64,000 nt of DNA, taken from the NCBI GenBank assembly GCA_938082375.1, contig CALKCJ010000021.1, forward strand, positions 1 through 64,000. The letters run 5' to 3'. The first letter of the stretch is position 1. Every line of letters begins with the position of its first letter. Of this stretch, positions 1-64,000 are shown piece by piece. This stretch comes from an uncultured Thermomicrobiaceae bacterium. Lineage in GTDB: Bacteria; Chloroflexota; Chloroflexia; Thermomicrobiales; Thermomicrobiaceae. The notes beneath the pieces were generated by a model. The model was given only the letters and a program-made list of their open reading frames with translations, searched no databases and was not told the DNA's origin. The position numbers were made by a program, and so were the translations under genes.

Positions 1-800
1 CGCCGTGCCCAGTTCGAGACCTCGTAGTGCCGCCATCCTGCGTCCGCCAGCTTCGCTTCGGCGAGCTCGGCCATCTCGGCTACCCTGTCGTCATCCGGTA
101 CTGTCAGGACCCCACGCTCGACCGCGCGCAGCATAGGCGTACCGGGTTCAAGCGTCAACGCGTAGAGCGAGAGGTGGTCAGGCGTCCACGCCAGCGCCGC
201 GTCGAGGTCGCGTTCCCAGTCCTCGAGCGTCTGCCCCGGCCAGCCGTAGATGAAGTCGAGGTTCACATTGGTGAACCCGGCAGCTCTCGCCGCCGCGAGT
301 GCGTGCTCCGGCACGTGCGGCTTATGGGCGCGGCCCAGCACCTTCAGCCCACGCGGGTGGAGCGTCTGCACGCCGATGCTGAGCCGGTTCACCCCAGCTT
401 CACAGTAGCCGGTGAGGTTGTCGACGTGCGCCGATTCGGGGTTAGCCTCGAGATCGATCTCGGCGTTCGGCTCCAACGCGAAGCGCTCGCGCGCGGCCTG
501 GATCAGCCGGGCTACGGCCTCCGGCGGCAGCAGCGACGGCGTACCGCCGCCGAAGTAGACCGTCGCGACACGAGCTGGGCCGAGCCGCTCGCGCAGCAGG
601 TCCATCTCCCGCACCAGCGCCTCGACGTAGGCTGGCGTCAGGTGCTCTTGCCTGGCATAGACGTTGAAGTCGCAGTACGGGCAGACACGCGCGCAGAACG
701 GGATGTGGATGTAGAGCCCCAGCGGCGCGTCGTTCGGGAGCGGCGCGCGCACGGTCGAGATCGAGCCTCCGCTGGTGTGGTCTCGACGCACAGGCTTCAT
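1..800 (-). CDS. hemW: HemW-like radical SAM protein (coproporphyrinogen III oxidase family), C-terminus beyond the window
   Basis: The first 266 or so codons of a radical SAM protein, read from an ATG at 800 with GGAG just upstream; the 3' end lies before base 1. Residues 33-49 hold [15 protein letters not shown], the CxxxCxxC cysteines that bind the 4Fe-4S cluster, in the HemW variant with the extra cysteine of CDF. Further family blocks follow: [41 protein letters not shown] and HYEVSNWAR. HemW proteins resemble oxygen-independent coproporphyrinogen oxidases, but characterised members act as heme chaperones, so the name implies a role in heme handling, not necessarily catalysis. The gene is divergent from the ATPase gene at 891, with 90 bases between them. 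Family assignment is firm; the exact function is inferred. Confidence 0.93.
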
Positions 801-890
801 CTCTCCAAGTATGCTTCAATCGTCCGCCACTGGACTCTGGGAAGGGCAAGAAGTGGCGGAAACGCTCCGGAGTCGAGGGAGGACATCACC

Positions 891-1721
891 GTGGAGCCGT
901 CGCTCAATGCTCGCTGGACGGATGCCCAGGTCACCGAGGTCAGCGAGGAGCCGTTCTATCTGCCTGTGCGCGATGAGGTCGCCGTGTTCGAGGCGGCCTC
1001 CGCCCGCCGGCTACCGGTGATGCTCAAAGGGCCGACCGGCGTCGGCAAGACTCGCTTCCTCCGCTACATGGCCTGGCGGCTGAATCGCCCGCTGGTGACG
1101 GTCGCCTGCCACGACGACTTGACAGCCAGTGACCTGCTCGGTCGCTACTTGATTACCGGCGGTGAGACGGTCTGGATCGACGGGCCGCTGACCCACGCGG
1201 TGCGGACCGGTGCCATCTGCTACCTCGACGAGATCGTGGAGGCACGCAAGGATACGACGGTCGTTATCCACCCGCTGACCGATGACCGGCGGCGCTTACG
1301 GCTGGAGAAGACCGGCGAGCTGCTGGTCGCACCGCCGGAGTTCATGCTGGTCATTTCCTACAACCCTGGCTACCAGAGCCTGACCAAGAACCTCAAGCCG
1401 AGCACGCGCCAGCGGTTCATCGCCATCGACTTCGACTTCCCTCCCCCCGACCTCGAGGTCGAGATCATCGCCCACGAGAGCGGAGTCGACCGGGAGACGG
1501 CCCGGCGACTGGTTCAGCTCGGCGGGTTGATCCGCAACCTGCGGGACGCCGGGCTCGACGAGCCGGCCAGCACCCGTCTCCTGATCTACGCCGGCTTGCT
1601 CATCCACTCCGGCATCGCGCCCCGCCGGGCCTGCGAGCTGGCCATCGCCGCGCCGATCAGCGACGACCCCGCGGTGCGAGAGGCGGTGCTCGACCTGGTA
1701 ACGACCGTCTTTGCGGAGTGA
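891..1721 (+). CDS. MoxR-type AAA+ ATPase of the CbbQ/NirQ/NorQ group
   Basis: A 276-residue AAA+ ATPase. The GTG at 891 is chosen because GGGAGG lies just upstream and the conserved region begins soon after; the frame stays open further upstream, but that part is antisense to hemW. Walker A is GPTGVGKT at about residues 47-54 and Walker B is CYLDE with Asp113-Glu114. The FLRYMAW and [11 protein letters not shown] blocks are typical of CbbQ/NorQ proteins. These ATPases work with a VWA-domain partner to remodel or activate a metalloenzyme such as nitric oxide reductase or Rubisco. The partner follows three bases downstream at 1725, so the two are surely one operon. No NO reductase or Rubisco gene is in the window, so the client is unknown. 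Confidence 0.9.
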
Positions 1722-1724
1722 GCG

Positions 1725-3596
1725 ATGCTGCGCTCCGTCCTCAAGCGCCTGCGCGCGTCAGAGCCCGTTGCCGAGCAGCCTGGCCAGCCCGCCGTCGTCG
1801 AGCTGGCCGAGCTGGAAGCGGTGCTCAGCCTCTACGTGCGCGCGCTCTCGGCAGGATCCCTCCGGATCGCGGCCGGGCCGTCAGGGGTCCGCAGCCCGGC
1901 GACCGACGGGCGGACGGTTTTTCTCCCCCCAGCGCTCCCCGCTGACCCCTCGCTCGGTCACGCGCGTCTCCGGTACCGCCTGATGACCGCCTGGACGGTG
2001 CTCCAGGCACGGTCAGGTTGTCTGGAGCTCGCTCCACTGCCACCAGCGTCACCGGCTAGCGCGCTGGCCTGGTACGAGCTGCTGCACGGCGAGTGGGTCG
2101 ACCGACGGCTGGCTCGCGAGTGGTCGGGGTTGGCACCCGTCCTCGTGGAGCTACGCCGGGAGGAGCTGGCGGCACGCCAGGCCAAGCGGTCAGCGGGCGA
2201 CGGCTGGGCTGAGCAAGTTCTCCGCCACCTGCTGGATCTGCCGTTGGATCCCCTAGCGGCGTCAACTATGACCAGCGAACCGCCGCCCGTGCCGCTCGAA
2301 GCGGAGGTGTGGGAGCGGCTCGTGGCTGCGCTCGATGACGCCGGTCTCGAGTCACTGCGTGCGCTGGCGCTGGAACTGGCGGCGCAAGTGCCGGCCGTAG
2401 AGCATCCATTCGATCTGCCAACCTACCGTGCGCGCATCCGGCCGGAGTTGCTGACTCGTCGCCCCCTCTTCGGAACGCCGGAGTTATCAGACAGGCCGGC
2501 TAGCACAGCGCTCGACCGACCCGCGGTCCGACGCGGCGACCCGCTCGTCGTCGAGGCGCGCAGCCCGGCCCAGGCACCGCGCCGGGCACGCGGCTCGGGC
2601 CGCGGTGGCCGCCAAGCTATCCAGCTCTCCCTCGGCGACCGGGAGGCGCCACCGACTTTGTCCCGGCTGACCCCGCTGAGCGAGGCGGAAAAGGCGGGAG
2701 CCACGCTCTACCCCGAATGGGATTGCTGGTCCGGCTCGTACTTGCCCGACTGGTGTGCCGTGCGGCAGACGCGGGCCCGTGGCGGCAACGTCGAGCTGGT
2801 CGAGCGGATTTTGCGCCAGCACCGCCCGCTGGTACAGCACCTCAAACAGCAGTTCGAGGCGCTCCGGCCGGAACGGCTCCGGCTCACCCGGCAGCTCGAC
2901 GGCGACGAGCTTGACCTTGCGGCCATCATCGAGGCGACCGCCGACCGGCGTGCCGGGCTCAGTCCCAGCGAAAAGCTGTACAGCCGCACCCTCGAGCGCG
3001 AGCGGAGCATCGCGCTGGCTTGCCTGGTCGACCTCAGCGGCTCGACCGGCGCCTGGATCGACGACGATCCGCGCAATGAACAGGTGATCGAGGTGACGCG
3101 CCGGGCGCTGGTCTTCCTCTGCGAGGCGCTGAGCGTGCTGGACGACCGCTACGCCGTCTTCGGCTTCACGGGGACGACCCGTAAGCAGTGCCAGATCCGG
3201 GTCATCAAGGGGTTCGACGAGCCGTACGGAGCGGAAGTCAAAGGCCGCATCGCCGGGCTTGCGCCCGGGGCGTACACGCGCATCGGCCCGGCACTGCGAC
3301 ACGTCAGCGGCATCCTGGCCAGGCAACCGGCACGCGTGCGGCTGCTCATACTTGTCTCCGACGGCCGCCCGAACGACTTCGATGGCTACGGCGGCCGCTA
3401 CGGTATCGAGGACACGCGCCGAGCACTGCTCGAGGCCCGCCAGCGCGGGCTCGCCACTTTTGCGCTGACTATCGACGCCGAGGCGCGGGACTACATGCCC
3501 TACATGTTCGGCCCATACCACTACGTGGTCATCGAAAACCTGCCAGCGCTCGCCGCGAAGCTACCCGAGCTCTACCGCCGCCTTACGCTTCGCTAG
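1725..3596 (+). CDS. NorD/CbbO-like protein with C-terminal von Willebrand factor A domain
   Basis: A 623-residue protein translated directly after the MoxR ATPase. The C-terminal third is a VWA domain with a complete MIDAS start, DLSGS at residues 436-440, following ALACLV, and a later LILVSDGRPNDFDGYGG segment carrying the distal Asp. The N-terminal 400 residues are charged and poorly conserved, as in NorD and CbbO, with a basic linker near residues 280-300. In this family the VWA protein recognises the metalloenzyme client while the ATPase supplies mechanical work. No signal peptide or membrane helix is seen, so it is cytoplasmic. The best identifiable metalloenzyme nearby is the ba3 oxidase at 20.4 kb, but a link is only conjecture. 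Confidence 0.85.
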   Translation: MLRSVLKRLRASEPVAEQPGQPAVVELAELEAVLSLYVRALSAGSLRIAAGPSGVRSPATDGRTVFLPPALPADPSLGHARLRYRLMTAWTVLQARSGCLELAPLPPASPASALAWYELLHGEWVDRRLAREWSGLAPVLVELRREELAARQAKRSAGDGWAEQVLRHLLDLPLDPLAASTMTSEPPPVPLEAEVWERLVAALDDAGLESLRALALELAAQVPAVEHPFDLPTYRARIRPELLTRRPLFGTPELSDRPASTALDRPAVRRGDPLVVEARSPAQAPRRARGSGRGGRQAIQLSLGDREAPPTLSRLTPLSEAEKAGATLYPEWDCWSGSYLPDWCAVRQTRARGGNVELVERILRQHRPLVQHLKQQFEALRPERLRLTRQLDGDELDLAAIIEATADRRAGLSPSEKLYSRTLERERSIALACLVDLSGSTGAWIDDDPRNEQVIEVTRRALVFLCEALSVLDDRYAVFGFTGTTRKQCQIRVIKGFDEPYGAEVKGRIAGLAPGAYTRIGPALRHVSGILARQPARVRLLILVSDGRPNDFDGYGGRYGIEDTRRALLEARQRGLATFALTIDAEARDYMPYMFGPYHYVVIENLPALAAKLPELYRRLTLR

Positions 3597-3792
3597 CCTT
3601 TCCCCTACCACTCGCACCGCACATCGAAACCGATATCCGAAACCGACCAAACGGATCTCCTATCCCCGGGTAGGACTTCTCATTTACGTCGCCTAGGAAT
3701 CTTGGCGGATATCTCTCGCCCGCGACGTTGCCGATTGAGCGACGTGGAGGGCATGTGCCCGGATATCGCGTCGCTGCGGAGAGGACGTCACC

Positions 3793-5742
3793 GTGAGTGG
3801 GACGAGTTGGTGGTCGCGGGCACTGATCACGCTGGTACTGGCGATCGGGATGGCGCTCGGCGCAGTGGGGCCGCTAGTCGCGGCCGGACAGGCGCAGCAG
3901 CCAGCGCGCTACATCGTGGTGCTGCGCGGCGTGGAGACCACGGCGCAGAGCGACGCGGTCAGGGTCAGAATCGAAGCAATCGCGCAAGCGGTGTCGGCTC
4001 GCCCTCAGCACGTCTTCTCTCGCGCTATTCAGGGCTTCTCGGCCGAGCTCACTCCCGGCCAGGTACAGGCGCTCCGCGCCAGGGCCGAGGTGGCGGCGGT
4101 CGTGCCCGACGTGCCGACCAGCCTCGCGGCCCAGACCGTGCCAACCGGTGTCCAGCGCATCGGCACCTTGACCAACCAGACAGCGAAGATCGATGGCGTG
4201 GACGATCCCCTTTCGGTCGACGTTGCCGTGCTCGATACCGGCATCGATCTCGAGCATCCTGACCTCAACGTCGCTGGCGGGTACGACTGCACCGGTAGCG
4301 GCACCTACGACGACCGGCACGGCCACGGCACCCACGTCGCTGGGATCATCGGTGCGCGCGACAACAGCACCGGTGTGGTCGGGGTCGCGCCTGGGGCTCG
4401 ACTGTGGGCTGTCAAAGTGTTCAACGACCAGGGCTACGGGTACTCCTCCTGGCTGATCTGCGGCATCGACTGGGTCGTCCAGCACGCGGGCACGATCGAC
4501 GTGGCCAACTTCAGCGGTGGCGCAGGCGGCAGCAATACGGCGAACTGCGGGGGAAGTACTGACCCCCTGCACCAGGCTGTCTGCCGCCTGGTCAGCGCTG
4601 GCGTGCCCTTCGTGGTCGCGGCGGGTAACGACGGGAAGGATGCGAGCAACACTGTTCCGGCCGCCTATCCCGAGGTGATCGCTGTCGGTGCCATCGTCGA
4701 TACCGACGGAAAGCCTGGTGGCCTCGGCTCGAGCACCAGCTACGGCGCTGACGACACCCGCGCCTCGTTCAGCAACTACGGACCGGCCGTCGACCTCTAT
4801 GCGCCTGGGGTGCGCATCCTCTCGACTTACCCCGGCGGCACCGCACTGATGAGCGGCACCAGCATGGCCGCACCGCACGTCGCCGGGGCAGCCGCGCTCT
4901 ACCTCATCGCGAACCCGAGCGCCTCGCCGGATCAGGTACGCTCCTGGCTGGTCAGCAACGGCGAGGCTGGAAGCTGGGGCTCTCAGCCACTCGTCAACGT
5001 CGGCTCGTCCAGCCAGACGGTACCACCCCCAACCGAGGCGCTCCGCGACGTCGCGGTGAGCGGCCTCAGCGCGCCGGGAACCGTTACCGTCGGCAGTCCG
5101 GTCACGGTCCAGGTGACGGTTCGCAACAAGGGCACCGTGGCAGAGGTTGTGCAGGTGGCGCTGACCGCGAATGGTAGTGCCGTCGGCGCCACACAGTCGG
5201 TAACCCTGGATTCGGGAGCGACTCGCACTGTGAGCTTCACCTGGTCGCCGACAACTGCCGGAAACGTCACCCTGGTCGGCACCGCGAGCATAGAGGCCCC
5301 CGATGCCGACCCGAGCGACAACGCGCGGCAGGCGACCGTGACCGTTGTTGCCCAGTCCAGCGAAGTCCACGACGTCAGCCTGAGCAACCTGCGCCTACCG
5401 AGTTCGATCCGGCAAGGGCAGCAGGCGAGGGTCTACGTCACCCTAACGAATCGTGGCAGCGCGCGTGAGACCGTGACCGTGACACTGGCGTCGAGCCCGG
5501 CGAATCCGGCCGCGGGCACGCCAAGCGTCAAGATGACGCTTGACCCAGGCCAAGCCCGGACAGTGAGCTTCACCTGGCGTACGAGTAACCAGACCGCGGC
5601 CGGAACATACCAGCTCACCGCCACGGCGACACTGACGAACGACCGCAACCCGGCCGACAACAGCGTGAGCGGCACGCTCACGGTCACGCAGAAGTCATCG
5701 AGTTCGAGCCCGCGCTTCCCGCCACGACGGGGCAGCCGCTAG
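3793..5742 (+). CDS. Secreted subtilisin-like serine protease (S8) with two C-terminal CARDB-type domains
   Basis: A 649-residue preproprotease starting at a GTG preceded by GGAGAGGA. Residues 1-35 form a signal peptide with a hydrophobic core and AGQAQQ end. Residues 38-110 look like an I9 inhibitor prodomain (ARYIVVLRGVE opening). The S8 catalytic triad is intact: Asp148 in VAVLDTGID, His178 in GHGTHVAG and Ser357 in SGTSMAAPHVAG, with oxyanion Asn279 in VAAGND. After residue 410 come two beta-sandwich repeats of the CARDB/APHP kind, each opening with a 'DVxVSxLxxP' pattern, probably for substrate or cell-surface contact. The last residues are a Ser stretch and a basic tail. It acts outside the cell, most likely in protein scavenging. 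Confidence 0.93.
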   Translation: MSGTSWWSRALITLVLAIGMALGAVGPLVAAGQAQQPARYIVVLRGVETTAQSDAVRVRIEAIAQAVSARPQHVFSRAIQGFSAELTPGQVQALRARAEVAAVVPDVPTSLAAQTVPTGVQRIGTLTNQTAKIDGVDDPLSVDVAVLDTGIDLEHPDLNVAGGYDCTGSGTYDDRHGHGTHVAGIIGARDNSTGVVGVAPGARLWAVKVFNDQGYGYSSWLICGIDWVVQHAGTIDVANFSGGAGGSNTANCGGSTDPLHQAVCRLVSAGVPFVVAAGNDGKDASNTVPAAYPEVIAVGAIVDTDGKPGGLGSSTSYGADDTRASFSNYGPAVDLYAPGVRILSTYPGGTALMSGTSMAAPHVAGAAALYLIANPSASPDQVRSWLVSNGEAGSWGSQPLVNVGSSSQTVPPPTEALRDVAVSGLSAPGTVTVGSPVTVQVTVRNKGTVAEVVQVALTANGSAVGATQSVTLDSGATRTVSFTWSPTTAGNVTLVGTASIEAPDADPSDNARQATVTVVAQSSEVHDVSLSNLRLPSSIRQGQQARVYVTLTNRGSARETVTVTLASSPANPAAGTPSVKMTLDPGQARTVSFTWRTSNQTAAGTYQLTATATLTNDRNPADNSVSGTLTVTQKSSSSSPRFPPRRGSR

Positions 5743-5771
5743 GCGCGCTGACCACCGTTGTAGCCTGCGAC

Positions 5772-6712
5772 CTACCGAGGCAGCTCCCGTCGGGCTGCCT
5801 CGGTGCTGCCGTCCAATCCCGCATGCGCCTCGACGATGCGGAGGAGCGCAGTGAAGTCGAGTTCGTCCATCCCGCGGGCCAGGCCTTCGAGGGCGTGTTG
5901 CCGGATCAGGTCGGCCAACGGCAGCGGCGTGGTGGTCTCGTCGGCCACCTCTAGCACAAGCCTGATATCCTTGAGACCGAGGCGGAAGCGAAAGGACGGC
6001 TGGTCGAAACGCCGTTCCAGCAGCAGCCGGCAGTAGCTCTCAACCAACGGTGAGCGAAAGATCGCGTTAAGCACCTCGGCAAAGTGCTCCCGCTCGATTC
6101 CCGTCTTCTGTACCAGCACCAGCGACTCGCACAGCGCCTCCATTATGGAGGTCATCACAAAGTTTCCGGCCAGCTTCGCCGCGTGCGCCAGGTGCGGCGC
6201 TCCCCGAGGACGAAGACCTGATGCGCCAGCGCGTCGAACAGCGGGCGGAGACGCTCCACGGCCTCGCCTGGGCCGGCCACGATGACTCGGAGCCCACCCT
6301 GCTCGGCGACCGCCGGCCGACCAAAGACGGGCGCAGCGACGTACTGCTGGCCACGCTCGCGGTGGAGCTCGGTCAGTCGCCGGGAGAAAGGGGCGCCCAG
6401 GGTGCTGGCCGCCACGTGGATCCCGCCGGCCGGCAGCCCAGCCAGGATGCCGTTCGGCCCTTCGACGACCGCGAGCGTGGCGGCGTCGTCAGCCAGCATC
6501 GTCAAGATGCCGACCCGGGCCGCCTCAGCCGGCGAAGCCGCGCGCTCTGCCCCCTCCTGTGCGAGCGGCTCGACAGGCGCGGGTGTGCGATTCCAGACCC
6601 GAACCTGGTGACCGGCGCGCAGCAGGTTGCGCGCCATCGGCAGCCCCATATTCCCCAAGCCAACAAACCCGACCTCTATCGCTCCCTCCTTTGGGCAGTC
6701 GGCATCCACCAC
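5772..6712 (-). pseudogene. 3-hydroxyisobutyrate dehydrogenase-type NAD(P)-dependent oxidoreductase, frameshifted
   Basis: The N-terminal Rossmann half (EVGFVGLGNMGLPMARNLL, then VWNRTP) and the C-terminal helical half (LCESLVLVQKTGI) are both recognisable but lie in different frames. The N-terminal frame runs through VFVLGE and then becomes nonsense ending in a stop at about 6155. The other frame supplies AHAAKLAGNFVMTS, exactly the block that should follow and which carries the catalytic Lys of the family (KLxxN). Adding one base near 6200 restores a continuous LGE-APHLAHAAKLAGN. The start is uncertain: AAAGGAGG precedes an ATA codon at 6679, and in-frame GTG codons exist at 6709 and 6712. 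The product would oxidise a beta-hydroxyacid. Real mutation and sequencing error cannot be told apart here. Confidence 0.85.
5774..5804. terminator. Hairpin between convergent genes
   Basis: ACCGAGGCAGC at 5774-5784 pairs perfectly with GCTGCCTCGGT at 5794-5804 across a 9-base loop. It sits between the protease and the convergent dehydrogenase gene, overlapping the last codons of the latter. There is no clear T run on either side, so it may need help from another factor or act as an mRNA end stabiliser. Confidence 0.6.
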
Positions 6713-6833
6713 CTGCTCGTGGACGGAGCCGATCGCGTCGCCCTCTAGGTGCCGATCGTACCGCCTTTTGCCGCCATCAGACGTGAGTGTCCACATAGTT
6801 CGCAAACCCAGTGACGTGGTACTTCGTGCCCTC

Positions 6834-6862
6834 TTGACTCGGCAACGTCTCGACCTGATCAT
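6834..6862 (+). promoter_or_regulatory. Candidate promoter of the cas operon
   Basis: TTGACT at 6834-6839 and GATCAT at 6857-6862 are separated by 17 bases, about 120 bases before cas3. The -35 box is good and the -10 box only fair. It lies in the otherwise empty 267-base stretch between the broken dehydrogenase gene and cas3. Confidence 0.35.
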
Positions 6863-6979
6863 TGCTGCTACTCATTTCCAGCCCCGTCAAAGCTCATGGA
6901 CGGGAATCACAGGGTTCCCAATGAGGCAACATACTGCATCCTGAACCCTGGCACGCCGTCGATAGGAGGATCATCTCCT

Positions 6980-9853
6980 GTGGATGAACGCATCATAAGG
7001 CTATGGGCCAAGCTACCGCGCGAGCCTGATCGATTCACCTACCATCCGCTGCTCTGTCACTTGATCGACGTCGCTTGCGTGGCCGAGGCGATCTGGGAAC
7101 TCGGGCTGACGCCGGGCGCACGACAGCTCTTCGCTCAGGCACTCGACCTCCCGGAAGACGGCGCTTGCCGCTGGCTGGCTTTCTGGGCCGGGCTGCACGA
7201 CCTGGGCAAGGCATTCCCCGGCTTCCAGATCCGCGAACAGGGATCATCAGTAGAGCGCACAGCAGCGCAGCAGGTGCTCGCTGCCGGCTTCCCGCGCGGT
7301 ATGCCCTCGGCACAGCCCGCCCCGCACGGCACGGTCACCGCCTGCGCACTGAGGTCGCTCCTCGTCGAGGAGTTCGCGCACTCGCCAGAGCTCGCTCGCG
7401 CCGTCGCGTACGCGGTCGGCGGCCATCACGGAGCATTCCCGAGTGCCATCGACGTCCTCGGCGCGGATCCCCAGGTGCCATCCACCGGCCCGTGGGCCGA
7501 CGCCCGATGCCTCCTGGCTCGGCAGCTCGCCGTGGTCACCGGGGTCTCGGCTGTATCACCCCCGGCCGGGACTCTCAGCCTCGCCGCCGCGATCCTGCTG
7601 GCCGGGTTGGTATCGGTCGCCGACTGGATCGGCTCGATCGAGTCGCCGCACTTCCCCCACGCCGCCGAGCTGGGGAGCCTGTCCAAGATCGATCCAGCTG
7701 AGTACGCTGCGGTCGCTCGCCGGCAGGCCCGTCAGGCCTTGGCCGCGCTCGACTGGCTTGTGCCGCGCAGGCAACCACCGGCCAACTTCAATAGTTTGTT
7801 CCCCGGGATTGCCGAGCCGAACGAGCTGCAACGCTTGCTCGACACTCTGGCCGACCAACTCAGCGACTCCCACCCGGCCCTGGTGATCGTCGAGGCGCCG
7901 ACCGGCGAGGGGAAGACGGAGGCTGCCTGGCTCCTGGCAGATCGTTGGGCGATCGCTGGGACACAGCGCGGCGTCTATGTGGCAATGCCCACCCAGGCGA
8001 CGAGCGACGGCCTCTTCGGTCGCGTGCGCTCCTTTTTGGAGCACCGTTACAGCGCGACAGGCGAGCGCCAGCGCGTCGTACTCCAGCTCCTGCACGGCCA
8101 CGCCTCGCTCTCGGCCGAGTTCGCCGCCCTGCGCGGGCAACCGGGTGGCCTACCGGAGCCCAATGTCAGCGACGAGATGCGACCCCTAGGCGGAGTCGGC
8201 GCCGTGATCGCCGGCGAGTGGTTCACCCATCGCAAGCGTGGCTTGCTGGCCCCGTTCGGCGTGGGGACGATCGACCAAGCATTGCTCGGGGTTTTAAGGG
8301 TTCGGCACGTGTTCGTCCGACTCTTCGGCCTCGCCGTCCGCACGGTGATCATCGACGAAGCCCACGCCTACGACACCTACATGTCCACGTTGCTCGAACG
8401 TCTGCTCGAGTGGCTCGGGGCGCTGAGCACGAGCGTGGTAGTGCTCTCGGCCACCCTCCCGTCCGAGCGTCGCCGGCGACTGGCCCAGGCGTACCTCCGC
8501 GGCCTAACCGGCACAAGCGAGCTTGTCCTGCTGCCAGACGTGCCCTACCCTCGCGTCACCTGGGTGACCGCGATGGGCGCCGATGCCGCGCACGCCCCGG
8601 CGTCCCGCACCGGTAGCAAGGCAATTAGTCTCGAGTGGATCGGCGCCTCCAGTCCGGGCGATAACCTGGCCGGAATCCTGGCCGAACGCCTACGAGCGGC
8701 ACTCGTCGATGGAGGCTGCGCGGCGGTCGTCTGCAACACCGTGCGCCAGGCTCAGGATCTGTACCGGGCGCTCCAGCCTCATTTCCCAGGCCTCGCCGAC
8801 GACGGCCTGCCCGAACTTGACCTCCTGCACGCCCGCTTTTGCTTCGTCGACCGTCGAGAGCGGGAGCGCCGGGTGCTGAAGCGCTTCGGCAAGCCAGGCG
8901 GCACGGTCACGCTGCCCGACGGTATGGTGGCTCCCGTCCGGCGACCGCGCCGAGCCGTCCTGGTCGCGACCCAGATCATCGAGCAGAGCCTCGACCTCGA
9001 CTTCGACCTGATGGTCAGCCAGGTAGCACCGATCGACCTCCTGCTCCAGCGCGCCGGCCGGCTCCACCGTCACTGGCGAGACGAGCGCCCTCCACGCCTC
9101 ACCGTGCCCAGGCTCTGGCTACTGGCGCCGAAGCTGGACGAGCACAATATCCCACGCTTCGGTATCGGAACCGAGTGGATCTACAACCGGCATCTGCTCC
9201 TTCGCACCTGGTTGGCGCTGCGGGCGCGCGAGCACATCGTCGTCCCCGATGACGTGGAGGACCTGATCGGGCTCGTCTACGACGAGCACGAGTTGCCGGG
9301 CGAGCTGTCGCCGGAACTGCGAGCCGAGCTTGCGCGGACACGCGCTGAGCTCGATGCGCAATTCGAGGCGGACGAGAACGAAGCGGCCAAGCGCTGGCTG
9401 CGCCGGCCATCGTTCCGTGGCGGACTCTGGGAGCTGACTCGGGATCTTAAGGAGGAGGACGCACCCGACTTCCACGCGTCTCACCAGGCGTTGACCAGGC
9501 TGGCCGAGCCATCGCTGACTGTTGTGCTGCTCTACGGCTCGCCGGAGTCCCCGCGGCTGGAGCCGGGCGACGAGAAGGCGCTCGACCTGCGGCTGAAGCC
9601 CGACCTGGATCTCGCGCGCAGTCTGCTTGAGCGTTCGGTACCGGTCAGTGGTCGGTGGAACGTCTCGCTCCTCCAGCGAAAGACGACGGTACCGCCGGGG
9701 TGGCAGCAGTCGCCGCTGCTGTGGCACGTCCGGCCATTGTTCCTGGACGAACGGGGGCAGTGCGCGCTCGACGAAGGGAGGTGGTCGCTTCGACTCGACC
9801 CTGAGCTCGGATTGGTAATCGAGGGAAAGGAGGCCTCTGGTGCCGAGTTTTGA
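6980..9853 (+). CDS. cas3: CRISPR-associated nuclease-helicase Cas3, type I-E
   Basis: A 957-residue Cas3 that unwinds and degrades DNA marked by Cascade. The GTG at 6980 is preferred to the in-frame ATG at 6896 because AGGAGGAT lies at 6965-6972 and the conserved sequence begins here. The N-terminal HD nuclease has His27, the His73-Asp74 pair of GLHDLGK, GGHHGAFP and VADWIGSIES. The SF2 helicase follows: Walker A PTGEGKTE with Lys312, DEAH with Asp459, SATLPSERR and the motif VI block LLLQRAGRLHRH. All expected catalytic motifs are present. It is the first gene of the cas operon and its end overlaps cse1 by 14 bases, so the two are translationally coupled. Confidence 0.96.
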   Translation: MDERIIRLWAKLPREPDRFTYHPLLCHLIDVACVAEAIWELGLTPGARQLFAQALDLPEDGACRWLAFWAGLHDLGKAFPGFQIREQGSSVERTAAQQVLAAGFPRGMPSAQPAPHGTVTACALRSLLVEEFAHSPELARAVAYAVGGHHGAFPSAIDVLGADPQVPSTGPWADARCLLARQLAVVTGVSAVSPPAGTLSLAAAILLAGLVSVADWIGSIESPHFPHAAELGSLSKIDPAEYAAVARRQARQALAALDWLVPRRQPPANFNSLFPGIAEPNELQRLLDTLADQLSDSHPALVIVEAPTGEGKTEAAWLLADRWAIAGTQRGVYVAMPTQATSDGLFGRVRSFLEHRYSATGERQRVVLQLLHGHASLSAEFAALRGQPGGLPEPNVSDEMRPLGGVGAVIAGEWFTHRKRGLLAPFGVGTIDQALLGVLRVRHVFVRLFGLAVRTVIIDEAHAYDTYMSTLLERLLEWLGALSTSVVVLSATLPSERRRRLAQAYLRGLTGTSELVLLPDVPYPRVTWVTAMGADAAHAPASRTGSKAISLEWIGASSPGDNLAGILAERLRAALVDGGCAAVVCNTVRQAQDLYRALQPHFPGLADDGLPELDLLHARFCFVDRRERERRVLKRFGKPGGTVTLPDGMVAPVRRPRRAVLVATQIIEQSLDLDFDLMVSQVAPIDLLLQRAGRLHRHWRDERPPRLTVPRLWLLAPKLDEHNIPRFGIGTEWIYNRHLLLRTWLALRAREHIVVPDDVEDLIGLVYDEHELPGELSPELRAELARTRAELDAQFEADENEAAKRWLRRPSFRGGLWELTRDLKEEDAPDFHASHQALTRLAEPSLTVVLLYGSPESPRLEPGDEKALDLRLKPDLDLARSLLERSVPVSGRWNVSLLQRKTTVPPGWQQSPLLWHVRPLFLDERGQCALDEGRWSLRLDPELGLVIEGKEASGAEF

Positions 9854-11423
9854 CCTGGTCGACCAGCCGTGGATCCCGTCCCTAACCGTGAATGGAAGCC
9901 TCACGGAACTGAGCCTGCGAGACGTGCTGACCCGGCCACAGGGCGTGCGCGAGATCGTGGATCTTGCGCCGACGGTGACGGTGGCCCTGCACCGGCTGCT
10001 GCTGGCGGTCCTCCACAGCGCACTCAAAGGTCCGAAACACGTCGACCAGTGGCGGGAGTGGTGGGAAGCCGGAACCTGGGATTCCGGCGCTGTCTCCGCG
10101 TACCTCGATCGGTGGCGGCACCGCTTCGACCTGTTCGCCCAAGAGCGGCCGTTCTACCAGGCGCGGGAGGTGAACCATGCCTACGAAGACCCGATCACCA
10201 AACTGACACACGAGCTGGCATCCCCAGCAAACCCGGTAGCGTTGTTCGACCACACCCTGCCAGACTACACGTCGCTCACTCCGGCCGAGTCCGCGCGCTA
10301 TCTGGTCGCACACCAGGCCTTCGCGGTCGGTGGGCTCGTATCGGGGCGAGTTCCCGCGGAGAAGTCCGCCGACGCCGCACCCCTCTGCAAAGCGGCGGTC
10401 TGTCTCGCGAAGGGGCCGACGCTCTTTCACACACTGATGCTCAACCTACTTGCCTACGATCCGGAAAATGGCCTGCCTTTCGAAGGGTCAGGAGAAGACC
10501 GTCCAGCCTGGGAGCGGGACGCGGAACCGGCTCCGTACGACCGCCGCCCCGACGGCTACCTCGACCTGCTCACCTGGCAGTCCCGGCGCATCCTGCTGAT
10601 CCCAGAGGTGAGCCCGAACGGAGCGTTGGTTGTCCCCCGTGTCGTGATCATGAAGGGGGAGCAGTTCCCCGACGGCTGGGAGCGCTGGCAGGGCGAGACG
10701 ATGGTACCGTTTCGCAAGGTGAAGGCCAAGCCGCCGTTTCCCCTCGCGCTGAGCGAAGAGCGGGCGCTCTGGCGCGACAGCCTGGCTCTGCTCCAATCGG
10801 CTCGGGCGCAGGTCGACCCATCGCTCGAGCCACCGAGGCTGGTTGGGTGGTTAGCGGAGCTGGTCGAGTTCGGGGCGCTCGATTGCTGGAGCACGCTGCC
10901 GATCGACGTTTACGGTTTGACAACCGATCAGGCCGCCGTGCGCTTCTGGCGTCACGAGCGTGTCCCGATCCCGGCCGCGCTGTTGCGCGATCGCGGCCTC
11001 GTCGCCCGGGTCAGGGACGTTCTCCAGCTCGCCGAGGCAGTCGCCGAGATCCTGCGAGAGTCGGTCCGCGCCATCGCTCGCTCGACCCTGCCAGCCGGGG
11101 CACGGGACGCCAGGGAACTAACCGACGCGCTGGCACCCGAGCGGTCGTACTGGCCAGTCCTGGAAATCCCCTTCTTCCAGACACTGCAGCGGCTAGCCGT
11201 GTCTGGTGGGCACGAGCCAGCTGTGCGGCAGGTGCTCGCCGACTGGGCACGGCTCGTCGGTCACACCGCGTGGCGTGCGTTCGCAGCCACGATCGAGCCC
11301 CTCCAGGGATCGCCACGCGCCGTCCTCGCCATTGCGGAGCACGAGCGCCGGTTCAGCATCCGCCTGAGCAGGGCGTTGAGCTCGTTCGCGACCGAGTCAG
11401 AGAAGGAGGTGGTGCATGGTTGA
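9840..11423 (+). CDS. casA: Cascade large subunit Cse1 (CasA, Cas8e)
   Basis: A 527-residue Cse1, the Cascade subunit that reads the PAM and recruits Cas3. It opens with the hallmark SFDLVDQPWIPSL block. The GTG at 9840 has AAAGGAGG six bases upstream, inside the cas3 end. The family's usual length is about 500-560 residues, so it is full length. The C-terminal part is rich in charged helices, as expected for the four-helix bundle that contacts Cse2. Its stop codon overlaps the cse2 start by eight bases. Confidence 0.94.
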   Translation: MPSFDLVDQPWIPSLTVNGSLTELSLRDVLTRPQGVREIVDLAPTVTVALHRLLLAVLHSALKGPKHVDQWREWWEAGTWDSGAVSAYLDRWRHRFDLFAQERPFYQAREVNHAYEDPITKLTHELASPANPVALFDHTLPDYTSLTPAESARYLVAHQAFAVGGLVSGRVPAEKSADAAPLCKAAVCLAKGPTLFHTLMLNLLAYDPENGLPFEGSGEDRPAWERDAEPAPYDRRPDGYLDLLTWQSRRILLIPEVSPNGALVVPRVVIMKGEQFPDGWERWQGETMVPFRKVKAKPPFPLALSEERALWRDSLALLQSARAQVDPSLEPPRLVGWLAELVEFGALDCWSTLPIDVYGLTTDQAAVRFWRHERVPIPAALLRDRGLVARVRDVLQLAEAVAEILRESVRAIARSTLPAGARDARELTDALAPERSYWPVLEIPFFQTLQRLAVSGGHEPAVRQVLADWARLVGHTAWRAFAATIEPLQGSPRAVLAIAEHERRFSIRLSRALSSFATESEKEVVHG

Positions 11424-11970
11424 GACCGCTCGCATGTCCGTCGAGCAGCGCTTCGCGCAGGCTCTCGCGACGCTGGCACAGCGCAACGACCGAGGCGCGC
11501 TGGCAGCGCTGCGCCGGGGCCTCGGTAAGCCTCCCGGTACCGCTCCGGAAATGTTCCCGTTTGTGGCACCGCACCTTCCAAGGAACGCCTCCCCACTTCT
11601 CGAGCGCGCCTGCTATCTGGTCGCTGCACTCTTCGCCCTCCACCCGTCGAGCTGGGAGACGCCCAAGCCAGGAGACCTCTCAACCAACCTCGGCGCCTCG
11701 TTCGCAGTGCTGGCCCAGCGCTCGACAAATCGCCAGGGAGTGACCCGACGATTCCTGCACCTGCTGCTCGCGCACGAGGAGGAATTGGCGGACCACCTCC
11801 GCCATGCGGTCAGCCTGTTGAAGTCCCAGTCGGTCCCGGTCGACTGGGCACAACTCTTGTGGGATGTCCAGCGCTGGAGCAGTGACGACCGCCGAGTCCA
11901 GCGGCAGTGGGCACGAGCGTACTACGAGCGGCTCCCAAGCGGAGAGGAGGTGAATGACGCCGAGCCATGA
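11416..11970 (+). CDS. casB: Cascade small subunit Cse2 (CasB, Cas11)
   Basis: A 184-residue, largely alpha-helical protein, full length for Cse2. Two copies line the belly of Cascade and hold the non-target strand. Recognition rests mainly on position between cse1 and cas7e, together with the helical, Arg-rich pattern (RFLHLLLAHEEELADHLRHAV). AAGGAGG precedes the ATG at 11416. There are 55 bases before the next gene, the largest gap inside the operon. Confidence 0.9.
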   Translation: MVETARMSVEQRFAQALATLAQRNDRGALAALRRGLGKPPGTAPEMFPFVAPHLPRNASPLLERACYLVAALFALHPSSWETPKPGDLSTNLGASFAVLAQRSTNRQGVTRRFLHLLLAHEEELADHLRHAVSLLKSQSVPVDWAQLLWDVQRWSSDDRRVQRQWARAYYERLPSGEEVNDAEP

Positions 11971-12025
11971 GCGCCGGCGAAACGTTCTGTAGGCCAAGAC
12001 GACACCGTGAAGGGAGAAGTAGGCC

Positions 12026-13213
12026 GTGTTCGTGGAGCTGCACCTAATCCAGCACTTTGCGCCCTCGAACTTGAACCGCGACGATACCGGTGCACCGAAA
12101 GACTGCGAGTTCGGCGGTGTCCGACGGGCCCGTATCTCCAGCCAGTGTATCAAGCGAGCCATCCGCACCTACTTCCAGCGGGAGCAGCTGCTTTCCAAAG
12201 AGCACCAGGCCATCCGCACCAAGCGGCTCCTCGGTGAGCTTGCTGACCAGCTCACCGGACGGGGGAAGGATCCAGACGCGGCATTGCTTGTCGCCCGGCG
12301 GCTGATCGAGAGCCTGGGCCTGGCTCTGGCGGCGAACCAGCCGGAGAAAACGGAGTATCTCGTCTTCCTCGGGCGTCAGGAGATCGCGAACCTCGCCGAC
12401 CTAGCCGCGACGGCATGGGACACCCTGCTCGCTCTTGACGACGTCGCGGAGGACAAGAAGCAGGATCGCAAGAAAAAGGCTCGGAGCGTCGTTCCCGGCG
12501 AGATCTCCCGCGCGGCTTACCAGTACCTGGACGGCGGTAGGGCGGTCGACCTCGCGCTGTTCGGGCGGATGCTGGCTGACCTGCCCGAGCACAAAATCGA
12601 CGCCGCCTGCCAGGTGGCCCACGCCATCTCGACCAACCGCGTCACGATGGAGTTCGACTACTACACCGCGGTCGACGACCTGCTGCCGGCGGAGACCACT
12701 GGTGCTGACATGATCGGCACGGTCGAGTTCAACAGCGCCTGTTATTACCGCTACTTGAATGTCGATATCGACCAGCTCATCAGGAATCTTCAGGGCGACA
12801 CCGAGCTCGCCGGAGCGGGGCTCAAGGCGCTGATGCAGGCCGCAGTGTTCGCTGTGCCAACCGGCAAGCAGAACAGCTTCGCAGCCCAGAACCCGCCCTC
12901 GCTCGTCTTCGCCGTCGTCCGTCAGCGCGGCCTCTGGTCGCTTGCGAACGCGTTCGTCGAGCCGGCACGCCCACGCGACGGCCGCGACCTGGTTCAGGAG
13001 TCGATCCGCAAGCTCGATGCCTATTGGGGTCAGATGGTTCAGATGTACGGCGATGACGGCATCTTCGGCGGCTGGGTGGCGACGTATGAGCCCGATCAGC
13101 TTCAGGCACTCCAGGTTAAGCCCTGTTGTCGCGTAGATACCGTGGGCACGGTCATCAAGCGCGCGGTAGCCGCGGCGTTCAATGGTGATCCGACCCAGCA
13201 GGAGGGAGCATAG
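12026..13213 (+). CDS. casC: Cascade backbone subunit Cas7e (Cse4, CasC)
   Basis: A 395-residue Cas7-type RAMP protein. It opens with FVELHLIQHFAPSNLNRDD, the beta-strand and turn typical of CasC, followed by GVRRARISSQCIKRAIR, the conserved block for RNA backbone contact. Six copies bind the spacer part of crRNA in known I-E complexes. The start is a GTG with GGGAGAAG upstream. Length is normal for thermophilic homologues. The gene ends two bases before cas5e. Confidence 0.94.
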   Translation: MFVELHLIQHFAPSNLNRDDTGAPKDCEFGGVRRARISSQCIKRAIRTYFQREQLLSKEHQAIRTKRLLGELADQLTGRGKDPDAALLVARRLIESLGLALAANQPEKTEYLVFLGRQEIANLADLAATAWDTLLALDDVAEDKKQDRKKKARSVVPGEISRAAYQYLDGGRAVDLALFGRMLADLPEHKIDAACQVAHAISTNRVTMEFDYYTAVDDLLPAETTGADMIGTVEFNSACYYRYLNVDIDQLIRNLQGDTELAGAGLKALMQAAVFAVPTGKQNSFAAQNPPSLVFAVVRQRGLWSLANAFVEPARPRDGRDLVQESIRKLDAYWGQMVQMYGDDGIFGGWVATYEPDQLQALQVKPCCRVDTVGTVIKRAVAAAFNGDPTQQEGA

Positions 13214-13215
13214 CC

Positions 13216-13986
13216 ATGGCCGGCACTGGCACCCTGCTCCTGCGCCTCGCCGGCCCGATGCAGTCCTGGGGCGTTCAGAGCCGGTTTACGGTCCGCGATA
13301 CCGCCCGGGAGCCGACCAAGAGCGGCGTGATCGGTCTCGTCTGCGCGGCGCTCGGCCGGCCGCGCGAGAAACCGGTGGATGACCTGGCGGCGCTGCGCAT
13401 GGGGGTACGCGTCGACCTCGAGGGCGTGCTTTCGCGCGACTACCATACCGCCGGCGTGGGCCGATGGGCCGGCCGGCGGTACGGCGTGATCACCGTGGAC
13501 GGGAAGGGTTTGCGACCAGTCCCATCCAACCGCTACTACCTCGCCGACGCGGACTTCCTCGTCGGGCTCTGGGGCCCCCTGCCGCTGCTCGAGCAGATCG
13601 CTGAGGCACTCCAGCGCCCACACTGGCCGCTCTATCTCGGCCGCAAGGCGTTCGTGCCCGGCGTACCCGTCTGGATTCCTGACGGGCTCAAGCCCGGTCT
13701 CGGTCTCGAACCAGCGCTCCGCAGCGAACCGTGGCCCAGTGGGGAGCAGCTTGGCCGCCGCCCCTTACCCAAGCCCCCAGCCCTACGCGCCGTGCTCGAG
13801 GAGACCGACCCTGAGCGCGCCGACTACGCGCAGCTCGACCAGCCGGTGGGGGCTGTGTTCGCCACCCGCCGCTTCGGCCTGCGCTACACCCGCACCGTGT
13901 TCTGGGTCCTGGGGGCCGATGTGCCCATGCGAGAGGAGATCAATCATGTACCTCTCACGGCTGATCCTCGATCCACGCAGTCGTGA
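13216..13986 (+). CDS. casD: Cascade subunit Cas5e (CasD)
   Basis: A 256-residue RAMP protein with the Cas5e N-terminus LLLRLAGPMQSWGVQSRF followed by TKSGVIGLVCAALGR, the usual family opening. Cas5e caps the 5' handle of the crRNA. A strong AGGAGGGAGC precedes the ATG. Its last 41 bases overlap the start of cas6e in another frame, an unusually long overlap for this operon but still compatible with coupled translation. Confidence 0.94.
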   Translation: MAGTGTLLLRLAGPMQSWGVQSRFTVRDTAREPTKSGVIGLVCAALGRPREKPVDDLAALRMGVRVDLEGVLSRDYHTAGVGRWAGRRYGVITVDGKGLRPVPSNRYYLADADFLVGLWGPLPLLEQIAEALQRPHWPLYLGRKAFVPGVPVWIPDGLKPGLGLEPALRSEPWPSGEQLGRRPLPKPPALRAVLEETDPERADYAQLDQPVGAVFATRRFGLRYTRTVFWVLGADVPMREEINHVPLTADPRSTQS

Positions 13987-14683
13987 CGTCCAGCGCGACC
14001 TGGCCGACTGCCAGCGGCTGCACCGGCGTGTGATGTCGCTCTTCCCCGATCTGCCAGATAAAGGGAAAGCACGCGCCCAGCTGGGCGTGCTTTATCGGTT
14101 GGACGCGAATGCCCTCTCGGGATACACGCTGTTGGTACAAGCGCTCGTATCGCCGGCATGGTCGAGCCTGCCGAACGCGTACCTACTCGAGACCGGCGGT
14201 GACCCCCCGAATCCAGAGAGCAAGCCGCTCGCGCACCTCTACGAGCGGCTACGGCCTGGGACAGTGCTCGCCTTTAGGCTGCGGGCGAACCCGACAAAGA
14301 AGATCGATAGCTGGCAGGGACGCGAAGGCTACCGACCGAACGGTCGGCGCGTTGATCTGCGGCGGGAGGAAGATCAGATCGCCTGGATCGTGCGAAAGGG
14401 CGAGCAGCATGGTTTCCGGCTGCTCGAGGTGAAGCTGCGGCCGGACACGATTGCTCTGGTGCCGACACCGCGCAGCCTCGACCCTCGCCCCGGCGGCCGC
14501 GTAACTGGCTGGCGGGAAGGCCGCGAAACAGGACCCCAGCGGCTGACCTTTGCAGCAGTGGTCTACGAAGGGCTGCTCCAGGTCACCGAAGCCGCCCGGT
14601 TCCGCGAAGCGCTTCGGAGCGGTATCGGTCCGGCCAAAGCCTACGGCTTCGGTCTCCTCTCGGTCATGCGCCCTCCGGAGTAG
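13946..14683 (+). CDS. casE: CRISPR RNA endonuclease Cas6e (CasE)
   Basis: A 245-residue Cas6e that cuts the repeat hairpin of the precursor crRNA and stays bound to it. The ATG at 13946 is chosen because it gives the canonical N-terminus MYLSRLILDPRSRDVQRDL; earlier in-frame ATGs only extend it into cas5e. His26 in QRLHRRV matches the general-acid/base histidine of I-E Cas6 enzymes. The Gly-rich loop GIGPAKAYGFGLLSV near the C-terminus is also intact. GAGAGGAG lies ten bases upstream. Confidence 0.94.
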   Translation: MYLSRLILDPRSRDVQRDLADCQRLHRRVMSLFPDLPDKGKARAQLGVLYRLDANALSGYTLLVQALVSPAWSSLPNAYLLETGGDPPNPESKPLAHLYERLRPGTVLAFRLRANPTKKIDSWQGREGYRPNGRRVDLRREEDQIAWIVRKGEQHGFRLLEVKLRPDTIALVPTPRSLDPRPGGRVTGWREGRETGPQRLTFAAVVYEGLLQVTEAARFREALRSGIGPAKAYGFGLLSVMRPPE

Positions 14684-14687
14684 CACA

Positions 14688-15638
14688 GTGGACGATCTGC
14701 ATCTCTTACCGACAGTTCGCGATAGCTGGACGTACCTCTATGTCGAGCATTGCCGGATCGAGCAGGAGGGCAAGGCCATCGCGCTCCTCGACGAGCGTGG
14801 CAAGACGCCAGTACCCTGTGCCACGCTGATGACCCCGCTGCTCGGGCCGGGAACGACTATCACGCACGCCGCCGTGCGCGCACTGGCCGAGAACGGGTGT
14901 TTAGTCATCTGGTCCGGCGAGGAGGGAGTACGCTGCTACGCGCAGGGGTTGGGCGAGACGCGCTCCTCGCGCAACCTGCTGTGGCAGGCCTGGCAGTGGG
15001 CCGACCCGGCACGACGCCTAGATGTGGTTATGCGGATGTACCGCATGCGGTTCGCCGAGCCGCTGCCGCCCAACCTTACGCTGCGCCAACTCCGCGGCCG
15101 CGAGGGGATGCGGGTTCGCTGGGCCTATGAACGGGCCAGTCGCGAGTTCGGGGTGCTGTGGCATGGGCGCTCGTACCGGCAGGATGACTGGCGCGCGGCA
15201 GACCCGGTGAACCGAGCACTCTCGTGCGCGAACTCCTGTCTCTACGGCATCTGCCACGCGGCCATCGTCGCAGCGGGGTTCTCACCTGCGATCGGGTTCA
15301 TCCACACCGGCCGCATGCTCTCATTCGTCTACGACATCGCCGACCTGTACAAAACTGAGATCAGTATCCCCATCGCCTTTCGGATCGCGAGCGACGGCGA
15401 GAAGGAACTTGAGATCCGCGTGCGCCATGCCTGCCGCGACGCGTTCCGTGAGAGCCGGCTCCTGTGTCGGATCATCCCGGACATCGGCCGTGCGCTGGGC
15501 ATGGATCGACCGCCCGAGGAACGAGCGGCCTTCGACAACGAAATGGCGGCTCCCGGCGGACTGTGGGATCCGAAAGGCGAGGTTGCGGGAGGGGTGAACT
15601 GGGCCGATGAAATGGACACTGGCGAGGATAGACCATGA
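14688..15638 (+). CDS. cas1: Cas1 integrase, type I-E
   Basis: A 316-residue Cas1e that, with Cas2, inserts new spacers at the leader end. The GTG at 14688, four bases after the cas6e stop, gives the usual N-terminus [19 protein letters not shown]. The metal-binding residues are present: Glu139 in LRGREG, His206 in IGFIHTG and Asp219 in VYDIADL. The NSCLYG and [13 protein letters not shown] blocks closely follow the Escherichia coli protein. The adaptation module therefore looks functional. Confidence 0.95.
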
Positions 15639-15943
15639 TCGTGTTGGTTCTCGAGCGGGTGCCGGTCGGATTGCGGGGCGAGTTAACGCGTTGGCTGATC
15701 GAGCCCAAGGCAGGCGTTTTCGTGGGCACGGTTTCGGCACGAGTGCGAGACCGGCTGTGGGACAAGGCCTGCCGATCGCTACGTGGCGGGGCGGCATTGA
15801 TGGTCTACACGACGAACAACGAGCAGGGGTTTGCTCTGCGGTTAGCGGGGGAGACTGGTCGGCAGATCGTGGAGTACGAGGGTCTCTGGCTGGTACGAGT
15901 GCCAGTGAATCAGCGGAGTACAGCTGAGCCATCGAGCGTCTGA
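15635..15943 (+). CDS. cas2: Cas2, type I-E
   Basis: A 102-residue I-E Cas2, scaffold of the Cas1-Cas2 spacer integrase. The ATG at 15635 overlaps the cas1 stop as ATGA. The sequence [20 protein letters not shown] and the later YTTNNEQGF segment are typical of the CasF/Cas2e group rather than classical Cas2. It is the last gene of the operon and lies 73 bases before the array. Confidence 0.93.
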
Positions 15944-16016
15944 GCGGCATTCGCCACCGTAAGGGCTGCTGGACTATGAACAGGTGCGGGAGCCGATTTC
16001 GTTGAGGGTGCACAGT
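15944..16016 (+). promoter_or_regulatory. CRISPR leader
   Basis: The 73 bases between cas2 and the first repeat. In I-E systems the leader lies on this side and holds the array promoter and the integration anchor. No convincing -35/-10 pair was found, so the array may be read partly from the cas operon. Assigned by position and by repeat orientation. Confidence 0.55.
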
Positions 16017-16656
16017 GTGATCCCCACGCACGTGGGGGTGGACCGACCGAGAAGTCCTCGAACTTACCCCAATCGCAGTGATCCCCACGCACGTGGGGGT
16101 GGACCGTCGCGGTCTCCTCCGCCGGAGCCTCCTCCTGTGTGATCCCCACGCACGTGGGGGTGGACCGAACTCGGGCTGGAGCCGTTGGCCGTCCGCCTCG
16201 TGATCCCCACGCACGTGGGGGTGGACCGACCGATGACGCCACATCTTTCACGGCCCCCACGTGATCCCCACGCACGTGGGGGTGGACCGCGCTGGGCGGA
16301 GGAGGGACTAACGCAGATCGGGTGATCCCCACGCACGTGGGGGTGGACCGGAGGCCTTCTGTGCCTGGCTCCACCACGAGTGGTGATCCCCACGCACGTG
16401 GGGGTGGACCAGGCCCGCCACGAGGCGGAGGCCGTGGCACAGGAGTGATCCCCACGCACGTGGGGGTGGACCGGGACGACCAAGCGGCCCTCAAGGGACG
16501 ATCAAGTGATCCCCACGCACGTGGGGGTGGACCGCCGTGACCGTCACCTACGTTGCGGGCTGGGCTGTGATCCCCACGCACGTGGGGGTGGCACTGCGGC
16601 TCGCTCCCCGACTGCCGGTACGCCCCTGTGATCCCCACGCACGTGGGGGTGGACCG
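16017..16656 (+). CRISPR. Type I-E CRISPR array, 11 repeats and 10 spacers
   Basis: Repeats of 29 bases begin at 16017, 16078, 16139, 16200, 16261, 16322, 16383, 16445, 16506, 16567 and 16628. Each begins GTGATCCCCACG and ends GTGGACCG, the latter being the 8-base crRNA 5' handle. CCCCAC and GTGGGG form the Cas6e stem with a GCAC loop. Orientation matches the E. coli I-E repeat (5' TCCCC, 3' ACCG), so crRNAs are read on the + strand away from cas2. Spacers are 32 bases except the seventh, 16412-16444, which is 33. Two repeats deviate: number 7 ends in A instead of G, and number 10 ends CACT instead of ACCG. The final repeat is perfect. No spacer was seen to match this window. Confidence 0.98.
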
Positions 16657-16947
16657 GGGTGATGGTGCACTACCGAACCCAAGGGTGACACGCTCCTGTC
16701 TCCTCTGACCCGGAACACCGCCTGTCGCGCAGGCTCGATTGCCTCCCCCACGTGCCATCCACTTAGGTTCCTTGCGTACCTGCGTACGGGCGACGGCCTC
16801 CCTTCCGCCAACTCGCCGTTAACACCTCGGCGATACCCAGTGGCCGTGTGGTCGCAGCACTGCCACAGCACCAGGGTGAAATTGCCCGTCATCGGCACGC
16901 CCTGTACGATTTCTTCCGCTGTCTGCCGGCAGAAAGGGCGAGGTAGT
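16657..16947. other. Non-coding stretch between CRISPR array and P-type ATPase
   Basis: 291 bases with no convincing gene. They form the presumed 5' leader of the magnesium-type ATPase. A short stem CGCCG/CGGCG lies around 16823-16841. No match to the M-box core was recognised by eye. An array terminator was not evident. Confidence 0.4.
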
Positions 16948-19467
16948 GTGGATTCCCAGGCAGTTTGGTCCACGACCGAAAGCGTCCCTCTTGCCTGCCT
17001 GCAAGGCCTGAGTTCGACCGAGGCGGCCGAGCGGCTTGCGCGCTACGGCCCCAACGAACCGATCCGCTCTCGACGCCGCACTGCCCTAATCTATCTCCTC
17101 CAGCTCTTGACGAACCCCCTCACGCTCGTCTTGCTGGTCGCCAGTGGTATCGCCGCCGTGCTCGGCGAGCTGGTCGATGCCACCCTCATCGTGACCATCG
17201 TCACGCTCAGCACCGCGATCAATTTCTGGCAGTTCCACCGCTCACAGCGCACGCTCGAGCAGCTCCGCGCGGGCATGGTGCCCACCGCAACCGTCCTGCG
17301 CGACGGCGTCTGGCAGGAGATCCCCCGTGTCGACGTCGTGCCCGGCGAGATCATCCGGCTGAGCGCGGGCGACCTCGTGCCCGCCGATGCCCGCCTCGTG
17401 CAGGCGATCCACCTCTTCGTCCAGCAGGCCAGCCTCACCGGCGAGTCGTTCCCAGTTGAGAAAGTCGCCGACCCGGGTGCGCCGCCGACCAGAGACCCGT
17501 CCTCTCCCCACATGGTCTTTCTGGGCTCCTCGGTGATCAGTGGCCTCGGGATCGCCGAGGTCGTCACCACTGGCCCGTCGACGCTCTTCGGCTCGCTGGC
17601 TGCCTCACTCGCAGCACGACCGCCGGAGACCGAATTCGAGCGCGGGCTCCGCCAGTTCAGCTATCTCATCACTCGTACCGTCTTCTTCCTCGTCCTCTTC
17701 GTCGTCGCGGTCAATTTGGGCTTCCGTCGACCGGCGCTGGATTCGCTGCTCTTCGCCGTGGCACTGGCCGTCGGCCTGACGCCCGAGTTCCTGCCGATGA
17801 TCACGACCATCGCACTCGCACAGGGAGCGCAGCGGATGGCAAAGCGGCGCGCGATGGTACGGAACTTGTCAGCGATCGAGAACCTGGGCAGCCTCGACGT
17901 CCTGTGCACCGATAAGACAGGCACGCTCACCGCCGGCCAGATGCGCCTCGACCGTGCGGTCGATCTTGCCGGCCAACCAGCCCCGCGAGCGCTCTCGCTC
18001 ACCTGGCTAAACAGCGCTTACCAGAGTGGGCTTCACAACCCGCTCGATGCCGCGATCCTGGAAGCCGGTACGCCGGATCTACCGGCCGCAACCAAACTGG
18101 CTGAGATCCCGTTCGACTTCGAGCGCCGCCGTGTGTCGGTCGTCGTGCAGGTCGGCGACGAGATCGCGCTGGTGACCAAGGGCGCGCCGGAGTCCGTGCT
18201 CCCCTGCTGCACCAGACACGAGGTCGGCGGGCAACTCTGGCCCCTCGATGAGACAGCGCTCGACGAGGCCAGCCGCACGGTCACCGAGCTGAGCCAGGCC
18301 GGCTTTCGCACGCTCGCGGTGGCGTATCGCCGGCTCGATCGCGGCGAGGCAAGCGAGGTCGACGTGGCCAGCGAGCACGACCTCGTGCTGGCCGGTTTCC
18401 TCGCCTTCGCCGACCCTCCTCTCTCGGACGCAGGCGAGCTGATCCGGACGCTCGCTGAGCAAGGAATACAGACCAAACTCCTCACCGGCGACAACGAGTT
18501 GGTGGCGACTTCGGTCTGGCGAGCGCTCGGCCTCGAGCCGCAGCGAGTCGTCCTCGGTTCGGATCTCGAGCGGCTGGACGCGCTTGCCCTTCAGCGCGTA
18601 GCGGAGGACGCGAACATCTTCGCGCGGGTCAATCCAGCACAGAAATACCAGCTTGTACTAGCACTAAAGCGGCGCGGTCACACCGTGGGCTTCCTCGGAG
18701 ACGGGATCAACGACGCCCCGTCACTCCACGCCGCCGATGTCGGGATCTCGGTCGTCAACGCGGCCGACGTGGCCCGCGAGGCAGCCGATCTCGTACTACT
18801 CGATCGCCGCCTCTCCACCGTCCACGCCGCCATCATCGAGGGCCGGCTCGCCTTCGGGAACGTGCTCAAGTTCCTCCTCATGGAAACGAGCTCCAACTTC
18901 GGCAATGTCTTCAGCATGGCCGGCGCCGCGGTGTTCCTCCCCTTCCTGCCCATGCTCCCCCATCAGATCCTGCTCAACAACTTTCTCTACGACCTGGCGC
19001 AGATCAGCATCCCAAGCGATCACGTCGACCAGGAACTCGCCGCCCGCCCGCGACAGTGGGACGTGCGCTTCATCCGCTCCTTCATGCTGATGATCGGGCC
19101 GATCAGCTCACTGTTCGATTTCCTGACCTTCTTCGCGCTCCTCTGGTACTTCAAGGCCTCGGAGACGCTGTTCCACACCGGCTGGTTCGTCGAATCGCTC
19201 GCCACCCAGTGCCTCGTTGTCTTCGTCATCCGTACCGCCCGCGCCCCCTGGCGGAGTCGCCCCAGCCGGAGCCTCGCACTCAACGTACTGGCCTGCGTCG
19301 GGCTCGGATTCGTCCTCCCCTTCTCTCCCCTCTCGCGCCTGCTGGGCTTCGTCCCACTACCCGGTTCTTATGTCGTCTTTGTGAGCCTAGCGACGCTGGC
19401 TTATCTCGCCCTGGTCGAAGTAGCCAAGCGGATCGTGTTTCGCCGCGCCAGGCTCGTATCGAGTTGA
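16948..19467 (+). CDS. mgtA: Magnesium-transporting P-type ATPase (MgtA-like, P3B)
   Basis: An 839-residue P-type ATPase. The GTG at 16948 follows GAGGT and begins just before the conserved cation-ATPase N-terminal domain (LSSTEAAERLARYGPNEP). The actuator motif is SLTGES, the phosphorylated Asp322 lies in DKTGTLT, and TGDN and GDGINDAPSLHAADVGISV follow. Two blocks separate MgtA from Ca2+ or Na+ pumps: VGLTPEFLPMI before the catalytic Asp, and SSNFGNVFSMAGAAVFLPF in the C-terminal membrane domain. It should import Mg2+ using ATP at the cytoplasmic membrane. No MgtC or regulator is adjacent. The neighbouring CRISPR locus is probably coincidental. Confidence 0.9.
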   Translation: MDSQAVWSTTESVPLACLQGLSSTEAAERLARYGPNEPIRSRRRTALIYLLQLLTNPLTLVLLVASGIAAVLGELVDATLIVTIVTLSTAINFWQFHRSQRTLEQLRAGMVPTATVLRDGVWQEIPRVDVVPGEIIRLSAGDLVPADARLVQAIHLFVQQASLTGESFPVEKVADPGAPPTRDPSSPHMVFLGSSVISGLGIAEVVTTGPSTLFGSLAASLAARPPETEFERGLRQFSYLITRTVFFLVLFVVAVNLGFRRPALDSLLFAVALAVGLTPEFLPMITTIALAQGAQRMAKRRAMVRNLSAIENLGSLDVLCTDKTGTLTAGQMRLDRAVDLAGQPAPRALSLTWLNSAYQSGLHNPLDAAILEAGTPDLPAATKLAEIPFDFERRRVSVVVQVGDEIALVTKGAPESVLPCCTRHEVGGQLWPLDETALDEASRTVTELSQAGFRTLAVAYRRLDRGEASEVDVASEHDLVLAGFLAFADPPLSDAGELIRTLAEQGIQTKLLTGDNELVATSVWRALGLEPQRVVLGSDLERLDALALQRVAEDANIFARVNPAQKYQLVLALKRRGHTVGFLGDGINDAPSLHAADVGISVVNAADVAREAADLVLLDRRLSTVHAAIIEGRLAFGNVLKFLLMETSSNFGNVFSMAGAAVFLPFLPMLPHQILLNNFLYDLAQISIPSDHVDQELAARPRQWDVRFIRSFMLMIGPISSLFDFLTFFALLWYFKASETLFHTGWFVESLATQCLVVFVIRTARAPWRSRPSRSLALNVLACVGLGFVLPFSPLSRLLGFVPLPGSYVVFVSLATLAYLALVEVAKRIVFRRARLVSS

Positions 19468-19543
19468 CACCACCGCTCTGCTCCACGACCGAGTGGTGGT
19501 ATAGTAGTAGACAACGTGCGGGTCTGCCGATCGGGATGCTTGG

Positions 19544-20023
19544 ATGACTTCCTCACCGGCGGGCGAGGCGTTGCGACAGGCCCAGCAGGCGCTGGCATCC
19601 ATCGCCGAGCGAGCGCCGCAGTATCTGGAGCTCTCGGCCCGGCTGGCCAACGATGCCCGGCTGGCCACTCGCCACCCCTCGCTGCTCGATGGCCTGACGA
19701 TGAACACAGCTCTGTTCCGCGTCGCGCCGGGTGCTGCCGCCCTCCTGTTGAGCGCCCGCCGCCTTCTCCGCGTGCTGCGTGTGCTTCAAACTCTCCTGCG
19801 CGAGGCCCAGCCGGTCGTGATCGACGAGCACCTGGCAGCGGTCGGGCTCTCCCGCCAGCAGGTCGACGCCGACATCCAGGCGCTCTCCACCGCGATCAGC
19901 CAGCTGACGGCTATCGGTGCGGAGCGTGCTGGCCAGCTCGCCAGCCAGGGCGCGCGCCTGGCTGGACGCTTGGCCGACAAGGGCCTGCGCGCCCTACGCT
20001 CCCGTCGGCCCGACAGCGCCTAA
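19544..20023 (+). CDS. Hypothetical helical protein
   Basis: A 159-residue protein, Ala/Leu/Arg-rich and predicted mostly helical. It has a hydrophobic patch near residues 60-75 (APGAAALLLSARRLL) and amphipathic heptad-like segments before and after (LSTAISQLTAIGAERAGQLASQGARLAGRL). The pattern would suit a small membrane-associated or coiled-coil protein. It lies on the same strand as the ATPase, 76 bases after it. No family was recognised. Codon usage resembles the neighbours, which supports its being real. Confidence 0.6.
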   Translation: MTSSPAGEALRQAQQALASIAERAPQYLELSARLANDARLATRHPSLLDGLTMNTALFRVAPGAAALLLSARRLLRVLRVLQTLLREAQPVVIDEHLAAVGLSRQQVDADIQALSTAISQLTAIGAERAGQLASQGARLAGRLADKGLRALRSRRPDSA

Positions 20024-20409
20024 TCCTGCTACCCGACACCTACTCCCCATACCGGAAGCTTACCGGTGCCTCCAATCCCACCGTCGCTCCACCGGTACGA
20101 GAGAACTGGCGACTACCTCGCCCACTCCGATTGCACCGCTCTGCCCATACCGCCTGAATCTACCCGATCGGGTTAGTGCCACTCACCCTGCGAGAGTGAT
20201 GAAGGCCCTCAAAATCGTCATTTTTGTGGCCGACGCGACCCGCGGTGTCTAGGCGCAGGGAGTCGACTATGAGCAGAGAAGGGGGCCAGGGAAGGTCGCC
20301 AGACCGCGCAGCCAGCGAAACCCAGCCTGGGGCGACGATGCCCCAACGTCGATTCAGGGCCCCGGCCGTGCCTCTCGTATAGCAGCCTAGGTCGGCGGTA
20401 CGAGAGTGC
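20024..20409. other. Gap upstream of the ba3 oxidase genes, with a hairpin
   Basis: 386 bases with no good gene. CTCTCGTA at 20372-20379 pairs with TACGAGAG at 20399-20406 across 19 bases, directly before the proposed oxidase start at 20410. This could be a regulatory hairpin or a sign that translation starts further downstream. A tiny frame at 20199-20252 would encode 17 residues (MKALKIVIFVADATRGV) but nothing supports it. Confidence 0.45.
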
Positions 20410-21015
20410 TTGAACGGCGCAGCAGCATCGGGAAACGACGCGTCTAGCCACCCACACCAGGACGGAGGAGCGAAGGCGAGCTCAACAGTGCGCTTCCTCG
20501 GCGTCCTTGTGGGCGTTCTCCTCGTCGGCGGTCTCACCGGCCTCTACATCTGGATGACCTTGAACGATGTGCTGGAGGGACGAGCAGGCGTGAAACAGCT
20601 CCTGGCTGCGCTGGCAGCGATCGGTGCAGGAGTATTCGCGGCCGGCGTGCACCTGCCATCGCCGGCTGGGCGAATCGACCCGAAGACGGTTCGGCAGACG
20701 CCGCCGTTCGATCGGCCGCGAGTGCGCGGGGTAGCACCGGGCGAGTACGAGGTAGTGCTGATCGCCCGGGCGTGGGCCTTCGAGCCCAACGAGATCCGCG
20801 TGCCTCGCGGCTCGATCGTCCGCTTCCGCGTCGCCAGCGCCGACGTGATCCACGGCTTCTTGATTGAAAACACCAACGTGAACGTGATGGTGATCCCTGG
20901 GCAGATCGCCGAGGTCACGGCGCGCTTCGAGCGGCCCGGCGAGTACGTCTTCCTCTGTCACGAGTACTGCGGGTTCGGGCATCACCAGATGTTCGGGAAG
21001 GTGATCGTCGAATGA
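20410..21015 (+). CDS. cbaB: Cytochrome ba3-type oxidase subunit II
   Basis: About 200 residues, the CuA-bearing subunit that takes electrons from cytochrome c. Two hydrophobic segments (residues about 29-49 and 60-80) precede a periplasmic cupredoxin domain. The RIDPKTVRQTPPF linker and the EPNEIRVPRGS block closely follow the Thermus ba3 subunit II. All CuA ligands are visible: His in DVIHGF, then FLCHEYCGFGHHQM, giving two Cys, His and Met, with Glu where the Thermus enzyme has Gln. The start is uncertain: TTG at 20410 has no good ribosome site and sits beside a hairpin, while GTG at 20488 would remove part of the N-terminus. It overlaps subunit I by four bases. Confidence 0.9.
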   Translation: MNGAAASGNDASSHPHQDGGAKASSTVRFLGVLVGVLLVGGLTGLYIWMTLNDVLEGRAGVKQLLAALAAIGAGVFAAGVHLPSPAGRIDPKTVRQTPPFDRPRVRGVAPGEYEVVLIARAWAFEPNEIRVPRGSIVRFRVASADVIHGFLIENTNVNVMVIPGQIAEVTARFERPGEYVFLCHEYCGFGHHQMFGKVIVE

Positions 21016-22694
21016 GCAGCATCGCGCGACCCGCCGAAGTAGGGCATATCGAGGCTGGAGAGACGATCTATCTGGCCGAGCAGCTCTGGCCAATCCGCGG
21101 CCAGCTCTTCCTGGGGCTTCTCGGCCTGGCTCTCGGCGGCTACATGGGCCTGCTCCAGGCGCTTGAGCGCATCGGCATTAACCTCTATTCCGCGCACTTG
21201 CTGAAGAGCTACTACCAGGGGCTGACCATCCACGGCATGTTGCTAGCCTTCCTTTTCACGTTTTCCTTCTCAAACAGTTTCCTCTCGTTGACAACGATCC
21301 GCGGGTTTCAGCGCCCGCTGGCCAGCATCTCGCTCGCTCATGGGGCCTTCTTGACGATGCTCGCTGGCACGGTGCTCGCCGCTTTCGCTACCCTGACCAA
21401 CCAGGCTACGGTGCTCTTCACCTTCTACGCCCCCCTGAAGGCCAGCTCGCTCTTCTATCTCGGCGCCGTGTTCCTTGTCCTCTCGACCTGGCTGACTTCG
21501 GCGAACCAGCTCCTGACGCTCCGGGCCTGGCGTCGCGAGCACCCAGGCGAGCCGATCCCGTTGCTCGGCTTCGTCTCGGTCGTCACCTACCTGATGTGGG
21601 ATCTCGCCTCGGTCGGCGTCGCCATCCTCGTTGTCGTCTTCCTGCTCCCGTGGTCGCTGGGCATCCTGAGCAGCGTCGACCCGCAGTTCGAGCTCGTGCT
21701 CTTCTGGTTCACCGGACACCCCATCGTCTACTTCTGGCTGCTGCCAGCCTATGTCTCCTGGTACCTGCTGATTCCGGCCCAGGTCGGCGGCCGGCTCTTC
21801 AGCGATGACCTGACGCGCTTCGTCTTCCTGCTCTTCCTCATACCCTCGACGCCGACCGGGCTACACCACCAGTTCACCGACCCTGGCCTACCCAGAGCCA
21901 TGAAGACAGTTCACCTCTTTACGACCTTCGCGGTCGTCTACCCGAGCTTTATCACGGCCTTCACCGTGATGGCCGCGCTGGAATGGGGTGGCCGGGCGCG
22001 CGGCGCTCGGGGTCTCCTCGGCTGGATCCGGGCGCTGCCCTGGAAGGATCCGAGCGTCACCGCTCAGCTCCTGGCCATGTTGGTCTTTACCCTCGGCGGG
22101 GCTACCGGCATTGTCAATGCCAGTTACAGCGTTAACCTTGTCGTCCACAACACCGCGTTCGTCCCTGGCCACTTCCACATGACGGTCGGCACAACTGTGG
22201 CGCTGACCGCGATGGGTGTCTGCTACTGGCTGATCCCCTTCATCTCCGGACGCGAGCTCTGGGGTCGGCGGCTGGCGCTCGCGCAAGCTTGGCTGCGGGC
22301 GATCGGCATGCTGATCTTCGCCCGCGGCCAGATCGCCGGCGGCCTCAGCGGCATGCCGCGCCGCACGGCGATCGGTGACGCCGCCTATCTCGGTCTGTTC
22401 AAGTGGTCGCTCGATAACTGGCTAACGGCCATCGGTGGCATAGTGATGACGACGAGCGGCTTGCTGTTCTTCGTGGTCGTGCTCGGGACGCTCTTCTTCT
22501 CCCGCCCACTCACCGAGCCGATCGAGATCCCGGTAGCCGAAGTTGTCCATAGCGCCGGTGAGCGCTGGCCACTCTTCGACCGGCTCAGCCTGTGGTTCTT
22601 GATCGCGGTTGGGCTGGTTGTGGTGGCCTACGGCCCGGTGATCCTCGGCTACCTGCCGCTCAACTCGGTCTCGCCACCGATCAAGGTGTACTGA
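21012..22694 (+). CDS. cbaA: Cytochrome ba3-type (B-family) oxidase subunit I
   Basis: A 560-residue heme-copper oxidase core with about 13 membrane helices; the ATG overlaps the subunit II stop as ATGA. It reduces O2 to water and pumps protons. The low-spin heme His lies in LTIHGMLL. CuB ligands are His in WFTGHPIVYFWLLPAY, including the Tyr of the cross-link, and the pair in TGLHHQF. The high-spin heme and last His lie in PGHFHMTVGT. The absence of the A-family D-channel motifs and the close resemblance to Thermus ba3 mark it as B-family, usually favoured under low oxygen. A CtaG-like assembly factor is at 31.4 kb. Confidence 0.95.
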   Translation: MSSIARPAEVGHIEAGETIYLAEQLWPIRGQLFLGLLGLALGGYMGLLQALERIGINLYSAHLLKSYYQGLTIHGMLLAFLFTFSFSNSFLSLTTIRGFQRPLASISLAHGAFLTMLAGTVLAAFATLTNQATVLFTFYAPLKASSLFYLGAVFLVLSTWLTSANQLLTLRAWRREHPGEPIPLLGFVSVVTYLMWDLASVGVAILVVVFLLPWSLGILSSVDPQFELVLFWFTGHPIVYFWLLPAYVSWYLLIPAQVGGRLFSDDLTRFVFLLFLIPSTPTGLHHQFTDPGLPRAMKTVHLFTTFAVVYPSFITAFTVMAALEWGGRARGARGLLGWIRALPWKDPSVTAQLLAMLVFTLGGATGIVNASYSVNLVVHNTAFVPGHFHMTVGTTVALTAMGVCYWLIPFISGRELWGRRLALAQAWLRAIGMLIFARGQIAGGLSGMPRRTAIGDAAYLGLFKWSLDNWLTAIGGIVMTTSGLLFFVVVLGTLFFSRPLTEPIEIPVAEVVHSAGERWPLFDRLSLWFLIAVGLVVVAYGPVILGYLPLNSVSPPIKVY

Positions 22695-22741
22695 GAGCCT
22701 GCCAAGGTAACGGAGTGTGCGAGGCGACGCCTCTATGGAGT

Positions 22742-22800
22742 GGGGGCGAGAGAGTGGAGTCCCGCGCAGGAGGGGCTTCCAGTACCCCCTCCCTCGCCCC
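22742..22800. terminator. Long hairpin between oxidase genes and a convergent regulator gene
   Basis: An outer stem GGGGCGAG (22743-22750) with CTCGCCCC (22793-22800) encloses an inner stem GGAGGGG (22769-22775) with CCCCTCC (22786-22792). It lies between convergent genes and probably stops transcription both ways. Confidence 0.6.
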
Positions 22801-22805
22801 GTGGC

Positions 22806-23027
22806 CTATGAGGACACCGGACGAGCGTCAGCTTCGGCCTGGAAATCCTCCACCTGTGCCGTCCTATGCCTCGAGGCGCACCCTGCCTGGCCCGGCGTGA
22901 CGCCGCTTACTAATGCGCTGTTCAGGATAGAAACGATATACCGTTCGAGCGGTACCCCCTGTTGCAAAGAGAGCTCGCGAAGACGCCAGTACATCTCCTT
23001 CGGCAGTCGGATAGTGACATTCGGCAT
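22806..23027 (-). CDS. Ribbon-helix-helix (CopG/Arc-like) DNA-binding protein
   Basis: A 73-residue protein starting at ATG 23027 with AGGGGAAGAG upstream; longer in-frame starts add only unlikely sequence. MPNVTIRLPKEMYWRLRELSLQQG is a textbook ribbon-helix-helix opening: the VTIRLP strand would enter the DNA groove and two helices follow (residues 10-23 and 27-40). The tail beyond residue 45 is probably disordered. Such proteins are usually self-repressing regulators or antitoxins. No toxin-like partner lies next to it. Its promoter contains an inverted repeat that is a likely self-operator (see 23070-23134). No reading of its physiological target is possible from sequence alone. Confidence 0.8.
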   Translation of the reverse strand: MPNVTIRLPKEMYWRLRELSLQQGVPLERYIVSILNSALVSGVTPGQAGCASRHRTAQVEDFQAEADARPVSS

Positions 23028-23069
23028 CGCTCTTCCCCTCACCCAACGAAATGACGGACGTTTGCTGAG

Positions 23070-23134
23070 AGTATAACAGAGTGCGAGGCGCGTACGTATG
23101 GAGCTGGCAGCGCGAACGGTGGCACGCCTCGCAC
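23070..23134 (-). promoter_or_regulatory. Promoter and inverted-repeat operator of the ribbon-helix-helix gene
   Basis: On the minus strand a -10 box TATACT lies at 23075-23070, about 43 bases before the start codon. Just upstream GTGCGAGGCG (23081-23090) is mirrored by CGCCTCGCAC (23125-23134), a perfect 10-base inverted repeat 34 bases apart. The nearer half falls in the promoter's spacer region. A third copy, GTGCGAGGCG, lies at 22717-22726, past the other end of the gene. Confidence 0.5.
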
Positions 23135-23268
23135 ACACGCGGTCGCCTCTAGCCGACCAGAGCCGAGGTCATCACCCACCACTGGCAGGAACCGAGCCCC
23201 AGCCTGCGCGCCGCGACCCCACCTCGCACTCGTCCGCGGTCGGCCCCTGCGGGCGCGCAGGAGCGGAT

Positions 23269-24903
23269 TCAGACGGCCTGCTGGCGCCGCCCTGCCAGGA
23301 TGATGCTCCAGATGCTCGGCATCTCCCCGACCGGCACCTCGATGAGCACCGGTCTCCCAGCACCGAGCGCGCGCTCGAGTGCCCTTCTGAGCTGCTCCGC
23401 TCCCTCAACGCGGATCCCCTCGATGCCGAACGACTCCGCCAGCTTGACGAAGTCAGGGTTATGCAGATCGGACGCGATCAGCCGGCCATCGAACCGCTCT
23501 TTCTGGATGCGCCGGACGTTGCCGTACGCGTTGTCGTTGAAGACCACGGTCACCAAATTGATCCCGTGCCGTACCGCCGTCGACAGCTCCTGGACGTTGT
23601 ACAGAAAGCCGCCATCGCCATTGATCGAGATCACCGGCTTGTCAGGGTTACCGACCTGGGCACCGAGGGCGGTCGCGAAGCCGTATCCCAGCGTCCCCTG
23701 ATAGCCGGAAGTCAGGAGCGTCCGCGGGCGATAGACCGGGAAGGCGTTCCACGTCCAGTACCCCACCTGCGTGCTCTCGCTGACGAGAATGCCGTCGTCC
23801 GGCAGCACCTGGCGTAACGCCATGGCGTACGACGCCTGTGGCTGCACTTCCCAGAGCAGGTCATCCACGCGCTCCTTCAGCGCGAGCAGCTCCTCTTTTC
23901 GGGAAGCGCGCTTCCGGTTGTGCTTCGGCAGGCGGTTCGCGAGCTCGGCCAGGCCTCGCCGAGCATCAGCCACGATCCCGATCGCTGGCTGATAGTTGCG
24001 CCCGATCTCTTCCGGATCGACATCCATCTGGATCACGACCTGCCCGTCCGGCCCCCACTCGGACGTGGCCGGCTGGAGGAAGCGCGTGCCCACCACCAGG
24101 ATGACGTCCGACTGCGGCGTCAGCTCGCGCGCGGCGACCATGTTCTGTGCCAGGTAATGCCGGTCGGACAGCGCCCCCTTGCCGTTCATCGTCATCACCA
24201 CCGGGGCCTCCAGGAGTTCTGCTACAGTCTGAAGCTCTTCCCACGCTTCAGCCGCGAGGATTCCCCCGCCAGCGAAGATCAGCGGTCGCTCGGCCTGCCC
24301 CAGGGCACGAGCCGCCTGCTCGATCAGGTCGGGGTCGCCCGACGGCCGCTCGACCGGCTCCGGGTCGAGCAACGTCACCTCGGCTTGGCTCTGCAGGACG
24401 TCCGGCGGAATCTCGATCTCCACCGGTCGTGGCCGCCCGGAATGAAGCTGCCGGAATGCCTCGCGCACCAGCCCCGGAATCTCCTGCGGGCGCATGGCGC
24501 GGGCGGCCCACTTGGTCACTGAGCGCACCGCCTCGAGTTGGTGGGGGATCTCGTGGAGCATCCCCCGCCCCTTTTCGATATGCTCGGAGGGGATTTGCCC
24601 GGCAACACAGAGGACTTTCGCGTTACACGCATAAGCCGTCGAGAGCCCGGCCATCGCGTTGAGGAGTCCCGGCCCGGGTACGACCAGACACATCCCCACC
24701 TTGCCGGTGGTACGGGCATAGCCGTCCGCCATATAGGAGGTGGCCTGCTCGTGCCGGGTGTGATAGATCCGGACACGATCCTGCACGTCGTAGAGCGCAT
24801 CGAATGCCCAGTCGAGCTGGACACCCGGTAGGCCGAAGACGACCTCGATGCCCTCGCGCATAAGCTGCGCAACTAGCGCCTGCCCACCTGTCATCTGGGG
24901 CAT
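23269..24903 (-). CDS. Thiamine diphosphate-dependent enzyme, acetolactate synthase-like
   Basis: A 544-residue ThDP enzyme with the three-domain layout of acetohydroxyacid synthase large subunits. ATG 24903 (MPQMTGGQAL) is preferred to upstream starts because GAGAGGAGTGG precedes it. The activating Glu52 lies in RHEQATSYMADGYAR. The ThDP/Mg2+ motif is GDGGFLYNVQELSTAVRHG followed by VVFNDNAYGN near residue 420-455. The central domain has PLIFAGGGI. Related enzymes include acetolactate synthase, benzoylformate decarboxylase and glyoxylate carboligase. No regulatory subunit (ilvH) is adjacent and no other ilv gene is nearby, so a catabolic or specialised role is as likely as branched-chain synthesis. 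No ThDP riboswitch was recognised upstream. Confidence 0.88.
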   Translation of the reverse strand: MPQMTGGQALVAQLMREGIEVVFGLPGVQLDWAFDALYDVQDRVRIYHTRHEQATSYMADGYARTTGKVGMCLVVPGPGLLNAMAGLSTAYACNAKVLCVAGQIPSEHIEKGRGMLHEIPHQLEAVRSVTKWAARAMRPQEIPGLVREAFRQLHSGRPRPVEIEIPPDVLQSQAEVTLLDPEPVERPSGDPDLIEQAARALGQAERPLIFAGGGILAAEAWEELQTVAELLEAPVVMTMNGKGALSDRHYLAQNMVAARELTPQSDVILVVGTRFLQPATSEWGPDGQVVIQMDVDPEEIGRNYQPAIGIVADARRGLAELANRLPKHNRKRASRKEELLALKERVDDLLWEVQPQASYAMALRQVLPDDGILVSESTQVGYWTWNAFPVYRPRTLLTSGYQGTLGYGFATALGAQVGNPDKPVISINGDGGFLYNVQELSTAVRHGINLVTVVFNDNAYGNVRRIQKERFDGRLIASDLHNPDFVKLAESFGIEGIRVEGAEQLRRALERALGAGRPVLIEVPVGEMPSIWSIILAGRRQQAV

Positions 24904-25194
24904 GCTTCCACTCCTCTCAGCAGCCTTCCCCGCGTGCAAACACGTGAACGCCCGGCCCATGGCCGGGGCAACCCCTGCGCGCCGTTGCGCTGGCCCTGGT
25001 ACCGATCCGGATTCCGACCACCGGCTCGATGGGCGGAGACCTGAGCTCGCGGATCAGCCCTGTTTACCCTCGTCATTCTACCGCGCCAGCGCGTCGTTCG
25101 CTCAGAGGAATCGGGCGATTCGGCGAGCATCACGAGACGGCGCAGAGCACCCCCCGGCCGAAACAGGGCGCATTGGGGGTCTTCGATTCGCGGT
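24904..25194. other. Gap upstream of the ThDP enzyme gene
   Basis: 291 bases with no supported gene. A GC-rich hairpin (CCCGGCC paired with GGCCGGG near 24952-24969) lies in the presumed 5' untranslated region of the minus-strand ThDP gene. No promoter was clear. Confidence 0.4.
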
Positions 25195-26107
25195 TCACCG
25201 GTTGAGCCAGATCGGGTTCGACCAAGCACACTCGCCAGCGGCGTTGACGACCGTTATGCGGCAGTACGAGCCGAGAAACGGCTCGTGCGCACAGTGCCAT
25301 TCGGTCAGCTGGTGGCCGTGGATGTGGGGGGTCCTGCGCCCCGAACCGCTGACGAAGATCGAGCGTGCTGGCGAGCACTGGATCACGAGCTGGCTATCCT
25401 CGATGCGGATGTCGTAGATCGGCGGCCCCTGGCTCGTGTAGTAAGCCCCCGTCTTCAGCGCTTCCAGGAGCGCGTCTGGCTCCAGATGCTCGGCTCGCAC
25501 CCAGACCCAGGCGCCAAAGCTATCTGGTCGCTCGTCTTTGAAGTGCGCGTCGTCGGCCCCAAATGCGCTCAGCCGCCGCCCCTCGGAGAGCAGGAGATCG
25601 GCCAGGTACCCGCTCTCTCCGCGATCGTTGTGCATGGCGCCCCTCTCGTTGAACACTTCGACCGCATGCGCCGCTCCGATGCTGCGCGCCTCATCAATGG
25701 TCAGGCAGTACCAGGCCGGGTGTGCCAGGCCCACGAACGCGCCGACCTCAGCCGCGCGGGCGGCCAGCTCTGGGCCCGACTCGCGGGGCGCAATGGCGCG
25801 AAGTCGCGTGGCAGGCCCACCGCCAGGATGTGCCAGCGCTCGCCGGTACCCAAGCTGGCGTGTGCAACTCGACGCCCAGAAGGGTGGTGAAATCCGACCT
25901 GCGCAGGCGGGTCGTATCGGTGATCGGAAAGCCGTACTGCTGCAGGAAGTGGTCGGTCACGGCGATGAAGTCATACCCCTGGCGACGATACAGCTCAACG
26001 ACCTGCTTCCCCCTGCCGACCTCGACTCCTGCGCTCATCATGGCCTCCGAGTCGCCGCGGTTCCCGACAACGAACGCGAGTCGATGGCCGCTTGTATTGA
26101 CAGGCAT
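25195..26107 (-). pseudogene. PHP-domain metal-dependent phosphoesterase, broken by two frameshifts
   Basis: The first part, from ATG 26107, contains YRRQGYDFIAVTDHF and LLGVELHTP, the typical PHP strands with metal-binding Asp-His. The frame is lost near 25854, where LGTGERWHILAVGLPRDFAP continues in the next frame, and lost again near 25791, after which ESGPELAARAAEVGAFVGLAHPAWYCL runs to the stop at 25195. Adding one base at each point restores a continuous protein of about 300 residues. The very N-terminus lacks the expected HxH motif in this frame, so a further lesion or a different start is possible. Members cleave phosphate esters with two or three metal ions. It may be a young pseudogene or the result of base-calling errors. 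Confidence 0.8.
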
Positions 26108-26125
26108 CGATATATGTGGTAGCCT
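26097..26125 (+). promoter_or_regulatory. arsR promoter with operator half-site
   Basis: TTGACA at 26097-26102 and TAGCCT at 26120-26125 are 17 bases apart. The spacer carries ATCGATATA (26106-26114), the same nine bases as each arm of the palindrome at 26530-26553, so this is a plausible self-repression site. Confidence 0.55.
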
Positions 26126-26149
26126 GCAGATAGTGAAGGAGAGCCGGTT

Positions 26150-26488
26150 GTGGTTCGATCGTGCTGCAGCATTCCGGAACCCGAGACACCGGAGAGCTCC
26201 CAGCGACTGGCGCGCATCGCTGAGCTGGCTCGCGCGTTGGCCGATCCGACCCGGCTCACGATCCTCGAACGGATCGCCTCCAGCCCACAACCCGTCTGCG
26301 TCTGTCATCTCACTGACCGCCTCCCGGTGAGCCAGCCGACCGTGTCTCATCACCTGCGGATCCTGCGCGAGGCCGCGCTCGTCGTCGCCGAGCGACGAGG
26401 AACCTGGGCCTACTACGAAGTGACCGACTTCGGCCGCGCCACGCTGCAGGCCCTGTCTCACCTGGTTCTGGAACCGGTGACCCGCTGA
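26150..26488 (+). CDS. arsR: ArsR-family metalloid-sensing repressor
   Basis: A 112-residue winged-helix repressor of the ArsR/SmtB family; the GTG at 26150 follows AAGGAGAG. The helix-turn-helix is LPVSQPTVSHHLRILREAALV. VCVCHL in the preceding helix supplies the Cys-x-Cys pair of the classical As(III)/Sb(III) sensor site (the ELCVCDL type), and another CysCys pair lies at residues 5-6. It should repress its targets and let go when As(III) binds the cysteines. Its likely operators lie in its own promoter and before the downstream flavoprotein gene. No arsenite pump, ArsC or ArsM gene is nearby. Confidence 0.9.
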   Translation: MVRSCCSIPEPETPESSQRLARIAELARALADPTRLTILERIASSPQPVCVCHLTDRLPVSQPTVSHHLRILREAALVVAERRGTWAYYEVTDFGRATLQALSHLVLEPVTR

Positions 26489-26529
26489 TCTCGCGCACGG
26501 CTGCGAGGAAGGAGCCTTCATGCGGCCGT

Positions 26530-26553
26530 TTATATCGATGATCATCGATATAA
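26530..26553. promoter_or_regulatory. 24-bp perfect palindrome, probable ArsR operator
   Basis: TTATATCGATGA at 26530-26541 is followed directly by its exact reverse complement, TCATCGATATAA, at 26542-26553. Its arms contain the ATCGATATA word of the arsR promoter. It stands between arsR and the flavoprotein gene, about 180 bases before the latter, and may cover a -10 element (TATAAC). Confidence 0.7.
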
Positions 26554-26730
26554 CCGCCACTGAACTGGTGACCTCGCGCCAGGCGCCGCGGCGCGAGCTC
26601 GCTGGCCTGACTGCTGACGGCGACGCACCTGCCTTGAGCAGTAACGGCTTCGGTTCTCGCGGCCGTGCCCCGCCTGCCCCACCATGTCCGACCACGAGCG
26701 TGCGACCAACAAGTTGGCAGGAGTCCTAAA

Positions 26731-28083
26731 GTGGGAGAAATGAGCTCGTATGGAAAGCAGGGGGCGTCACTGCCGGTCGTCGTGATCGGGGCCGGGCCGG
26801 TCGGGCTGGCGGCGGCCGCGCACCTCGCCGCGCGCAGGCAGCCGTTCGTGCTGCTGGAGGCGCAGCCGGCAGTGGGCTGGTCGGCCCGACAGTGGCAGCA
26901 CGTGCAATTGTTTTCTCCCTGGCAATACAACGTCGACCCGCTGGCGGCCGAGCTCTTGCGCCAGACCGGGTGGGTCATGCCTGCGGCTGACGTCCACCCG
27001 ACGGGGAGAGACTTGGTAGAGCGATACCTGGAGCCGCTGGCGGTGCATCCGGCCATCGCGCCGCACCTGCGCCTGCGGCACCGTGTCGTCGCGGTCGCGC
27101 GTCAGGGATGCGACCGGTTGGTGACGTTCAACCGCTCGGTAGCTCCGTTCCTGGTGCGGGTGGAAACGCCGGCCGGTGAGAATGACCTGCTCGCGCGGGC
27201 GGTGATCGACGCCTCGGGAGGCGTGCCGAACCCGCTCGGCGCCAGCGGGCTCCCGGCGATCGGCGAGCTGGAACTGCAGCACCGGATCTTCTACGGCATC
27301 CCTGACGTGCTCGGCCGGCACCGCGCGCGCTACGCCGGCCGGCGGGTGCTCGTCGTCGGCTCCGGGCATTCGGCCTTCAACGTGCTGCTCGACCTCATCC
27401 AGTTAGCGGTGGAGGCACCGGGTACAGACGTGCTCTGGGCCGTGCGGCGGCACTCGCTGGCTGGACGGTTCGGTGGTGGCGAGCGCGACGAGTTGCCGGA
27501 GCGTGGCCGGCTGGGCCGGCGGGCACAGGCCATCGTCGAACAGGGACTCGTCCAGCTGGTGACCGGCTTCCGGTTGACCCGGCTGGAGGAGACTCCAGAA
27601 GGGGTGGTCGCCATCGGCGAAGGGAAGCGCTTGCCGCCGGTCGACGAGATCGTGGCGGCGACCGGCTTCCGGCCCGACCTGACGCCGCTGCGCGAGCTGC
27701 GGCTGTCCCTCGACCCGATCACGGAGGCGCCGGTGGTTCTGGCCCCCTTGATCGATCCAAACGTGCACAGTTGTGGCACTGTGCCACCGCACGGGTACAA
27801 GGAGTTGCGACACCCGGAGGAGAACTTTTTCCTCCTTGGGGCCAAGAGCTACGGACGCGCGCCAACGTTCCTGATGCGCACCGGCTACGAACAGGCGCGC
27901 TCGGTCGTCGCGGCGCTTGCGGGTGATTGGGAAGCCGCCGGGCGAGTCGAGCTGGAGTTACCGCACACTGGCGTCTGCTCCGGCCCGGCGGCTGCCGATG
28001 GCGAGGCGACTTGCTGCAAACCGGCGGCCAGGCGGGAGCCGGTACTTATCCAGCCAGCTGTGCGCAGCCGCGCCTGTTGCTAA
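26731..28083 (+). CDS. FAD/NAD(P)-binding monooxygenase-like flavoprotein with Cys-rich tail (ArsO-like)
   Basis: A 450-residue flavoprotein. GTG 26731 is chosen because AGGAG lies seven bases upstream; an ATG at 26740 is an alternative. The FAD site is VVVIGAGPVGLAAAAHLA near the N-terminus and the NAD(P) site is VLVVGSGHSAFNVLLDL near the middle, the arrangement of flavin monooxygenases. VAATGFRPDL and the following C-terminal block fit as well. The tail after residue 410 is unusual: it holds six Cys (GVCSGP, ATCCK, SRACC) and could bind As(III) or another soft metal. Position behind arsR and a shared operator suggest a role in arsenic resistance similar to ArsO. This role is inferred. Confidence 0.8.
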   Translation: MGEMSSYGKQGASLPVVVIGAGPVGLAAAAHLAARRQPFVLLEAQPAVGWSARQWQHVQLFSPWQYNVDPLAAELLRQTGWVMPAADVHPTGRDLVERYLEPLAVHPAIAPHLRLRHRVVAVARQGCDRLVTFNRSVAPFLVRVETPAGENDLLARAVIDASGGVPNPLGASGLPAIGELELQHRIFYGIPDVLGRHRARYAGRRVLVVGSGHSAFNVLLDLIQLAVEAPGTDVLWAVRRHSLAGRFGGGERDELPERGRLGRRAQAIVEQGLVQLVTGFRLTRLEETPEGVVAIGEGKRLPPVDEIVAATGFRPDLTPLRELRLSLDPITEAPVVLAPLIDPNVHSCGTVPPHGYKELRHPEENFFLLGAKSYGRAPTFLMRTGYEQARSVVAALAGDWEAAGRVELELPHTGVCSGPAAADGEATCCKPAARREPVLIQPAVRSRACC

Positions 28084-28166
28084 GGGCGTCGCTCGCGAGG
28101 GTTGCTCAACTCGATGGGCGGGCTGGCCGCAGCCGCTCACCGAAACTGACGAAAAGAGGGCGAACG

Positions 28167-28427
28167 ATGAACTGGAATCCCCTGCTCTCCGACGTAATAG
28201 TGGAGAGCTATCTCGCTGAGCGACGCGAGCGTGCAGCGCGAACGCAACTATTGCGCTCTGAACGAGCGAGGGATCATCTGCCGCCACAACGGGATACTCG
28301 TCACCTGGGCCGGTTACGGGGCAGCATCACTGTGGTGCTCGCGTTGCTGGGTACCTGGGTTGCCGGCCGGCGGTTCTTGTCCGGGCCGGCTATGGAGACC
28401 TCGTGCTCCTGCTGCTCGACATGCTGA
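28167..28427 (+). CDS. Small putative membrane protein
   Basis: 86 residues from ATG 28167, with AAGAGGG six bases upstream. A basic, charged N-terminal half (residues 14-50) is followed by one hydrophobic segment, ITVVLALLGTWVAG. The last ten residues hold four Cys in SCSCCSTC. It resembles the many short unannotated single-pass proteins of this lineage, but no family was recognised. It follows the flavoprotein gene by 83 bases on the same strand, and both end in Cys clusters, so they may belong together. Confidence 0.5.
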   Translation: MNWNPLLSDVIVESYLAERRERAARTQLLRSERARDHLPPQRDTRHLGRLRGSITVVLALLGTWVAGRRFLSGPAMETSCSCCSTC

Positions 28428-28518
28428 GCTGCACACACCTCGAGGACATAACGCGCCCAGCCGGTTGAGTCGGCCGGGCCGCGCCTGCTCCTCCGCTGCG
28501 GGGAAGGCGGCTGGCGCC

Positions 28519-28698
28519 TCACGTTCGAGAGCGAGCCACTGCGACCTGCCGGGGGGCGATGAAGCCCAGGTAACTGGTGAGCAGGGCGCTGACGAGGTGC
28601 AAGATCGTATCCGCGGCGTTGATCGCCAGCAGGTTCACGAACGCTGGGACGAAGCCACCCGCGAAGAGCACCAGGAAGACCAACGGCAGCACGCGGTG
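28519..28698 (-). pseudogene. DUF4383-like membrane protein fragment
   Basis: About 60 recognisable residues, from HRVLPLVFLVLFAGGFV through VNLLAINAADTILHLVSALL to the stop at 28519, match the last two membrane helices of DUF4383 proteins, which usually have four helices and 130-150 residues. The frame continues upstream to 28797 but reads as unrelated sequence. The first half of the gene is missing, so this looks like a remnant. The surrounding 28.4-28.8 kb holds nothing else recognisable. Confidence 0.5.
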
Positions 28699-28773
28699 GC
28701 CAAGGTCCTCCGGCACCTGATCCCAGATTGGAAGCCCGTGGCTACGAGTTGACCGCTGTGCCAATTGGAGGAC

Positions 28774-29070
28774 GTGATCGACAGTGTGTCGAGCCATGTT
28801 GTGGTTTCACTTGGGGTTGCGAGCGGCAAGCCGCGCATCGCCGGGCACCGGATCACCGTGCAGGACATCGTGGTCTGGTATGAGCGACTCGGCGTGTGCG
28901 CTGACGAGATTGCCAGCGAGTACGGCCATTCACTGGCCGACGTGTACGCGGCGCTCGCCTACTACGACCACCGCGAGGAGATCGACCAGGCCATCAGGAC
29001 CGACGAAGCCCTCGTCGCCGAGCTCCGTCGCGAGACCCCGTCCAAAGTGAGGGCCAAGCTCAGTGGCTGA
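28774..29070 (+). CDS. DUF433 protein, putative antitoxin
   Basis: A protein of about 98 residues. The core GKPRIAGHRITVQDIVVWYERLG is the signature of the DUF433 winged-helix family, and ADVYAALAYYDHREEID completes it. DUF433 genes are commonly followed by DUF5615 (PIN-like) genes and are thought to be antitoxin and toxin. That is the order here: the next gene overlaps by eight bases. The start is uncertain; GGAGG at 28766-28770 precedes GTG 28774 closely, and another GTG follows at 28786. This half of the pair looks intact. Confidence 0.8.
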   Translation: MIDSVSSHVVVSLGVASGKPRIAGHRITVQDIVVWYERLGVCADEIASEYGHSLADVYAALAYYDHREEIDQAIRTDEALVAELRRETPSKVRAKLSG

Positions 29071-29371
29071 GCAGCTAAAGCTCTATCCGGACGAGCATGT
29101 ACCGCGGGCGGTCGCTGAAGGGCTGCGCCGCCGCGGGATCGATGTACTGCGTGCCCAGCAGGCCGACATGCTGGACGCGGCTGACGAAGAGCACTTGGCA
29201 TTGGCGCTGCGTGGGGGGTCGTGTGATCGTGACCCAGGCCGCGGACGTCCTCCGTCTGCACGTGTCGGAACGAGCGCACGCCTGGCCTGTACCCGGCTTG
29301 CGGCGCTTCCCACCGTGCTCGCCACACGGCAGGGCACGAGGCGCATGAGCTTTCGCCGGTTGACCTTTTGA
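29063..29371 (+). pseudogene. DUF5615 PIN-like toxin, frameshifted at a G run
   Basis: The gene starts with a GTG overlapping DUF433. KLYPDEHVPRAVAEGLRRRGIDVL and DEEHLALAL are typical DUF5615 blocks with the first acidic catalytic residues. At the six-G run 29213-29218 the frame is lost. With one G fewer it continues as GRVIVTQAADVLRLH, the expected strand with VTQD-like motif (here VTQA, so one acidic residue is replaced). Homology fades again beyond about 29270. The toxin is therefore probably inactive, unless the run was miscounted. Confidence 0.75.
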
Positions 29372-29659
29372 CAGTTCTAGTTCGCCCCAAGAAGATCAAC
29401 TCAGCCTGAGCGAGGGGACCATCCCAGCCGCATGGCTTCAGCCGCCCGGGCCGGTGCGGGAGACCCGCAGAGTCATCGGGCTGGTGACGCTGTGCGTGGT
29501 GCTATCCAGAGACAGAAGGAACGTGGGCCGAGTGCCAAAGCTGGCGCGCCTGCCACAAGCGATGCTCGACGCACCACGACGGGAACCCCAGTCTTCCCGT
29601 CAACGAGCGAGCATAGGGAGCGAGGCAGGACGTAGCCATACCAGGAAAGGAGATGACGG
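29372..29659. other. Non-coding stretch upstream of the Excalibur gene
   Basis: 288 bases without a supported gene. GACGGGAA (29578-29585) pairs with TTCCCGTC (29594-29601), an 8-base stem with an 8-base loop, about 60 bases before the next start codon. No clear promoter boxes. Confidence 0.4.
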
Positions 29660-31057
29660 ATGCGCCCTGTTCGCTTCGCTGTCATGCTCGCGCTCGTGCT
29701 GGGCCCGCTGGCCAGCCTGCTCACCCCGGCCGGCACCGCCCTCGCCGCCACCTGCGGCGACTTCCCCTCCCAGGCCGCCGCGCAGGCCGCCTACCGGGCC
29801 GACCCGGCCGGGCTCCGCGCCCTCGACCAGGACGGCGACGGCATCGCCTGCGAGCACAACCCGGCCCCGTACGACTTCACGCCTGTCGGCCAGCCTGCGC
29901 CCCAGCCACTTCCGGCCCCAGCCCCGGGTCCGATCCCAGGGGGCAACTGCACCGTCTTCCCCGAGACCGGGCACAGCCTCTGTGGCGGCTTCCGCGCCTA
30001 CTGGGAAGCGTTTGGCGGCCTGGCCATCTTCGGCTACCCGATCACCGAGGAGTTCGTCGATCCGGCCACCGGCCGGGTGACCCAGTGGTTCGAGCGGGCC
30101 CGCTTCGAGTGGCACCCCGGAGCCTTCCCCGAGCGCTACGACGTGCTGCTGGGCCTCCTGGGCCGCGAGCTCACCCAGGGGCGGGAGGAGGCAGCACCCT
30201 TCCAGCCCGCCCAGCCGATTCCGGGCTGCACCTACTTCCCGGAGACGCAGCACAACCTGTGCGGGGGGTTCTGGGCCTACTGGGAGACCTTCGGGGGGCT
30301 AGCCGTCTACGGTTACCCGATCTCGGAGGAGTTCCTCGAAGTGAACCCGGACACCGGCCAGACCTACGTGGTGCAGTACTTCGAGCGGCAGCGGTTCGAG
30401 TGGCACCCGGGCGAGTGGCCGGAGCGGTACGACGTCCTACTCGGCCGGCTAGGCGCGCAGCTCCTGGGCCAGCTGCCCGCTCCGCTGCCAGCACCTGCCC
30501 CGACGCCGGTGCCCACCCCCACGCCGACTCCTGCGCCGACGCCATCCCCAACGCCCGCGCCCGGGCCGGCGACCTCCTTCGGCAACGGGACCTTCCGCGT
30601 CGGCGTTGACATCGCGCCCGGCACCTATCGCAACAGCGACTCGTCGCAGGGTTGCTACTGGGCGCGCCTGAGCGGCTTCGGCGGCACGCTCGACGAGATC
30701 ATCGCCAACAACTTCACCTACGCCCGCCAGGTCGTCACCATCAGCCCCTCGGACGCCGGCTTCTCGTCCGAGCGGTGTGGCCAGTGGTCGCAGGACCTCT
30801 CACCGATCACGCCGAGCCCCACCGCCCCGTTCAGCGACGGGATCTTCATCGTGGGTGTGGACATCGCTCCCGGCCTGTGGCGGAACTCCGACTCCTCCGG
30901 CGGCTGCTACTGGGCACGGCTGAGCGGCTTCGGGGGTACGCTGGACGAGATCATCGCCAACGCGTTCAGCGAGACCATTCAGACTGTCCGCATTGCTGCC
31001 ACCGACCGGGGGTTCGAGACCGAGCGGTGTGGGGTCTGGACCCGGATCGGGGACTGA
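29660..31057 (+). CDS. Secreted Excalibur-domain protein with paired internal repeats
   Basis: A 465-residue exported protein; GGAAAGGAG precedes the ATG. Residues 1-30 are a signal peptide ending ALAA. Residues 31-65 form an Excalibur calcium-binding domain, with DQDGDGIACE at 56-65. Two tandem repeats of about 85 residues follow, each reading roughly FPETxHxLCGGFxAYWE then FGGLAxxGYPIxEEF and FEWHPGxxPERYDVLLG, a module common in Chloroflexota surface proteins. A Pro-Thr-rich linker (about 275-315) leads to two near-identical C-terminal modules (VGVDIAPGxxRNSDSS, then GCYWARLSGFGGTLDEIIAN), each with a paired Cys. It is probably an extracellular binding protein. No ligand can be named. Confidence 0.85.
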   Translation: MRPVRFAVMLALVLGPLASLLTPAGTALAATCGDFPSQAAAQAAYRADPAGLRALDQDGDGIACEHNPAPYDFTPVGQPAPQPLPAPAPGPIPGGNCTVFPETGHSLCGGFRAYWEAFGGLAIFGYPITEEFVDPATGRVTQWFERARFEWHPGAFPERYDVLLGLLGRELTQGREEAAPFQPAQPIPGCTYFPETQHNLCGGFWAYWETFGGLAVYGYPISEEFLEVNPDTGQTYVVQYFERQRFEWHPGEWPERYDVLLGRLGAQLLGQLPAPLPAPAPTPVPTPTPTPAPTPSPTPAPGPATSFGNGTFRVGVDIAPGTYRNSDSSQGCYWARLSGFGGTLDEIIANNFTYARQVVTISPSDAGFSSERCGQWSQDLSPITPSPTAPFSDGIFIVGVDIAPGLWRNSDSSGGCYWARLSGFGGTLDEIIANAFSETIQTVRIAATDRGFETERCGVWTRIGD

Positions 31058-31437
31058 ACGCTGGGCAGATGATGCGAGGAGCATGAACGCTGCGTCGATG
31101 ACGCGGCAGACGTGAGCGTGCACGAGCGGGAGAGACAGCTGACGGCAGCGCGGCTCGCCCAGGTCTTACGGGGGCTGGGCGAGCCGCTCATGGTTCGGGT
31201 CGAAGTTGCGTGGCTGCTCCAGGAGAGGTTGCCGTGGTCGCTGGTTTCGCCATATTCAGGCTTGAGACGCTGTGGGAGAGTACCGATACCCTGAGCAAGG
31301 ATGGCGGCCTGCTTGAAGCGGCCGGCGCTGTGTCTCGTTGGCGTCGAGAATTCGGCGGACGCTGATCCGCGTTCTCTGCGAGCAACAGCCACAGCACCTG
31401 CCGGCTTAGCTCGAACAGGTCCGGAAGTGGGTTGGGC
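31058..31437. other. Gap with no supported gene
   Basis: 380 bases between the Excalibur gene and the convergent ctaG-like gene. Short open frames exist on both strands but none has a recognisable family or ribosome site. The main content is the hairpin at 31150-31187. Confidence 0.4.
31150..31187. terminator. Perfect 13-bp hairpin
   Basis: GCGGCTCGCCCAG (31150-31162) pairs with CTGGGCGAGCCGC (31175-31187) over a 12-base loop. It lies between convergent genes and has no T run; a bidirectional terminator is the simplest reading. Confidence 0.55.
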
Positions 31438-32325
31438 TCAGAGCGCGTGGCGGGCATGCCGCTCAACGAGCGTCGCCTGGCGGTGCTCCTCTTCGCGTAA
31501 CCAGCGGACTAGGAGGGTCAGAATAACTCCCATGTAAGCGAATCCACCACCGACCCACATGATCAGTCCAGCGACCTGCTGGTCGGTCAGCGCAGTCATC
31601 CCCCAAGGCATGGAGACGCTGGCATAGAACGGGTAGATAACCCGGTCAGCCAGCGTGATGATCGCACCGATGCTCATGCTGACCACCATCGTCGCAAAGA
31701 CGGCGGCGATGGCCCAGAGCGCCGGCAGCTTGTGGTGGCGAGGCACTGGGTCGATGATCGGCCACCAGAAGAGCAGGGCAGTACCAAAGAAGCTCAGGTG
31801 TTCGAGGTCATGGACGGCGGTGCTGTAGAGTGCCGCCTCGTAGAAACGAGGGAAGTGCCAAAACACGATCGAGGCGTTCGCCAACATCGTCACCGTTAGC
31901 GGCGCGGTCAGCACGGTCAGGCCAGCGCGAACCCACGGCGGTCGGAGCACCACACGCAGCACCGCCCCCACACGTTCAGCAGGCAAGCCACGCAGCACAA
32001 GCTGCACCGGTCTCCCGAGCAGAATCAGGGGCGCGGTAATCTGGATCAGAACGAGATGCTGGAGCATGTGCATCGTGAGCAGCTCGTCATTGTACAAATC
32101 GAGCGGGCCCATGAGCGCCAGCGCTGCCGAAGCCAGTCCGGCGTAGAAGGAGGCCGCCTGCCAGAGCGGCGGTCGCGGCCTTCCCCGGAGGATCAGAGAG
32201 CGCAGCGCCGCACTGTAGACGAGAGCAGCGCCAAGTAGGGCGACCAGCACCGGTGGATTCCAGCTCCAGGCGGCCCAGAAGGGGCCCGTAGCGCCGCCGT
32301 GGAGCAGAGGCAAAAGGCTCACCAT
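31438..32325 (-). CDS. ctaG: Caa3/CtaG-type cytochrome c oxidase assembly membrane protein
   Basis: A 295-residue membrane protein with about seven helices. The conserved histidines of the Caa3_CtaG family are present: MHMLQHLVLIQITAPLILLG, FWHFPRFYEAAL and HDLEHLSFFGTALLFWWP. Bacillus CtaG is needed to form active caa3 oxidase, probably through copper delivery. Here the only oxidase in sight is the ba3 type at 20.4-22.7 kb. The gene runs against the Excalibur gene and away from the permease gene at 32510. Confidence 0.88.
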   Translation of the reverse strand: MVSLLPLLHGGATGPFWAAWSWNPPVLVALLGAALVYSAALRSLILRGRPRPPLWQAASFYAGLASAALALMGPLDLYNDELLTMHMLQHLVLIQITAPLILLGRPVQLVLRGLPAERVGAVLRVVLRPPWVRAGLTVLTAPLTVTMLANASIVFWHFPRFYEAALYSTAVHDLEHLSFFGTALLFWWPIIDPVPRHHKLPALWAIAAVFATMVVSMSIGAIITLADRVIYPFYASVSMPWGMTALTDQQVAGLIMWVGGGFAYMGVILTLLVRWLREEEHRQATLVERHARHAL

Positions 32326-32509
32326 CCTGTGGTCTCACTTCCGAATCTGCGCGCGGCTCCGGCGGGCTATCACACAGCAACTGGGGACTCCACTCCTCGC
32401 CACCGTATCGGAGAGCCGGAGACCCCGTGTTGGTGAAGAGTATACTTGCTCTGCGTGGTCATACCGCTCTGCCGACCACACAGACGCGAATCGGAGGCCA
32501 TCGACGCCG

Positions 32510-34534
32510 ATGCCGCGCCAGGAAGCAGAAGACGCCGAACCGTCACCTCAACTCACCCCGGGTGCGACTGTCCCGGGTACCCATCCAGGAGATCGTTACA
32601 TCCGCTTGGTCTCAGCCGCCGATTTGCCGCTTCGGCCGGTTGGTCAGGGCATCTACATTGCCGAGCCGACGCAGCCTGAGGGACCGATCGGCCGAACGTG
32701 GTGCGCTCTCAAGCGGCTACTGATCGGCCGGCCGCTCTCGACCGCTGAGGCGCCCCACGAGCGTCTCAGCAAGGTCAAGGCGCTTGCCGTCTTCTCTTCG
32801 GACGCCCTGTCGTCGACCGCTTATGCAACGGAAGAGATCCTCCGCGTCCTGGTCCTCGCCGGGATGGCAGCGTATAGCTTTGTGCTGCCCATCGGGTTGG
32901 CCATCGTTCTGTTGCTCGCCATCGTTGTGATCTCGTACCGGCAGACGATCCGGGCCTACCCGCATGGCGGTGGCACGTACATCGTCACCAAGGACAACCT
33001 CGGCTCCTACCCTGGCCTCGTCGCGGCGGCGGCACTGCTCACCGACTATGTGCTCACCGTAGCCGTCAGCACCTCGGCCGGAGTGGCCGCGGTCACTTCG
33101 GCCTTCGAGCAACTCTGGCCGCTGCGGGTCGAGCTGGCGGTCGCTGCGATCACCCTGCTCACGATCGCGAACTTGCGCGGTGTGCGTGAGAGTGGGACGA
33201 TCTTCGCCCTGCCCACCTACATGTTTATCGCCAGCATGTACACGCTGCTCGCGATCGGTGCTGCGGCGTGGCTTGGTTGGGGCGTGACGCTTCACCCGAT
33301 ACCGACACATGTCCCTGAGCCGGTACAACCGTTGACCCTGTTTCTGGTCTTGCGAGCTTTCTCCTCAGGGAGCGCGGCGCTCACTGGTGTGGAGGCGGTT
33401 GCCGATGGGGTTCCCGCCTTCAAGCCGCCCGAAGCGCAGAATGCCCGCGTCACTCTCGCTTGGATGGGCTTGATTCTGGGCACGCTGTTCTTCGGCACCA
33501 CGATCCTGACCTACCACTTCCGGCTGGTGCCGACGGAGGAGGAGACGTTGGTCTCCCAGCTCGCCCGCACGCTCGTCGACGGCTCGCCCTTCTACTATTT
33601 CGTCCAGGCAGCAACCGCGAGCATCCTCTTCCTAGCCGCCAACACCGCCTTCGCCGATTTCCCGCGACTGGCGTATTTCCTGGCACGCGACCGCTTCCTC
33701 CCGCACCAGTTCCGCTTCCAGGGCGACCGCTTGGCTTTCTCCGCCGGAATCGTCGTGCTGGGAGTGGTGACCAGTTTGTTAGTCATCGCTCGTGGCGCCA
33801 GCGTCTCAGCGCTGATCCCACTCTATGCCGTCGGCGTCTTCCTCGCCTTCACCATGTCTCAGACCAGTATGGTTGTGCATTGGTTGCGACTAGGCGAGGG
33901 GAGACGGCCATGGGCGAGTCTAGCGATCAACGGGCTCGGCGCGGCGACCACGGCGGTCGTCACGCTTGTGATTGCTACGACCAAGTTTGTCCACGGTGCC
34001 TGGATCGTCGTTCTGCTGATCCCCCTGCTGGTCGCGATGATGCTTGGGATCAACCGGCATTACCGGCACGTCGCCGAGCAGCTCCGGCTCAGCCCAGCCG
34101 AGATTCGCCGGCGCCAGCGACCAGTGCCGCGCCACGTCGCCGCCGTGGTACCGATCGCATCGCTTAACCGCGCCTCCTTCCGGGCGCTCGAATACGCACG
34201 CTCGATCGCTCGTGACGTGACCGCTGTCCACGTGGCGAGCGAGCCGGAGAGCGGCGAGATCCTCCGGCAGCGCTGGCAGGAAGCCAGGCTAGACATACCG
34301 CTCGTGGTCGTAGAGTCGCCTTACCGGGAGTTGATCGGCCCGTTGGTCGCGATTATCGAGAAGCTCCACCTGGAAAAGGGGAGCCCCTTCATCACCGTGG
34401 TCATACCGGAGTTCGTGCCGGCCCACTGGTGGGAGCGGCTGCTCCACACCCAGACAGCCTGGCGCCTGCGGCGCGCGCTGGCCCAGATCCCCGATCTGGC
34501 TGTCACTGGCGTGCCCTATCATCTCGCTGAGTAG
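32510..34534 (+). CDS. KimA-like APC-superfamily permease with C-terminal Usp-like domain
   Basis: A 674-residue permease. KALAVFSSDALSSTAYATEEI at about residues 90-110 is the hallmark of the YdaO/KimA branch of the APC superfamily, whose Bacillus member imports K+ with protons. About twelve helices run to residue 510, including YPHGGGTYIVTKDNLG in the substrate region. The cytosolic C-terminus (from about 540) is a compact alpha/beta domain resembling universal stress proteins, a site of nucleotide control in KimA. The first 60 residues are extra and likely disordered. The c-di-AMP ydaO riboswitch was sought upstream and not seen. The next gene, convergent and three bases away, encodes a Usp protein. 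Potassium as substrate is inferred. Confidence 0.85.
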   Translation: MPRQEAEDAEPSPQLTPGATVPGTHPGDRYIRLVSAADLPLRPVGQGIYIAEPTQPEGPIGRTWCALKRLLIGRPLSTAEAPHERLSKVKALAVFSSDALSSTAYATEEILRVLVLAGMAAYSFVLPIGLAIVLLLAIVVISYRQTIRAYPHGGGTYIVTKDNLGSYPGLVAAAALLTDYVLTVAVSTSAGVAAVTSAFEQLWPLRVELAVAAITLLTIANLRGVRESGTIFALPTYMFIASMYTLLAIGAAAWLGWGVTLHPIPTHVPEPVQPLTLFLVLRAFSSGSAALTGVEAVADGVPAFKPPEAQNARVTLAWMGLILGTLFFGTTILTYHFRLVPTEEETLVSQLARTLVDGSPFYYFVQAATASILFLAANTAFADFPRLAYFLARDRFLPHQFRFQGDRLAFSAGIVVLGVVTSLLVIARGASVSALIPLYAVGVFLAFTMSQTSMVVHWLRLGEGRRPWASLAINGLGAATTAVVTLVIATTKFVHGAWIVVLLIPLLVAMMLGINRHYRHVAEQLRLSPAEIRRRQRPVPRHVAAVVPIASLNRASFRALEYARSIARDVTAVHVASEPESGEILRQRWQEARLDIPLVVVESPYRELIGPLVAIIEKLHLEKGSPFITVVIPEFVPAHWWERLLHTQTAWRLRRALAQIPDLAVTGVPYHLAE

Positions 34535-34537
34535 CGC

Positions 34538-35425
34538 TCACCCCTCAAGGTGCGGGTTCACCGTGCGGGCGAGCAGCACTGGCCGCGTGGCAGCACGGAG
34601 CACTTGTTCGGTCGTGGAACCCATCAGCACTGCCCGCAGGCCACTTCGCCCGTGCGTCGTCAGCGCGATCAGGTCTGCGCGGTACTCTTCGGCCGCCGCG
34701 ACGATTACACTCGCCGGTCGGCCCGAGTGGATAACGGGCTCTACGCTAAAGCCGCGCTCGCGGAGCGACGTTGCAATACCTTCCAGGTATGTACGAGGAT
34801 CCAGCCCCCGCTCGACAGCGCGATCCTGGGTATCGGGCTCGAGCACATAGAGTAGCGTAAGGTGTACTTCTCTCAGCCCTATCGCCGCCACCACATCGAG
34901 CGCCTGCTCAGCCAGCACCGAACCATCGAGCGGGACGAGCAGGCGTGACACCTCGACGGACGCCGTCGGCGGTTCCGGCACGCGCTGGCCAACAATCAGC
35001 GCCGGACACTCGGCGAACGACACCACCCGCAACGCCGTCGAACCGAGCACCAGCCGGCTCAACCCAGTGCGCAAATGGCTGGCCATAACTAGGAGTGGAT
35101 TGCGTACCTGTTCGGTAACCCGAACGATCGTCGATGCCGCGTCTCCCTCATCGACCAGGATTGAGACGACGCGGCCGTCGAAGGTGCGAGCCACTTCCTC
35201 CAGGTAGGTTCGACACTCGGCTCGCCAGTCATCGAGGAGCTGGCGCAGGAGCGCCTTGTCGGCCATCGTGAGGAGGCCAGGAGGGAGGTCGAGAGCGGTC
35301 AAGAGGACGACATCTGCCACGAGCTGCGTTGCCAGCCCACGTGCCCACGGCAAGGCGCGCTCGCTCACTCCATGAGGGTCAGGCTTTGTCCGATCGCACA
35401 GCAGCGGCACGACAATCGTCGACAT
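34538..35425 (-). CDS. Tandem universal stress protein
   Basis: 295 residues holding two UspA domains. ATG 35425 gives MSTIVVPLLCD, a standard Usp beta-strand; upstream in-frame codons add an unlikely leader. Domain one ends with LLVMASHLRTGLSRLVLGSTALRVV, domain two with LIALTTHGRSGLRAVLMGSTTEQVL. The latter is a complete ATP-binding pattern (G-x2-G-x9-G-S/T) and the former is close to it. Its stop lies three bases from that of the KimA-like gene, whose product carries a similar domain. Usp proteins bind ATP or c-di-nucleotides and modulate stress responses and transporters. Confidence 0.9.
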   Translation of the reverse strand: MSTIVVPLLCDRTKPDPHGVSERALPWARGLATQLVADVVLLTALDLPPGLLTMADKALLRQLLDDWRAECRTYLEEVARTFDGRVVSILVDEGDAASTIVRVTEQVRNPLLVMASHLRTGLSRLVLGSTALRVVSFAECPALIVGQRVPEPPTASVEVSRLLVPLDGSVLAEQALDVVAAIGLREVHLTLLYVLEPDTQDRAVERGLDPRTYLEGIATSLRERGFSVEPVIHSGRPASVIVAAAEEYRADLIALTTHGRSGLRAVLMGSTTEQVLRAATRPVLLARTVNPHLEG

Positions 35426-35509
35426 ACGCGTCTCTTCCCCTTCTTTCCGGCGACAGCTCGCCGACACGCACGCGCCACCCCTTGCACCGTACCAGACCGT
35501 CCTTGCTTC

Positions 35510-36508
35510 TCAGGGCCGCCTCTCACTGACGTGTGCAGGCGGCTGCTCATGGGCTGCTGTTTCGTGCGCCCCGACAACCGGTCGCACCACACCTCGGCGC
35601 TCCACGGCGACGAGCGAGGCAACGACGCTGATGAGCAACGTAGTGATGACCACGGCCAAGGAGAGCAGCGTCGGAACCTCGTAGAACTCGGCGATCAGCA
35701 TCTTGACGCCGATGAAGCTGAGGATGAACGCGAGTCCCAGACGCAGGTACACCAAGCGCTGCACCAGGTTGGCCAGCAGGAAGTACATCGAGCGCAGTCC
35801 GAGGATGGCAAAGACGTTCGACGTAAACACAATGAACGGGTCGCGGGTTACGGCGAAGATCGCCGGAATCGAGTCGAGCGCAAATGCCAGGTCGGTCAAC
35901 TCCACGAGCACGAGGACGACGAGAAGCGGGGTGGCGTACAGCCGCCCTTGCTCTCGGACGATAAAGCGTTCTTCTCGGTACTGCGGCAAGATCGGCGCAA
36001 AGCGCGACACCAGCCTGATCGCGATGTTGTTCTGGACATCGACTTCCTTCTCTTCGCGCTCCAAAGCCATGCGGATACCAGTGAAGACCAGGAAAGCGCC
36101 GAAGAGATACAGGATCCAGTGGAACTGGTGGATAAGCCACGCCCCGCCGAGAATCATTGAGGCGCGCATGACGAGCGCACCCAGAATGCCGTAGAAGAGC
36201 ACGCGGTGCTGGTAGGCCGCCGGCACCGCAAAGGCCGTAAAGATCAACACGAAGACGAACATGTTGTCGGCTGAGAGCGAAAGCTCGATCAGATAACCGG
36301 TGAAGAACTGCAGGCCCGGTTCCGGCCCCTCCACGAACCACACGCCCAGCCCGAACAGGAGCGACAGGCTCACCCAGACCGACACCCAGATGCCGGCCTC
36401 TCTCAGGCTGACGGCATGAGCACGACGATGAAAGACACCGAGGTCGAGTGCGAGGAGAACAAGGATAAAAGCGACGAAGAGAACCCAAACCCAGAGGGGA
36501 ACCGTCAT
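35510..36508 (-). CDS. terC: TerC/Alx-family membrane protein
   Basis: A 332-residue membrane protein with about eight to nine helices. The TerC signature is clear: LIELSLSADNMFVFVLIF in the first half and ELTDLAFALDSIPAIFAVTRDPFIVFTSN in the second, with acidic residues inside helices that are thought to bind Mn2+. AAGGAGG precedes ATG 36508. Family members (Alx, YkoY) export manganese or metalate exoenzymes, and many are controlled by Mn2+-sensing yybP-ykoY riboswitches. One is found directly upstream here, which strongly supports a manganese role. Confidence 0.92.
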   Translation of the reverse strand: MTVPLWVWVLFVAFILVLLALDLGVFHRRAHAVSLREAGIWVSVWVSLSLLFGLGVWFVEGPEPGLQFFTGYLIELSLSADNMFVFVLIFTAFAVPAAYQHRVLFYGILGALVMRASMILGGAWLIHQFHWILYLFGAFLVFTGIRMALEREEKEVDVQNNIAIRLVSRFAPILPQYREERFIVREQGRLYATPLLVVLVLVELTDLAFALDSIPAIFAVTRDPFIVFTSNVFAILGLRSMYFLLANLVQRLVYLRLGLAFILSFIGVKMLIAEFYEVPTLLSLAVVITTLLISVVASLVAVERRGVVRPVVGAHETAAHEQPPAHVSERRP

Positions 36509-36526
36509 CCACTCCCTCCTTGCCGA

Positions 36527-36551
36527 GGCTCGCCACAGAGTACGGCGAGCC
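36527..36551 (-). promoter_or_regulatory. Hairpin beside the terC ribosome site
   Basis: GGCTCGCC at 36551-36544 (minus strand) pairs with GGCGAGCC at 36534-36527 over a 9-base loop, six bases before the AAGGAGG of terC. It is a likely part of the riboswitch expression platform, acting at translation because no U run follows. Confidence 0.5.
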
Positions 36552-36572
36552 GCTACGCCACCGAGGTGCCGT

Positions 36573-36685
36573 AGTGGTCTCGCCTGTCCGAGAGCCCCAG
36601 CCAGCCGAGGAACGGTGCGGTTCCCGTGTTGACGACTGGCCAGACCGGCCGGGAGATCAACCCAACCGGCAGGCTACTCCCCACT
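36573..36685 (-). promoter_or_regulatory. yybP-ykoY (Mn2+) riboswitch aptamer
   Basis: Read on the minus strand, P1 is AGTGG (36685-36681) with CCACT (36577-36573). GGGGAGTAGC follows at the 5' side and GGCGAGACC stands at the 3' side. These are the two conserved loop sequences that form the Mn2+/Mg2+ site in this riboswitch class. GTCAACA also occurs in the middle. Length, order and the TerC gene downstream all agree with the class. Confidence 0.88.
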
Positions 36686-36692
36686 CAGGCTG

Positions 36693-36721
36693 AGTATGCT
36701 CAATACGAGGCTCACGTGCAA
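36693..36721 (-). promoter_or_regulatory. Promoter of the terC riboswitch
   Basis: On the minus strand TTGCAC (36721-36716) and CATACT (36698-36693) are 17 bases apart. Transcription from it would begin near 36686, exactly where the aptamer's P1 stem starts. Confidence 0.6.
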
Positions 36722-36858
36722 GGTCAGCCCGACCTGCAGGTCGACTGGTCACCGGCGGCGACTCGTCCGTCGCGAAGGCGCCCAGCGAGCCCGCTACAAT
36801 TGCCGTACAGAAAAGCGGGTGCTCAGCGCTACACAGGGCAAAGGAAGAGCAGTACGGA

Positions 36859-39201
36859 ATGTGGTTGGTGCTCACCAAAACCCTCCGCGACCTAGCACGT
36901 CGTCCCCTCCGCACCCTGCTTACCGCCAGCGGCATCGTCTTCGGTGTCGCCGCGGTGGTCGCGATCCATGCCACTGGGCAGAACCTGGCGCTCGCGCAGC
37001 GCGCCACGTACGCCTCTACCTCGCAGCCGGATCTTACGGCCTTCGTCGCCCAGGCATCGCCCTCGCTCCTGAGCGTGATCAGGCGCCGTGACAACGTGGC
37101 AGCAGTCGACAGTCGCACCATTCAGTACACACGGGCCAGCACCGGCCGGGGCTGGGTCAGTACGAAACTCGTTGGTGTCGAAGATTTCCACGCTGTCCAG
37201 CTCGACGTACCGCGGCTCATCGATGGGCGCTGGCCGGGACATGGCGAAGTCGTCTTCGACGTCACCGCCCGGAAGGTGCTGCACCTGGAAATCGGTGACA
37301 TCGTCGCCTTCCAGCCGACGGTGGCCGACCCGACCACCTACGCTGAAGTCTCTGGCTTTGCCCGGGCACCGGCCACGCTCGACGCGACGATTGGCCACCA
37401 AGCCCTGGCGTTCGCCCCAGCCAGCGACGTTCGCCGCCTGGTCGGTTCCGCACATGACAATGTTGTCCTCATCAAGACGACCGATCCCGAACGGGCGAGC
37501 GCGACCGCGAACGAGATTGAGCGCTTCCTGGCTCGGCGCGGTGTCTGGAGCGGTGGGTGGACGGTGCGTGACCCCGAAGAGTTCGTTGGCAGTCGAGAGT
37601 TGGCCACACTACTGGTGCTCCTCCGGGCTTTCTCTGCCCTTGGGATCGTGATGAGCGCCTTTCTGGTCGCGAACACCATGGCGGCCATCATGATCGAGGA
37701 GAGGCGACAGATCGGTGTTCTGAAGGCGCTCGGTGCGGAGCGCCGTGACATCCTGATGGTCTACTTGCCGGTCGCCTTGACGTTCGGGGCGTTGGGGGTC
37801 GCGGGTGGGCTACCGCTGGGTCTGCTCGGCGGCCAGGCGATTACCCACTACCTGGCGGGGTTGGCCGGTCTTGTCCTCCCGTCGTTTGCCGTCCAATGGT
37901 CTGACGTCGCCCTCGCTCTCGCCAGCGGCCTCATCGTGAGCGTGGGGGCTGCGCTGTTGCCCGCCTGGAGAGCTGTCCGGTCGCACGCAGCTCGACTGCT
38001 CGGTGACCAGGGTATCATCGCTGAATACCGGCGCGGTCTCCTCTTCCGGTTGCCACCGCGTGCCACAGGACGGTACCTCCTTGTACTCATGGGATGGCGC
38101 AACCTCCTTAGACGCCCAACACGAACCTGGATCACGGCCAGCGTGGTAGCCGTGGCTGTCGGCGCCTTCGTGGCGAGCCAGGCCGTCTCGGAGTCGGTAA
38201 GCCTGACCATCGACCAGCTCTATGCGCGCTACCGGGCCGACGGCTGGATCCTCGTGAATCGACCCGCGTCACCCGCACTTGTGCGCGAACTCGAGTCCGC
38301 ACCGAGTGTCCTGGCGGCCGAACCGTGGGCACGTGCCTTCGGAGCGCTGGGGAGCGTGCGCACCGATATCTGGGGCGTTCCCCAGAACAGCCGCATCTAT
38401 ACTCCCCATCTCGTGGCTGGCCGCTGGCTGGAACCAGATAGCCCCGTGCCGGCCGTACTGACCAGAAACCTCGCCGAACGGGCGGGGGCCCGTGTCGGAA
38501 GCGTTCGCACACTGGACATCGGCGATCGCCCGGTCTTGATCAAGGTGATCGGCATCGTCGACGACGAGAGCACCTATCTCGGCGCGACGACGCTGGGCAA
38601 GGTGTTTCTGCGCTTCGAAGATCTCCAGCGGCTCCGTGGGCAGGCCGGCCAGGCCTCGTTGTTCGGGCTCCAGCTTCGCGAGACTACACCGGCGTTTGTC
38701 GACCGGACACTCGCCGAACTCGAAGCGGCATACCGCACGCTGCGCCCGCTCACGCTGGCGTTTTACCAGGATCAGGAGATCGCCCGCCAGGTTATCGGCA
38801 TCCTCACCTTGCTCCTGCGCAGCGTCGTCGTGATTATTGCGCTGGCCGGACTTTTCGGGATCGCCAATACGCTGCTCCTTAACCTGGCCGAGCGACGCCG
38901 GGAGTTTGGCATCTTGCGGACGCTCGGCGCTGCCAGCCCACAGATCTTCACCGCCGTCCTGCACGAAGGGATCGGCCTTGTTGCACTCGGTTATCTCGCG
39001 GGGCTGGCCGTCGGGTATCCGCTGGCTCGCTTCCTGGTCGACCTTGCTGGCCAGCACCTCTTTAGGCTGTCGTTCGCACTCGCCCCAACGACACTGGTCC
39101 TGGCGTTCGGGCTGGCTCTCGTGGCGAACGCGCTCGCGAGTAGCGTGCCCGGCCTGCTCGCCGCGCGGCTGAAGCCCGTCGAGGTGCTGCGTTATGAATA
39201 A
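36859..39201 (+). CDS. FtsX-like ABC transporter permease
   Basis: 780 residues with two MacB-type periplasmic regions and two FtsX domains. The first FtsX block ends MIEERRQIGVLKALGAERRDIL and the second NLAERRREFGILRTLGAASPQI, the cytoplasmic coupling motif that touches the ATPase. Helices lie near residues 18-38, 275-420, 430-450 and 655-770. Such permeases belong to MacB/LolCDE-type machines that use mechanical motion to act on extracellular substrates. A membrane-fusion adaptor follows, overlapping by eight bases. No ATP-binding partner gene is in the window, which is unusual for this kind of operon. Confidence 0.88.
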   Translation: MWLVLTKTLRDLARRPLRTLLTASGIVFGVAAVVAIHATGQNLALAQRATYASTSQPDLTAFVAQASPSLLSVIRRRDNVAAVDSRTIQYTRASTGRGWVSTKLVGVEDFHAVQLDVPRLIDGRWPGHGEVVFDVTARKVLHLEIGDIVAFQPTVADPTTYAEVSGFARAPATLDATIGHQALAFAPASDVRRLVGSAHDNVVLIKTTDPERASATANEIERFLARRGVWSGGWTVRDPEEFVGSRELATLLVLLRAFSALGIVMSAFLVANTMAAIMIEERRQIGVLKALGAERRDILMVYLPVALTFGALGVAGGLPLGLLGGQAITHYLAGLAGLVLPSFAVQWSDVALALASGLIVSVGAALLPAWRAVRSHAARLLGDQGIIAEYRRGLLFRLPPRATGRYLLVLMGWRNLLRRPTRTWITASVVAVAVGAFVASQAVSESVSLTIDQLYARYRADGWILVNRPASPALVRELESAPSVLAAEPWARAFGALGSVRTDIWGVPQNSRIYTPHLVAGRWLEPDSPVPAVLTRNLAERAGARVGSVRTLDIGDRPVLIKVIGIVDDESTYLGATTLGKVFLRFEDLQRLRGQAGQASLFGLQLRETTPAFVDRTLAELEAAYRTLRPLTLAFYQDQEIARQVIGILTLLLRSVVVIIALAGLFGIANTLLLNLAERRREFGILRTLGAASPQIFTAVLHEGIGLVALGYLAGLAVGYPLARFLVDLAGQHLFRLSFALAPTTLVLAFGLALVANALASSVPGLLAARLKPVEVLRYE

Positions 39202-40174
39202 GCGCTGGCTCGCAGTCGCCGCGCTCGCTGCCCCTGCCCTGCTCGCTGTGCTTTTCCTCGTCGTGAACGTCCAGCAGCGCGGACAATCGGAGACCTGGGT
39301 CGTCAGGCGAGGCGCCATCGAGGGCACGATCGAGGTAAGCGGACGGGTCACCTCGCTGCGCCCGCTCGGGGTCCGCAGCGAGGTCGACAGCCGGGTGCAG
39401 ACAGTGGCGGTAGCAGCCGGAGACCAGGTGCAGGCGGGCGATATCCTGGTCACGCTCGACCCTGCACCCCTCGAAGCGCGATTGCGCCAGGTGGAAGCTC
39501 AGCTCCTGGATGCTGAGCTTGCTGTGGCTCAACTGGAACGCGCTGGCAGGGAGGTGCCACTCGAGTCGCGGCTGGCCGCCGAGCAGCGGCTGCGCGAGGC
39601 CGAGGCCAGTTACCGGCAGGCGCAGGCGGCACGTGCCGATGTGTTCGTCCTGGCACCGGTTGATGGCGTGGTCGTCGAGGTTCCGGTCACGAGCGGGTCG
39701 CCGGTCGGGGCCGGTACGGTGGTCGCGGTGCTCGCCCGCCTCGAAGACCTCGGGGTCAGTGTCGGCTTCGACGAGGTCGACCTGGCCTATGTCCATCCAG
39801 GTGACCAGGTGAGCGTGACCGTCGACGCCTTCCCCGGTCAAGAGCTGCCCGGCAGGGTGATCAGCCTGGCAGCGGTAGCTCAGCAGACCGGCGGCGTCAC
39901 CAGTTTTCCCGCTCTTATCGCTCTCGACAACCCGGCAGGACTGCCGCTGCGCCCGGGGATGACAGCGACTGTGCGTGTGAGCGCGATCCTGCGCCAGGAC
40001 GTCCTGGTCATCCCCGAGCGAGCCCTGCGCGTGGTCGGTCAGCGCGCTTTCGTGGTGGTGCTGAGTGACCAGGGCAAGGAGGAGCGCGAGGTGCATCTTG
40101 GTCTGCGCAGCGGCGGGATGGTCGAAGTGGTCGCTGGCCTGCAGGAGGGAGAGCACGTCCTGGTACGGCAGTAA
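39194..40174 (+). CDS. HlyD/MacA-type membrane fusion adaptor
   Basis: A 326-residue periplasmic-side adaptor. An N-terminal membrane anchor (residues 6-26) is followed by a barrel-sandwich lipoyl half (VSGRVTSLRPLGVRSEVDSRVQTVAV), a short coiled coil (residues about 97-145), the second lipoyl half (VLAPVDGVVVEVPVTSGSPV) and beta-barrel domains up to VLVIPERALRVV. It would couple the FtsX permease to substrates or the envelope. The ATG overlaps the end of the permease gene, so the pair is co-translated. The organism probably lacks a classical outer membrane, so a TolC partner is not expected. Confidence 0.88.
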   Translation: MNKRWLAVAALAAPALLAVLFLVVNVQQRGQSETWVVRRGAIEGTIEVSGRVTSLRPLGVRSEVDSRVQTVAVAAGDQVQAGDILVTLDPAPLEARLRQVEAQLLDAELAVAQLERAGREVPLESRLAAEQRLREAEASYRQAQAARADVFVLAPVDGVVVEVPVTSGSPVGAGTVVAVLARLEDLGVSVGFDEVDLAYVHPGDQVSVTVDAFPGQELPGRVISLAAVAQQTGGVTSFPALIALDNPAGLPLRPGMTATVRVSAILRQDVLVIPERALRVVGQRAFVVVLSDQGKEEREVHLGLRSGGMVEVVAGLQEGEHVLVRQ

Positions 40175-40282
40175 CGCTCCCGCACCCCTACGGGACTTTT
40201 CGCCTGATCCCCTAGGACTCTTCGGCACCTCAACTTTGGACCAGTGCAGCCGAACATTCTCTCCAGGGGGTGTGCTTTCTAC

Positions 40283-41584
40283 GTGACCGAGAGGTTGAAC
40301 TCGATGCACCCGCACGTGCGATCGCCCGCTCAGGTTCAGGTGCCTGTACTCACCGAAGCGACCTCGATCGAAGAGACAGGGCTCGATCTTGGGCTGATTA
40401 CCGAGCTGTTGGTGAAAATGCTCTATTCCCGCGGCTCGATGCTAGCTCGAGACCTCGTCGATGCACTCTGTCTACCGTATGTTGGAGTCCTAGAGCGTGC
40501 CTTGACACAGGCCAAGCGCGAAGAACTCGTCGAGGTAACCGGCAGCAACGGGATCGGTGAGCTCGCGTACCGCTTTGCCCTGACTGCCAAGGGCCTGACG
40601 CGTGCTCAGGAGATGCTCGAGCGGAGTGGCTATATCGGCCCAGCTCCGGTCACGATCCAGGCATACCGTGACGTCGTCTTCAAGCAGAGCCTCAGGGGAC
40701 GCCGGGTCACGCCGGCCGACATCCATCGTTCGCTGGACGACCTCGTCTTCGACCAAGCCATCATCGACGCGCTCGGGCAGGCGCTCAACAGCGGGCTGGC
40801 CATCTTCCTGTTCGGCCAACCGGGTAACGGCAAGACGGCGCTGGCACAGCGAATTTCCCGGATCTTCGGCGGGGAGGTGCTCGTCCCTCACGCTGTGATC
40901 GCGGACGGGCAGATCATCCGGGTATTCGACCGCCACCACCACCATCCGGTGGACGCCGAGTCACTCTCGCACGCCGATCGACGCTGGGTCCTCTGCAGGC
41001 GCCCGGCGATCATGGTCGGCGGCGAGCTGACGCTCGAAGCGCTCGACCTCATCTATGACCCACACCTCCGGGTCTACGAGGCTCCCTTGCAGATGCGGGC
41101 AAACAACGGCATCTTGCTCATCGATGACTTCGGGCGGCAGCAGGTCTCGCCTCGGGCCTTACTCAACCGGTGGATCGTGCCGCTGGAGCAACGGATCGAC
41201 TTCTTGACTCTGCACACGGGCAAGCAGATCGAAATCCCGTTCGAAGGGTTGGTCATTTTCTCGACTAATCTGCGGCCGACTGATCTCGTCGACGAGGCCT
41301 TTTTGCGGCGCATCCCCAACAAGATCCATATCGGCAACCCATCGGTGCGGCAGTTCGCTCTGATCTTCCAGCGGCAGTGCCAAGCGCTGGGCATCCCCTT
41401 CGACCAGCAGGGGCTCGCCTATCTCTTGCGCACGTACTATGTCAACAAGCGCGAGCTGCGAGCCTGCCAGCCGCGCGACATCCTGCGCGCGCTGGTCGGC
41501 GCAGCTCGCTACCTGGGTCTAGAGCCTCGTCTCACGCCGGAGCTGATCGACCGTGCCTGCCACAGTTACTTCGTCGATCCCTAA
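40283..41584 (+). CDS. AAA-family ATPase with N-terminal winged-helix-like domain
   Basis: About 433 residues. The start is uncertain; GTG 40283 and ATG 40304 are the candidates, with AGGGGGTG upstream. The first 120 residues look like a winged helix (LLVKMLYSRGSMLARDLVDAL, then ELAYRFALTAKGLTRAQEML). The AAA core has Walker A FGQPGNGKT, Walker B ILLIDDFGR with sensor STNLRPTDL and an arginine in FLRRIPNK. A run of four His (RHHHHPVDAES) follows the Walker A region by about 35 residues. The layout is familiar from uncharacterised bacterial 'ATP-binding' proteins sometimes near pilus or secretion genes. None are nearby here, so no process can be assigned. Confidence 0.75.
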   Translation: MTERLNSMHPHVRSPAQVQVPVLTEATSIEETGLDLGLITELLVKMLYSRGSMLARDLVDALCLPYVGVLERALTQAKREELVEVTGSNGIGELAYRFALTAKGLTRAQEMLERSGYIGPAPVTIQAYRDVVFKQSLRGRRVTPADIHRSLDDLVFDQAIIDALGQALNSGLAIFLFGQPGNGKTALAQRISRIFGGEVLVPHAVIADGQIIRVFDRHHHHPVDAESLSHADRRWVLCRRPAIMVGGELTLEALDLIYDPHLRVYEAPLQMRANNGILLIDDFGRQQVSPRALLNRWIVPLEQRIDFLTLHTGKQIEIPFEGLVIFSTNLRPTDLVDEAFLRRIPNKIHIGNPSVRQFALIFQRQCQALGIPFDQQGLAYLLRTYYVNKRELRACQPRDILRALVGAARYLGLEPRLTPELIDRACHSYFVDP

Positions 41585-41703
41585 CCCGCACCGCCGAGCA
41601 CCGAGCGCTGCAGCGGTCAGTCTCTGCTCCGGGCGGACAGGCAACCACCCCCTCTTGGCTGCCCGTAGACGTGCAAGCGAACTCTGCTATCAGAGAAGGT
41701 ACT

Positions 41704-41741
41704 GCCCGGATCTGGTGGATGATACTCGACCAGATCCGGGC
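41704..41741. terminator. Perfect 13-bp hairpin between convergent genes
   Basis: GCCCGGATCTGGT (41704-41716) pairs with ACCAGATCCGGGC (41729-41741) over 12 bases, 120 bases after the ATPase gene and 14 before the end of speE. No T run; a bidirectional terminator is likely. Confidence 0.65.
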
Positions 41742-41754
41742 GGTATCTGCGATT

Positions 41755-42696
41755 TCACGAGCCGCGCTGGATGCGGGCGTTCACTTCGGGCATGAGCGGA
41801 TGGGAATCGGCCGGCCGCCCGAGCGCCACCGACTCCTCCAAAAAGCGGTGGAGGAATACCGGAAGGTCAAAGGCGCCCCGGTGTACCTCGGGGCTGTAAT
41901 ACCGGCAGCGCTCGATCCCTCGCTCACGCATCCGGCGAGCCAGCACTTCCGTCTCGATCGCAGCAGGATCGATCGTGCGCGAAGCGACAGTAAAGCTCCA
42001 CCATCCATCGTACGACTGCACAGCGGTCAGATAGGTGCGCACAATCGGCAGCACGCGACGCAAGTGCAGGTACGTGGCAGCGGTCTGCGCGGGCAAGAGC
42101 ATCGGCGACTCGGTCTGCTGGACAACGAGGCCGCCCTCTTCCAGCATGTCGGCCAGGCCTCGATAGAAGTCGGGCGCGAACAGCACCGTGCCGGGGGTAA
42201 GCCCGATCGGGTCTGGCCCGTCCACGATGATGACATCGAACTTCTCGGGCCGCTCCTCGACGTAGGCGAATCCATCCCCGAAGCGCAGATCCAACCGCGG
42301 GTCGTCAAACGCGTGGCCGTGGATAGTTGGCAGGTACTCGCGGCAGGCCTCGACGACGTCGCGGTCGATTTCCACCATCGTGACCCGCTCCACCGGATGC
42401 TCGAGCACGCGCCGCAGGGCTCCCCCGTCCCCACCGCCGATGATCAACACCCGTTGGGGCGCCGGGTGGGCGAACATCACGGGGTGAACGAGCATCTCGT
42501 GATAGCAGAACTCGTCTCTTTCCGCAGTCTGAAGGATATTGTTCAGGATGAGTGCCCGTCCGAAGAGGACGGTGTCCACAATCGCGATGTCCTGGTACTG
42601 GGATTGCCGCCGATACAGGACATCGCGCACCTGAAGGAAGACGCGCTGGCTGGGCACTTCCGGGTCATCGGTGTGCCAGAGACCGCCGTCAATCAA
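41755..42696 (-). CDS. speE: Spermidine synthase
   Basis: A 313-residue aminopropyltransferase that transfers the propylamine group from decarboxylated SAM to putrescine or a related polyamine. The Rossmann core is VLIIGGGDGGALRRVLEH with VEIDRDVVEACREYL, and the catalytic region is FDVIIVDGPDPIGLTPGTVLF. YHEMLVHPVMFAHP precedes it. Thermophiles often make longer polyamines with the same enzyme family, so the acceptor is not certain. The start overlaps the end of speH by eight bases; together they supply both steps of the pathway. Confidence 0.94.
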   Translation of the reverse strand: MIDGGLWHTDDPEVPSQRVFLQVRDVLYRRQSQYQDIAIVDTVLFGRALILNNILQTAERDEFCYHEMLVHPVMFAHPAPQRVLIIGGGDGGALRRVLEHPVERVTMVEIDRDVVEACREYLPTIHGHAFDDPRLDLRFGDGFAYVEERPEKFDVIIVDGPDPIGLTPGTVLFAPDFYRGLADMLEEGGLVVQQTESPMLLPAQTAATYLHLRRVLPIVRTYLTAVQSYDGWWSFTVASRTIDPAAIETEVLARRMRERGIERCRYYSPEVHRGAFDLPVFLHRFLEESVALGRPADSHPLMPEVNARIQRGS

Positions 42697-43039
42697 CGAT
42701 CAACCCCCTACTCACCTGCATGACTTCCATCCGCTCCGGCTTGAAGTATTCACGAAGCACCGGAACCGCTGCCTCCGGCCGCGTGTGGTCGCCACACGTA
42801 AAGATATCCACCGCGGCGTATCCGAGTTCTGGCCACGTGTGGATACTCAAGTGGGATTCCGAGAGGATAGCGATGCCACTCACGCCGTTGTAGGGTTCCC
42901 AAGGGAAGACCTGAAGATCACGCAGGGTTGCGTTCGTCGCGGCGACGGCGTCCCGCAGCGCTTCTTCGACCACAGGCTGGGAGTCGATGTTCCTACATCC
43001 CCAGAGTTCGACAATGACATGTCGACCCAGGCTCTTCAC
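42689..43039 (-). CDS. speH: S-adenosylmethionine decarboxylase proenzyme, SpeH type
   Basis: A 116-residue proenzyme of the short bacterial class. ESHLSIHTWPE at about residues 61-71 contains the processing site; Ser62 becomes the pyruvoyl cofactor after self-cleavage following Glu61, and His67 is the expected acid. The N-terminus GRHVIVELWGC is also typical. It makes decarboxylated SAM for the spermidine synthase encoded directly downstream. Both genes are on one minus-strand operon. Confidence 0.94.
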   Translation of the reverse strand: MKSLGRHVIVELWGCRNIDSQPVVEEALRDAVAATNATLRDLQVFPWEPYNGVSGIAILSESHLSIHTWPELGYAAVDIFTCGDHTRPEAAVPVLREYFKPERMEVMQVSRGLIVD

Positions 43040-43180
43040 TCTCCCAGAGACCTCCGTTTTGCTAGATCAATCACCCCCCAACGCCCACTACGACTTGCCC
43101 GGGCGTGAACGATATCTCAGTGTAGCAACGGCGACCCGAGAAGACAAGAGTGTCTCGCTTACCGGTCGAACAGTCTCGCC

Positions 43181-44530
43181 TCACCGCAAACCGCGACGTA
43201 ACGCCGTCTGGACGAGTCGTCGGGCAGCAGGCGCGGGCTGGCCCACCTTGAGCTGCACCAGCTCCGGCGGGAAGAAGAGGTCGAGTGTCCAGTCGAAGGC
43301 CACGCGCAGGCGCCGTTCCCAGCCAGGAAGCTTCGACAAGTAGTAGGTTCGCCACAACCACCAGGCGAAAAACCCGGAAAACGTCCACCCCCGGATACTG
43401 GCCACGGCCGACCGGCGGCCGAGCGACACCAGCATCCCGCGCGTTTTGTAGCGCATCGGCCGCAATGGTCGGCCTCGCAACGAAGCGACGATGTTGCGGG
43501 CCACCACCTTCGCCTCTTGAACCGCGTGCTGGGCCGTCTGCGGGTATGGCTCACCGGTCTCTGGATCCAGGGTTAGCGCGTTGTCACCCAGCGCCCAGAC
43601 GTTGCCGTAGCCCGGCACCCGGAGAAACTCATCCACCACGAGGCGCCCACGGCGATCCAACTCGACCCCGAGGTTCCGCACCAGCGGGTTCGGCTGCACG
43701 CCGATTGAACCGATGACCGTGTGTGCCGCAATAACCGACCCGTCATCGAGCTCCACATGTTCGGACTCAACTCGAACCACTCTGCGGCCGAGGAGCACCT
43801 CGACCCCTCGCATGCGTAACACACGTGCCGCATAATCGCCGAGTTCCACGGGAAATTCGGGAATCAAGCGGGGTGCAGCCTGGACAAGCACAACACGGAA
43901 GTCCTCGGGCTTGATATGGCCGTAGTAGCGTACGGCACCGCGGAACAGGCTCCACACCTCCGACGCAACCTCCACACCCGTAGCCCCACCGCCGATGACG
44001 ACAACCGTCAGCAAACGGCGCTTCTCCAGCGGGTCGGTCTCGATGTCCGCTTGCTCCAGCACATCGACCAGGTGGTTGCGCAGGGCGAACGCGTTGCTCA
44101 GCCGCTGGACATCGAAGGCATACTCGGCCAACCCCGGGATACCGAAGGTCGCCGGCACACCGCCCAGCGCCAGCACCAGGTGATCCCAGTAGAGTGAGCG
44201 TGGAGACTGCTGGTGCTGGTACAAGCCGTGAAGGATGGTTACGCGGCGCGCGGCCAGGTTGATATCCGTCACCTCCCCCACATAGAGGGTCGCGCCCGGC
44301 ACGACGAGCCGAATCGGGTTGAGGATCGCTTCCACGGCGATCGAACCGGAAATGACCTCTGGCAAGAGTGGATAGAAGACGAAGAAATTCTCACGGTTGA
44401 CGACTGCGATCTCAGCCGGATTCCGGCGGACACGGCGTTGGAGCTCGTACGCTGTGTAGACACCAGCGAAACCGCCACCCAGGATCAGGATCCGCGGCGG
44501 CTGCTGCTCACCGGGTTGAAGCCATACCAT
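43181..44530 (-). CDS. ndh: Type II NADH:quinone dehydrogenase (NDH-2)
   Basis: A 449-residue flavoprotein. ATG 44530 is preferred because AAGGGGGAAGGG stands upstream and the FAD fold begins at once (ILILGGGFAGVYTAYEL). The NADH fold is VVVIGGGATGVEVASEV near residue 170, and NVWALGDNA is the second FAD block. AQHAVQEAKVVARNI is the quinone-site segment. The C-terminal 60 residues are amphipathic and hydrophobic (FFAWWLWRTYYLSKL), which fits membrane attachment. It passes electrons from NADH to quinone without pumping protons and would feed the ba3 oxidase. Confidence 0.92.
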   Translation of the reverse strand: MVWLQPGEQQPPRILILGGGFAGVYTAYELQRRVRRNPAEIAVVNRENFFVFYPLLPEVISGSIAVEAILNPIRLVVPGATLYVGEVTDINLAARRVTILHGLYQHQQSPRSLYWDHLVLALGGVPATFGIPGLAEYAFDVQRLSNAFALRNHLVDVLEQADIETDPLEKRRLLTVVVIGGGATGVEVASEVWSLFRGAVRYYGHIKPEDFRVVLVQAAPRLIPEFPVELGDYAARVLRMRGVEVLLGRRVVRVESEHVELDDGSVIAAHTVIGSIGVQPNPLVRNLGVELDRRGRLVVDEFLRVPGYGNVWALGDNALTLDPETGEPYPQTAQHAVQEAKVVARNIVASLRGRPLRPMRYKTRGMLVSLGRRSAVASIRGWTFSGFFAWWLWRTYYLSKLPGWERRLRVAFDWTLDLFFPPELVQLKVGQPAPAARRLVQTALRRGLR

Positions 44531-44724
44531 AAAGCTACCCTTCCCCCTTCGCTGCCGAACCGCGCGGCGCAGGGCGCGCTTTAAAGCAGCACGCTTTGAC
44601 AACGAAAGCGTAGCAAAATGCACCCGTGCGGGCTTTCTCGCCACCTCGATACGACTGCTGTGCCGCGGCCAGGCAGCAGTGCTAGCCTTGTGCGCAGGCG
44701 CCTGTGTGAGGAAGGTGGACGACC

Positions 44725-45684
44725 GTGCCTCACTGGATTTTCGAAGCGGCGGCCAGCACGACGACGGTCACCGGGGCGCTCGCCGACCGGGCGGTGACCC
44801 TCGGCGACCGTCTCCTCACAGCGCTCCCCGCTGTCCTGATCACCATCCTGCTGTCCTGGATCACCCTCCGCCTGCTGCGCGGCGTCCTCCGGCAGGCTAT
44901 CCGCCGGATTCTCGAACGCCGCGGTGAAGCGCCGCGTGAGATCGCGGTACGGCTCAACACCCTAGCGAGCGTCATCGAATCGGCTACCCGGATCGCCGTG
45001 TTGGTGATTGCGGCGATGACCATTCTGAGCGCGCTGGGGGTGCCGATCGGCCCGTTGCTGGCGAGCGCCGGCGTGGCCGGGCTCGCCATCGGGCTCGGTG
45101 CCCAGTCACTGATTCGCGATGTGATCGGCGGGTTCTTCATCGTGCTCGAAGACCAGTACCACGTCGGCGATGTCATCCGGGTCAACGGTGCGGGCGGGCC
45201 CAGCGGCCTGGTCGAGCAGCTCACGCTCCGCTATACAGCGCTGCGTGGCCTCGATGGATCATATACGATCGTCCCAAACGGCGATATCCGGACTGTCACC
45301 AACCTCACGAAGGACTGGGCGCGGTCGGTGATCGACATCGATATCGCCTATGAGGAGGACATGAATAAAGCGATCTCCGTGTTGCACGACACGCTGGCAG
45401 AGCTCGAGCGCGACCCGGCGTTTGCCGATGCCATCCTCGAACCGGGTGAAATCCTCGGAGTTGAGGCGCTGAGCGCCACGCACGCGACCATACGCCTGAT
45501 GATCAAGACTCGACCGATGGAGCAGTGGCGCGTCGCCCGAGCGCTCCGGCAGCGGATCAAGGCAGCCTTGGACCGCGCTGGGATCACGGTGCCCTATCCG
45601 CGTAGCGTGGTCACGGTTCAGGCAGTCGAGTCGCCTCCTCCTGCTCACGCCGACCAGAGGGAGAGGGGAGAGCGCCGGGAGTAG
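44725..45684 (+). CDS. Small-conductance mechanosensitive channel, MscS family
   Basis: A 319-residue MscS-type channel, starting at a GTG preceded by AGGAAGGTGGAC. Three helices lie near residues 30-52, 86-105 and 110-135. The pore-lining helix is the Gly/Ala-rich LASAGVAGLAIGLGAQSLIRDVIGGFF, and the beta domain follows with DQYHVGDVIRVNG and GSYTIVPNGDIRTVTN. The C-terminal alpha/beta vestibule is complete. It opens under membrane tension to release solutes. It is divergent from the NDH-2 gene with 194 bases between. Confidence 0.93.
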   Translation: MPHWIFEAAASTTTVTGALADRAVTLGDRLLTALPAVLITILLSWITLRLLRGVLRQAIRRILERRGEAPREIAVRLNTLASVIESATRIAVLVIAAMTILSALGVPIGPLLASAGVAGLAIGLGAQSLIRDVIGGFFIVLEDQYHVGDVIRVNGAGGPSGLVEQLTLRYTALRGLDGSYTIVPNGDIRTVTNLTKDWARSVIDIDIAYEEDMNKAISVLHDTLAELERDPAFADAILEPGEILGVEALSATHATIRLMIKTRPMEQWRVARALRQRIKAALDRAGITVPYPRSVVTVQAVESPPPAHADQRERGERRE

Positions 45685-45863
45685 GGCCACCGCGTGGAAG
45701 GCGACAGTCAAGCTGGAGCTGGCGTCAGCGAGGACGCTGATGCGCCGCGGCCGCAGGCACCGGGAACAGCCGAGCGAACCCGAACGTACGACCTTGTAGA
45801 CCCCCTTTGGAGGTGCTACACTGTAGCAATTAACATCGACCTGCGGGAGCAGGGGGCGGCGGC

Positions 45864-46667
45864 TTGCACCGAATCCTGGCACTGGCGAATCAGAAGGGCG
45901 GCGTCGGCAAAACGACGACTGCCGTCAACCTGAGCGTGTTCCTGGCCTCCTCCGGAAACCGTACGCTGCTCGTCGATATCGATCCTCAGGCGAATGCGAC
46001 CAGCAGTCTGGGGGTCGATAAGCTGAGGCTCGAGCGCACGGTGTACGATGCCCTCACCGGAGATCTGCCGATCGATTCCTGCCTGCTCCGCGACGTGCGA
46101 CCTGGGCTCGATCTCCTCCCGTCGAGCGGGATGCTTGCTGGCGCCGAGGTCGAGCTAGTGAGCGCCACCGGCCGAGAGTTCCGCTTGCGCAGCGCACTGG
46201 AGCCGATCGGCGATGGGTACGCCGTGATCGTGATCGACTGCCCACCGTCGCTTGGGCTGCTGACGGTCAACGCGCTAGCCGCGGCCAGGGAGGTGATTAT
46301 CCCGATCCAGTGCGAATACCTTGCCCTGGAGGGGCTCGTTCAGCTGGTCAACACGATCGACCTGATCAAGCGGCGGCTCAACCCGCCGCTCGACGTCTTC
46401 GGCGTGCTGATGACAATGTTCGACGCTCGCACGCGGCTCGCTGTCCAGGTGGTGGAGGAGGTGCGCCGCTTCTTCCCACGCCGGATGTTCCGCACCATTA
46501 TCCCCCGTACGGTTCGGCTGGCAGAGGCGCCCAGTTACGGTAAGGCGATCTTCGAGTACGACCCGTCGTCACGGGCAGCGCGGGCCTACGCTGAGCTGGG
46601 GACGGAGGTGCTGGAACGGCTGAACCTCCCCACCACAGCTGGCACTGTGGCGGCTGGCTCGGGCTAA
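45864..46667 (+). CDS. parA: ParA/Soj-type ATPase
   Basis: A 267-residue deviant Walker ATPase. The start is probably TTG 45864, which directly gives HRILALANQKGGVGKTTTAVN with the deviant Walker A (Lys11 and Lys16). DIDPQANATSSLG, VIVIDCPPSLGLL and MTMFDARTRLA complete the family. It would bind DNA non-specifically and move or position a cargo. No parB or parS site was found next to it, so it may be the chromosomal Soj with ParB elsewhere, or an orphan positioning ATPase. It precedes guaB on the same strand. Confidence 0.88.
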   Translation: MHRILALANQKGGVGKTTTAVNLSVFLASSGNRTLLVDIDPQANATSSLGVDKLRLERTVYDALTGDLPIDSCLLRDVRPGLDLLPSSGMLAGAEVELVSATGREFRLRSALEPIGDGYAVIVIDCPPSLGLLTVNALAAAREVIIPIQCEYLALEGLVQLVNTIDLIKRRLNPPLDVFGVLMTMFDARTRLAVQVVEEVRRFFPRRMFRTIIPRTVRLAEAPSYGKAIFEYDPSSRAARAYAELGTEVLERLNLPTTAGTVAAGSG

Positions 46668-46774
46668 TTGACGAGGTCGGTCGGGTCACGCCGGGCCCGG
46701 CGATGGCACTGAAACACGGGAACCGGCGTACGGGCAACCGAACGGACAAGCGACATGGTATGACCAGGGAGTAA

Positions 46775-48316
<1,542 letters not shown>

Positions 48317-48466
48317 GGTTCTCGACTCGCCGGACACAGCACCGGGGATCAGATCGCCCCAGACCGTACTGCTATGCATTGGGGAGCCTGCTCCACACCG
48401 TTAGGGCTCACCAAGCCTTGATATACTCGACTGGATCGAGAGGAGTTGGTCAGGAGGACCCAAGGG

Positions 48467-50224
48467 ATGGCGCCGAGCAATATCGATGTGTGGCGCATCG
48501 CGCTCGCGCAGATCGATCCGACGGTCGGCGATCTGGCTGGTAACGTCGAGCGTATCCGCGAGGCCGCGCGCTGTGCGCGACAGGCCGGCGCGGCGATCGT
48601 CGCCTTCCCGGAACTCGCCATTACGGGCTATCCTCCTGAAGACCTCCTGCTGAAGGTGAGCTTCATCGAGGCCGCGCGCAACGCTTTGATCGATCTCCTG
48701 GATGCGGCGCCGGAAATCGCCGTTGTGGTCGGCGTCCCATGGGTCGACGACGGGGTGCTGTACAACGGTGCGGCCGTTCTCGCTGGCGGTGAGGTCATCG
48801 CGGTCGTCCCGAAGCACCACCTCCCCACCTATGGCGTCTTCGACGAAGACCGCTACTTTGCCCGGGGCCATGTCACTTACCGCTTCCTCTGGGGTTCACT
48901 GCGGTTCGGGGTGACCATCTGCGAAGACGTCTGGTATCCGGTCGGGCCTGCCAGCAGCCTGGCCGCAACCGGCATCGACCTCATCATCAATATCAACGGC
49001 TCACCTTACCACCGTGGCAAGTGGATGCAGCGGCAGACCATGCTCCAGACACGGGCGAGTGATGCCGGCTGCTATCTCGCTTATGTCAATATGGTCGGGG
49101 GCCAGGACGAGCTCGTCTTTGACGGCAACAGCCTGGTGCTCGGGCCCGACGGTGACGTGCTAGCCCGTGCGGCATCGTTCGAGGAAGACCTGCTCGTGGT
49201 CGACATCGCCGTCGACGCCGTGCTCTCGAGCTGGCTCCACGACCCACGTCGCCGCTGGCTCGCCACCGGCGACGACACTGTCACGCTGGCCGTTTATGAT
49301 CGGGAGATCGAGCTTTCCCTCCCCGAGCAGCCCCTGCCACCTATTCCTGAAGAATTCCATCGCCAGCGGGTTCCGCTCCAGGGCCCTGCTGAGATCTACA
49401 CCGCACTGGTAACCGGCGTGCGAGACTACGTGCGCAAGACCGGCTTCCGCACCGCCGTGATCGGGCTTTCGGGCGGGATCGACTCCTCCTTGACCGCCTG
49501 CATCGCCGTCGACGCGTTGGGGCCGGAGAACGTCACCGGGCTCTCGATGCCGAGCCGGTACACCTCGAAGGCCAGCCTGGAAGACGCCGAACAGCTCGCC
49601 TCCGCACTCGGGATCCACTTCCACGTCGTACCCATCGAGCCGATGCACCAAGCGTTTCGTCAGGTGCTCGCCCCGCTTGGCAACCAGCCGGAAGAGCCGG
49701 ATATTGCCGACGAGAACCTGCAGGCGCGTATCCGCGGCACCATCCTGATGACGTTCTCGAACCGCTTCGGGCCGATGGTCTTGACCACCGGTAACAAATC
49801 GGAGATGGCTTGTGGGTACGCTACTCTCTACGGCGACATGGCCGGCGGCTTCGCGGTGCTGAAAGACGTGCCGAAGCTCCTCGTCTACGAGCTGGCACGC
49901 TACCGTAACAGCATCTCGCCAGTCATTCCGGAGCGCGTCTTCATCAAACCACCTTCGGCAGAGCTGCGCCCAAACCAACAAGATGTCGATACCCTCCCCC
50001 CCTTCGAGATTCTCGATCCACTGCTCGAGCGATACGTCGAGCGCGACGCCAGTGTCGAAGATCTGATCCGCGAGGGATTCGCCCCTGAGATCGTCGATCG
50101 GGTCATCCGCATGGTCGACCGGGCGGAGTACAAGCGCCGCCAGGCGCCGCCAGGGGTCAAGTTGACACCGCGAGCATTCGGGCGCGACCGCCGATTGCCG
50201 ATCGCCAATCACTATCACGGGTAA
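48467..50224 (+). CDS. nadE: Glutamine-dependent NAD+ synthetase
   Basis: 585 residues. ATG 48467, ten bases after CAGGAGG, is preferred to the in-frame TTG upstream. The N-terminal amidase releases ammonia from glutamine and has the nitrilase triad Glu49 (FPEL), Lys116 (PKHHLP) and Cys152 (TICEDVW). The C-terminal synthetase carries the SGGIDSSLTACI pyrophosphate loop and TTGNKSEMACGYATLYGDMAGG. It adenylates and amidates nicotinic acid adenine dinucleotide. It lies after guaB but with 150 bases between, so perhaps a separate transcript (TATACT at about 48422 could be a -10 box). Confidence 0.95.
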   Translation: MAPSNIDVWRIALAQIDPTVGDLAGNVERIREAARCARQAGAAIVAFPELAITGYPPEDLLLKVSFIEAARNALIDLLDAAPEIAVVVGVPWVDDGVLYNGAAVLAGGEVIAVVPKHHLPTYGVFDEDRYFARGHVTYRFLWGSLRFGVTICEDVWYPVGPASSLAATGIDLIININGSPYHRGKWMQRQTMLQTRASDAGCYLAYVNMVGGQDELVFDGNSLVLGPDGDVLARAASFEEDLLVVDIAVDAVLSSWLHDPRRRWLATGDDTVTLAVYDREIELSLPEQPLPPIPEEFHRQRVPLQGPAEIYTALVTGVRDYVRKTGFRTAVIGLSGGIDSSLTACIAVDALGPENVTGLSMPSRYTSKASLEDAEQLASALGIHFHVVPIEPMHQAFRQVLAPLGNQPEEPDIADENLQARIRGTILMTFSNRFGPMVLTTGNKSEMACGYATLYGDMAGGFAVLKDVPKLLVYELARYRNSISPVIPERVFIKPPSAELRPNQQDVDTLPPFEILDPLLERYVERDASVEDLIREGFAPEIVDRVIRMVDRAEYKRRQAPPGVKLTPRAFGRDRRLPIANHYHG

Positions 50225-50587
50225 ACACGGGCAACCGGCTGGTGGTCCACTGCCAGCAGCGCCCGACCTGCCAAAGTGTGTCGAGCACACTTGTCCACCA
50301 CCGAGCCCCTCTCCAGCGACAGTCGAGAAAGGCGAACCCGAGGGGTAGGGTGAGAGCGGGTTCCCGAAGGGGCGAGGGAGATGCCCTTAGTGCCAGGGGC
50401 TGCTCTCGCGTGCGCTATGAGCGGGCGCAAACGGTTCGCCCCTGAGAACCAGCCCACGTTGACGCCGATAAGGACGGATGTTAGCATTGTGCCGTAACTT
50501 CACCATTTGCGCGGATTCGCCGGCTGGGACACCGTCGATTCGCCACCTGGTGCCCGGCACTCGGGCGTTCAGCACGGGGTCGATCCT
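50225..50587. other. Structured gap between nadE and rex
   Basis: 363 bases without a supported gene. After the nadE terminator hairpin there is a second stem (GAACCCG with CGGGTTC, about 50334-50365), possibly in the rex 5' leader. TTGTG and CACCA at 50486-50504 resemble a Rex box but are one base too far apart. Confidence 0.4.
50274..50292 (+). terminator. Hairpin after nadE
   Basis: AAGTGTG (50274-50280) pairs with CACACTT (50286-50292) over the loop TCGAG, 50 bases after the nadE stop. The stem is short and only TTG follows. Confidence 0.4.
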
Positions 50588-51304
50588 GTGAGAAACGGCG
50601 CAATTCCTGATATCGTCATCCGTCGCTTGCCCGTCTACGTGCGGACACTGCGCCGGCTCGCTGCAAGCGGAATCGAGAGCGTCTCCTCTGACGAACTCGC
50701 GGCTCACCTCGGGGTCACAGCAGCCCAGATCCGCCGGGATCTCTCCTTCTTTGGACGCTTCGGCAAGCAGGGGAAGGGGTACAACGTCTCCCATCTCATC
50801 GGGGAGATCACGCGTATTCTGCACCTGGATCGAACCTGGGACGTCGCGCTGGTCGGCTTCGGACGGCTTGGGCAGGCGATCGCACACTACCGGGGGTTCG
50901 AGGAGGATGGCTTTCGCATCGTCGCGATCTTCGATCACAACCCTGACCACATCGGCCAGGTCGTCAACGGCGTCGTGGTGCTCCCCGATCACCAGATCGA
51001 GGCCATTGTCCGGGAGTTGGGCATCAAGATCGGGATCATCGCGGTACCAGTAGACGCGGCCCAGCGGGTCGCCGATCAACTGATCGCAGGTGGCGTGCGT
51101 GCCATCCTCAACTACGCCCCGGTCATCCTCCGGCTACCTCCGGGGATCTGGATGCGGGAGATTGACCCGACGAGCGCGCTCCAGAGCCTCACCTATTACC
51201 TCGAGCCCGAGCCCGTGCCCGACGCCGCCCTCTCGTCGAGCTCGTTCAGCCCCCCCTGGCCAGGCGGCAATGGGGACGCGACATCGAGCACCGCATTCGG
51301 TTAA
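50588..51304 (+). CDS. rex: Redox-sensing transcriptional repressor Rex
   Basis: About 238 residues. GTG 50588 is the likely start since the sequence before it in the same frame does not resemble Rex. The N-terminal winged helix includes VSSDELAAHLGVTAAQIRRDLSFFGRFGKQGKGY, with the typical RRDLSFFG helix. The Rossmann domain has WDVALVGFGRLGQAIAHY and binds NAD(H). ILNYAPVILRLPPGIWMREID is a conserved closing block. Rex represses respiratory and fermentative genes until the NADH/NAD+ ratio rises. Plausible targets in the window are the NDH-2 and ba3 oxidase genes, but no clear Rex box was found. Confidence 0.92.
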   Translation: MRNGAIPDIVIRRLPVYVRTLRRLAASGIESVSSDELAAHLGVTAAQIRRDLSFFGRFGKQGKGYNVSHLIGEITRILHLDRTWDVALVGFGRLGQAIAHYRGFEEDGFRIVAIFDHNPDHIGQVVNGVVVLPDHQIEAIVRELGIKIGIIAVPVDAAQRVADQLIAGGVRAILNYAPVILRLPPGIWMREIDPTSALQSLTYYLEPEPVPDAALSSSSFSPPWPGGNGDATSSTAFG

Positions 51305-51310
51305 CTCCCT

Positions 51311-51766
51311 CTATGGCACGAGCTGGCGCAGATCGCTCGGGATCAAGCCCAAGAGTTCGATCAAGAGCAGGAGGTCTCCCATCAGGAGCATGGCTGCGAC
51401 GGCCAGTGGCACGACCGGCCCGAGATCTTCAATGTACGCGCTCACGCTCCCGAAGCCGCTGACGACCAGTACGAATACCGCCCACCCGAGCAGGACGAGT
51501 AGCCCACCGAGGACTTGAACAGGTGTCTGCGGCAAATCCTGTGCGATCAAGAGTGCGAGGTTGAGGATGACGAGTACCAAGCCAGGGAACACGAGCAATC
51601 CCACACCGGTCCAGAACATCCGAAGCGCTTCGCTGTGGCTCCACCCGTTTGGGGGTCGTCGAAGCCGTGGCCAGTCCTGCTCGACATAGTCCTCGGTAAC
51701 CTCGATCGTCAACAGCATGACCACACAGAGGACAATCAGCAACCAGAGCCTGGTGTCGAGCGGCAC
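51311..51766 (-). CDS. Hypothetical membrane protein
   Basis: A 151-residue protein, likely with four helices: about 7-24, 52-75, 84-102 and 115-140. GTG 51766 is chosen because CGGAGGT stands six bases upstream; a longer frame to 51823 exists. A charged loop (VEQDWPRLRRPPNGWSHSEAL) joins the first two helices. No family was recognised. Its end faces the end of rex, with six bases between. Confidence 0.65.
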   Translation of the reverse strand: MPLDTRLWLLIVLCVVMLLTIEVTEDYVEQDWPRLRRPPNGWSHSEALRMFWTGVGLLVFPGLVLVILNLALLIAQDLPQTPVQVLGGLLVLLGWAVFVLVVSGFGSVSAYIEDLGPVVPLAVAAMLLMGDLLLLIELLGLIPSDLRQLVP

Positions 51767-51889
51767 GGCAGACCTCCGTCGCGGCTCGCTCCTCTCATGC
51801 GGGTTCTGAGGCAACAGTAACACGATTTAGCACCGCGCACAAAGGCGCGGCAGGCAAGATCGGCGGCGCTCCCACGTTCTGAACTGGGC

Positions 51890-52810
51890 TCACTCTCGTA
51901 CCTTGGCAGAGCGTGCCCGAGCGATGGTGCTCTCGGCCATCCGTACGCTCGCAGCATCGACCATCGTGGTTCCGATCGCCAGCGCGCCCTGACCTCCGGC
52001 GCGAATGCGCTCGTAGGCGGCCAGTGTCTCCTGCGCCCAGCGCACCTCGGCTGCAGTCGGCGTGAAGACCTCGTTGACGATAGGGATCTGGGCCGGATGG
52101 ATGCACCACTTGCCGTCATAGCCCAGGGCCCGCGCTCGCAGGCACGCAGCGCGCAGCCCGTCGTGGTCACGGAAATCAGCATACGGCCCGTCGATAACCT
52201 GGATGCCGGCAGCACGACCAGCCACCAGGACCTGGTGCATCGCATAGCCGAACCGGTGGCCGGGATACCGCCGATCCCACTCGTCGGGCATCCCGATCGC
52301 TGTCGAGGGCATCTGCACCGAGGCAGCATAATCGCCAGGGCCGAAAATCAAGGCATCGAGGCGCTCGCTTGACCTCGCGATTTCAGCACAATTGAGGAGC
52401 CCCTGGGCCGTCTCGATTTGGACCTGGAGCCGAGTGGGTTGAGCCTTCCCCATCACCGCCTCGATCTGGGAGAGCAGCGTGGTGACGACATAGACATCAG
52501 CCGCAGCCCCGACCTTGGGGACGACGATGAGGTCGAGCCGCCCACCGGCAGTCTCGAGTACCTCGATGAGGTCTCGGTAGAAGTAAGGCGTAGCGAGCCC
52601 GTTCACGCGAATCGCCCGTGGCCGTCCACGCCACTCCATCTCGCTGAGCGCCGTGACCACGTGTCGGCGGGCACTGGCCTTCGCCTCCGGGGCGACCGCG
52701 TCTTCCAGGTCGATGAAGACCAGATCGGCCTCGCTGCGCAGCGCCTTCTCGATCATGTCCGGTCGGGAGCCCGGCACCGAAAGCACGCTCCGCTGCGGAT
52801 AAACGACCAT
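51890..52810 (-). CDS. HpcH/HpaI aldolase family CoA-ester lyase (CitE-like)
   Basis: A 306-residue TIM-barrel lyase. ATG 52810 follows GGGGGGAGAG. The first block, RSVLSVPGSRPDMIEKAL, and the second, DLVFIDLEDAVAPEAKASAR, carry the Mg2+-linked acidic residues. VQIETAQGLLNCAEIA holds the second metal Glu, and FGPGDYAASV and GKWCIHPAQIPIVNEVF complete the group of citrate lyase beta and malyl/citramalyl-CoA lyases. It would cleave or form a C-C bond in a CoA ester such as malyl-CoA. No citrate lyase alpha or gamma gene is near, so the stand-alone lyase role is more likely. The substrate is not decidable here. Confidence 0.88.
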   Translation of the reverse strand: MVVYPQRSVLSVPGSRPDMIEKALRSEADLVFIDLEDAVAPEAKASARRHVVTALSEMEWRGRPRAIRVNGLATPYFYRDLIEVLETAGGRLDLIVVPKVGAAADVYVVTTLLSQIEAVMGKAQPTRLQVQIETAQGLLNCAEIARSSERLDALIFGPGDYAASVQMPSTAIGMPDEWDRRYPGHRFGYAMHQVLVAGRAAGIQVIDGPYADFRDHDGLRAACLRARALGYDGKWCIHPAQIPIVNEVFTPTAAEVRWAQETLAAYERIRAGGQGALAIGTTMVDAASVRMAESTIARARSAKVRE

Positions 52811-53048
52811 CTCTCCCCCCAAATCAGATCAACCGCGTATAGCCATCCAGAGGATAGCAAGCCGCGAGCTTACCCTTTGCTGTGACGCCGCATCGCTGCG
52901 TGTCTCGTGCCGTGTTCCTCCGTTTCGTGTCAGCGATTCATACCGGTAGGCAAGGGCGGTCGGCTGCGCTATGGTTTCGGATGGTCAAGGCGAATGGATG
53001 CTGGGAGACGAGTGTTGGGTGGTGTCCCTCTCAGCGCGGGAAGGCTCG

Positions 53049-53471
53049 ATGGCAACTCCACAAGACCTGGTTGACCAGGCAGAGTCCTTCGCTGCGGTCG
53101 CAGGCGCGCAGGGCGGCGAGCAGCTCGATTTTTCACCTCAGTCGCTGGCTACCGTGGACAGCTTGCTCGACCAGTGGCTCCATCTCGCCGAAGTCTATGC
53201 CGGGGTCGAGCCGCCTGATCTCACCCCCTTCATCATGCCAACTGCTGCCTACGCTGGCGAAGTGCTCCGCCGCGCACTCGGCGGCGAGTGGATCATCCCG
53301 GAGAAGCCCGGGAGTTACCCCTACCTGGTGCTCGGGGGTCACCTCCAGGTCAACGCGGTTCACCTGGTCGAGCAGATCCTGCGCCACCGCGCGCCCCTCT
53401 CACTCTGGGAGACCTACCAGAGGCTCGCACGTATGCTGTCAACGGGCTCCACGCTCGGCCCGGCCACCTAA
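53049..53471 (+). CDS. Hypothetical protein
   Basis: 140 residues from ATG 53049, with GGGAAGG close upstream. It is acidic and mixed alpha/beta, with a hydrophobic central part (MPTAAYAGEVLRRALGGEWIIPEKPGSYPYLVLGGHLQV). The pattern of Tyr-Ala-Gly-Glu followed by Gly-Glu-Trp resembles small uncharacterised proteins found across bacteria, but no family name can be given. No signal peptide. The DUF429 gene follows 32 bases later, so the two may share a transcript. Confidence 0.7.
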   Translation: MATPQDLVDQAESFAAVAGAQGGEQLDFSPQSLATVDSLLDQWLHLAEVYAGVEPPDLTPFIMPTAAYAGEVLRRALGGEWIIPEKPGSYPYLVLGGHLQVNAVHLVEQILRHRAPLSLWETYQRLARMLSTGSTLGPAT

Positions 53472-53503
53472 CAGTGGGCGACGAGTGTACCGATGAGGCA
53501 GGT

Positions 53504-54334
53504 ATGGTACGTCGCTTCTGTGGGCTCGATTTCAGCGGCGCGCGCGATGCCGGACAGCACGCCTGGATCAGTCAGGGACAGATGACTGACCAACGACTCC
53601 GCGTGCTCGATTGCCGCCCATTAGCCGAGTTGCCCGGTTCCGGCGCCAGGCGTGAGGTCTGCTTACCGGCGCTGGCCCGTTGGGTCACCCAACTCGAAGA
53701 CAGCCTCCTCGGCTGTGACTTCCCGTTCAGCCTGCCGCGGGAGGTGATGGGCGACGAGGGCTGGGAAGCATTCGTGGAGACCTTTCCTCAGCGCTTCCCG
53801 ACGCCGGAGCACTTGCACCTGGCGTGTCGCTTTCCCGCCGGGCACGAACGCCGCCGGCAGACCGACCGCGACCTACGGGCGCCGTTCGCGCCTGGCAACC
53901 TGCGGCTGTACCGGCAGACCTACTATGGTATTCGGGACCTGCTGTCGCCGCTGGTGCGGGCCAGGTCCGTCTGCGTCCTCCCCTTCCAACGGCCCATCCC
54001 TGGCCGGCCATGGCTGATCGAAGTCTGCCCGGCTGTGACACTGCGGCGCTTGAGGCTGTACCGTCTCAGCTACAAGGGGCGAGGCGAGCGCCGGCTCCTG
54101 GAGCGGCAGCACGTGCTCGACTGCCTAGATGAACTCGGAATGCGGATCCCGGCGCGGGTGCGTTCCCGCGCGCTGTCCGATGCTAGAGGCAATGCGCTTG
54201 ACAGTCTCATTGCGCTGTACACGGCCTGGTCGGTTCGCGCGCAGCTCGTAGTAGAACCCCCTTTCGATCAGGAGGGCTACATCTTTGCGCCTCTGCCGAT
54301 AGTCGGCGGTGTCGATACCTTGAAACAATCATAA
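53504..54334 (+). CDS. DUF429 family protein
   Basis: About 276 residues; ATG 53504 is the likely start, although GTG 53474 is also in frame. The beginning FCGLDFSGARDAG is the DUF429 signature, an RNase H-like strand with an acidic residue, and LLGCDFPFSLPREV is the second acidic strand. NALDSLIALYTAWSVRAQ near the C-terminus provides the expected Asp-containing helix. The fold suggests a nuclease or related phosphotransfer activity, but no DUF429 function is established. Its end overlaps the convergent glycosyltransferase gene by 58 bases. Confidence 0.82.
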   Translation: MVRRFCGLDFSGARDAGQHAWISQGQMTDQRLRVLDCRPLAELPGSGARREVCLPALARWVTQLEDSLLGCDFPFSLPREVMGDEGWEAFVETFPQRFPTPEHLHLACRFPAGHERRRQTDRDLRAPFAPGNLRLYRQTYYGIRDLLSPLVRARSVCVLPFQRPIPGRPWLIEVCPAVTLRRLRLYRLSYKGRGERRLLERQHVLDCLDELGMRIPARVRSRALSDARGNALDSLIALYTAWSVRAQLVVEPPFDQEGYIFAPLPIVGGVDTLKQS

Positions 54335-55503
54335 GTCTCCAGTAAGCGACGCCCGATAGTGCTCCAGCGGTAGCGCGCGTCGACGAGCTGCCAGGCGTTC
54401 TCCGTCAGGCGCACGCGCAACTCCACGGACTCGACGAGCCGGACAATCGCAGCCGCCATCTCCTCCGGCGAGTCCGCCAGCAGCAGATGGACACCGTCGA
54501 CCACATCGAGGCCCGCGGCGCCGACTGTGGTCGACACCACAGGACGGCAAGCAGCGAAGGCCTCCAGTACTTTGAGCCGCGTGCCTCCGCCGCTGAGGAG
54601 CGGCACGACCACGATCCCCGCCTGCTCCAGCCAGGGGCGAGGATCGGGCACTCGCCCAACCAGGCATACCCCAGGCACGCAAGCCAGCTCGACCAGCTCC
54701 GGCGGCGGGTCGGCCCCGGCCACGACGAATTCGACGCCGGGAATCCGATCACGCAGGCGCGGCCACACCTGGGTGACGAAGAAGCGCACACCCTCGGCGT
54801 TCGGCCAGTAGCGGAGCGCGCCGACGAAGAGCAGCCGCTCCGGTCGGCCCAGGGCGAGTGGACGACGCGGTATACGGTCTAGATCGATCCCGTTGGGGAT
54901 AACCACGGCCGCTCGCCCGGTTGCGCTCTCGATGACCTGGCCATCGGCAACCGATGTCGCCAGGCAGGCGGAAGCGCGACGCCAGGCTTCGAGCTCATCG
55001 CACCGCAGCTTGCGCCATTCGAGGGCGTTGAACCAGCGCCGGACCAGCGAGTCGCGCCGGGCGACCTGCCGAACGAGGTCGTGTTCCACGTTGTGGACGT
55101 CGAGCACTGTCGGGAGACCGGATGGTAGGCGGTAGAGGCCGGTCACGGAGAACTCGAACTGAACGAGATCGACAGGCCGCTCACGCAGGAGCCGCTCGAG
55201 CGCCGCCTGGAGCGCCGGAGAGATCACCTGCCGGTACTGAGCCGAGCGGAGCGAGAACAGCGAGCGGAGCTGGCTGAGCCGCTTGGCCGCGCTCGGCGGC
55301 TGCCGGCCAGTCCAGGGCACCGGTACCGCGATGGTCGGGCCGAGTTCTTGCTGGCTCAACGCTGGATCGTCACCTGGCCCGGCCAGGCTCAGGATCGTCA
55401 CCTCGTGGGCCCTGGCGACCTCGCGGATCAGGTGATACATGCGGATCGCGCCGCCGAAGTCAGGGGGCGACGGCAGATATGGCGTCACGAACAGTACCCG
55501 CAT
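54277..55503 (-). CDS. GT4-like glycosyltransferase
   Basis: A 408-residue GT-B glycosyltransferase. ATG 55503 gives MRVLFVTPYLPSPPDFGGA, the usual acceptor-side opening. The N-terminal domain contains VLDVHNVEHDL. The donor-binding domain begins near VVIPNGIDLDRI and carries LLFVGALRYWPNAEGVRFF, and VVVPLLSGGGTRLKVLEAFA is the E-x7-E-like sugar nucleotide motif with Glu in KVLEAFA. It likely adds a sugar to a lipid or polysaccharide at the membrane. No other cell-wall or exopolysaccharide gene is adjacent. The tail overlaps DUF429 on the opposite strand. Confidence 0.88.
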   Translation of the reverse strand: MRVLFVTPYLPSPPDFGGAIRMYHLIREVARAHEVTILSLAGPGDDPALSQQELGPTIAVPVPWTGRQPPSAAKRLSQLRSLFSLRSAQYRQVISPALQAALERLLRERPVDLVQFEFSVTGLYRLPSGLPTVLDVHNVEHDLVRQVARRDSLVRRWFNALEWRKLRCDELEAWRRASACLATSVADGQVIESATGRAAVVIPNGIDLDRIPRRPLALGRPERLLFVGALRYWPNAEGVRFFVTQVWPRLRDRIPGVEFVVAGADPPPELVELACVPGVCLVGRVPDPRPWLEQAGIVVVPLLSGGGTRLKVLEAFAACRPVVSTTVGAAGLDVVDGVHLLLADSPEEMAAAIVRLVESVELRVRLTENAWQLVDARYRWSTIGRRLLETYDCFKVSTPPTIGRGAKM

Positions 55504-55744
55504 GTGGCCCAGTTGCCCCTTCGCTCCCACCGGGGCTTCCGCGCGCTCGTCGGCGCGGTCACGCCTCCTTGCTCAGCATGGCACAGAGCGCTTCCGGCCG
55601 ACGAGCTAGGTCAGCCGCGAGCCCACCCGACTCACTGACGTATCATCGGCTCTCTGGCGCACGTCATACCGTTCTGGAGTGCAGACACCTCTCCGGCACC
55701 TGCCAGGAGCGGCTGAGGGCGCTTGTGGGCAGGAATCGCCTGAA

Positions 55745-57163
55745 TTAGGCGACCCGGTTGGCGTGTCCCCAGTGGTGGTCGAGCACGTCGGCCAGCCCGG
55801 CGTCGACCAGCGCCTGCCGCACCTCGTCCGAGCCGCGACGCGAGGCAGGGAGGTGTTCTTCGCTCGCCAGCTGCAGCAATAGCCGGGCAGCCAGCGCCGC
55901 GCTCATCTGCAACCCGCGTGGGGTCACTTTGTCTACCGTGTCCGCCTCGGTGTGGCCCCAACCTCGACCGATCATCCCTTGCGTAGCATCGCGACTTTGG
56001 AGCGTCGCAGTAGGATACCCCTTGAGGAAGAAGGGGAAGTGATCGGAGTGTGGCGAAATGCGATCCCGCACGGTGAAAGGGTAGCGCAACTGCTCCGCAA
56101 GCCGGCTGAAGTACCGCGCGAGAGCTGGATCGCCCGTCACCGTCACGTGCTCGCTGCCGCCCTGCCCACGGCCGGCGCCGTCGAGGTTGAGCATGAAGCC
56201 AAGCAGCTCGTTCTGATCCGCGTGTTCATACCGATCGCAGTGGTACCAGGAGCCAAGCAAGCCCAGCTCCTCACAGGCAAACCAGACGAACCGGACGGTC
56301 CGCAGAAGCCGCCCCACGTGAGGCGCCAGCACTCGGGCCAGCTCCAGCGCAACCACTGCCCCTGCTCCGTTGTCGATCGCTCCCTGGGCGATGTCGTGCC
56401 CATCGTAGTGGGCACCGGCAAGCACGAGCTGGTGCGTCGTGCCATCGCCCGGCACGTCGGCGACCACGTTGAACGCATGCGAGCGAAAGACCCGGTTTCG
56501 CGCCCGGATCCGGCCTCTCAGCTCACCGAGTCCGGCCAGGCGCCGAATCATCTCCCCAGCTTCGTAGCTGAGACCTAGTCCTGGAATCGGGGCGGTATGA
56601 TCGAGAGGAGTGTCGCCGCCTGGGTGACGCGCGTAGAGTGCCCCAGTAATATGCAGCATCCCTGGGTTCCGGTTGGTAAAGACGCACGCAATCGCGCCAG
56701 CCTCGACTGCACGCCGGTACTTGTCGGCCCGATGACTGCGCTCGACACCAGGCACGTCCGACTCGGCGTCGGTGAGCACAATGGCTCCGCTTACGCGCTC
56801 ACCAAGGCGGGCGAAGTCTTCGGCTTCACCGGCGCCGACATCCACAATCACCCCTTCGAGGTCGACCGTGCCGGAGTAGGGCATGGCAAGGGCGCTGAAG
56901 CTCCGCTCCACCGGAGCTGAGAGCGCGAAGAAGCACTCGCCTCGCTCCCAGCTATACACCGGAAACTCCTCTAGCCGCACCTGCTCTAAGCCATACTCGC
57001 GTAGCTTGCGCTCGAGAAACTCGGCCGCCGCGTGCTCGCTGGCGCTCCCACCGAAGCGATGGCCGATACCGTCGCACAGGTGCACCAGGTTCCGGTACGG
57101 CTCGTCGGATGTCCAGATCTCACCCAGCGCCTGCTGCTCGATCTCACGCAAGGCCGCGGCCAT
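55745..57163 (-). CDS. M28-family zinc metallopeptidase
   Basis: A 472-residue aminopeptidase-type enzyme. ATG 57163 is chosen because the conserved part starts at once and no signal peptide exists in the longer frame. The two-zinc motifs are visible: His and Asp in LAGAHYDGHD, bridging Asp in AIDNGAGA, the catalytic Glu-Glu of FACEELGLLGS, Asp in LNLDGAG and the final His in GWGHTEADTVDKV. A PA-like insert occupies residues about 110-215. It would remove N-terminal residues from peptides. Without an export signal it probably acts in the cytoplasm. Confidence 0.88.
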   Translation of the reverse strand: MAAALREIEQQALGEIWTSDEPYRNLVHLCDGIGHRFGGSASEHAAAEFLERKLREYGLEQVRLEEFPVYSWERGECFFALSAPVERSFSALAMPYSGTVDLEGVIVDVGAGEAEDFARLGERVSGAIVLTDAESDVPGVERSHRADKYRRAVEAGAIACVFTNRNPGMLHITGALYARHPGGDTPLDHTAPIPGLGLSYEAGEMIRRLAGLGELRGRIRARNRVFRSHAFNVVADVPGDGTTHQLVLAGAHYDGHDIAQGAIDNGAGAVVALELARVLAPHVGRLLRTVRFVWFACEELGLLGSWYHCDRYEHADQNELLGFMLNLDGAGRGQGGSEHVTVTGDPALARYFSRLAEQLRYPFTVRDRISPHSDHFPFFLKGYPTATLQSRDATQGMIGRGWGHTEADTVDKVTPRGLQMSAALAARLLLQLASEEHLPASRRGSDEVRQALVDAGLADVLDHHWGHANRVA

Positions 57164-57370
57164 ACCCGGATCCTTTCCGCCCAACTTCCCTCTCGATCGG
57201 GGCGATTGTACCAGCCCCGACCCGGCGCGGAACCCGCGACGTCCCAAGCGATGGCCGTGCAGTCGTGGCCGCACGATGCCCAGCGAGCACCTGGCAGTGA
57301 GCTCCTACCAGGTGCTGGCCACGTGCGCTATCGTTGAACGGATCTACCCCAGCAGGGGGGAGTGAGTACT

Positions 57371-58378
57371 ATGCTCGCCCGGCTCACCGAACTCGCGGCC
57401 GACAGCCTCCGGCTCGACTACCCCGACATCGAGCGGGTCCGCATCTTGGATCTCGAAGAGATGGGAAAGCGGGGCAGCGCTCCACTGTGGAGCGTCCGGC
57501 TCACCTGGCTGGCCGGTCGAGTCCAGCATCTCGGCACATACGTCGTCCGGGCGATACCGGGCCCAGTCGACCCGGCTCGCCTGTCTGAACTCGGGCACCG
57601 GCTGAGCCAGGCCGGCATCCCGGTGCCGGCACTGGTCGGTGTTTCGGCAGACCAGACCGAAAGCTTGCTCTTGTTCGAGTCTACCCCCGGCCAACCAGCC
57701 GCCTCCGTCCTCGAGCAGGCCCAGATGCGCTGGCAGGTGAGCGCGCTCGCCGTCACGTTGGCGAGCGCGCTGACCCGCCTCCACCGGCTCGACTGGACTG
57801 GCATCGCCCCCTGGCTCGCTGATCCGGGTACGCCACCTGAAGAGACGATCGACGAGCAGGTCGACGATCTGCTGGACAGGCTCACGACCCGAGCCGCGCG
57901 CCTGCCGACCACCTGGCGCCAAGCGCTCGACCGGGCACTGGCCTGGCTCGACCTCCGGAGGCCGGTGGCGGCGTCGCTCTGCCTCTGCCACGGCGACTTC
58001 AGCCCCGACACGGTCTTTCTGGATCAAGACGAAGTGAGCGGCTTGTACGGATGGGAACGCATGCATGTCTCCGATCCCGCCACCGACCTGGCTCTGTTGC
58101 CCTACCAGACGCGCCAGCTTGGCCTGTCGCCTGACGACGCCGACCTCTTCTTACAGACGCTGCTGGCCAGTTACCTCCAACTCTCGCCGCACTCGCTCCA
58201 GAACTTGCCCTTCTACCTGGTCGCTCGGCTGACTGCGCGTACGCTCGACGCAGCCGAAGGGGCCTTAGCCTGGCGCTCCTCCGCGACACTCGACGCCGTG
58301 CCCCAGGTTACGGAGCACCTCACGGCACTGCAGCGGGCGATGGAGCTCGCCCACCTCGCCCCCTGGCGGGCCGGCTGA
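57371..58378 (+). CDS. APH-fold phosphotransferase-like protein with altered metal site
   Basis: A 335-residue member of the aminoglycoside phosphotransferase/choline kinase superfamily. ATG 57371 lies nine bases after AGGGGGGAG, and GTG 57362 is the alternative. The catalytic loop is LCHGDFSPDTVFLD, keeping the catalytic Asp of HGD but with Asp where the Mg2+-binding Asn normally is. The next motif, normally IDWE or VIDF with a Mg2+-binding Asp, reads GLYGWERMHVSDPATDLA, so that Asp is Gly. The N-lobe Lys region is not obvious. The activity is therefore doubtful, and it may be a pseudokinase or a binding protein. The true substrate is unknown. Confidence 0.75.
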   Translation: MLARLTELAADSLRLDYPDIERVRILDLEEMGKRGSAPLWSVRLTWLAGRVQHLGTYVVRAIPGPVDPARLSELGHRLSQAGIPVPALVGVSADQTESLLLFESTPGQPAASVLEQAQMRWQVSALAVTLASALTRLHRLDWTGIAPWLADPGTPPEETIDEQVDDLLDRLTTRAARLPTTWRQALDRALAWLDLRRPVAASLCLCHGDFSPDTVFLDQDEVSGLYGWERMHVSDPATDLALLPYQTRQLGLSPDDADLFLQTLLASYLQLSPHSLQNLPFYLVARLTARTLDAAEGALAWRSSATLDAVPQVTEHLTALQRAMELAHLAPWRAG

Positions 58379-58476
58379 CCGGTGTGCTAGCGTACTTGAA
58401 CGTGCATGGTGCTGCCCCAGAGGTGAGGTGCCGCGTGTCCTGGCTACCCTCGGGATCGACGCCGTGGCACGAAAGC

Positions 58477-59497
58477 ATGACGAGGCACTCCGCTCTCTTG
58501 CTGCTCGTCGTCATCCTCACCGCGTGTGGCACCGGAAAACCGGTGACTCCCCCGGCAACGGCGCTACTGTCCACCCGGGCAACGGCGACACCTCCCTTGC
58601 CGGCACCCTCACCGACGAGGACAGCTCCGCTCCCGACGGCGACCGCGACGCCGCCCATGCCCACTTCCACCCAGCCGCTCCCGACCCCGACTCCAACGAG
58701 AGGCCTGCTTGCGGAGCCGCGCTGGAGCCTGGGTACTCCAGCTCCTCCGCGACGGCGACGTTCTCGCCAACGGAAGCAACACCGACGAACTCGCCCCCTA
58801 CCAGGACGAAGTCGAACTCGAGCCTGACCGGTACCGGCTGAAAGCACTCGTCAGCGACGGAGCGCATACCGCCGAGCTGTCGATCGGCGATCCCCTTCCC
58901 ATTGCACTCTTCCACCACGTGGAAATCGACGGCGTCCAGGATCTGGACAGCGACGGGTGGCCGGAGGCGATCGTGCTCGACTTCACTGGCGGCGCGCACT
59001 GCTGCTTCAACTACCATATCTTCGCAAGTGAGCCCAACCGCGTCCGCGAACTCGACGCTCTTACCCTCGGCAACGGTAGCATCCAGCGGGTCGAGGATCT
59101 GGATGGCGACGGGCTCTCCGAGATCGTGGCTAGCGACGACCGGCTGGCCCTCGTCGCCGGCCTCGCGATGGCGACCGCGCCGTTCTTGCCCATTGTGCTC
59201 TGCCAGCCGCAGGAGGGCGTGTTCAGAGACTGTACGACCCGCTTCCCGGCGCTGGTCGAAGAGTCTGCTGCGTACTACGAACCGGAGATGACGCGCGCGG
59301 AGAGCGACCAGACCTCGCGGCTCGCAGCGGCGATCGGAGTGTACGCGCACTACGCCCGGCTCGGTCGCGAGCAGGACGGCCTGTACTGGATCGCATCGCG
59401 CTATCTCGAGTGCCTGCGCTTCGTCGAGCAGCACCGGGCCGAGATCGACGCGCGGCTGCGCGAAAGCTGTCCGGTGCACCTGGGAACCAGCCCCTGA
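58477..59497 (+). pseudogene. Lipoprotein with FG-GAP/VCBS-like segments, frameshifted
   Basis: The start gives a lipoprotein signal, HSALLLLVVILTACGTG, with the lipobox Cys, then a Pro/Thr/Ala-rich linker. That frame turns into basic nonsense after about 58727. The next frame continues as AWVLQLLRDGDVLANGSNTDE and runs to the stop at 59497. Removing one base near 58724-58727 joins them. The mature part has two acidic turns, DLDSDGWPEAIVLDF and DLDGDGLSEIVASDD, typical of calcium-binding FG-GAP or VCBS repeats, plus a HCCFNYH Cys pair. It would be a surface lipoprotein. An upstream GTG at 58435 is an alternative start. Confidence 0.75.
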
Positions 59498-59517
59498 CTG
59501 AAGCGTCAGGGGCTGGT
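59486..59517. terminator. Perfect 13-bp hairpin at the end of the lipoprotein gene
   Basis: ACCAGCCCCTGAC (59486-59498) pairs with GTCAGGGGCTGGT (59505-59517) over TGAAGC. It contains the lipoprotein stop codon and lies 29 bases before the end of the convergent DAHP synthase gene. Confidence 0.75.
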
Positions 59518-59545
59518 ACCGCACGTGAGGATGCCACAGAGAGAG

Positions 59546-60571
59546 TCAAATGCCGGTCAGGACGTCGGCCGTCACCGCGGTGAGCGCGCGCACGCGGCGC
59601 ACCAGATCGGCGAGCGTCTCCGGCGTGATCGTCTGGCGGCCGTCGACCAGAGCGCGCTCCGGTTCAGGGTGAACCTCGATGATCAGCCCGTGCGCGCCAG
59701 CGGCGATGGCAGCAAGCGACATCGGCGGCACGAGCTCGCGGCGCCCGGTGCCGTGGCTGGGATCGACAATGACCGGGAGGTGGCTAAGCTGGCGAACGAG
59801 CGGGACAGCGTTCAAGTCGAGGGTGAAGCGAGTCGCCGTGTCGAAGCCGCGCACACCACGCTCGCAGAGCACGACCTGGTCGTTCCCCCCAGCCAGGAGA
59901 TACTCAGCGGAGAGCAGCCACTCGTCGACCGTCGCGGCGAAGCCGCGCTTGAGCAAGACCGGCTTGCCGGTCGCCGCGACGCGGCGGAGCAGTGCGAAGT
60001 TCATCATGTTGCGGCTGCCGATTTGCAGCATATCGGCGTAGTGAGCGACGACCTCCACCTGTTCAGTATCGAGGACTTCGGTCACGACAGGCAGGCCGGT
60101 CGCCTCGCGCGCCTCGGCGAGCAGCTCCAGGCCGATCTCACCGAGTCCCTGGAAACTGTACGGGGAGGTGCGCGGCTTGAATGCACCTCCCCGCAACATC
60201 GAGGCGCCCGCCTGGCGGACCGCTTCGGCGGTACGTAGGAGTTGGTCACGGTCTTCGACGGCACACGGTCCGGCGATGACGACCGGGTCTCCGGCGCCGA
60301 AGGTGACTTGGCCGACCCGAACCACCGTGCCTGCCGGCCGCACCTCGCGGGCAGCGAGCGTGTAGGCCGGTCCAGGTTTAACCACCTGCTCCACACCGGG
60401 CTGCCGGCTGAGCCAAGCCGGTAAATCCTCTTCGATCGGTTTTCCGTTCAGGCCGATGACCGGCTGGCCACCCCCAGCGAGGGCCAGCACATCGTAGCCG
60501 CGCTCACGCAGCAGGTGGACAATCTGTTCCCGCTGCCGGTCATCCGCCGCCGGGCTCATCCGCACGATCAT
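59546..60571 (-). CDS. aroF: 3-deoxy-D-arabino-heptulosonate 7-phosphate synthase
   Basis: A 341-residue type I-beta DAHP synthase, condensing phosphoenolpyruvate and erythrose 4-phosphate at the head of the shikimate pathway. ATG 60571 follows GGAAAGGGG. Residues 1-65 form a ferredoxin/ACT-like regulatory domain as in the Thermotoga enzyme, where Tyr and Phe inhibit. The barrel starts at [14 protein letters not shown] and contains [33 protein letters not shown] and [13 protein letters not shown], with metal and substrate residues in place. Upstream stands an aromatic leader peptide and terminator (60628-60782), so the gene is probably controlled by both attenuation and feedback. Confidence 0.95.
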
Positions 60572-60627
60572 CGCGCCGCCCCTTTCCACCGCGCCAGCCA
60601 CCCGATCCCTCCGCCGCGCTTTCCTCG

Positions 60628-60659
60628 AAACAAAAGAGCAGAGGCCGAAACCTCTGCTC
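60628..60659 (-). terminator. Intrinsic terminator of the aroF attenuator
   Basis: On the minus strand GAGCAGAGG (60659-60651), loop TTTCGG and CCTCTGCTC (60644-60636) form a 9-bp stem followed by TTTTGTTT. It lies between the leader peptide and aroF, exactly where an attenuator terminator belongs. Confidence 0.85.
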
Positions 60660-60689
60660 GCCGACGTTGCTGGTTTATGGGCTACGCGA

Positions 60690-60782
60690 TCAGCCGCTCA
60701 ACACCTCGCGGCCCACCAGCAACGCCGGCGGGCTAAAGTAATACGCAAACCAGTACTGGTGTCGAGCAGCCATCGCTTCCAT
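60690..60782 (-). CDS. Aromatic leader peptide of aroF
   Basis: A 30-codon frame starting at ATG 60782 and stopping at TGA 60690. Residues 10-16 read YWFAYYF: three Tyr, one Trp and two Phe in seven residues, a composition hard to obtain by chance. It lies between a strong promoter and a terminator followed by the DAHP synthase gene. In ribosome-mediated attenuation a shortage of charged tRNA for any of these residues stalls the ribosome and prevents the terminator from forming. A paired segment, CGTTGCTGG within the leader (60724-60716) and CCAGCAACG after it (60673-60665), flanks the stop codon and can form the usual protector stem. No ribosome site was clear. The peptide itself needs no function. 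Confidence 0.85.
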
Positions 60783-60791
60783 ACCGCTCTT

Positions 60792-60820
60792 AGCATAGCC
60801 GCCTGTTCCCACGCTGTCAA
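60792..60820 (-). promoter_or_regulatory. Promoter of the aroF leader
   Basis: On the minus strand TTGACA (60820-60815) and TATGCT (60797-60792) are exactly 17 bases apart, a near-consensus vegetative promoter ending ten bases before the leader's start codon. Confidence 0.8.
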
Positions 60821-60879
60821 GAGACAGTGATCTGAAGGCCGATCAGCCCCGTACGTCCACCGTGTTCGCATCGTCCGCG

Positions 60880-61160
60880 ACCAACGTGCGGGCGTGACAG
60901 CATGCGCTCGACTCTCCGGTCACGGCCAGTTTGCCCCATGACATGAGCGGGCGTAAGCTGAATGGAGGACGCACCCTGCTGGTAACGGGAGGGAGCGACG
61001 AGCTTCAGCAGAGAGCGGAACCAACCCGGGCGAAACGCTCGGCATGCGGGTAGGGAAGGTGCTCCACGGCGAAGCGAAGAGGCATTACCTGGCCGGAACC
61101 AGTGGCCTCGACGAGACCGCAGCGCTGCACAGCAGTTGACCTGCGCTGGCACGAGCGTCC
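60880..61160. ncRNA. Candidate structured non-coding RNA
   Basis: About 280 bases, with no plausible gene on either strand, hold successive short helices. CGTGAC 60893-60898 pairs with GTCACG 60919-60924, GCTGAA 60957-60962 with TTCAGC 61004-61009, ACCCG 61024-61028 with CGGGT 61047-61051, GAGGC 61079-61083 with GCCTC 61105-61109 (enclosing CTGG/CCAG), and CAGCGC 61120-61125 with GCGCTG 61143-61148. The style recalls group II intron domains or transposon-associated guide RNAs, but no core motif or partner gene was identified. The strand is undecided. The 60821-60880 and 61160-61216 flanks hold nothing recognisable. Confidence 0.4.
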
Positions 61161-61216
61161 GCCGCCTTTCCCGCGCGCGGCCGTTGATCTCCTAACGACG
61201 GCTACGGGAGAGGGTG

Positions 61217-62062
61217 ATGACGGGCATTGAGCTCTTCGTCTTCATACTCTTAGTCGTTTCCTTTACGGCTGGCCTACTCGGCTCGCTGATCGGGTTGGGC
61301 GGAGGCATTCTGATCGTTCCGCTCCTGACTTTGGTGTTCCGGCTCGACATCCACCTGGCGGTTGGCGCGAGCATCGTCTCGATCATCGCAACCTCCAGCG
61401 GCGCGGCCGCCGCCTACGTGCGGGACCACCTGACCAATGTGCGTGCCGGCATCTTCCTCGAGCTGGCGACGAGCACCGGCGCTGTGCTCGGGGCGCTGCT
61501 CATTCCGTTCCTGCCTGGCCGTGCTCTATTTCTCCTGTTCGCCGCGTTTCTCCTGCTGTCGCTCCTACCGATGCTCCGCCGGCTCGGAGAAGAGATTCCG
61601 AGTGGGGTGCGACCCGACTGGCTGGCCCGTCGGCTACACCTCGGCGGTGCCTATCCCGACCGGGTGCTGGGGCGGGTGGTCGCCTACGAAGTGACGCGTG
61701 TCCCAGTGGGTTTCGCTATGATGTTCGTCGCTGGTATGGCTTCGGCGCTGTTGGGACTGGGTGCAGGTGCGCTCAAGGTGCTCGCGATGGACTGGGGAAT
61801 GCGGATGCCGATGAAGGTTTCGACCGCCACCAGCAACTTCATGATCGGGGTGACGGCCGCGGCCAGTGCTGGCATTTATTTCTGGCGTGGGGATGTCGTG
61901 CCCGAAATCGCCACTCCGGTGATGCTTGGGGTCCTGACTGGCTCCATGGTCGGGGCACAGCTCCTCTTGCGCCTGACCAACCGGCGCGTCCGCCAGCTCT
62001 TTATTCCGATCTTACTAGTGATCGCGGTGCAGATGCTGTTGCGTGGCATAGGAGTGTGGTGA
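61217..62062 (+). CDS. TauE/SafE-family membrane transporter
   Basis: A 281-residue permease with about eight helices. The two half-repeats show the family motif: LGSLIGLGGGILIVPLL near residue 25 and ALLGLGAGALKVLAMDWGMRMPMKVSTATS near 185. Start at ATG 61217 with GGGAGAGG upstream; GTG 61214 is adjacent. Members export sulfite, sulfoacetate or other organic anions. A DUF1634 gene follows after one base and a second DUF1634/TauE pair lies downstream, so the cluster probably forms one transport unit or two. Confidence 0.88.
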   Translation: MTGIELFVFILLVVSFTAGLLGSLIGLGGGILIVPLLTLVFRLDIHLAVGASIVSIIATSSGAAAAYVRDHLTNVRAGIFLELATSTGAVLGALLIPFLPGRALFLLFAAFLLLSLLPMLRRLGEEIPSGVRPDWLARRLHLGGAYPDRVLGRVVAYEVTRVPVGFAMMFVAGMASALLGLGAGALKVLAMDWGMRMPMKVSTATSNFMIGVTAAASAGIYFWRGDVVPEIATPVMLGVLTGSMVGAQLLLRLTNRRVRQLFIPILLVIAVQMLLRGIGVW

Positions 62063-62063
62063 C

Positions 62064-62498
62064 ATGCGCGGGCCAACGGCGGGCACGGAGACACCGACCA
62101 GGCCGGCCCTCTCGCCAGCGCAGGAGCGGATCGATCTCCTGATCAGCCGAGTGCTCCGCTCGGGGGTACTGCTGGCCGCGGTGATCGGCCTCATCGGGCT
62201 AATCCTCTTCTTCGTCCGGGAGCCACTGCCCGGCGAGCCACAGACACTGCAAGAGCTCCTGCACATGCGTCCTGAGACACTGGCAACGAGCCCGGCGTCG
62301 CTCGTCTCAGGTGCGCTCGCCGGCCAGCCCGAGGATATCATGCGGGTCGGCCTGCTGATCTTGATCCTTACGCCGACGGCACGCGTCGCACTGACACTGA
62401 TCCTGTTTGTCCTCGAGCGCGACCTCGCCTTTGTGGCCATCGCGGCAGTCGTACTGCTGATCCTCCTTGGCGGGCTGGCCGGCCTGGTCGGTGGATGA
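62064..62498 (+). CDS. DUF1634 membrane protein
   Basis: 144 residues with three helices (about 34-52, 92-112 and 120-141). SRVLRSGVLLAAVIGLIGL followed by RPETLATSPASLVSGALAGQPEDIMRVGLLILILTPTARVA is the DUF1634 pattern. These genes nearly always accompany TauE/SafE genes and are thought to assist the transporter. The frame begins one base after the TauE stop, so the pair is co-translated. Confidence 0.85.
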   Translation: MRGPTAGTETPTRPALSPAQERIDLLISRVLRSGVLLAAVIGLIGLILFFVREPLPGEPQTLQELLHMRPETLATSPASLVSGALAGQPEDIMRVGLLILILTPTARVALTLILFVLERDLAFVAIAAVVLLILLGGLAGLVGG

Positions 62499-62534
62499 GA
62501 GCTGGACTCGTCGGCGAGTGACTGATACACCGGT

Positions 62535-62556
62535 GAGCTGCGCCCGGGCGCAGCTC
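62535..62556. terminator. 22-base perfect palindrome after DUF1634
   Basis: GAGCTGCGCCC (62535-62545) is followed directly by its reverse complement GGGCGCAGCTC (62546-62556). A hairpin with an 8 to 9-bp stem, 37 bases past the gene. The remaining stretch to 62832 holds no supported gene. Confidence 0.55.
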
Positions 62557-62832
62557 TCGTGGGCCGATGAGTTGTCTGGCCGGCCGTGGCGTGGGACACG
62601 TACTGGGTCGAGATGGTGCATCTGCTGCGTGACGTCCACCGGGTGGAAGTATGCAGCCCGGGCAGGGCGCGGTACGCTCGAGCACCTGGTGACCCAGCCG
62701 GGCCGTCTTCCAATTGCTCGTTGAGCTGCAAAGGTAGCCACCATTGCTTCCGTACACAGGTCCCGAGTGTTAGGATGGCCTTTACGGTGCCTCGAGGAGG
62801 GGCCCAGGGGATCGCGCGGCAAGGAGAGCGGC

Positions 62833-63243
62833 ATGGAGCAGGTCGAGAGTCAAGGTACTGCAGCCGCCGTAGCGGAGCGGGCTGCGTGCGACGAGGAGGA
62901 GCTTGGGCGCGTCGCCCGGCGAGTCGCCCGTCTCTACCGACTCTGGCTGGCGCTGGTGCTGGCTCTGTTGGCCATCGGCACGGCCCTCGACCTGGTCGAG
63001 GATGGACGAATGAAGACTGAGGCGGTGTCACTCACCCGGCTCCCAGCGGCGCTGGCTGAGGCCGATCCAGCAGCATTCGAGAGCCTGGCACTGCTCACGG
63101 TCACCTTCGGGCCGGTGCTTGGGGTTGCCTTCGTGCTCATCGCTTGCGCGCGGCGTGGCGACCGGCGCACCGTCGCGCTGGCGGCGATCGTCCTCCTCAT
63201 CGTGGCCGCCCTCCCGGTTACGCGCTCACTACGGGGCAGTTGA
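62833..63243 (+). CDS. Second DUF1634-like membrane protein
   Basis: 136 residues from ATG 62833, well placed behind AAGGAGAG. Three helices lie at about 36-52, 81-101 and 111-130. LALLTVTFGPVLGVAFVLIACARRGDRRTVALAAIVLLI corresponds to the second and third DUF1634 helices, though similarity is lower than for the copy at 62064. It stands one base before another TauE gene, so the arrangement of the first pair is repeated in reverse order. Confidence 0.7.
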   Translation: MEQVESQGTAAAVAERAACDEEELGRVARRVARLYRLWLALVLALLAIGTALDLVEDGRMKTEAVSLTRLPAALAEADPAAFESLALLTVTFGPVLGVAFVLIACARRGDRRTVALAAIVLLIVAALPVTRSLRGS

Positions 63244-63244
63244 A

Positions 63245-64000
63245 GTGGGTCACTTCACTGAACTCGCCATCCTGGTCGTCGCTGCGCTTTCCGGCACGCT
63301 GGGCGCCATGGTCGGGCTGGGGGGCGGTGTTTTCATGGTGCCGATCTTCTCCGCCTACCTCGGTGTGCCGATCAAGGCCGCGATCGCGGCAAGTGCACTC
63401 GCGGTTATCGTCAACTCGCTCGGAGGCGCTTCGGTCTACTTGGAGCACCGCATGGTCAACCTGCGCCTCGCGCTCGTCCTGCTGATCGCGACGGCGCTTG
63501 GGGCGATCGCTGGCGCACTGCTCGTCGTCGGCGCACCGGTCAACGCGCTGCGTATCGTGTTTGCGTTGGCACTCTATGCCATGATCGTGCTTTTGGGCCT
63601 GCAACGGGCAACCGCCCAGCCGGTCAGCGTTGGGCCGGACTCGTGGGGACTCCGCGGGAGCTTCTTCGACCCCGCTATCGGTAAAGTCGTACGCTACGTG
63701 CCACAGCGGGTCGGTCTGGGCGCGACGCTGAGCGCGGCGGCTGGCGTCCTCTCAGGGCTCCTGGGCGTGGGTGGCGGTTTCATCCAAGTTCCACTCATGA
63801 ACGTGCTGATGCGCGTGCCAGTCAAAGCAGCAGCCGCGACCAGCGCCTTCATGATCGGCGTCACGGTCGTCGGCAGCACGTTGCTGTACTACGCGAACGG
63901 CCTCGTCAACCCGCAGGTCGCGGTGCCAGCGACCTTCGGCGTCTTCCTCGGCTCACAGGCCGGCTCCCGGCTGGCTCGCCGCGTTCAGAGCCGGGTGCTC
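63245..64000 (+). CDS. Second TauE/SafE-family transporter, C-terminus beyond the window
   Basis: 252 codons to the end of the window. GTG 63245 follows the DUF1634-like stop by one base. The first half motif is LGAMVGLGGGVFMVPIF and the second LSGLLGVGGGFIQVPLMNVLMRVPVKAAAATSAFMIG, the complete TauE pattern. It is clearly related to, but different from, the copy at 61217. The remaining part should be a last helix or two. Substrate unknown, probably an anion. Confidence 0.88.
   Translation, partial: MGHFTELAILVVAALSGTLGAMVGLGGGVFMVPIFSAYLGVPIKAAIAASALAVIVNSLGGASVYLEHRMVNLRLALVLLIATALGAIAGALLVVGAPVNALRIVFALALYAMIVLLGLQRATAQPVSVGPDSWGLRGSFFDPAIGKVVRYVPQRVGLGATLSAAAGVLSGLLGVGGGFIQVPLMNVLMRVPVKAAAATSAFMIGVTVVGSTLLYYANGLVNPQVAVPATFGVFLGSQAGSRLARRVQSRVL

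Follow-up and report, generated by a model that had tools for sequence, protein, structure and literature searches.

How might a bacterium handle arsenic with a repressor, a flavoprotein and a small cysteine-tailed protein, and no pump? The question is raised by a locus in a 64-kb stretch of DNA, hereafter the window, which belongs to a 99.97% complete Thermomicrobiaceae genome (G000). We compared this locus with those of three congeners, G001, G002 (81% complete) and G003, and with more distant relatives. The original prediction described the locus as a compact arsenic detoxification unit based on a monooxygenase. Its arsR and flavoprotein genes, possibly together with the gene for the small Cys-tailed protein, would form an arsenical-responsive chromosomal transcription unit (Table 1), and we hold it to be very probable that this unit has a role in arsenic metabolism.

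Table 1. Features of the arsR-flavoprotein locus, with positions in the window.
Feature	Position	Strand	Details and basis
arsR promoter with embedded putative ArsR operator ATTGAC-N4-ATCGAT (26096-26111)	26096..26125	+	6-4-6 spacing identical in nine family genomes
Promoter boxes of arsR: -35 TTGACA, 17-bp spacer, -10-like TAGCCT	26097-26102 (-35); 26120-26125 (-10-like)	+
arsR, ArsR/SmtB repressor, 112 aa, Cys5-Cys6 and Cys50-Val-Cys52	26150..26488	+	NF033788, HTH_5, Cys pattern in relatives
arsR-flavoprotein intergenic region	26489..26730	+	internal ORF 26520-26729 not coding
Perfect 24-bp palindrome, core ATCGAT-N4-ATCGAT (26534-26549), putative ArsR operator	26530..26553	strand-neutral	conserved in nine genomes
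Flavoprotein, FAD/NAD(P)-binding, ArsR-linked, 450 aa	26731..28083	+	C348 (HSCGTVPPHG), C416 (LPxTGVC), tail C428, C429, C449, C450
Small protein, 86 aa: conserved N-terminus, hydrophobic stretch, terminal CSCCSTC	28167..28427	+	directly 3' of the flavoprotein gene in G000, G001 and G003

The flavoprotein gene starts with a GTG at 26731, downstream of an AGGAG, with the ATG at 26740 as an alternative start. The open reading frame that fills most of the intergenic region spans the palindrome and has a good ribosome site; we considered it as a leader peptide and rejected it, because codon-position differences among the four congeners are flat (6/6/5, for example). Rfam gave no match between 25.9 and 28.9 kb, and neither a consensus promoter nor a forward-strand terminator was found at the locus. 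Divergent from arsR, on the minus strand, a PHP-domain-like gene (25198-26008) is broken by a frameshift (frames -2 and -1); its 5' end has no match, and three congeners carry uninterrupted, longer reading frames of 301-399 aa. On the plus strand at 28765-29371, a DUF433 gene is followed by a DUF5615 gene in a toxin-antitoxin-like pair, the second gene having a frameshift behind codon 52 when compared with G001. Farther out lie cytochrome oxidase subunits II and I upstream (20410-22694) and the caa3 assembly factor CtaG downstream (31438-32325). CtaG and an amino-acid permease are shared downstream neighbours of the arsR-flavoprotein loci of the host family, and the genus-plus-family clade of the flavoprotein is well supported (99). 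Together, these two observations point to an old chromosomal unit.

The repressor belongs to the ArsR/SmtB family, scoring 92.3 bits on NF033788 (cut-off 55) and 51.4 on Pfam HTH_5 (cut-off 22); PADLOC matches to Csa3/CARF models are explained by the winged helix that these proteins have in common. The CVC ascribed to its As(III) site in the original prediction is present. The As(III) site of R773-type ArsR proteins consists of three cysteines in a CxCxxC motif (C32, C34 and C37), and the window protein departs from this type: it reads C50-V-C52-H-L-T55, the third cysteine being replaced by Thr55. In the Corynebacterium glutamicum type, the site is made of C15-C16 plus C55 of the other subunit. 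The N-terminal CC of the window protein aligns with C15-C16 of chain 6j0e_A, which we take to be C. glutamicum ArsR, and the third cysteine of such a site would be C50 or C52, a few residues off the C55 position. This N-terminal pair is kept in 9/9 family genomes and in most order-level ArsRs adjoining the flavoprotein. We think it likely that the site is a mixed one, in which the N-terminal CC is joined by C50 or C52. The inducer, trivalent arsenic or else antimony or an organoarsenical, would bind ArsR via the CVC and probably the N-terminal CC, and the repressor would then be released.

Where would this repressor bind? The word ATCGATATA, claimed to be shared by the two control regions, occurs exactly three times in the 64 kb, against 0.07 expected: at 26106-26114 (+), 26531-26539 (-) and 26544-26552 (+). 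The first copy sits in the spacer between the two boxes upstream of arsR, and the other two occupy the arms of TTATATCGATGATCATCGATATAA, which is indeed a perfect 24-bp palindrome before the flavoprotein gene. As judged by their bases and spacing, the arsR-promoter site and the palindrome are one putative 6-4-6 operator. Nine host-family genomes keep ATCGAT-N4-ATCGAT at the same position in the arsR-flavoprotein interval, 177-207 bp before the flavoprotein coding match, with 12 of 12 core bases in six genomes and 11 of 12 in three. Shuffled intervals matched 7.6 bases on average, and the highest mean among 2000 shuffles was 8.8, versus the 11-12 observed. At the arsR promoter, ATTGAC-N4-(A/T/G)TCGAT covers the -35 box in 9/9 family genomes. 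The -10-like box is weak there, and no formal sigma-70 match was called. Since the -35 box lies within the left arm of the operator, ArsR binding should block the polymerase at this site, and ArsR would thus repress its own promoter. The palindrome probably serves as the ArsR operator of the flavoprotein gene, which ArsR would hold down from there; that this site is full suggests tighter control of the flavoprotein gene.

Relatives of the flavoprotein were found in 19 other genomes of the host order (41 genomes searched; the match in G030 is a fragment) and in 132 plasmid records. The best 80 homologues of the scan, one genome per species, come from Chloroflexota, Actinomycetota, Pseudomonadota, Bacillota, Bacteroidota and Acidobacteriota. 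Of these 80 loci, 66 have an ArsR no farther than about 6 kb away, and in 51 the distance is at most 1.5 kb. When only loci with full flanks are counted, ArsR is found within 6 kb in 52 of 57, in several phyla, which bears out the expected linkage; the other five have no ArsR inside 6 kb. An MFS gene adjoins the flavoprotein gene in 25 of the 57, and 11 of the 57 have no pump-type gene within 6 kb as judged by BLAST with a limited reference set. The plasmid homologues sit beside arsR, ACR3, ArsC, ArsD/A, ArsN, ArsK or AioAB (arsenite oxidase). Ensifer adhaerens has arsR-flavoprotein-ArsK in that order with a stop/start overlap, and its MFS protein is ArsK by NCBIfam (513 bits, cut-off 400). 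Plasmid pSSFR1 of Streptomyces sp. FR-008 encodes a true ArsO (554 bits) and a flavoprotein homologue as separate genes. The window flavoprotein is a member of a widespread ars-linked family that is usually accompanied by further ars genes, and the kind of enzyme is not new. Other regulators also occur beside family members: a PadR-like regulator adjoins the gene in place of ArsR in Acetobacteraceae and some others (L051, L079, L094, L108 and L110), with an internal GCC motif in L051, L108 and L110, and in Bacillota the adjoining regulator is often MarR-like.

We then considered what kind of enzyme this is. The protein has seven cysteines, C127 and the six listed in Table 1; five of them (C416, C428, C429, C449 and C450) fall in the last 40 residues, one fewer than had been claimed. 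C348 and C416 are invariant in 49 aligned homologues, and most invariant residues lie in the enzyme core, which is highly conserved. The Cys tail itself is kept: in 78 homologues, the motif around C348 was found in 77, TG(V/L)C in 76 and the tail CC pair in 71, and cysteine accounts for 8.6% of the last 60 residues versus 0.5% of the core. A structure model (pLDDT 86.6) is confident except for residues 1-8 and 414-450, and moderately so around C348; the low confidence over residues 414-450 predicts a flexible or disordered tail.

The closest fold to this model is the bacillithiol disulfide reductase YpdA (Z 31.4, rmsd 2.4, 316 residues), followed by flavin monooxygenases and thioredoxin reductases, the latter with Z about 25. 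The protein is neither ArsO nor YpdA by the family models: it scores 58.9 bits over 211 residues on the ArsO model NF040505 (cut-off 425) and 29 bits on the YpdA model TIGR04018 (cut-off 339.9). Membership of the class-B flavin monooxygenases was rejected as well, since the fingerprint FxGxxxHxxx(Y/F/W) was found in 0 of 79 proteins. The original prediction is thus upheld in part. The detoxification unit stands, with its arsR linkage, Cys tail and conserved palindrome; the monooxygenase is not borne out, in view of the missing fingerprint and the fold closest to a thiol-disulfide reductase. Both of these findings make thiol-disulfide chemistry possible, and the flavoprotein could then be an NAD(P)H-dependent reductase of the YpdA/thioredoxin-reductase type. 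Its tail would serve as a redox shuttle by which arsenate reductase, ArsR or small thiols stay reduced while the cell is under arsenic stress, and no arsenical would be oxidised. Many homologues indeed adjoin arsC, and some trxB, in line with such a role. However, the cysteine of the YpdA motif (GGGPC/GGGPCGL) is Val or Ile wherever the motif was matched in the family (61/79 proteins), the core has no conserved CxxC pair, and the neighbours include genes for organoarsenicals (ArsK, ArsN) as well as arsC. We therefore regard a pure reductase as unlikely.

The small protein ends, as had been claimed, with four cysteines (C80, C82, C83 and C86). The Cys-rich tail is present in all copies, the N-terminus MNWNPLL is conserved and the middle evolves fast; searches of Pfam, NCBIfam and the plasmid records gave no match. 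In G002 it follows the flavoprotein gene across a contig break, the two pieces lying at contig ends, and contig C18 of the same genome carries a second, diverged copy (52% identity) about 3.5 kb from the first. Free, CC-rich small peptides resembling the flavoprotein tail were also seen near homologues in other phyla (L132, L106, L098, L103, L109 and L124). At L132, the flavoprotein is devoid of a tail and a separate upstream peptide of 77 aa, encoded 384 to 151 bp ahead of the flavoprotein match, has four CC pairs.

The absence of a pump extends beyond the locus. Neither an ACR3 above the curated cut-off nor any ArsB was found in the locus, in the 64 kb or in the whole G000 genome, and G001-G003 have no ACR3 or ArsB match whatsoever, so the original statement holds for four genomes of the genus. 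G000 also has no ArsM above cut-off. Elsewhere in this genome are three proteins that score below the cut-offs: an ArsC-like protein of the thioredoxin type (120 bits, cut-off 174), an ACR3-like SBF protein (123.5 bits, cut-off 282.8) and, on contig C55, an ArsK-like MFS protein (176.6 bits, cut-off 400), the search for the latter having covered G000 only. Because of the ArsK-like and SBF proteins, the statement that there is no dedicated exporter stands only for the canonical families. Within that scope, and going by the gene content of the assemblies, the unusual feature of the unit is that it is without the usual arsenic pump, here and throughout the genus.

Could the flavoprotein then serve a pump at a distance? 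It might be an accessory binding protein which, with the small protein, sequesters As(III) or delivers it to a pump encoded elsewhere, for instance the ArsK-like MFS protein of contig C55. That CC-rich tails also exist as free peptides is compatible with this idea; against it, the highly conserved enzyme core holds most of the invariant residues, and the three congeners lack any ACR3 or ArsB match (the search for an ArsK-like MFS covered G000 only), which makes it a rather improbable explanation. With neither pump nor arsM above cut-off in the genome, the unit might also be largely unconnected with arsenic by now, a relic in which repressor and oxidoreductase deal with some other electrophile or thiol stress. 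This seems very improbable, because operators, ArsR cysteines and tail cysteines are all kept across the family in the face of 34-38% protein divergence. All together, the arsR linkage, the Cys tail and the conserved palindrome lend good support to reading these sequences as an arsenic detoxification unit that lacks a dedicated pump, although the many homologues near a pump suggest that the enzyme may normally assist efflux.

ArsV is a flavin monooxygenase that oxidises Sb(III) and trivalent organoarsenicals and is found with the transporter ArsW. Homologues of the window flavoprotein often precede an MFS exporter of the ArsK type; the window has no MFS partner and carries the small Cys-tailed protein in its place. 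Compared by description, both are flavin enzymes of the kind seen in soil-bacterial ars operons and the role fits (PMC10080717, PMC11719878), ArsV being described in a review as oxidising methylarsenite (PMC10080717). Set beside ArsV by description, the flavoprotein family is probably this reported organoarsenical/antimonite oxidase. ArsO, another FAD/NAD(P)H flavoprotein encoded in ars operons, has similar Rossmann motifs but is shorter, at about 350 aa versus 450. Pumpless relatives of the whole unit also exist. The ars1 operon of TnARS1 from Bacillus sp. MB24 (arsR1-orf3-orf4-orf5) includes a flavoprotein monooxygenase and no pump, is induced by arsenite and makes a B. subtilis arsB mutant slightly more resistant to arsenite (PMC6920998). 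It shares with the window arsR and flavoprotein genes and the lack of a pump, ORF3/ORF4 being likened by description, but has four genes, including a GNAT acetyltransferase (PMC6920998). Another case is plasmid SAP008A of a poultry-litter Staphylococcus, where an arsR with the CVC adjoins a full-length family member (42% identity) and no other ars gene is present; there, however, the genes are convergent and the plasmid is mobile. Last, the tail recalls MerA, in which a flexible C-terminal pair of vicinal cysteines feeds a thiophilic metal to the flavoenzyme. The likeness is an analogy of working: MerA uses a redox-active pair of core cysteines to reduce Hg(II), whereas the window protein has a single invariant Cys in its core and would carry out an oxidation.

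On balance, we favour a detoxification unit that is induced by arsenicals, with trivalent arsenic being caught by the Cys tail and then oxidised by the enzyme. Once induced, the enzyme would bind FAD and NAD(P)H, and its flexible tail (TGVC...CC...CC) would capture the thiophilic trivalent arsenical and pass it on, perhaps by way of the invariant C348, to the active site, where oxidation would yield the pentavalent form, which is far less toxic. Oxidation appears to be the likeliest chemistry given what is reported for ArsV (PMC10080717, PMC11719878), and we hold this step to be somewhat better than an even bet. The small protein may hold arsenic, or pass it on, at the membrane.

We propose, as a speculation that we consider doubtful in its full form, that this flavoprotein with its MerA-like tail is the main arsenic defence of this Thermomicrobiaceae genus, converting trivalent to pentavalent arsenic with no dedicated exporter and with a genus-specific, membrane-associated Cys-tailed protein as a sink or relay. 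For the family at large, proteins so far annotated only as "FAD-dependent oxidoreductase" or "NAD(P)-binding protein" would gain a testable arsenic function, with the two invariant cysteines and the Cys tail as targets for mutation and the shared 6-4-6 operator as the object of a direct binding test. A pumpless unit that is old and chromosomal here, and that also exists separately on a small poultry-litter plasmid, offers a minimal system in which to ask whether enzymatic conversion alone protects cells.
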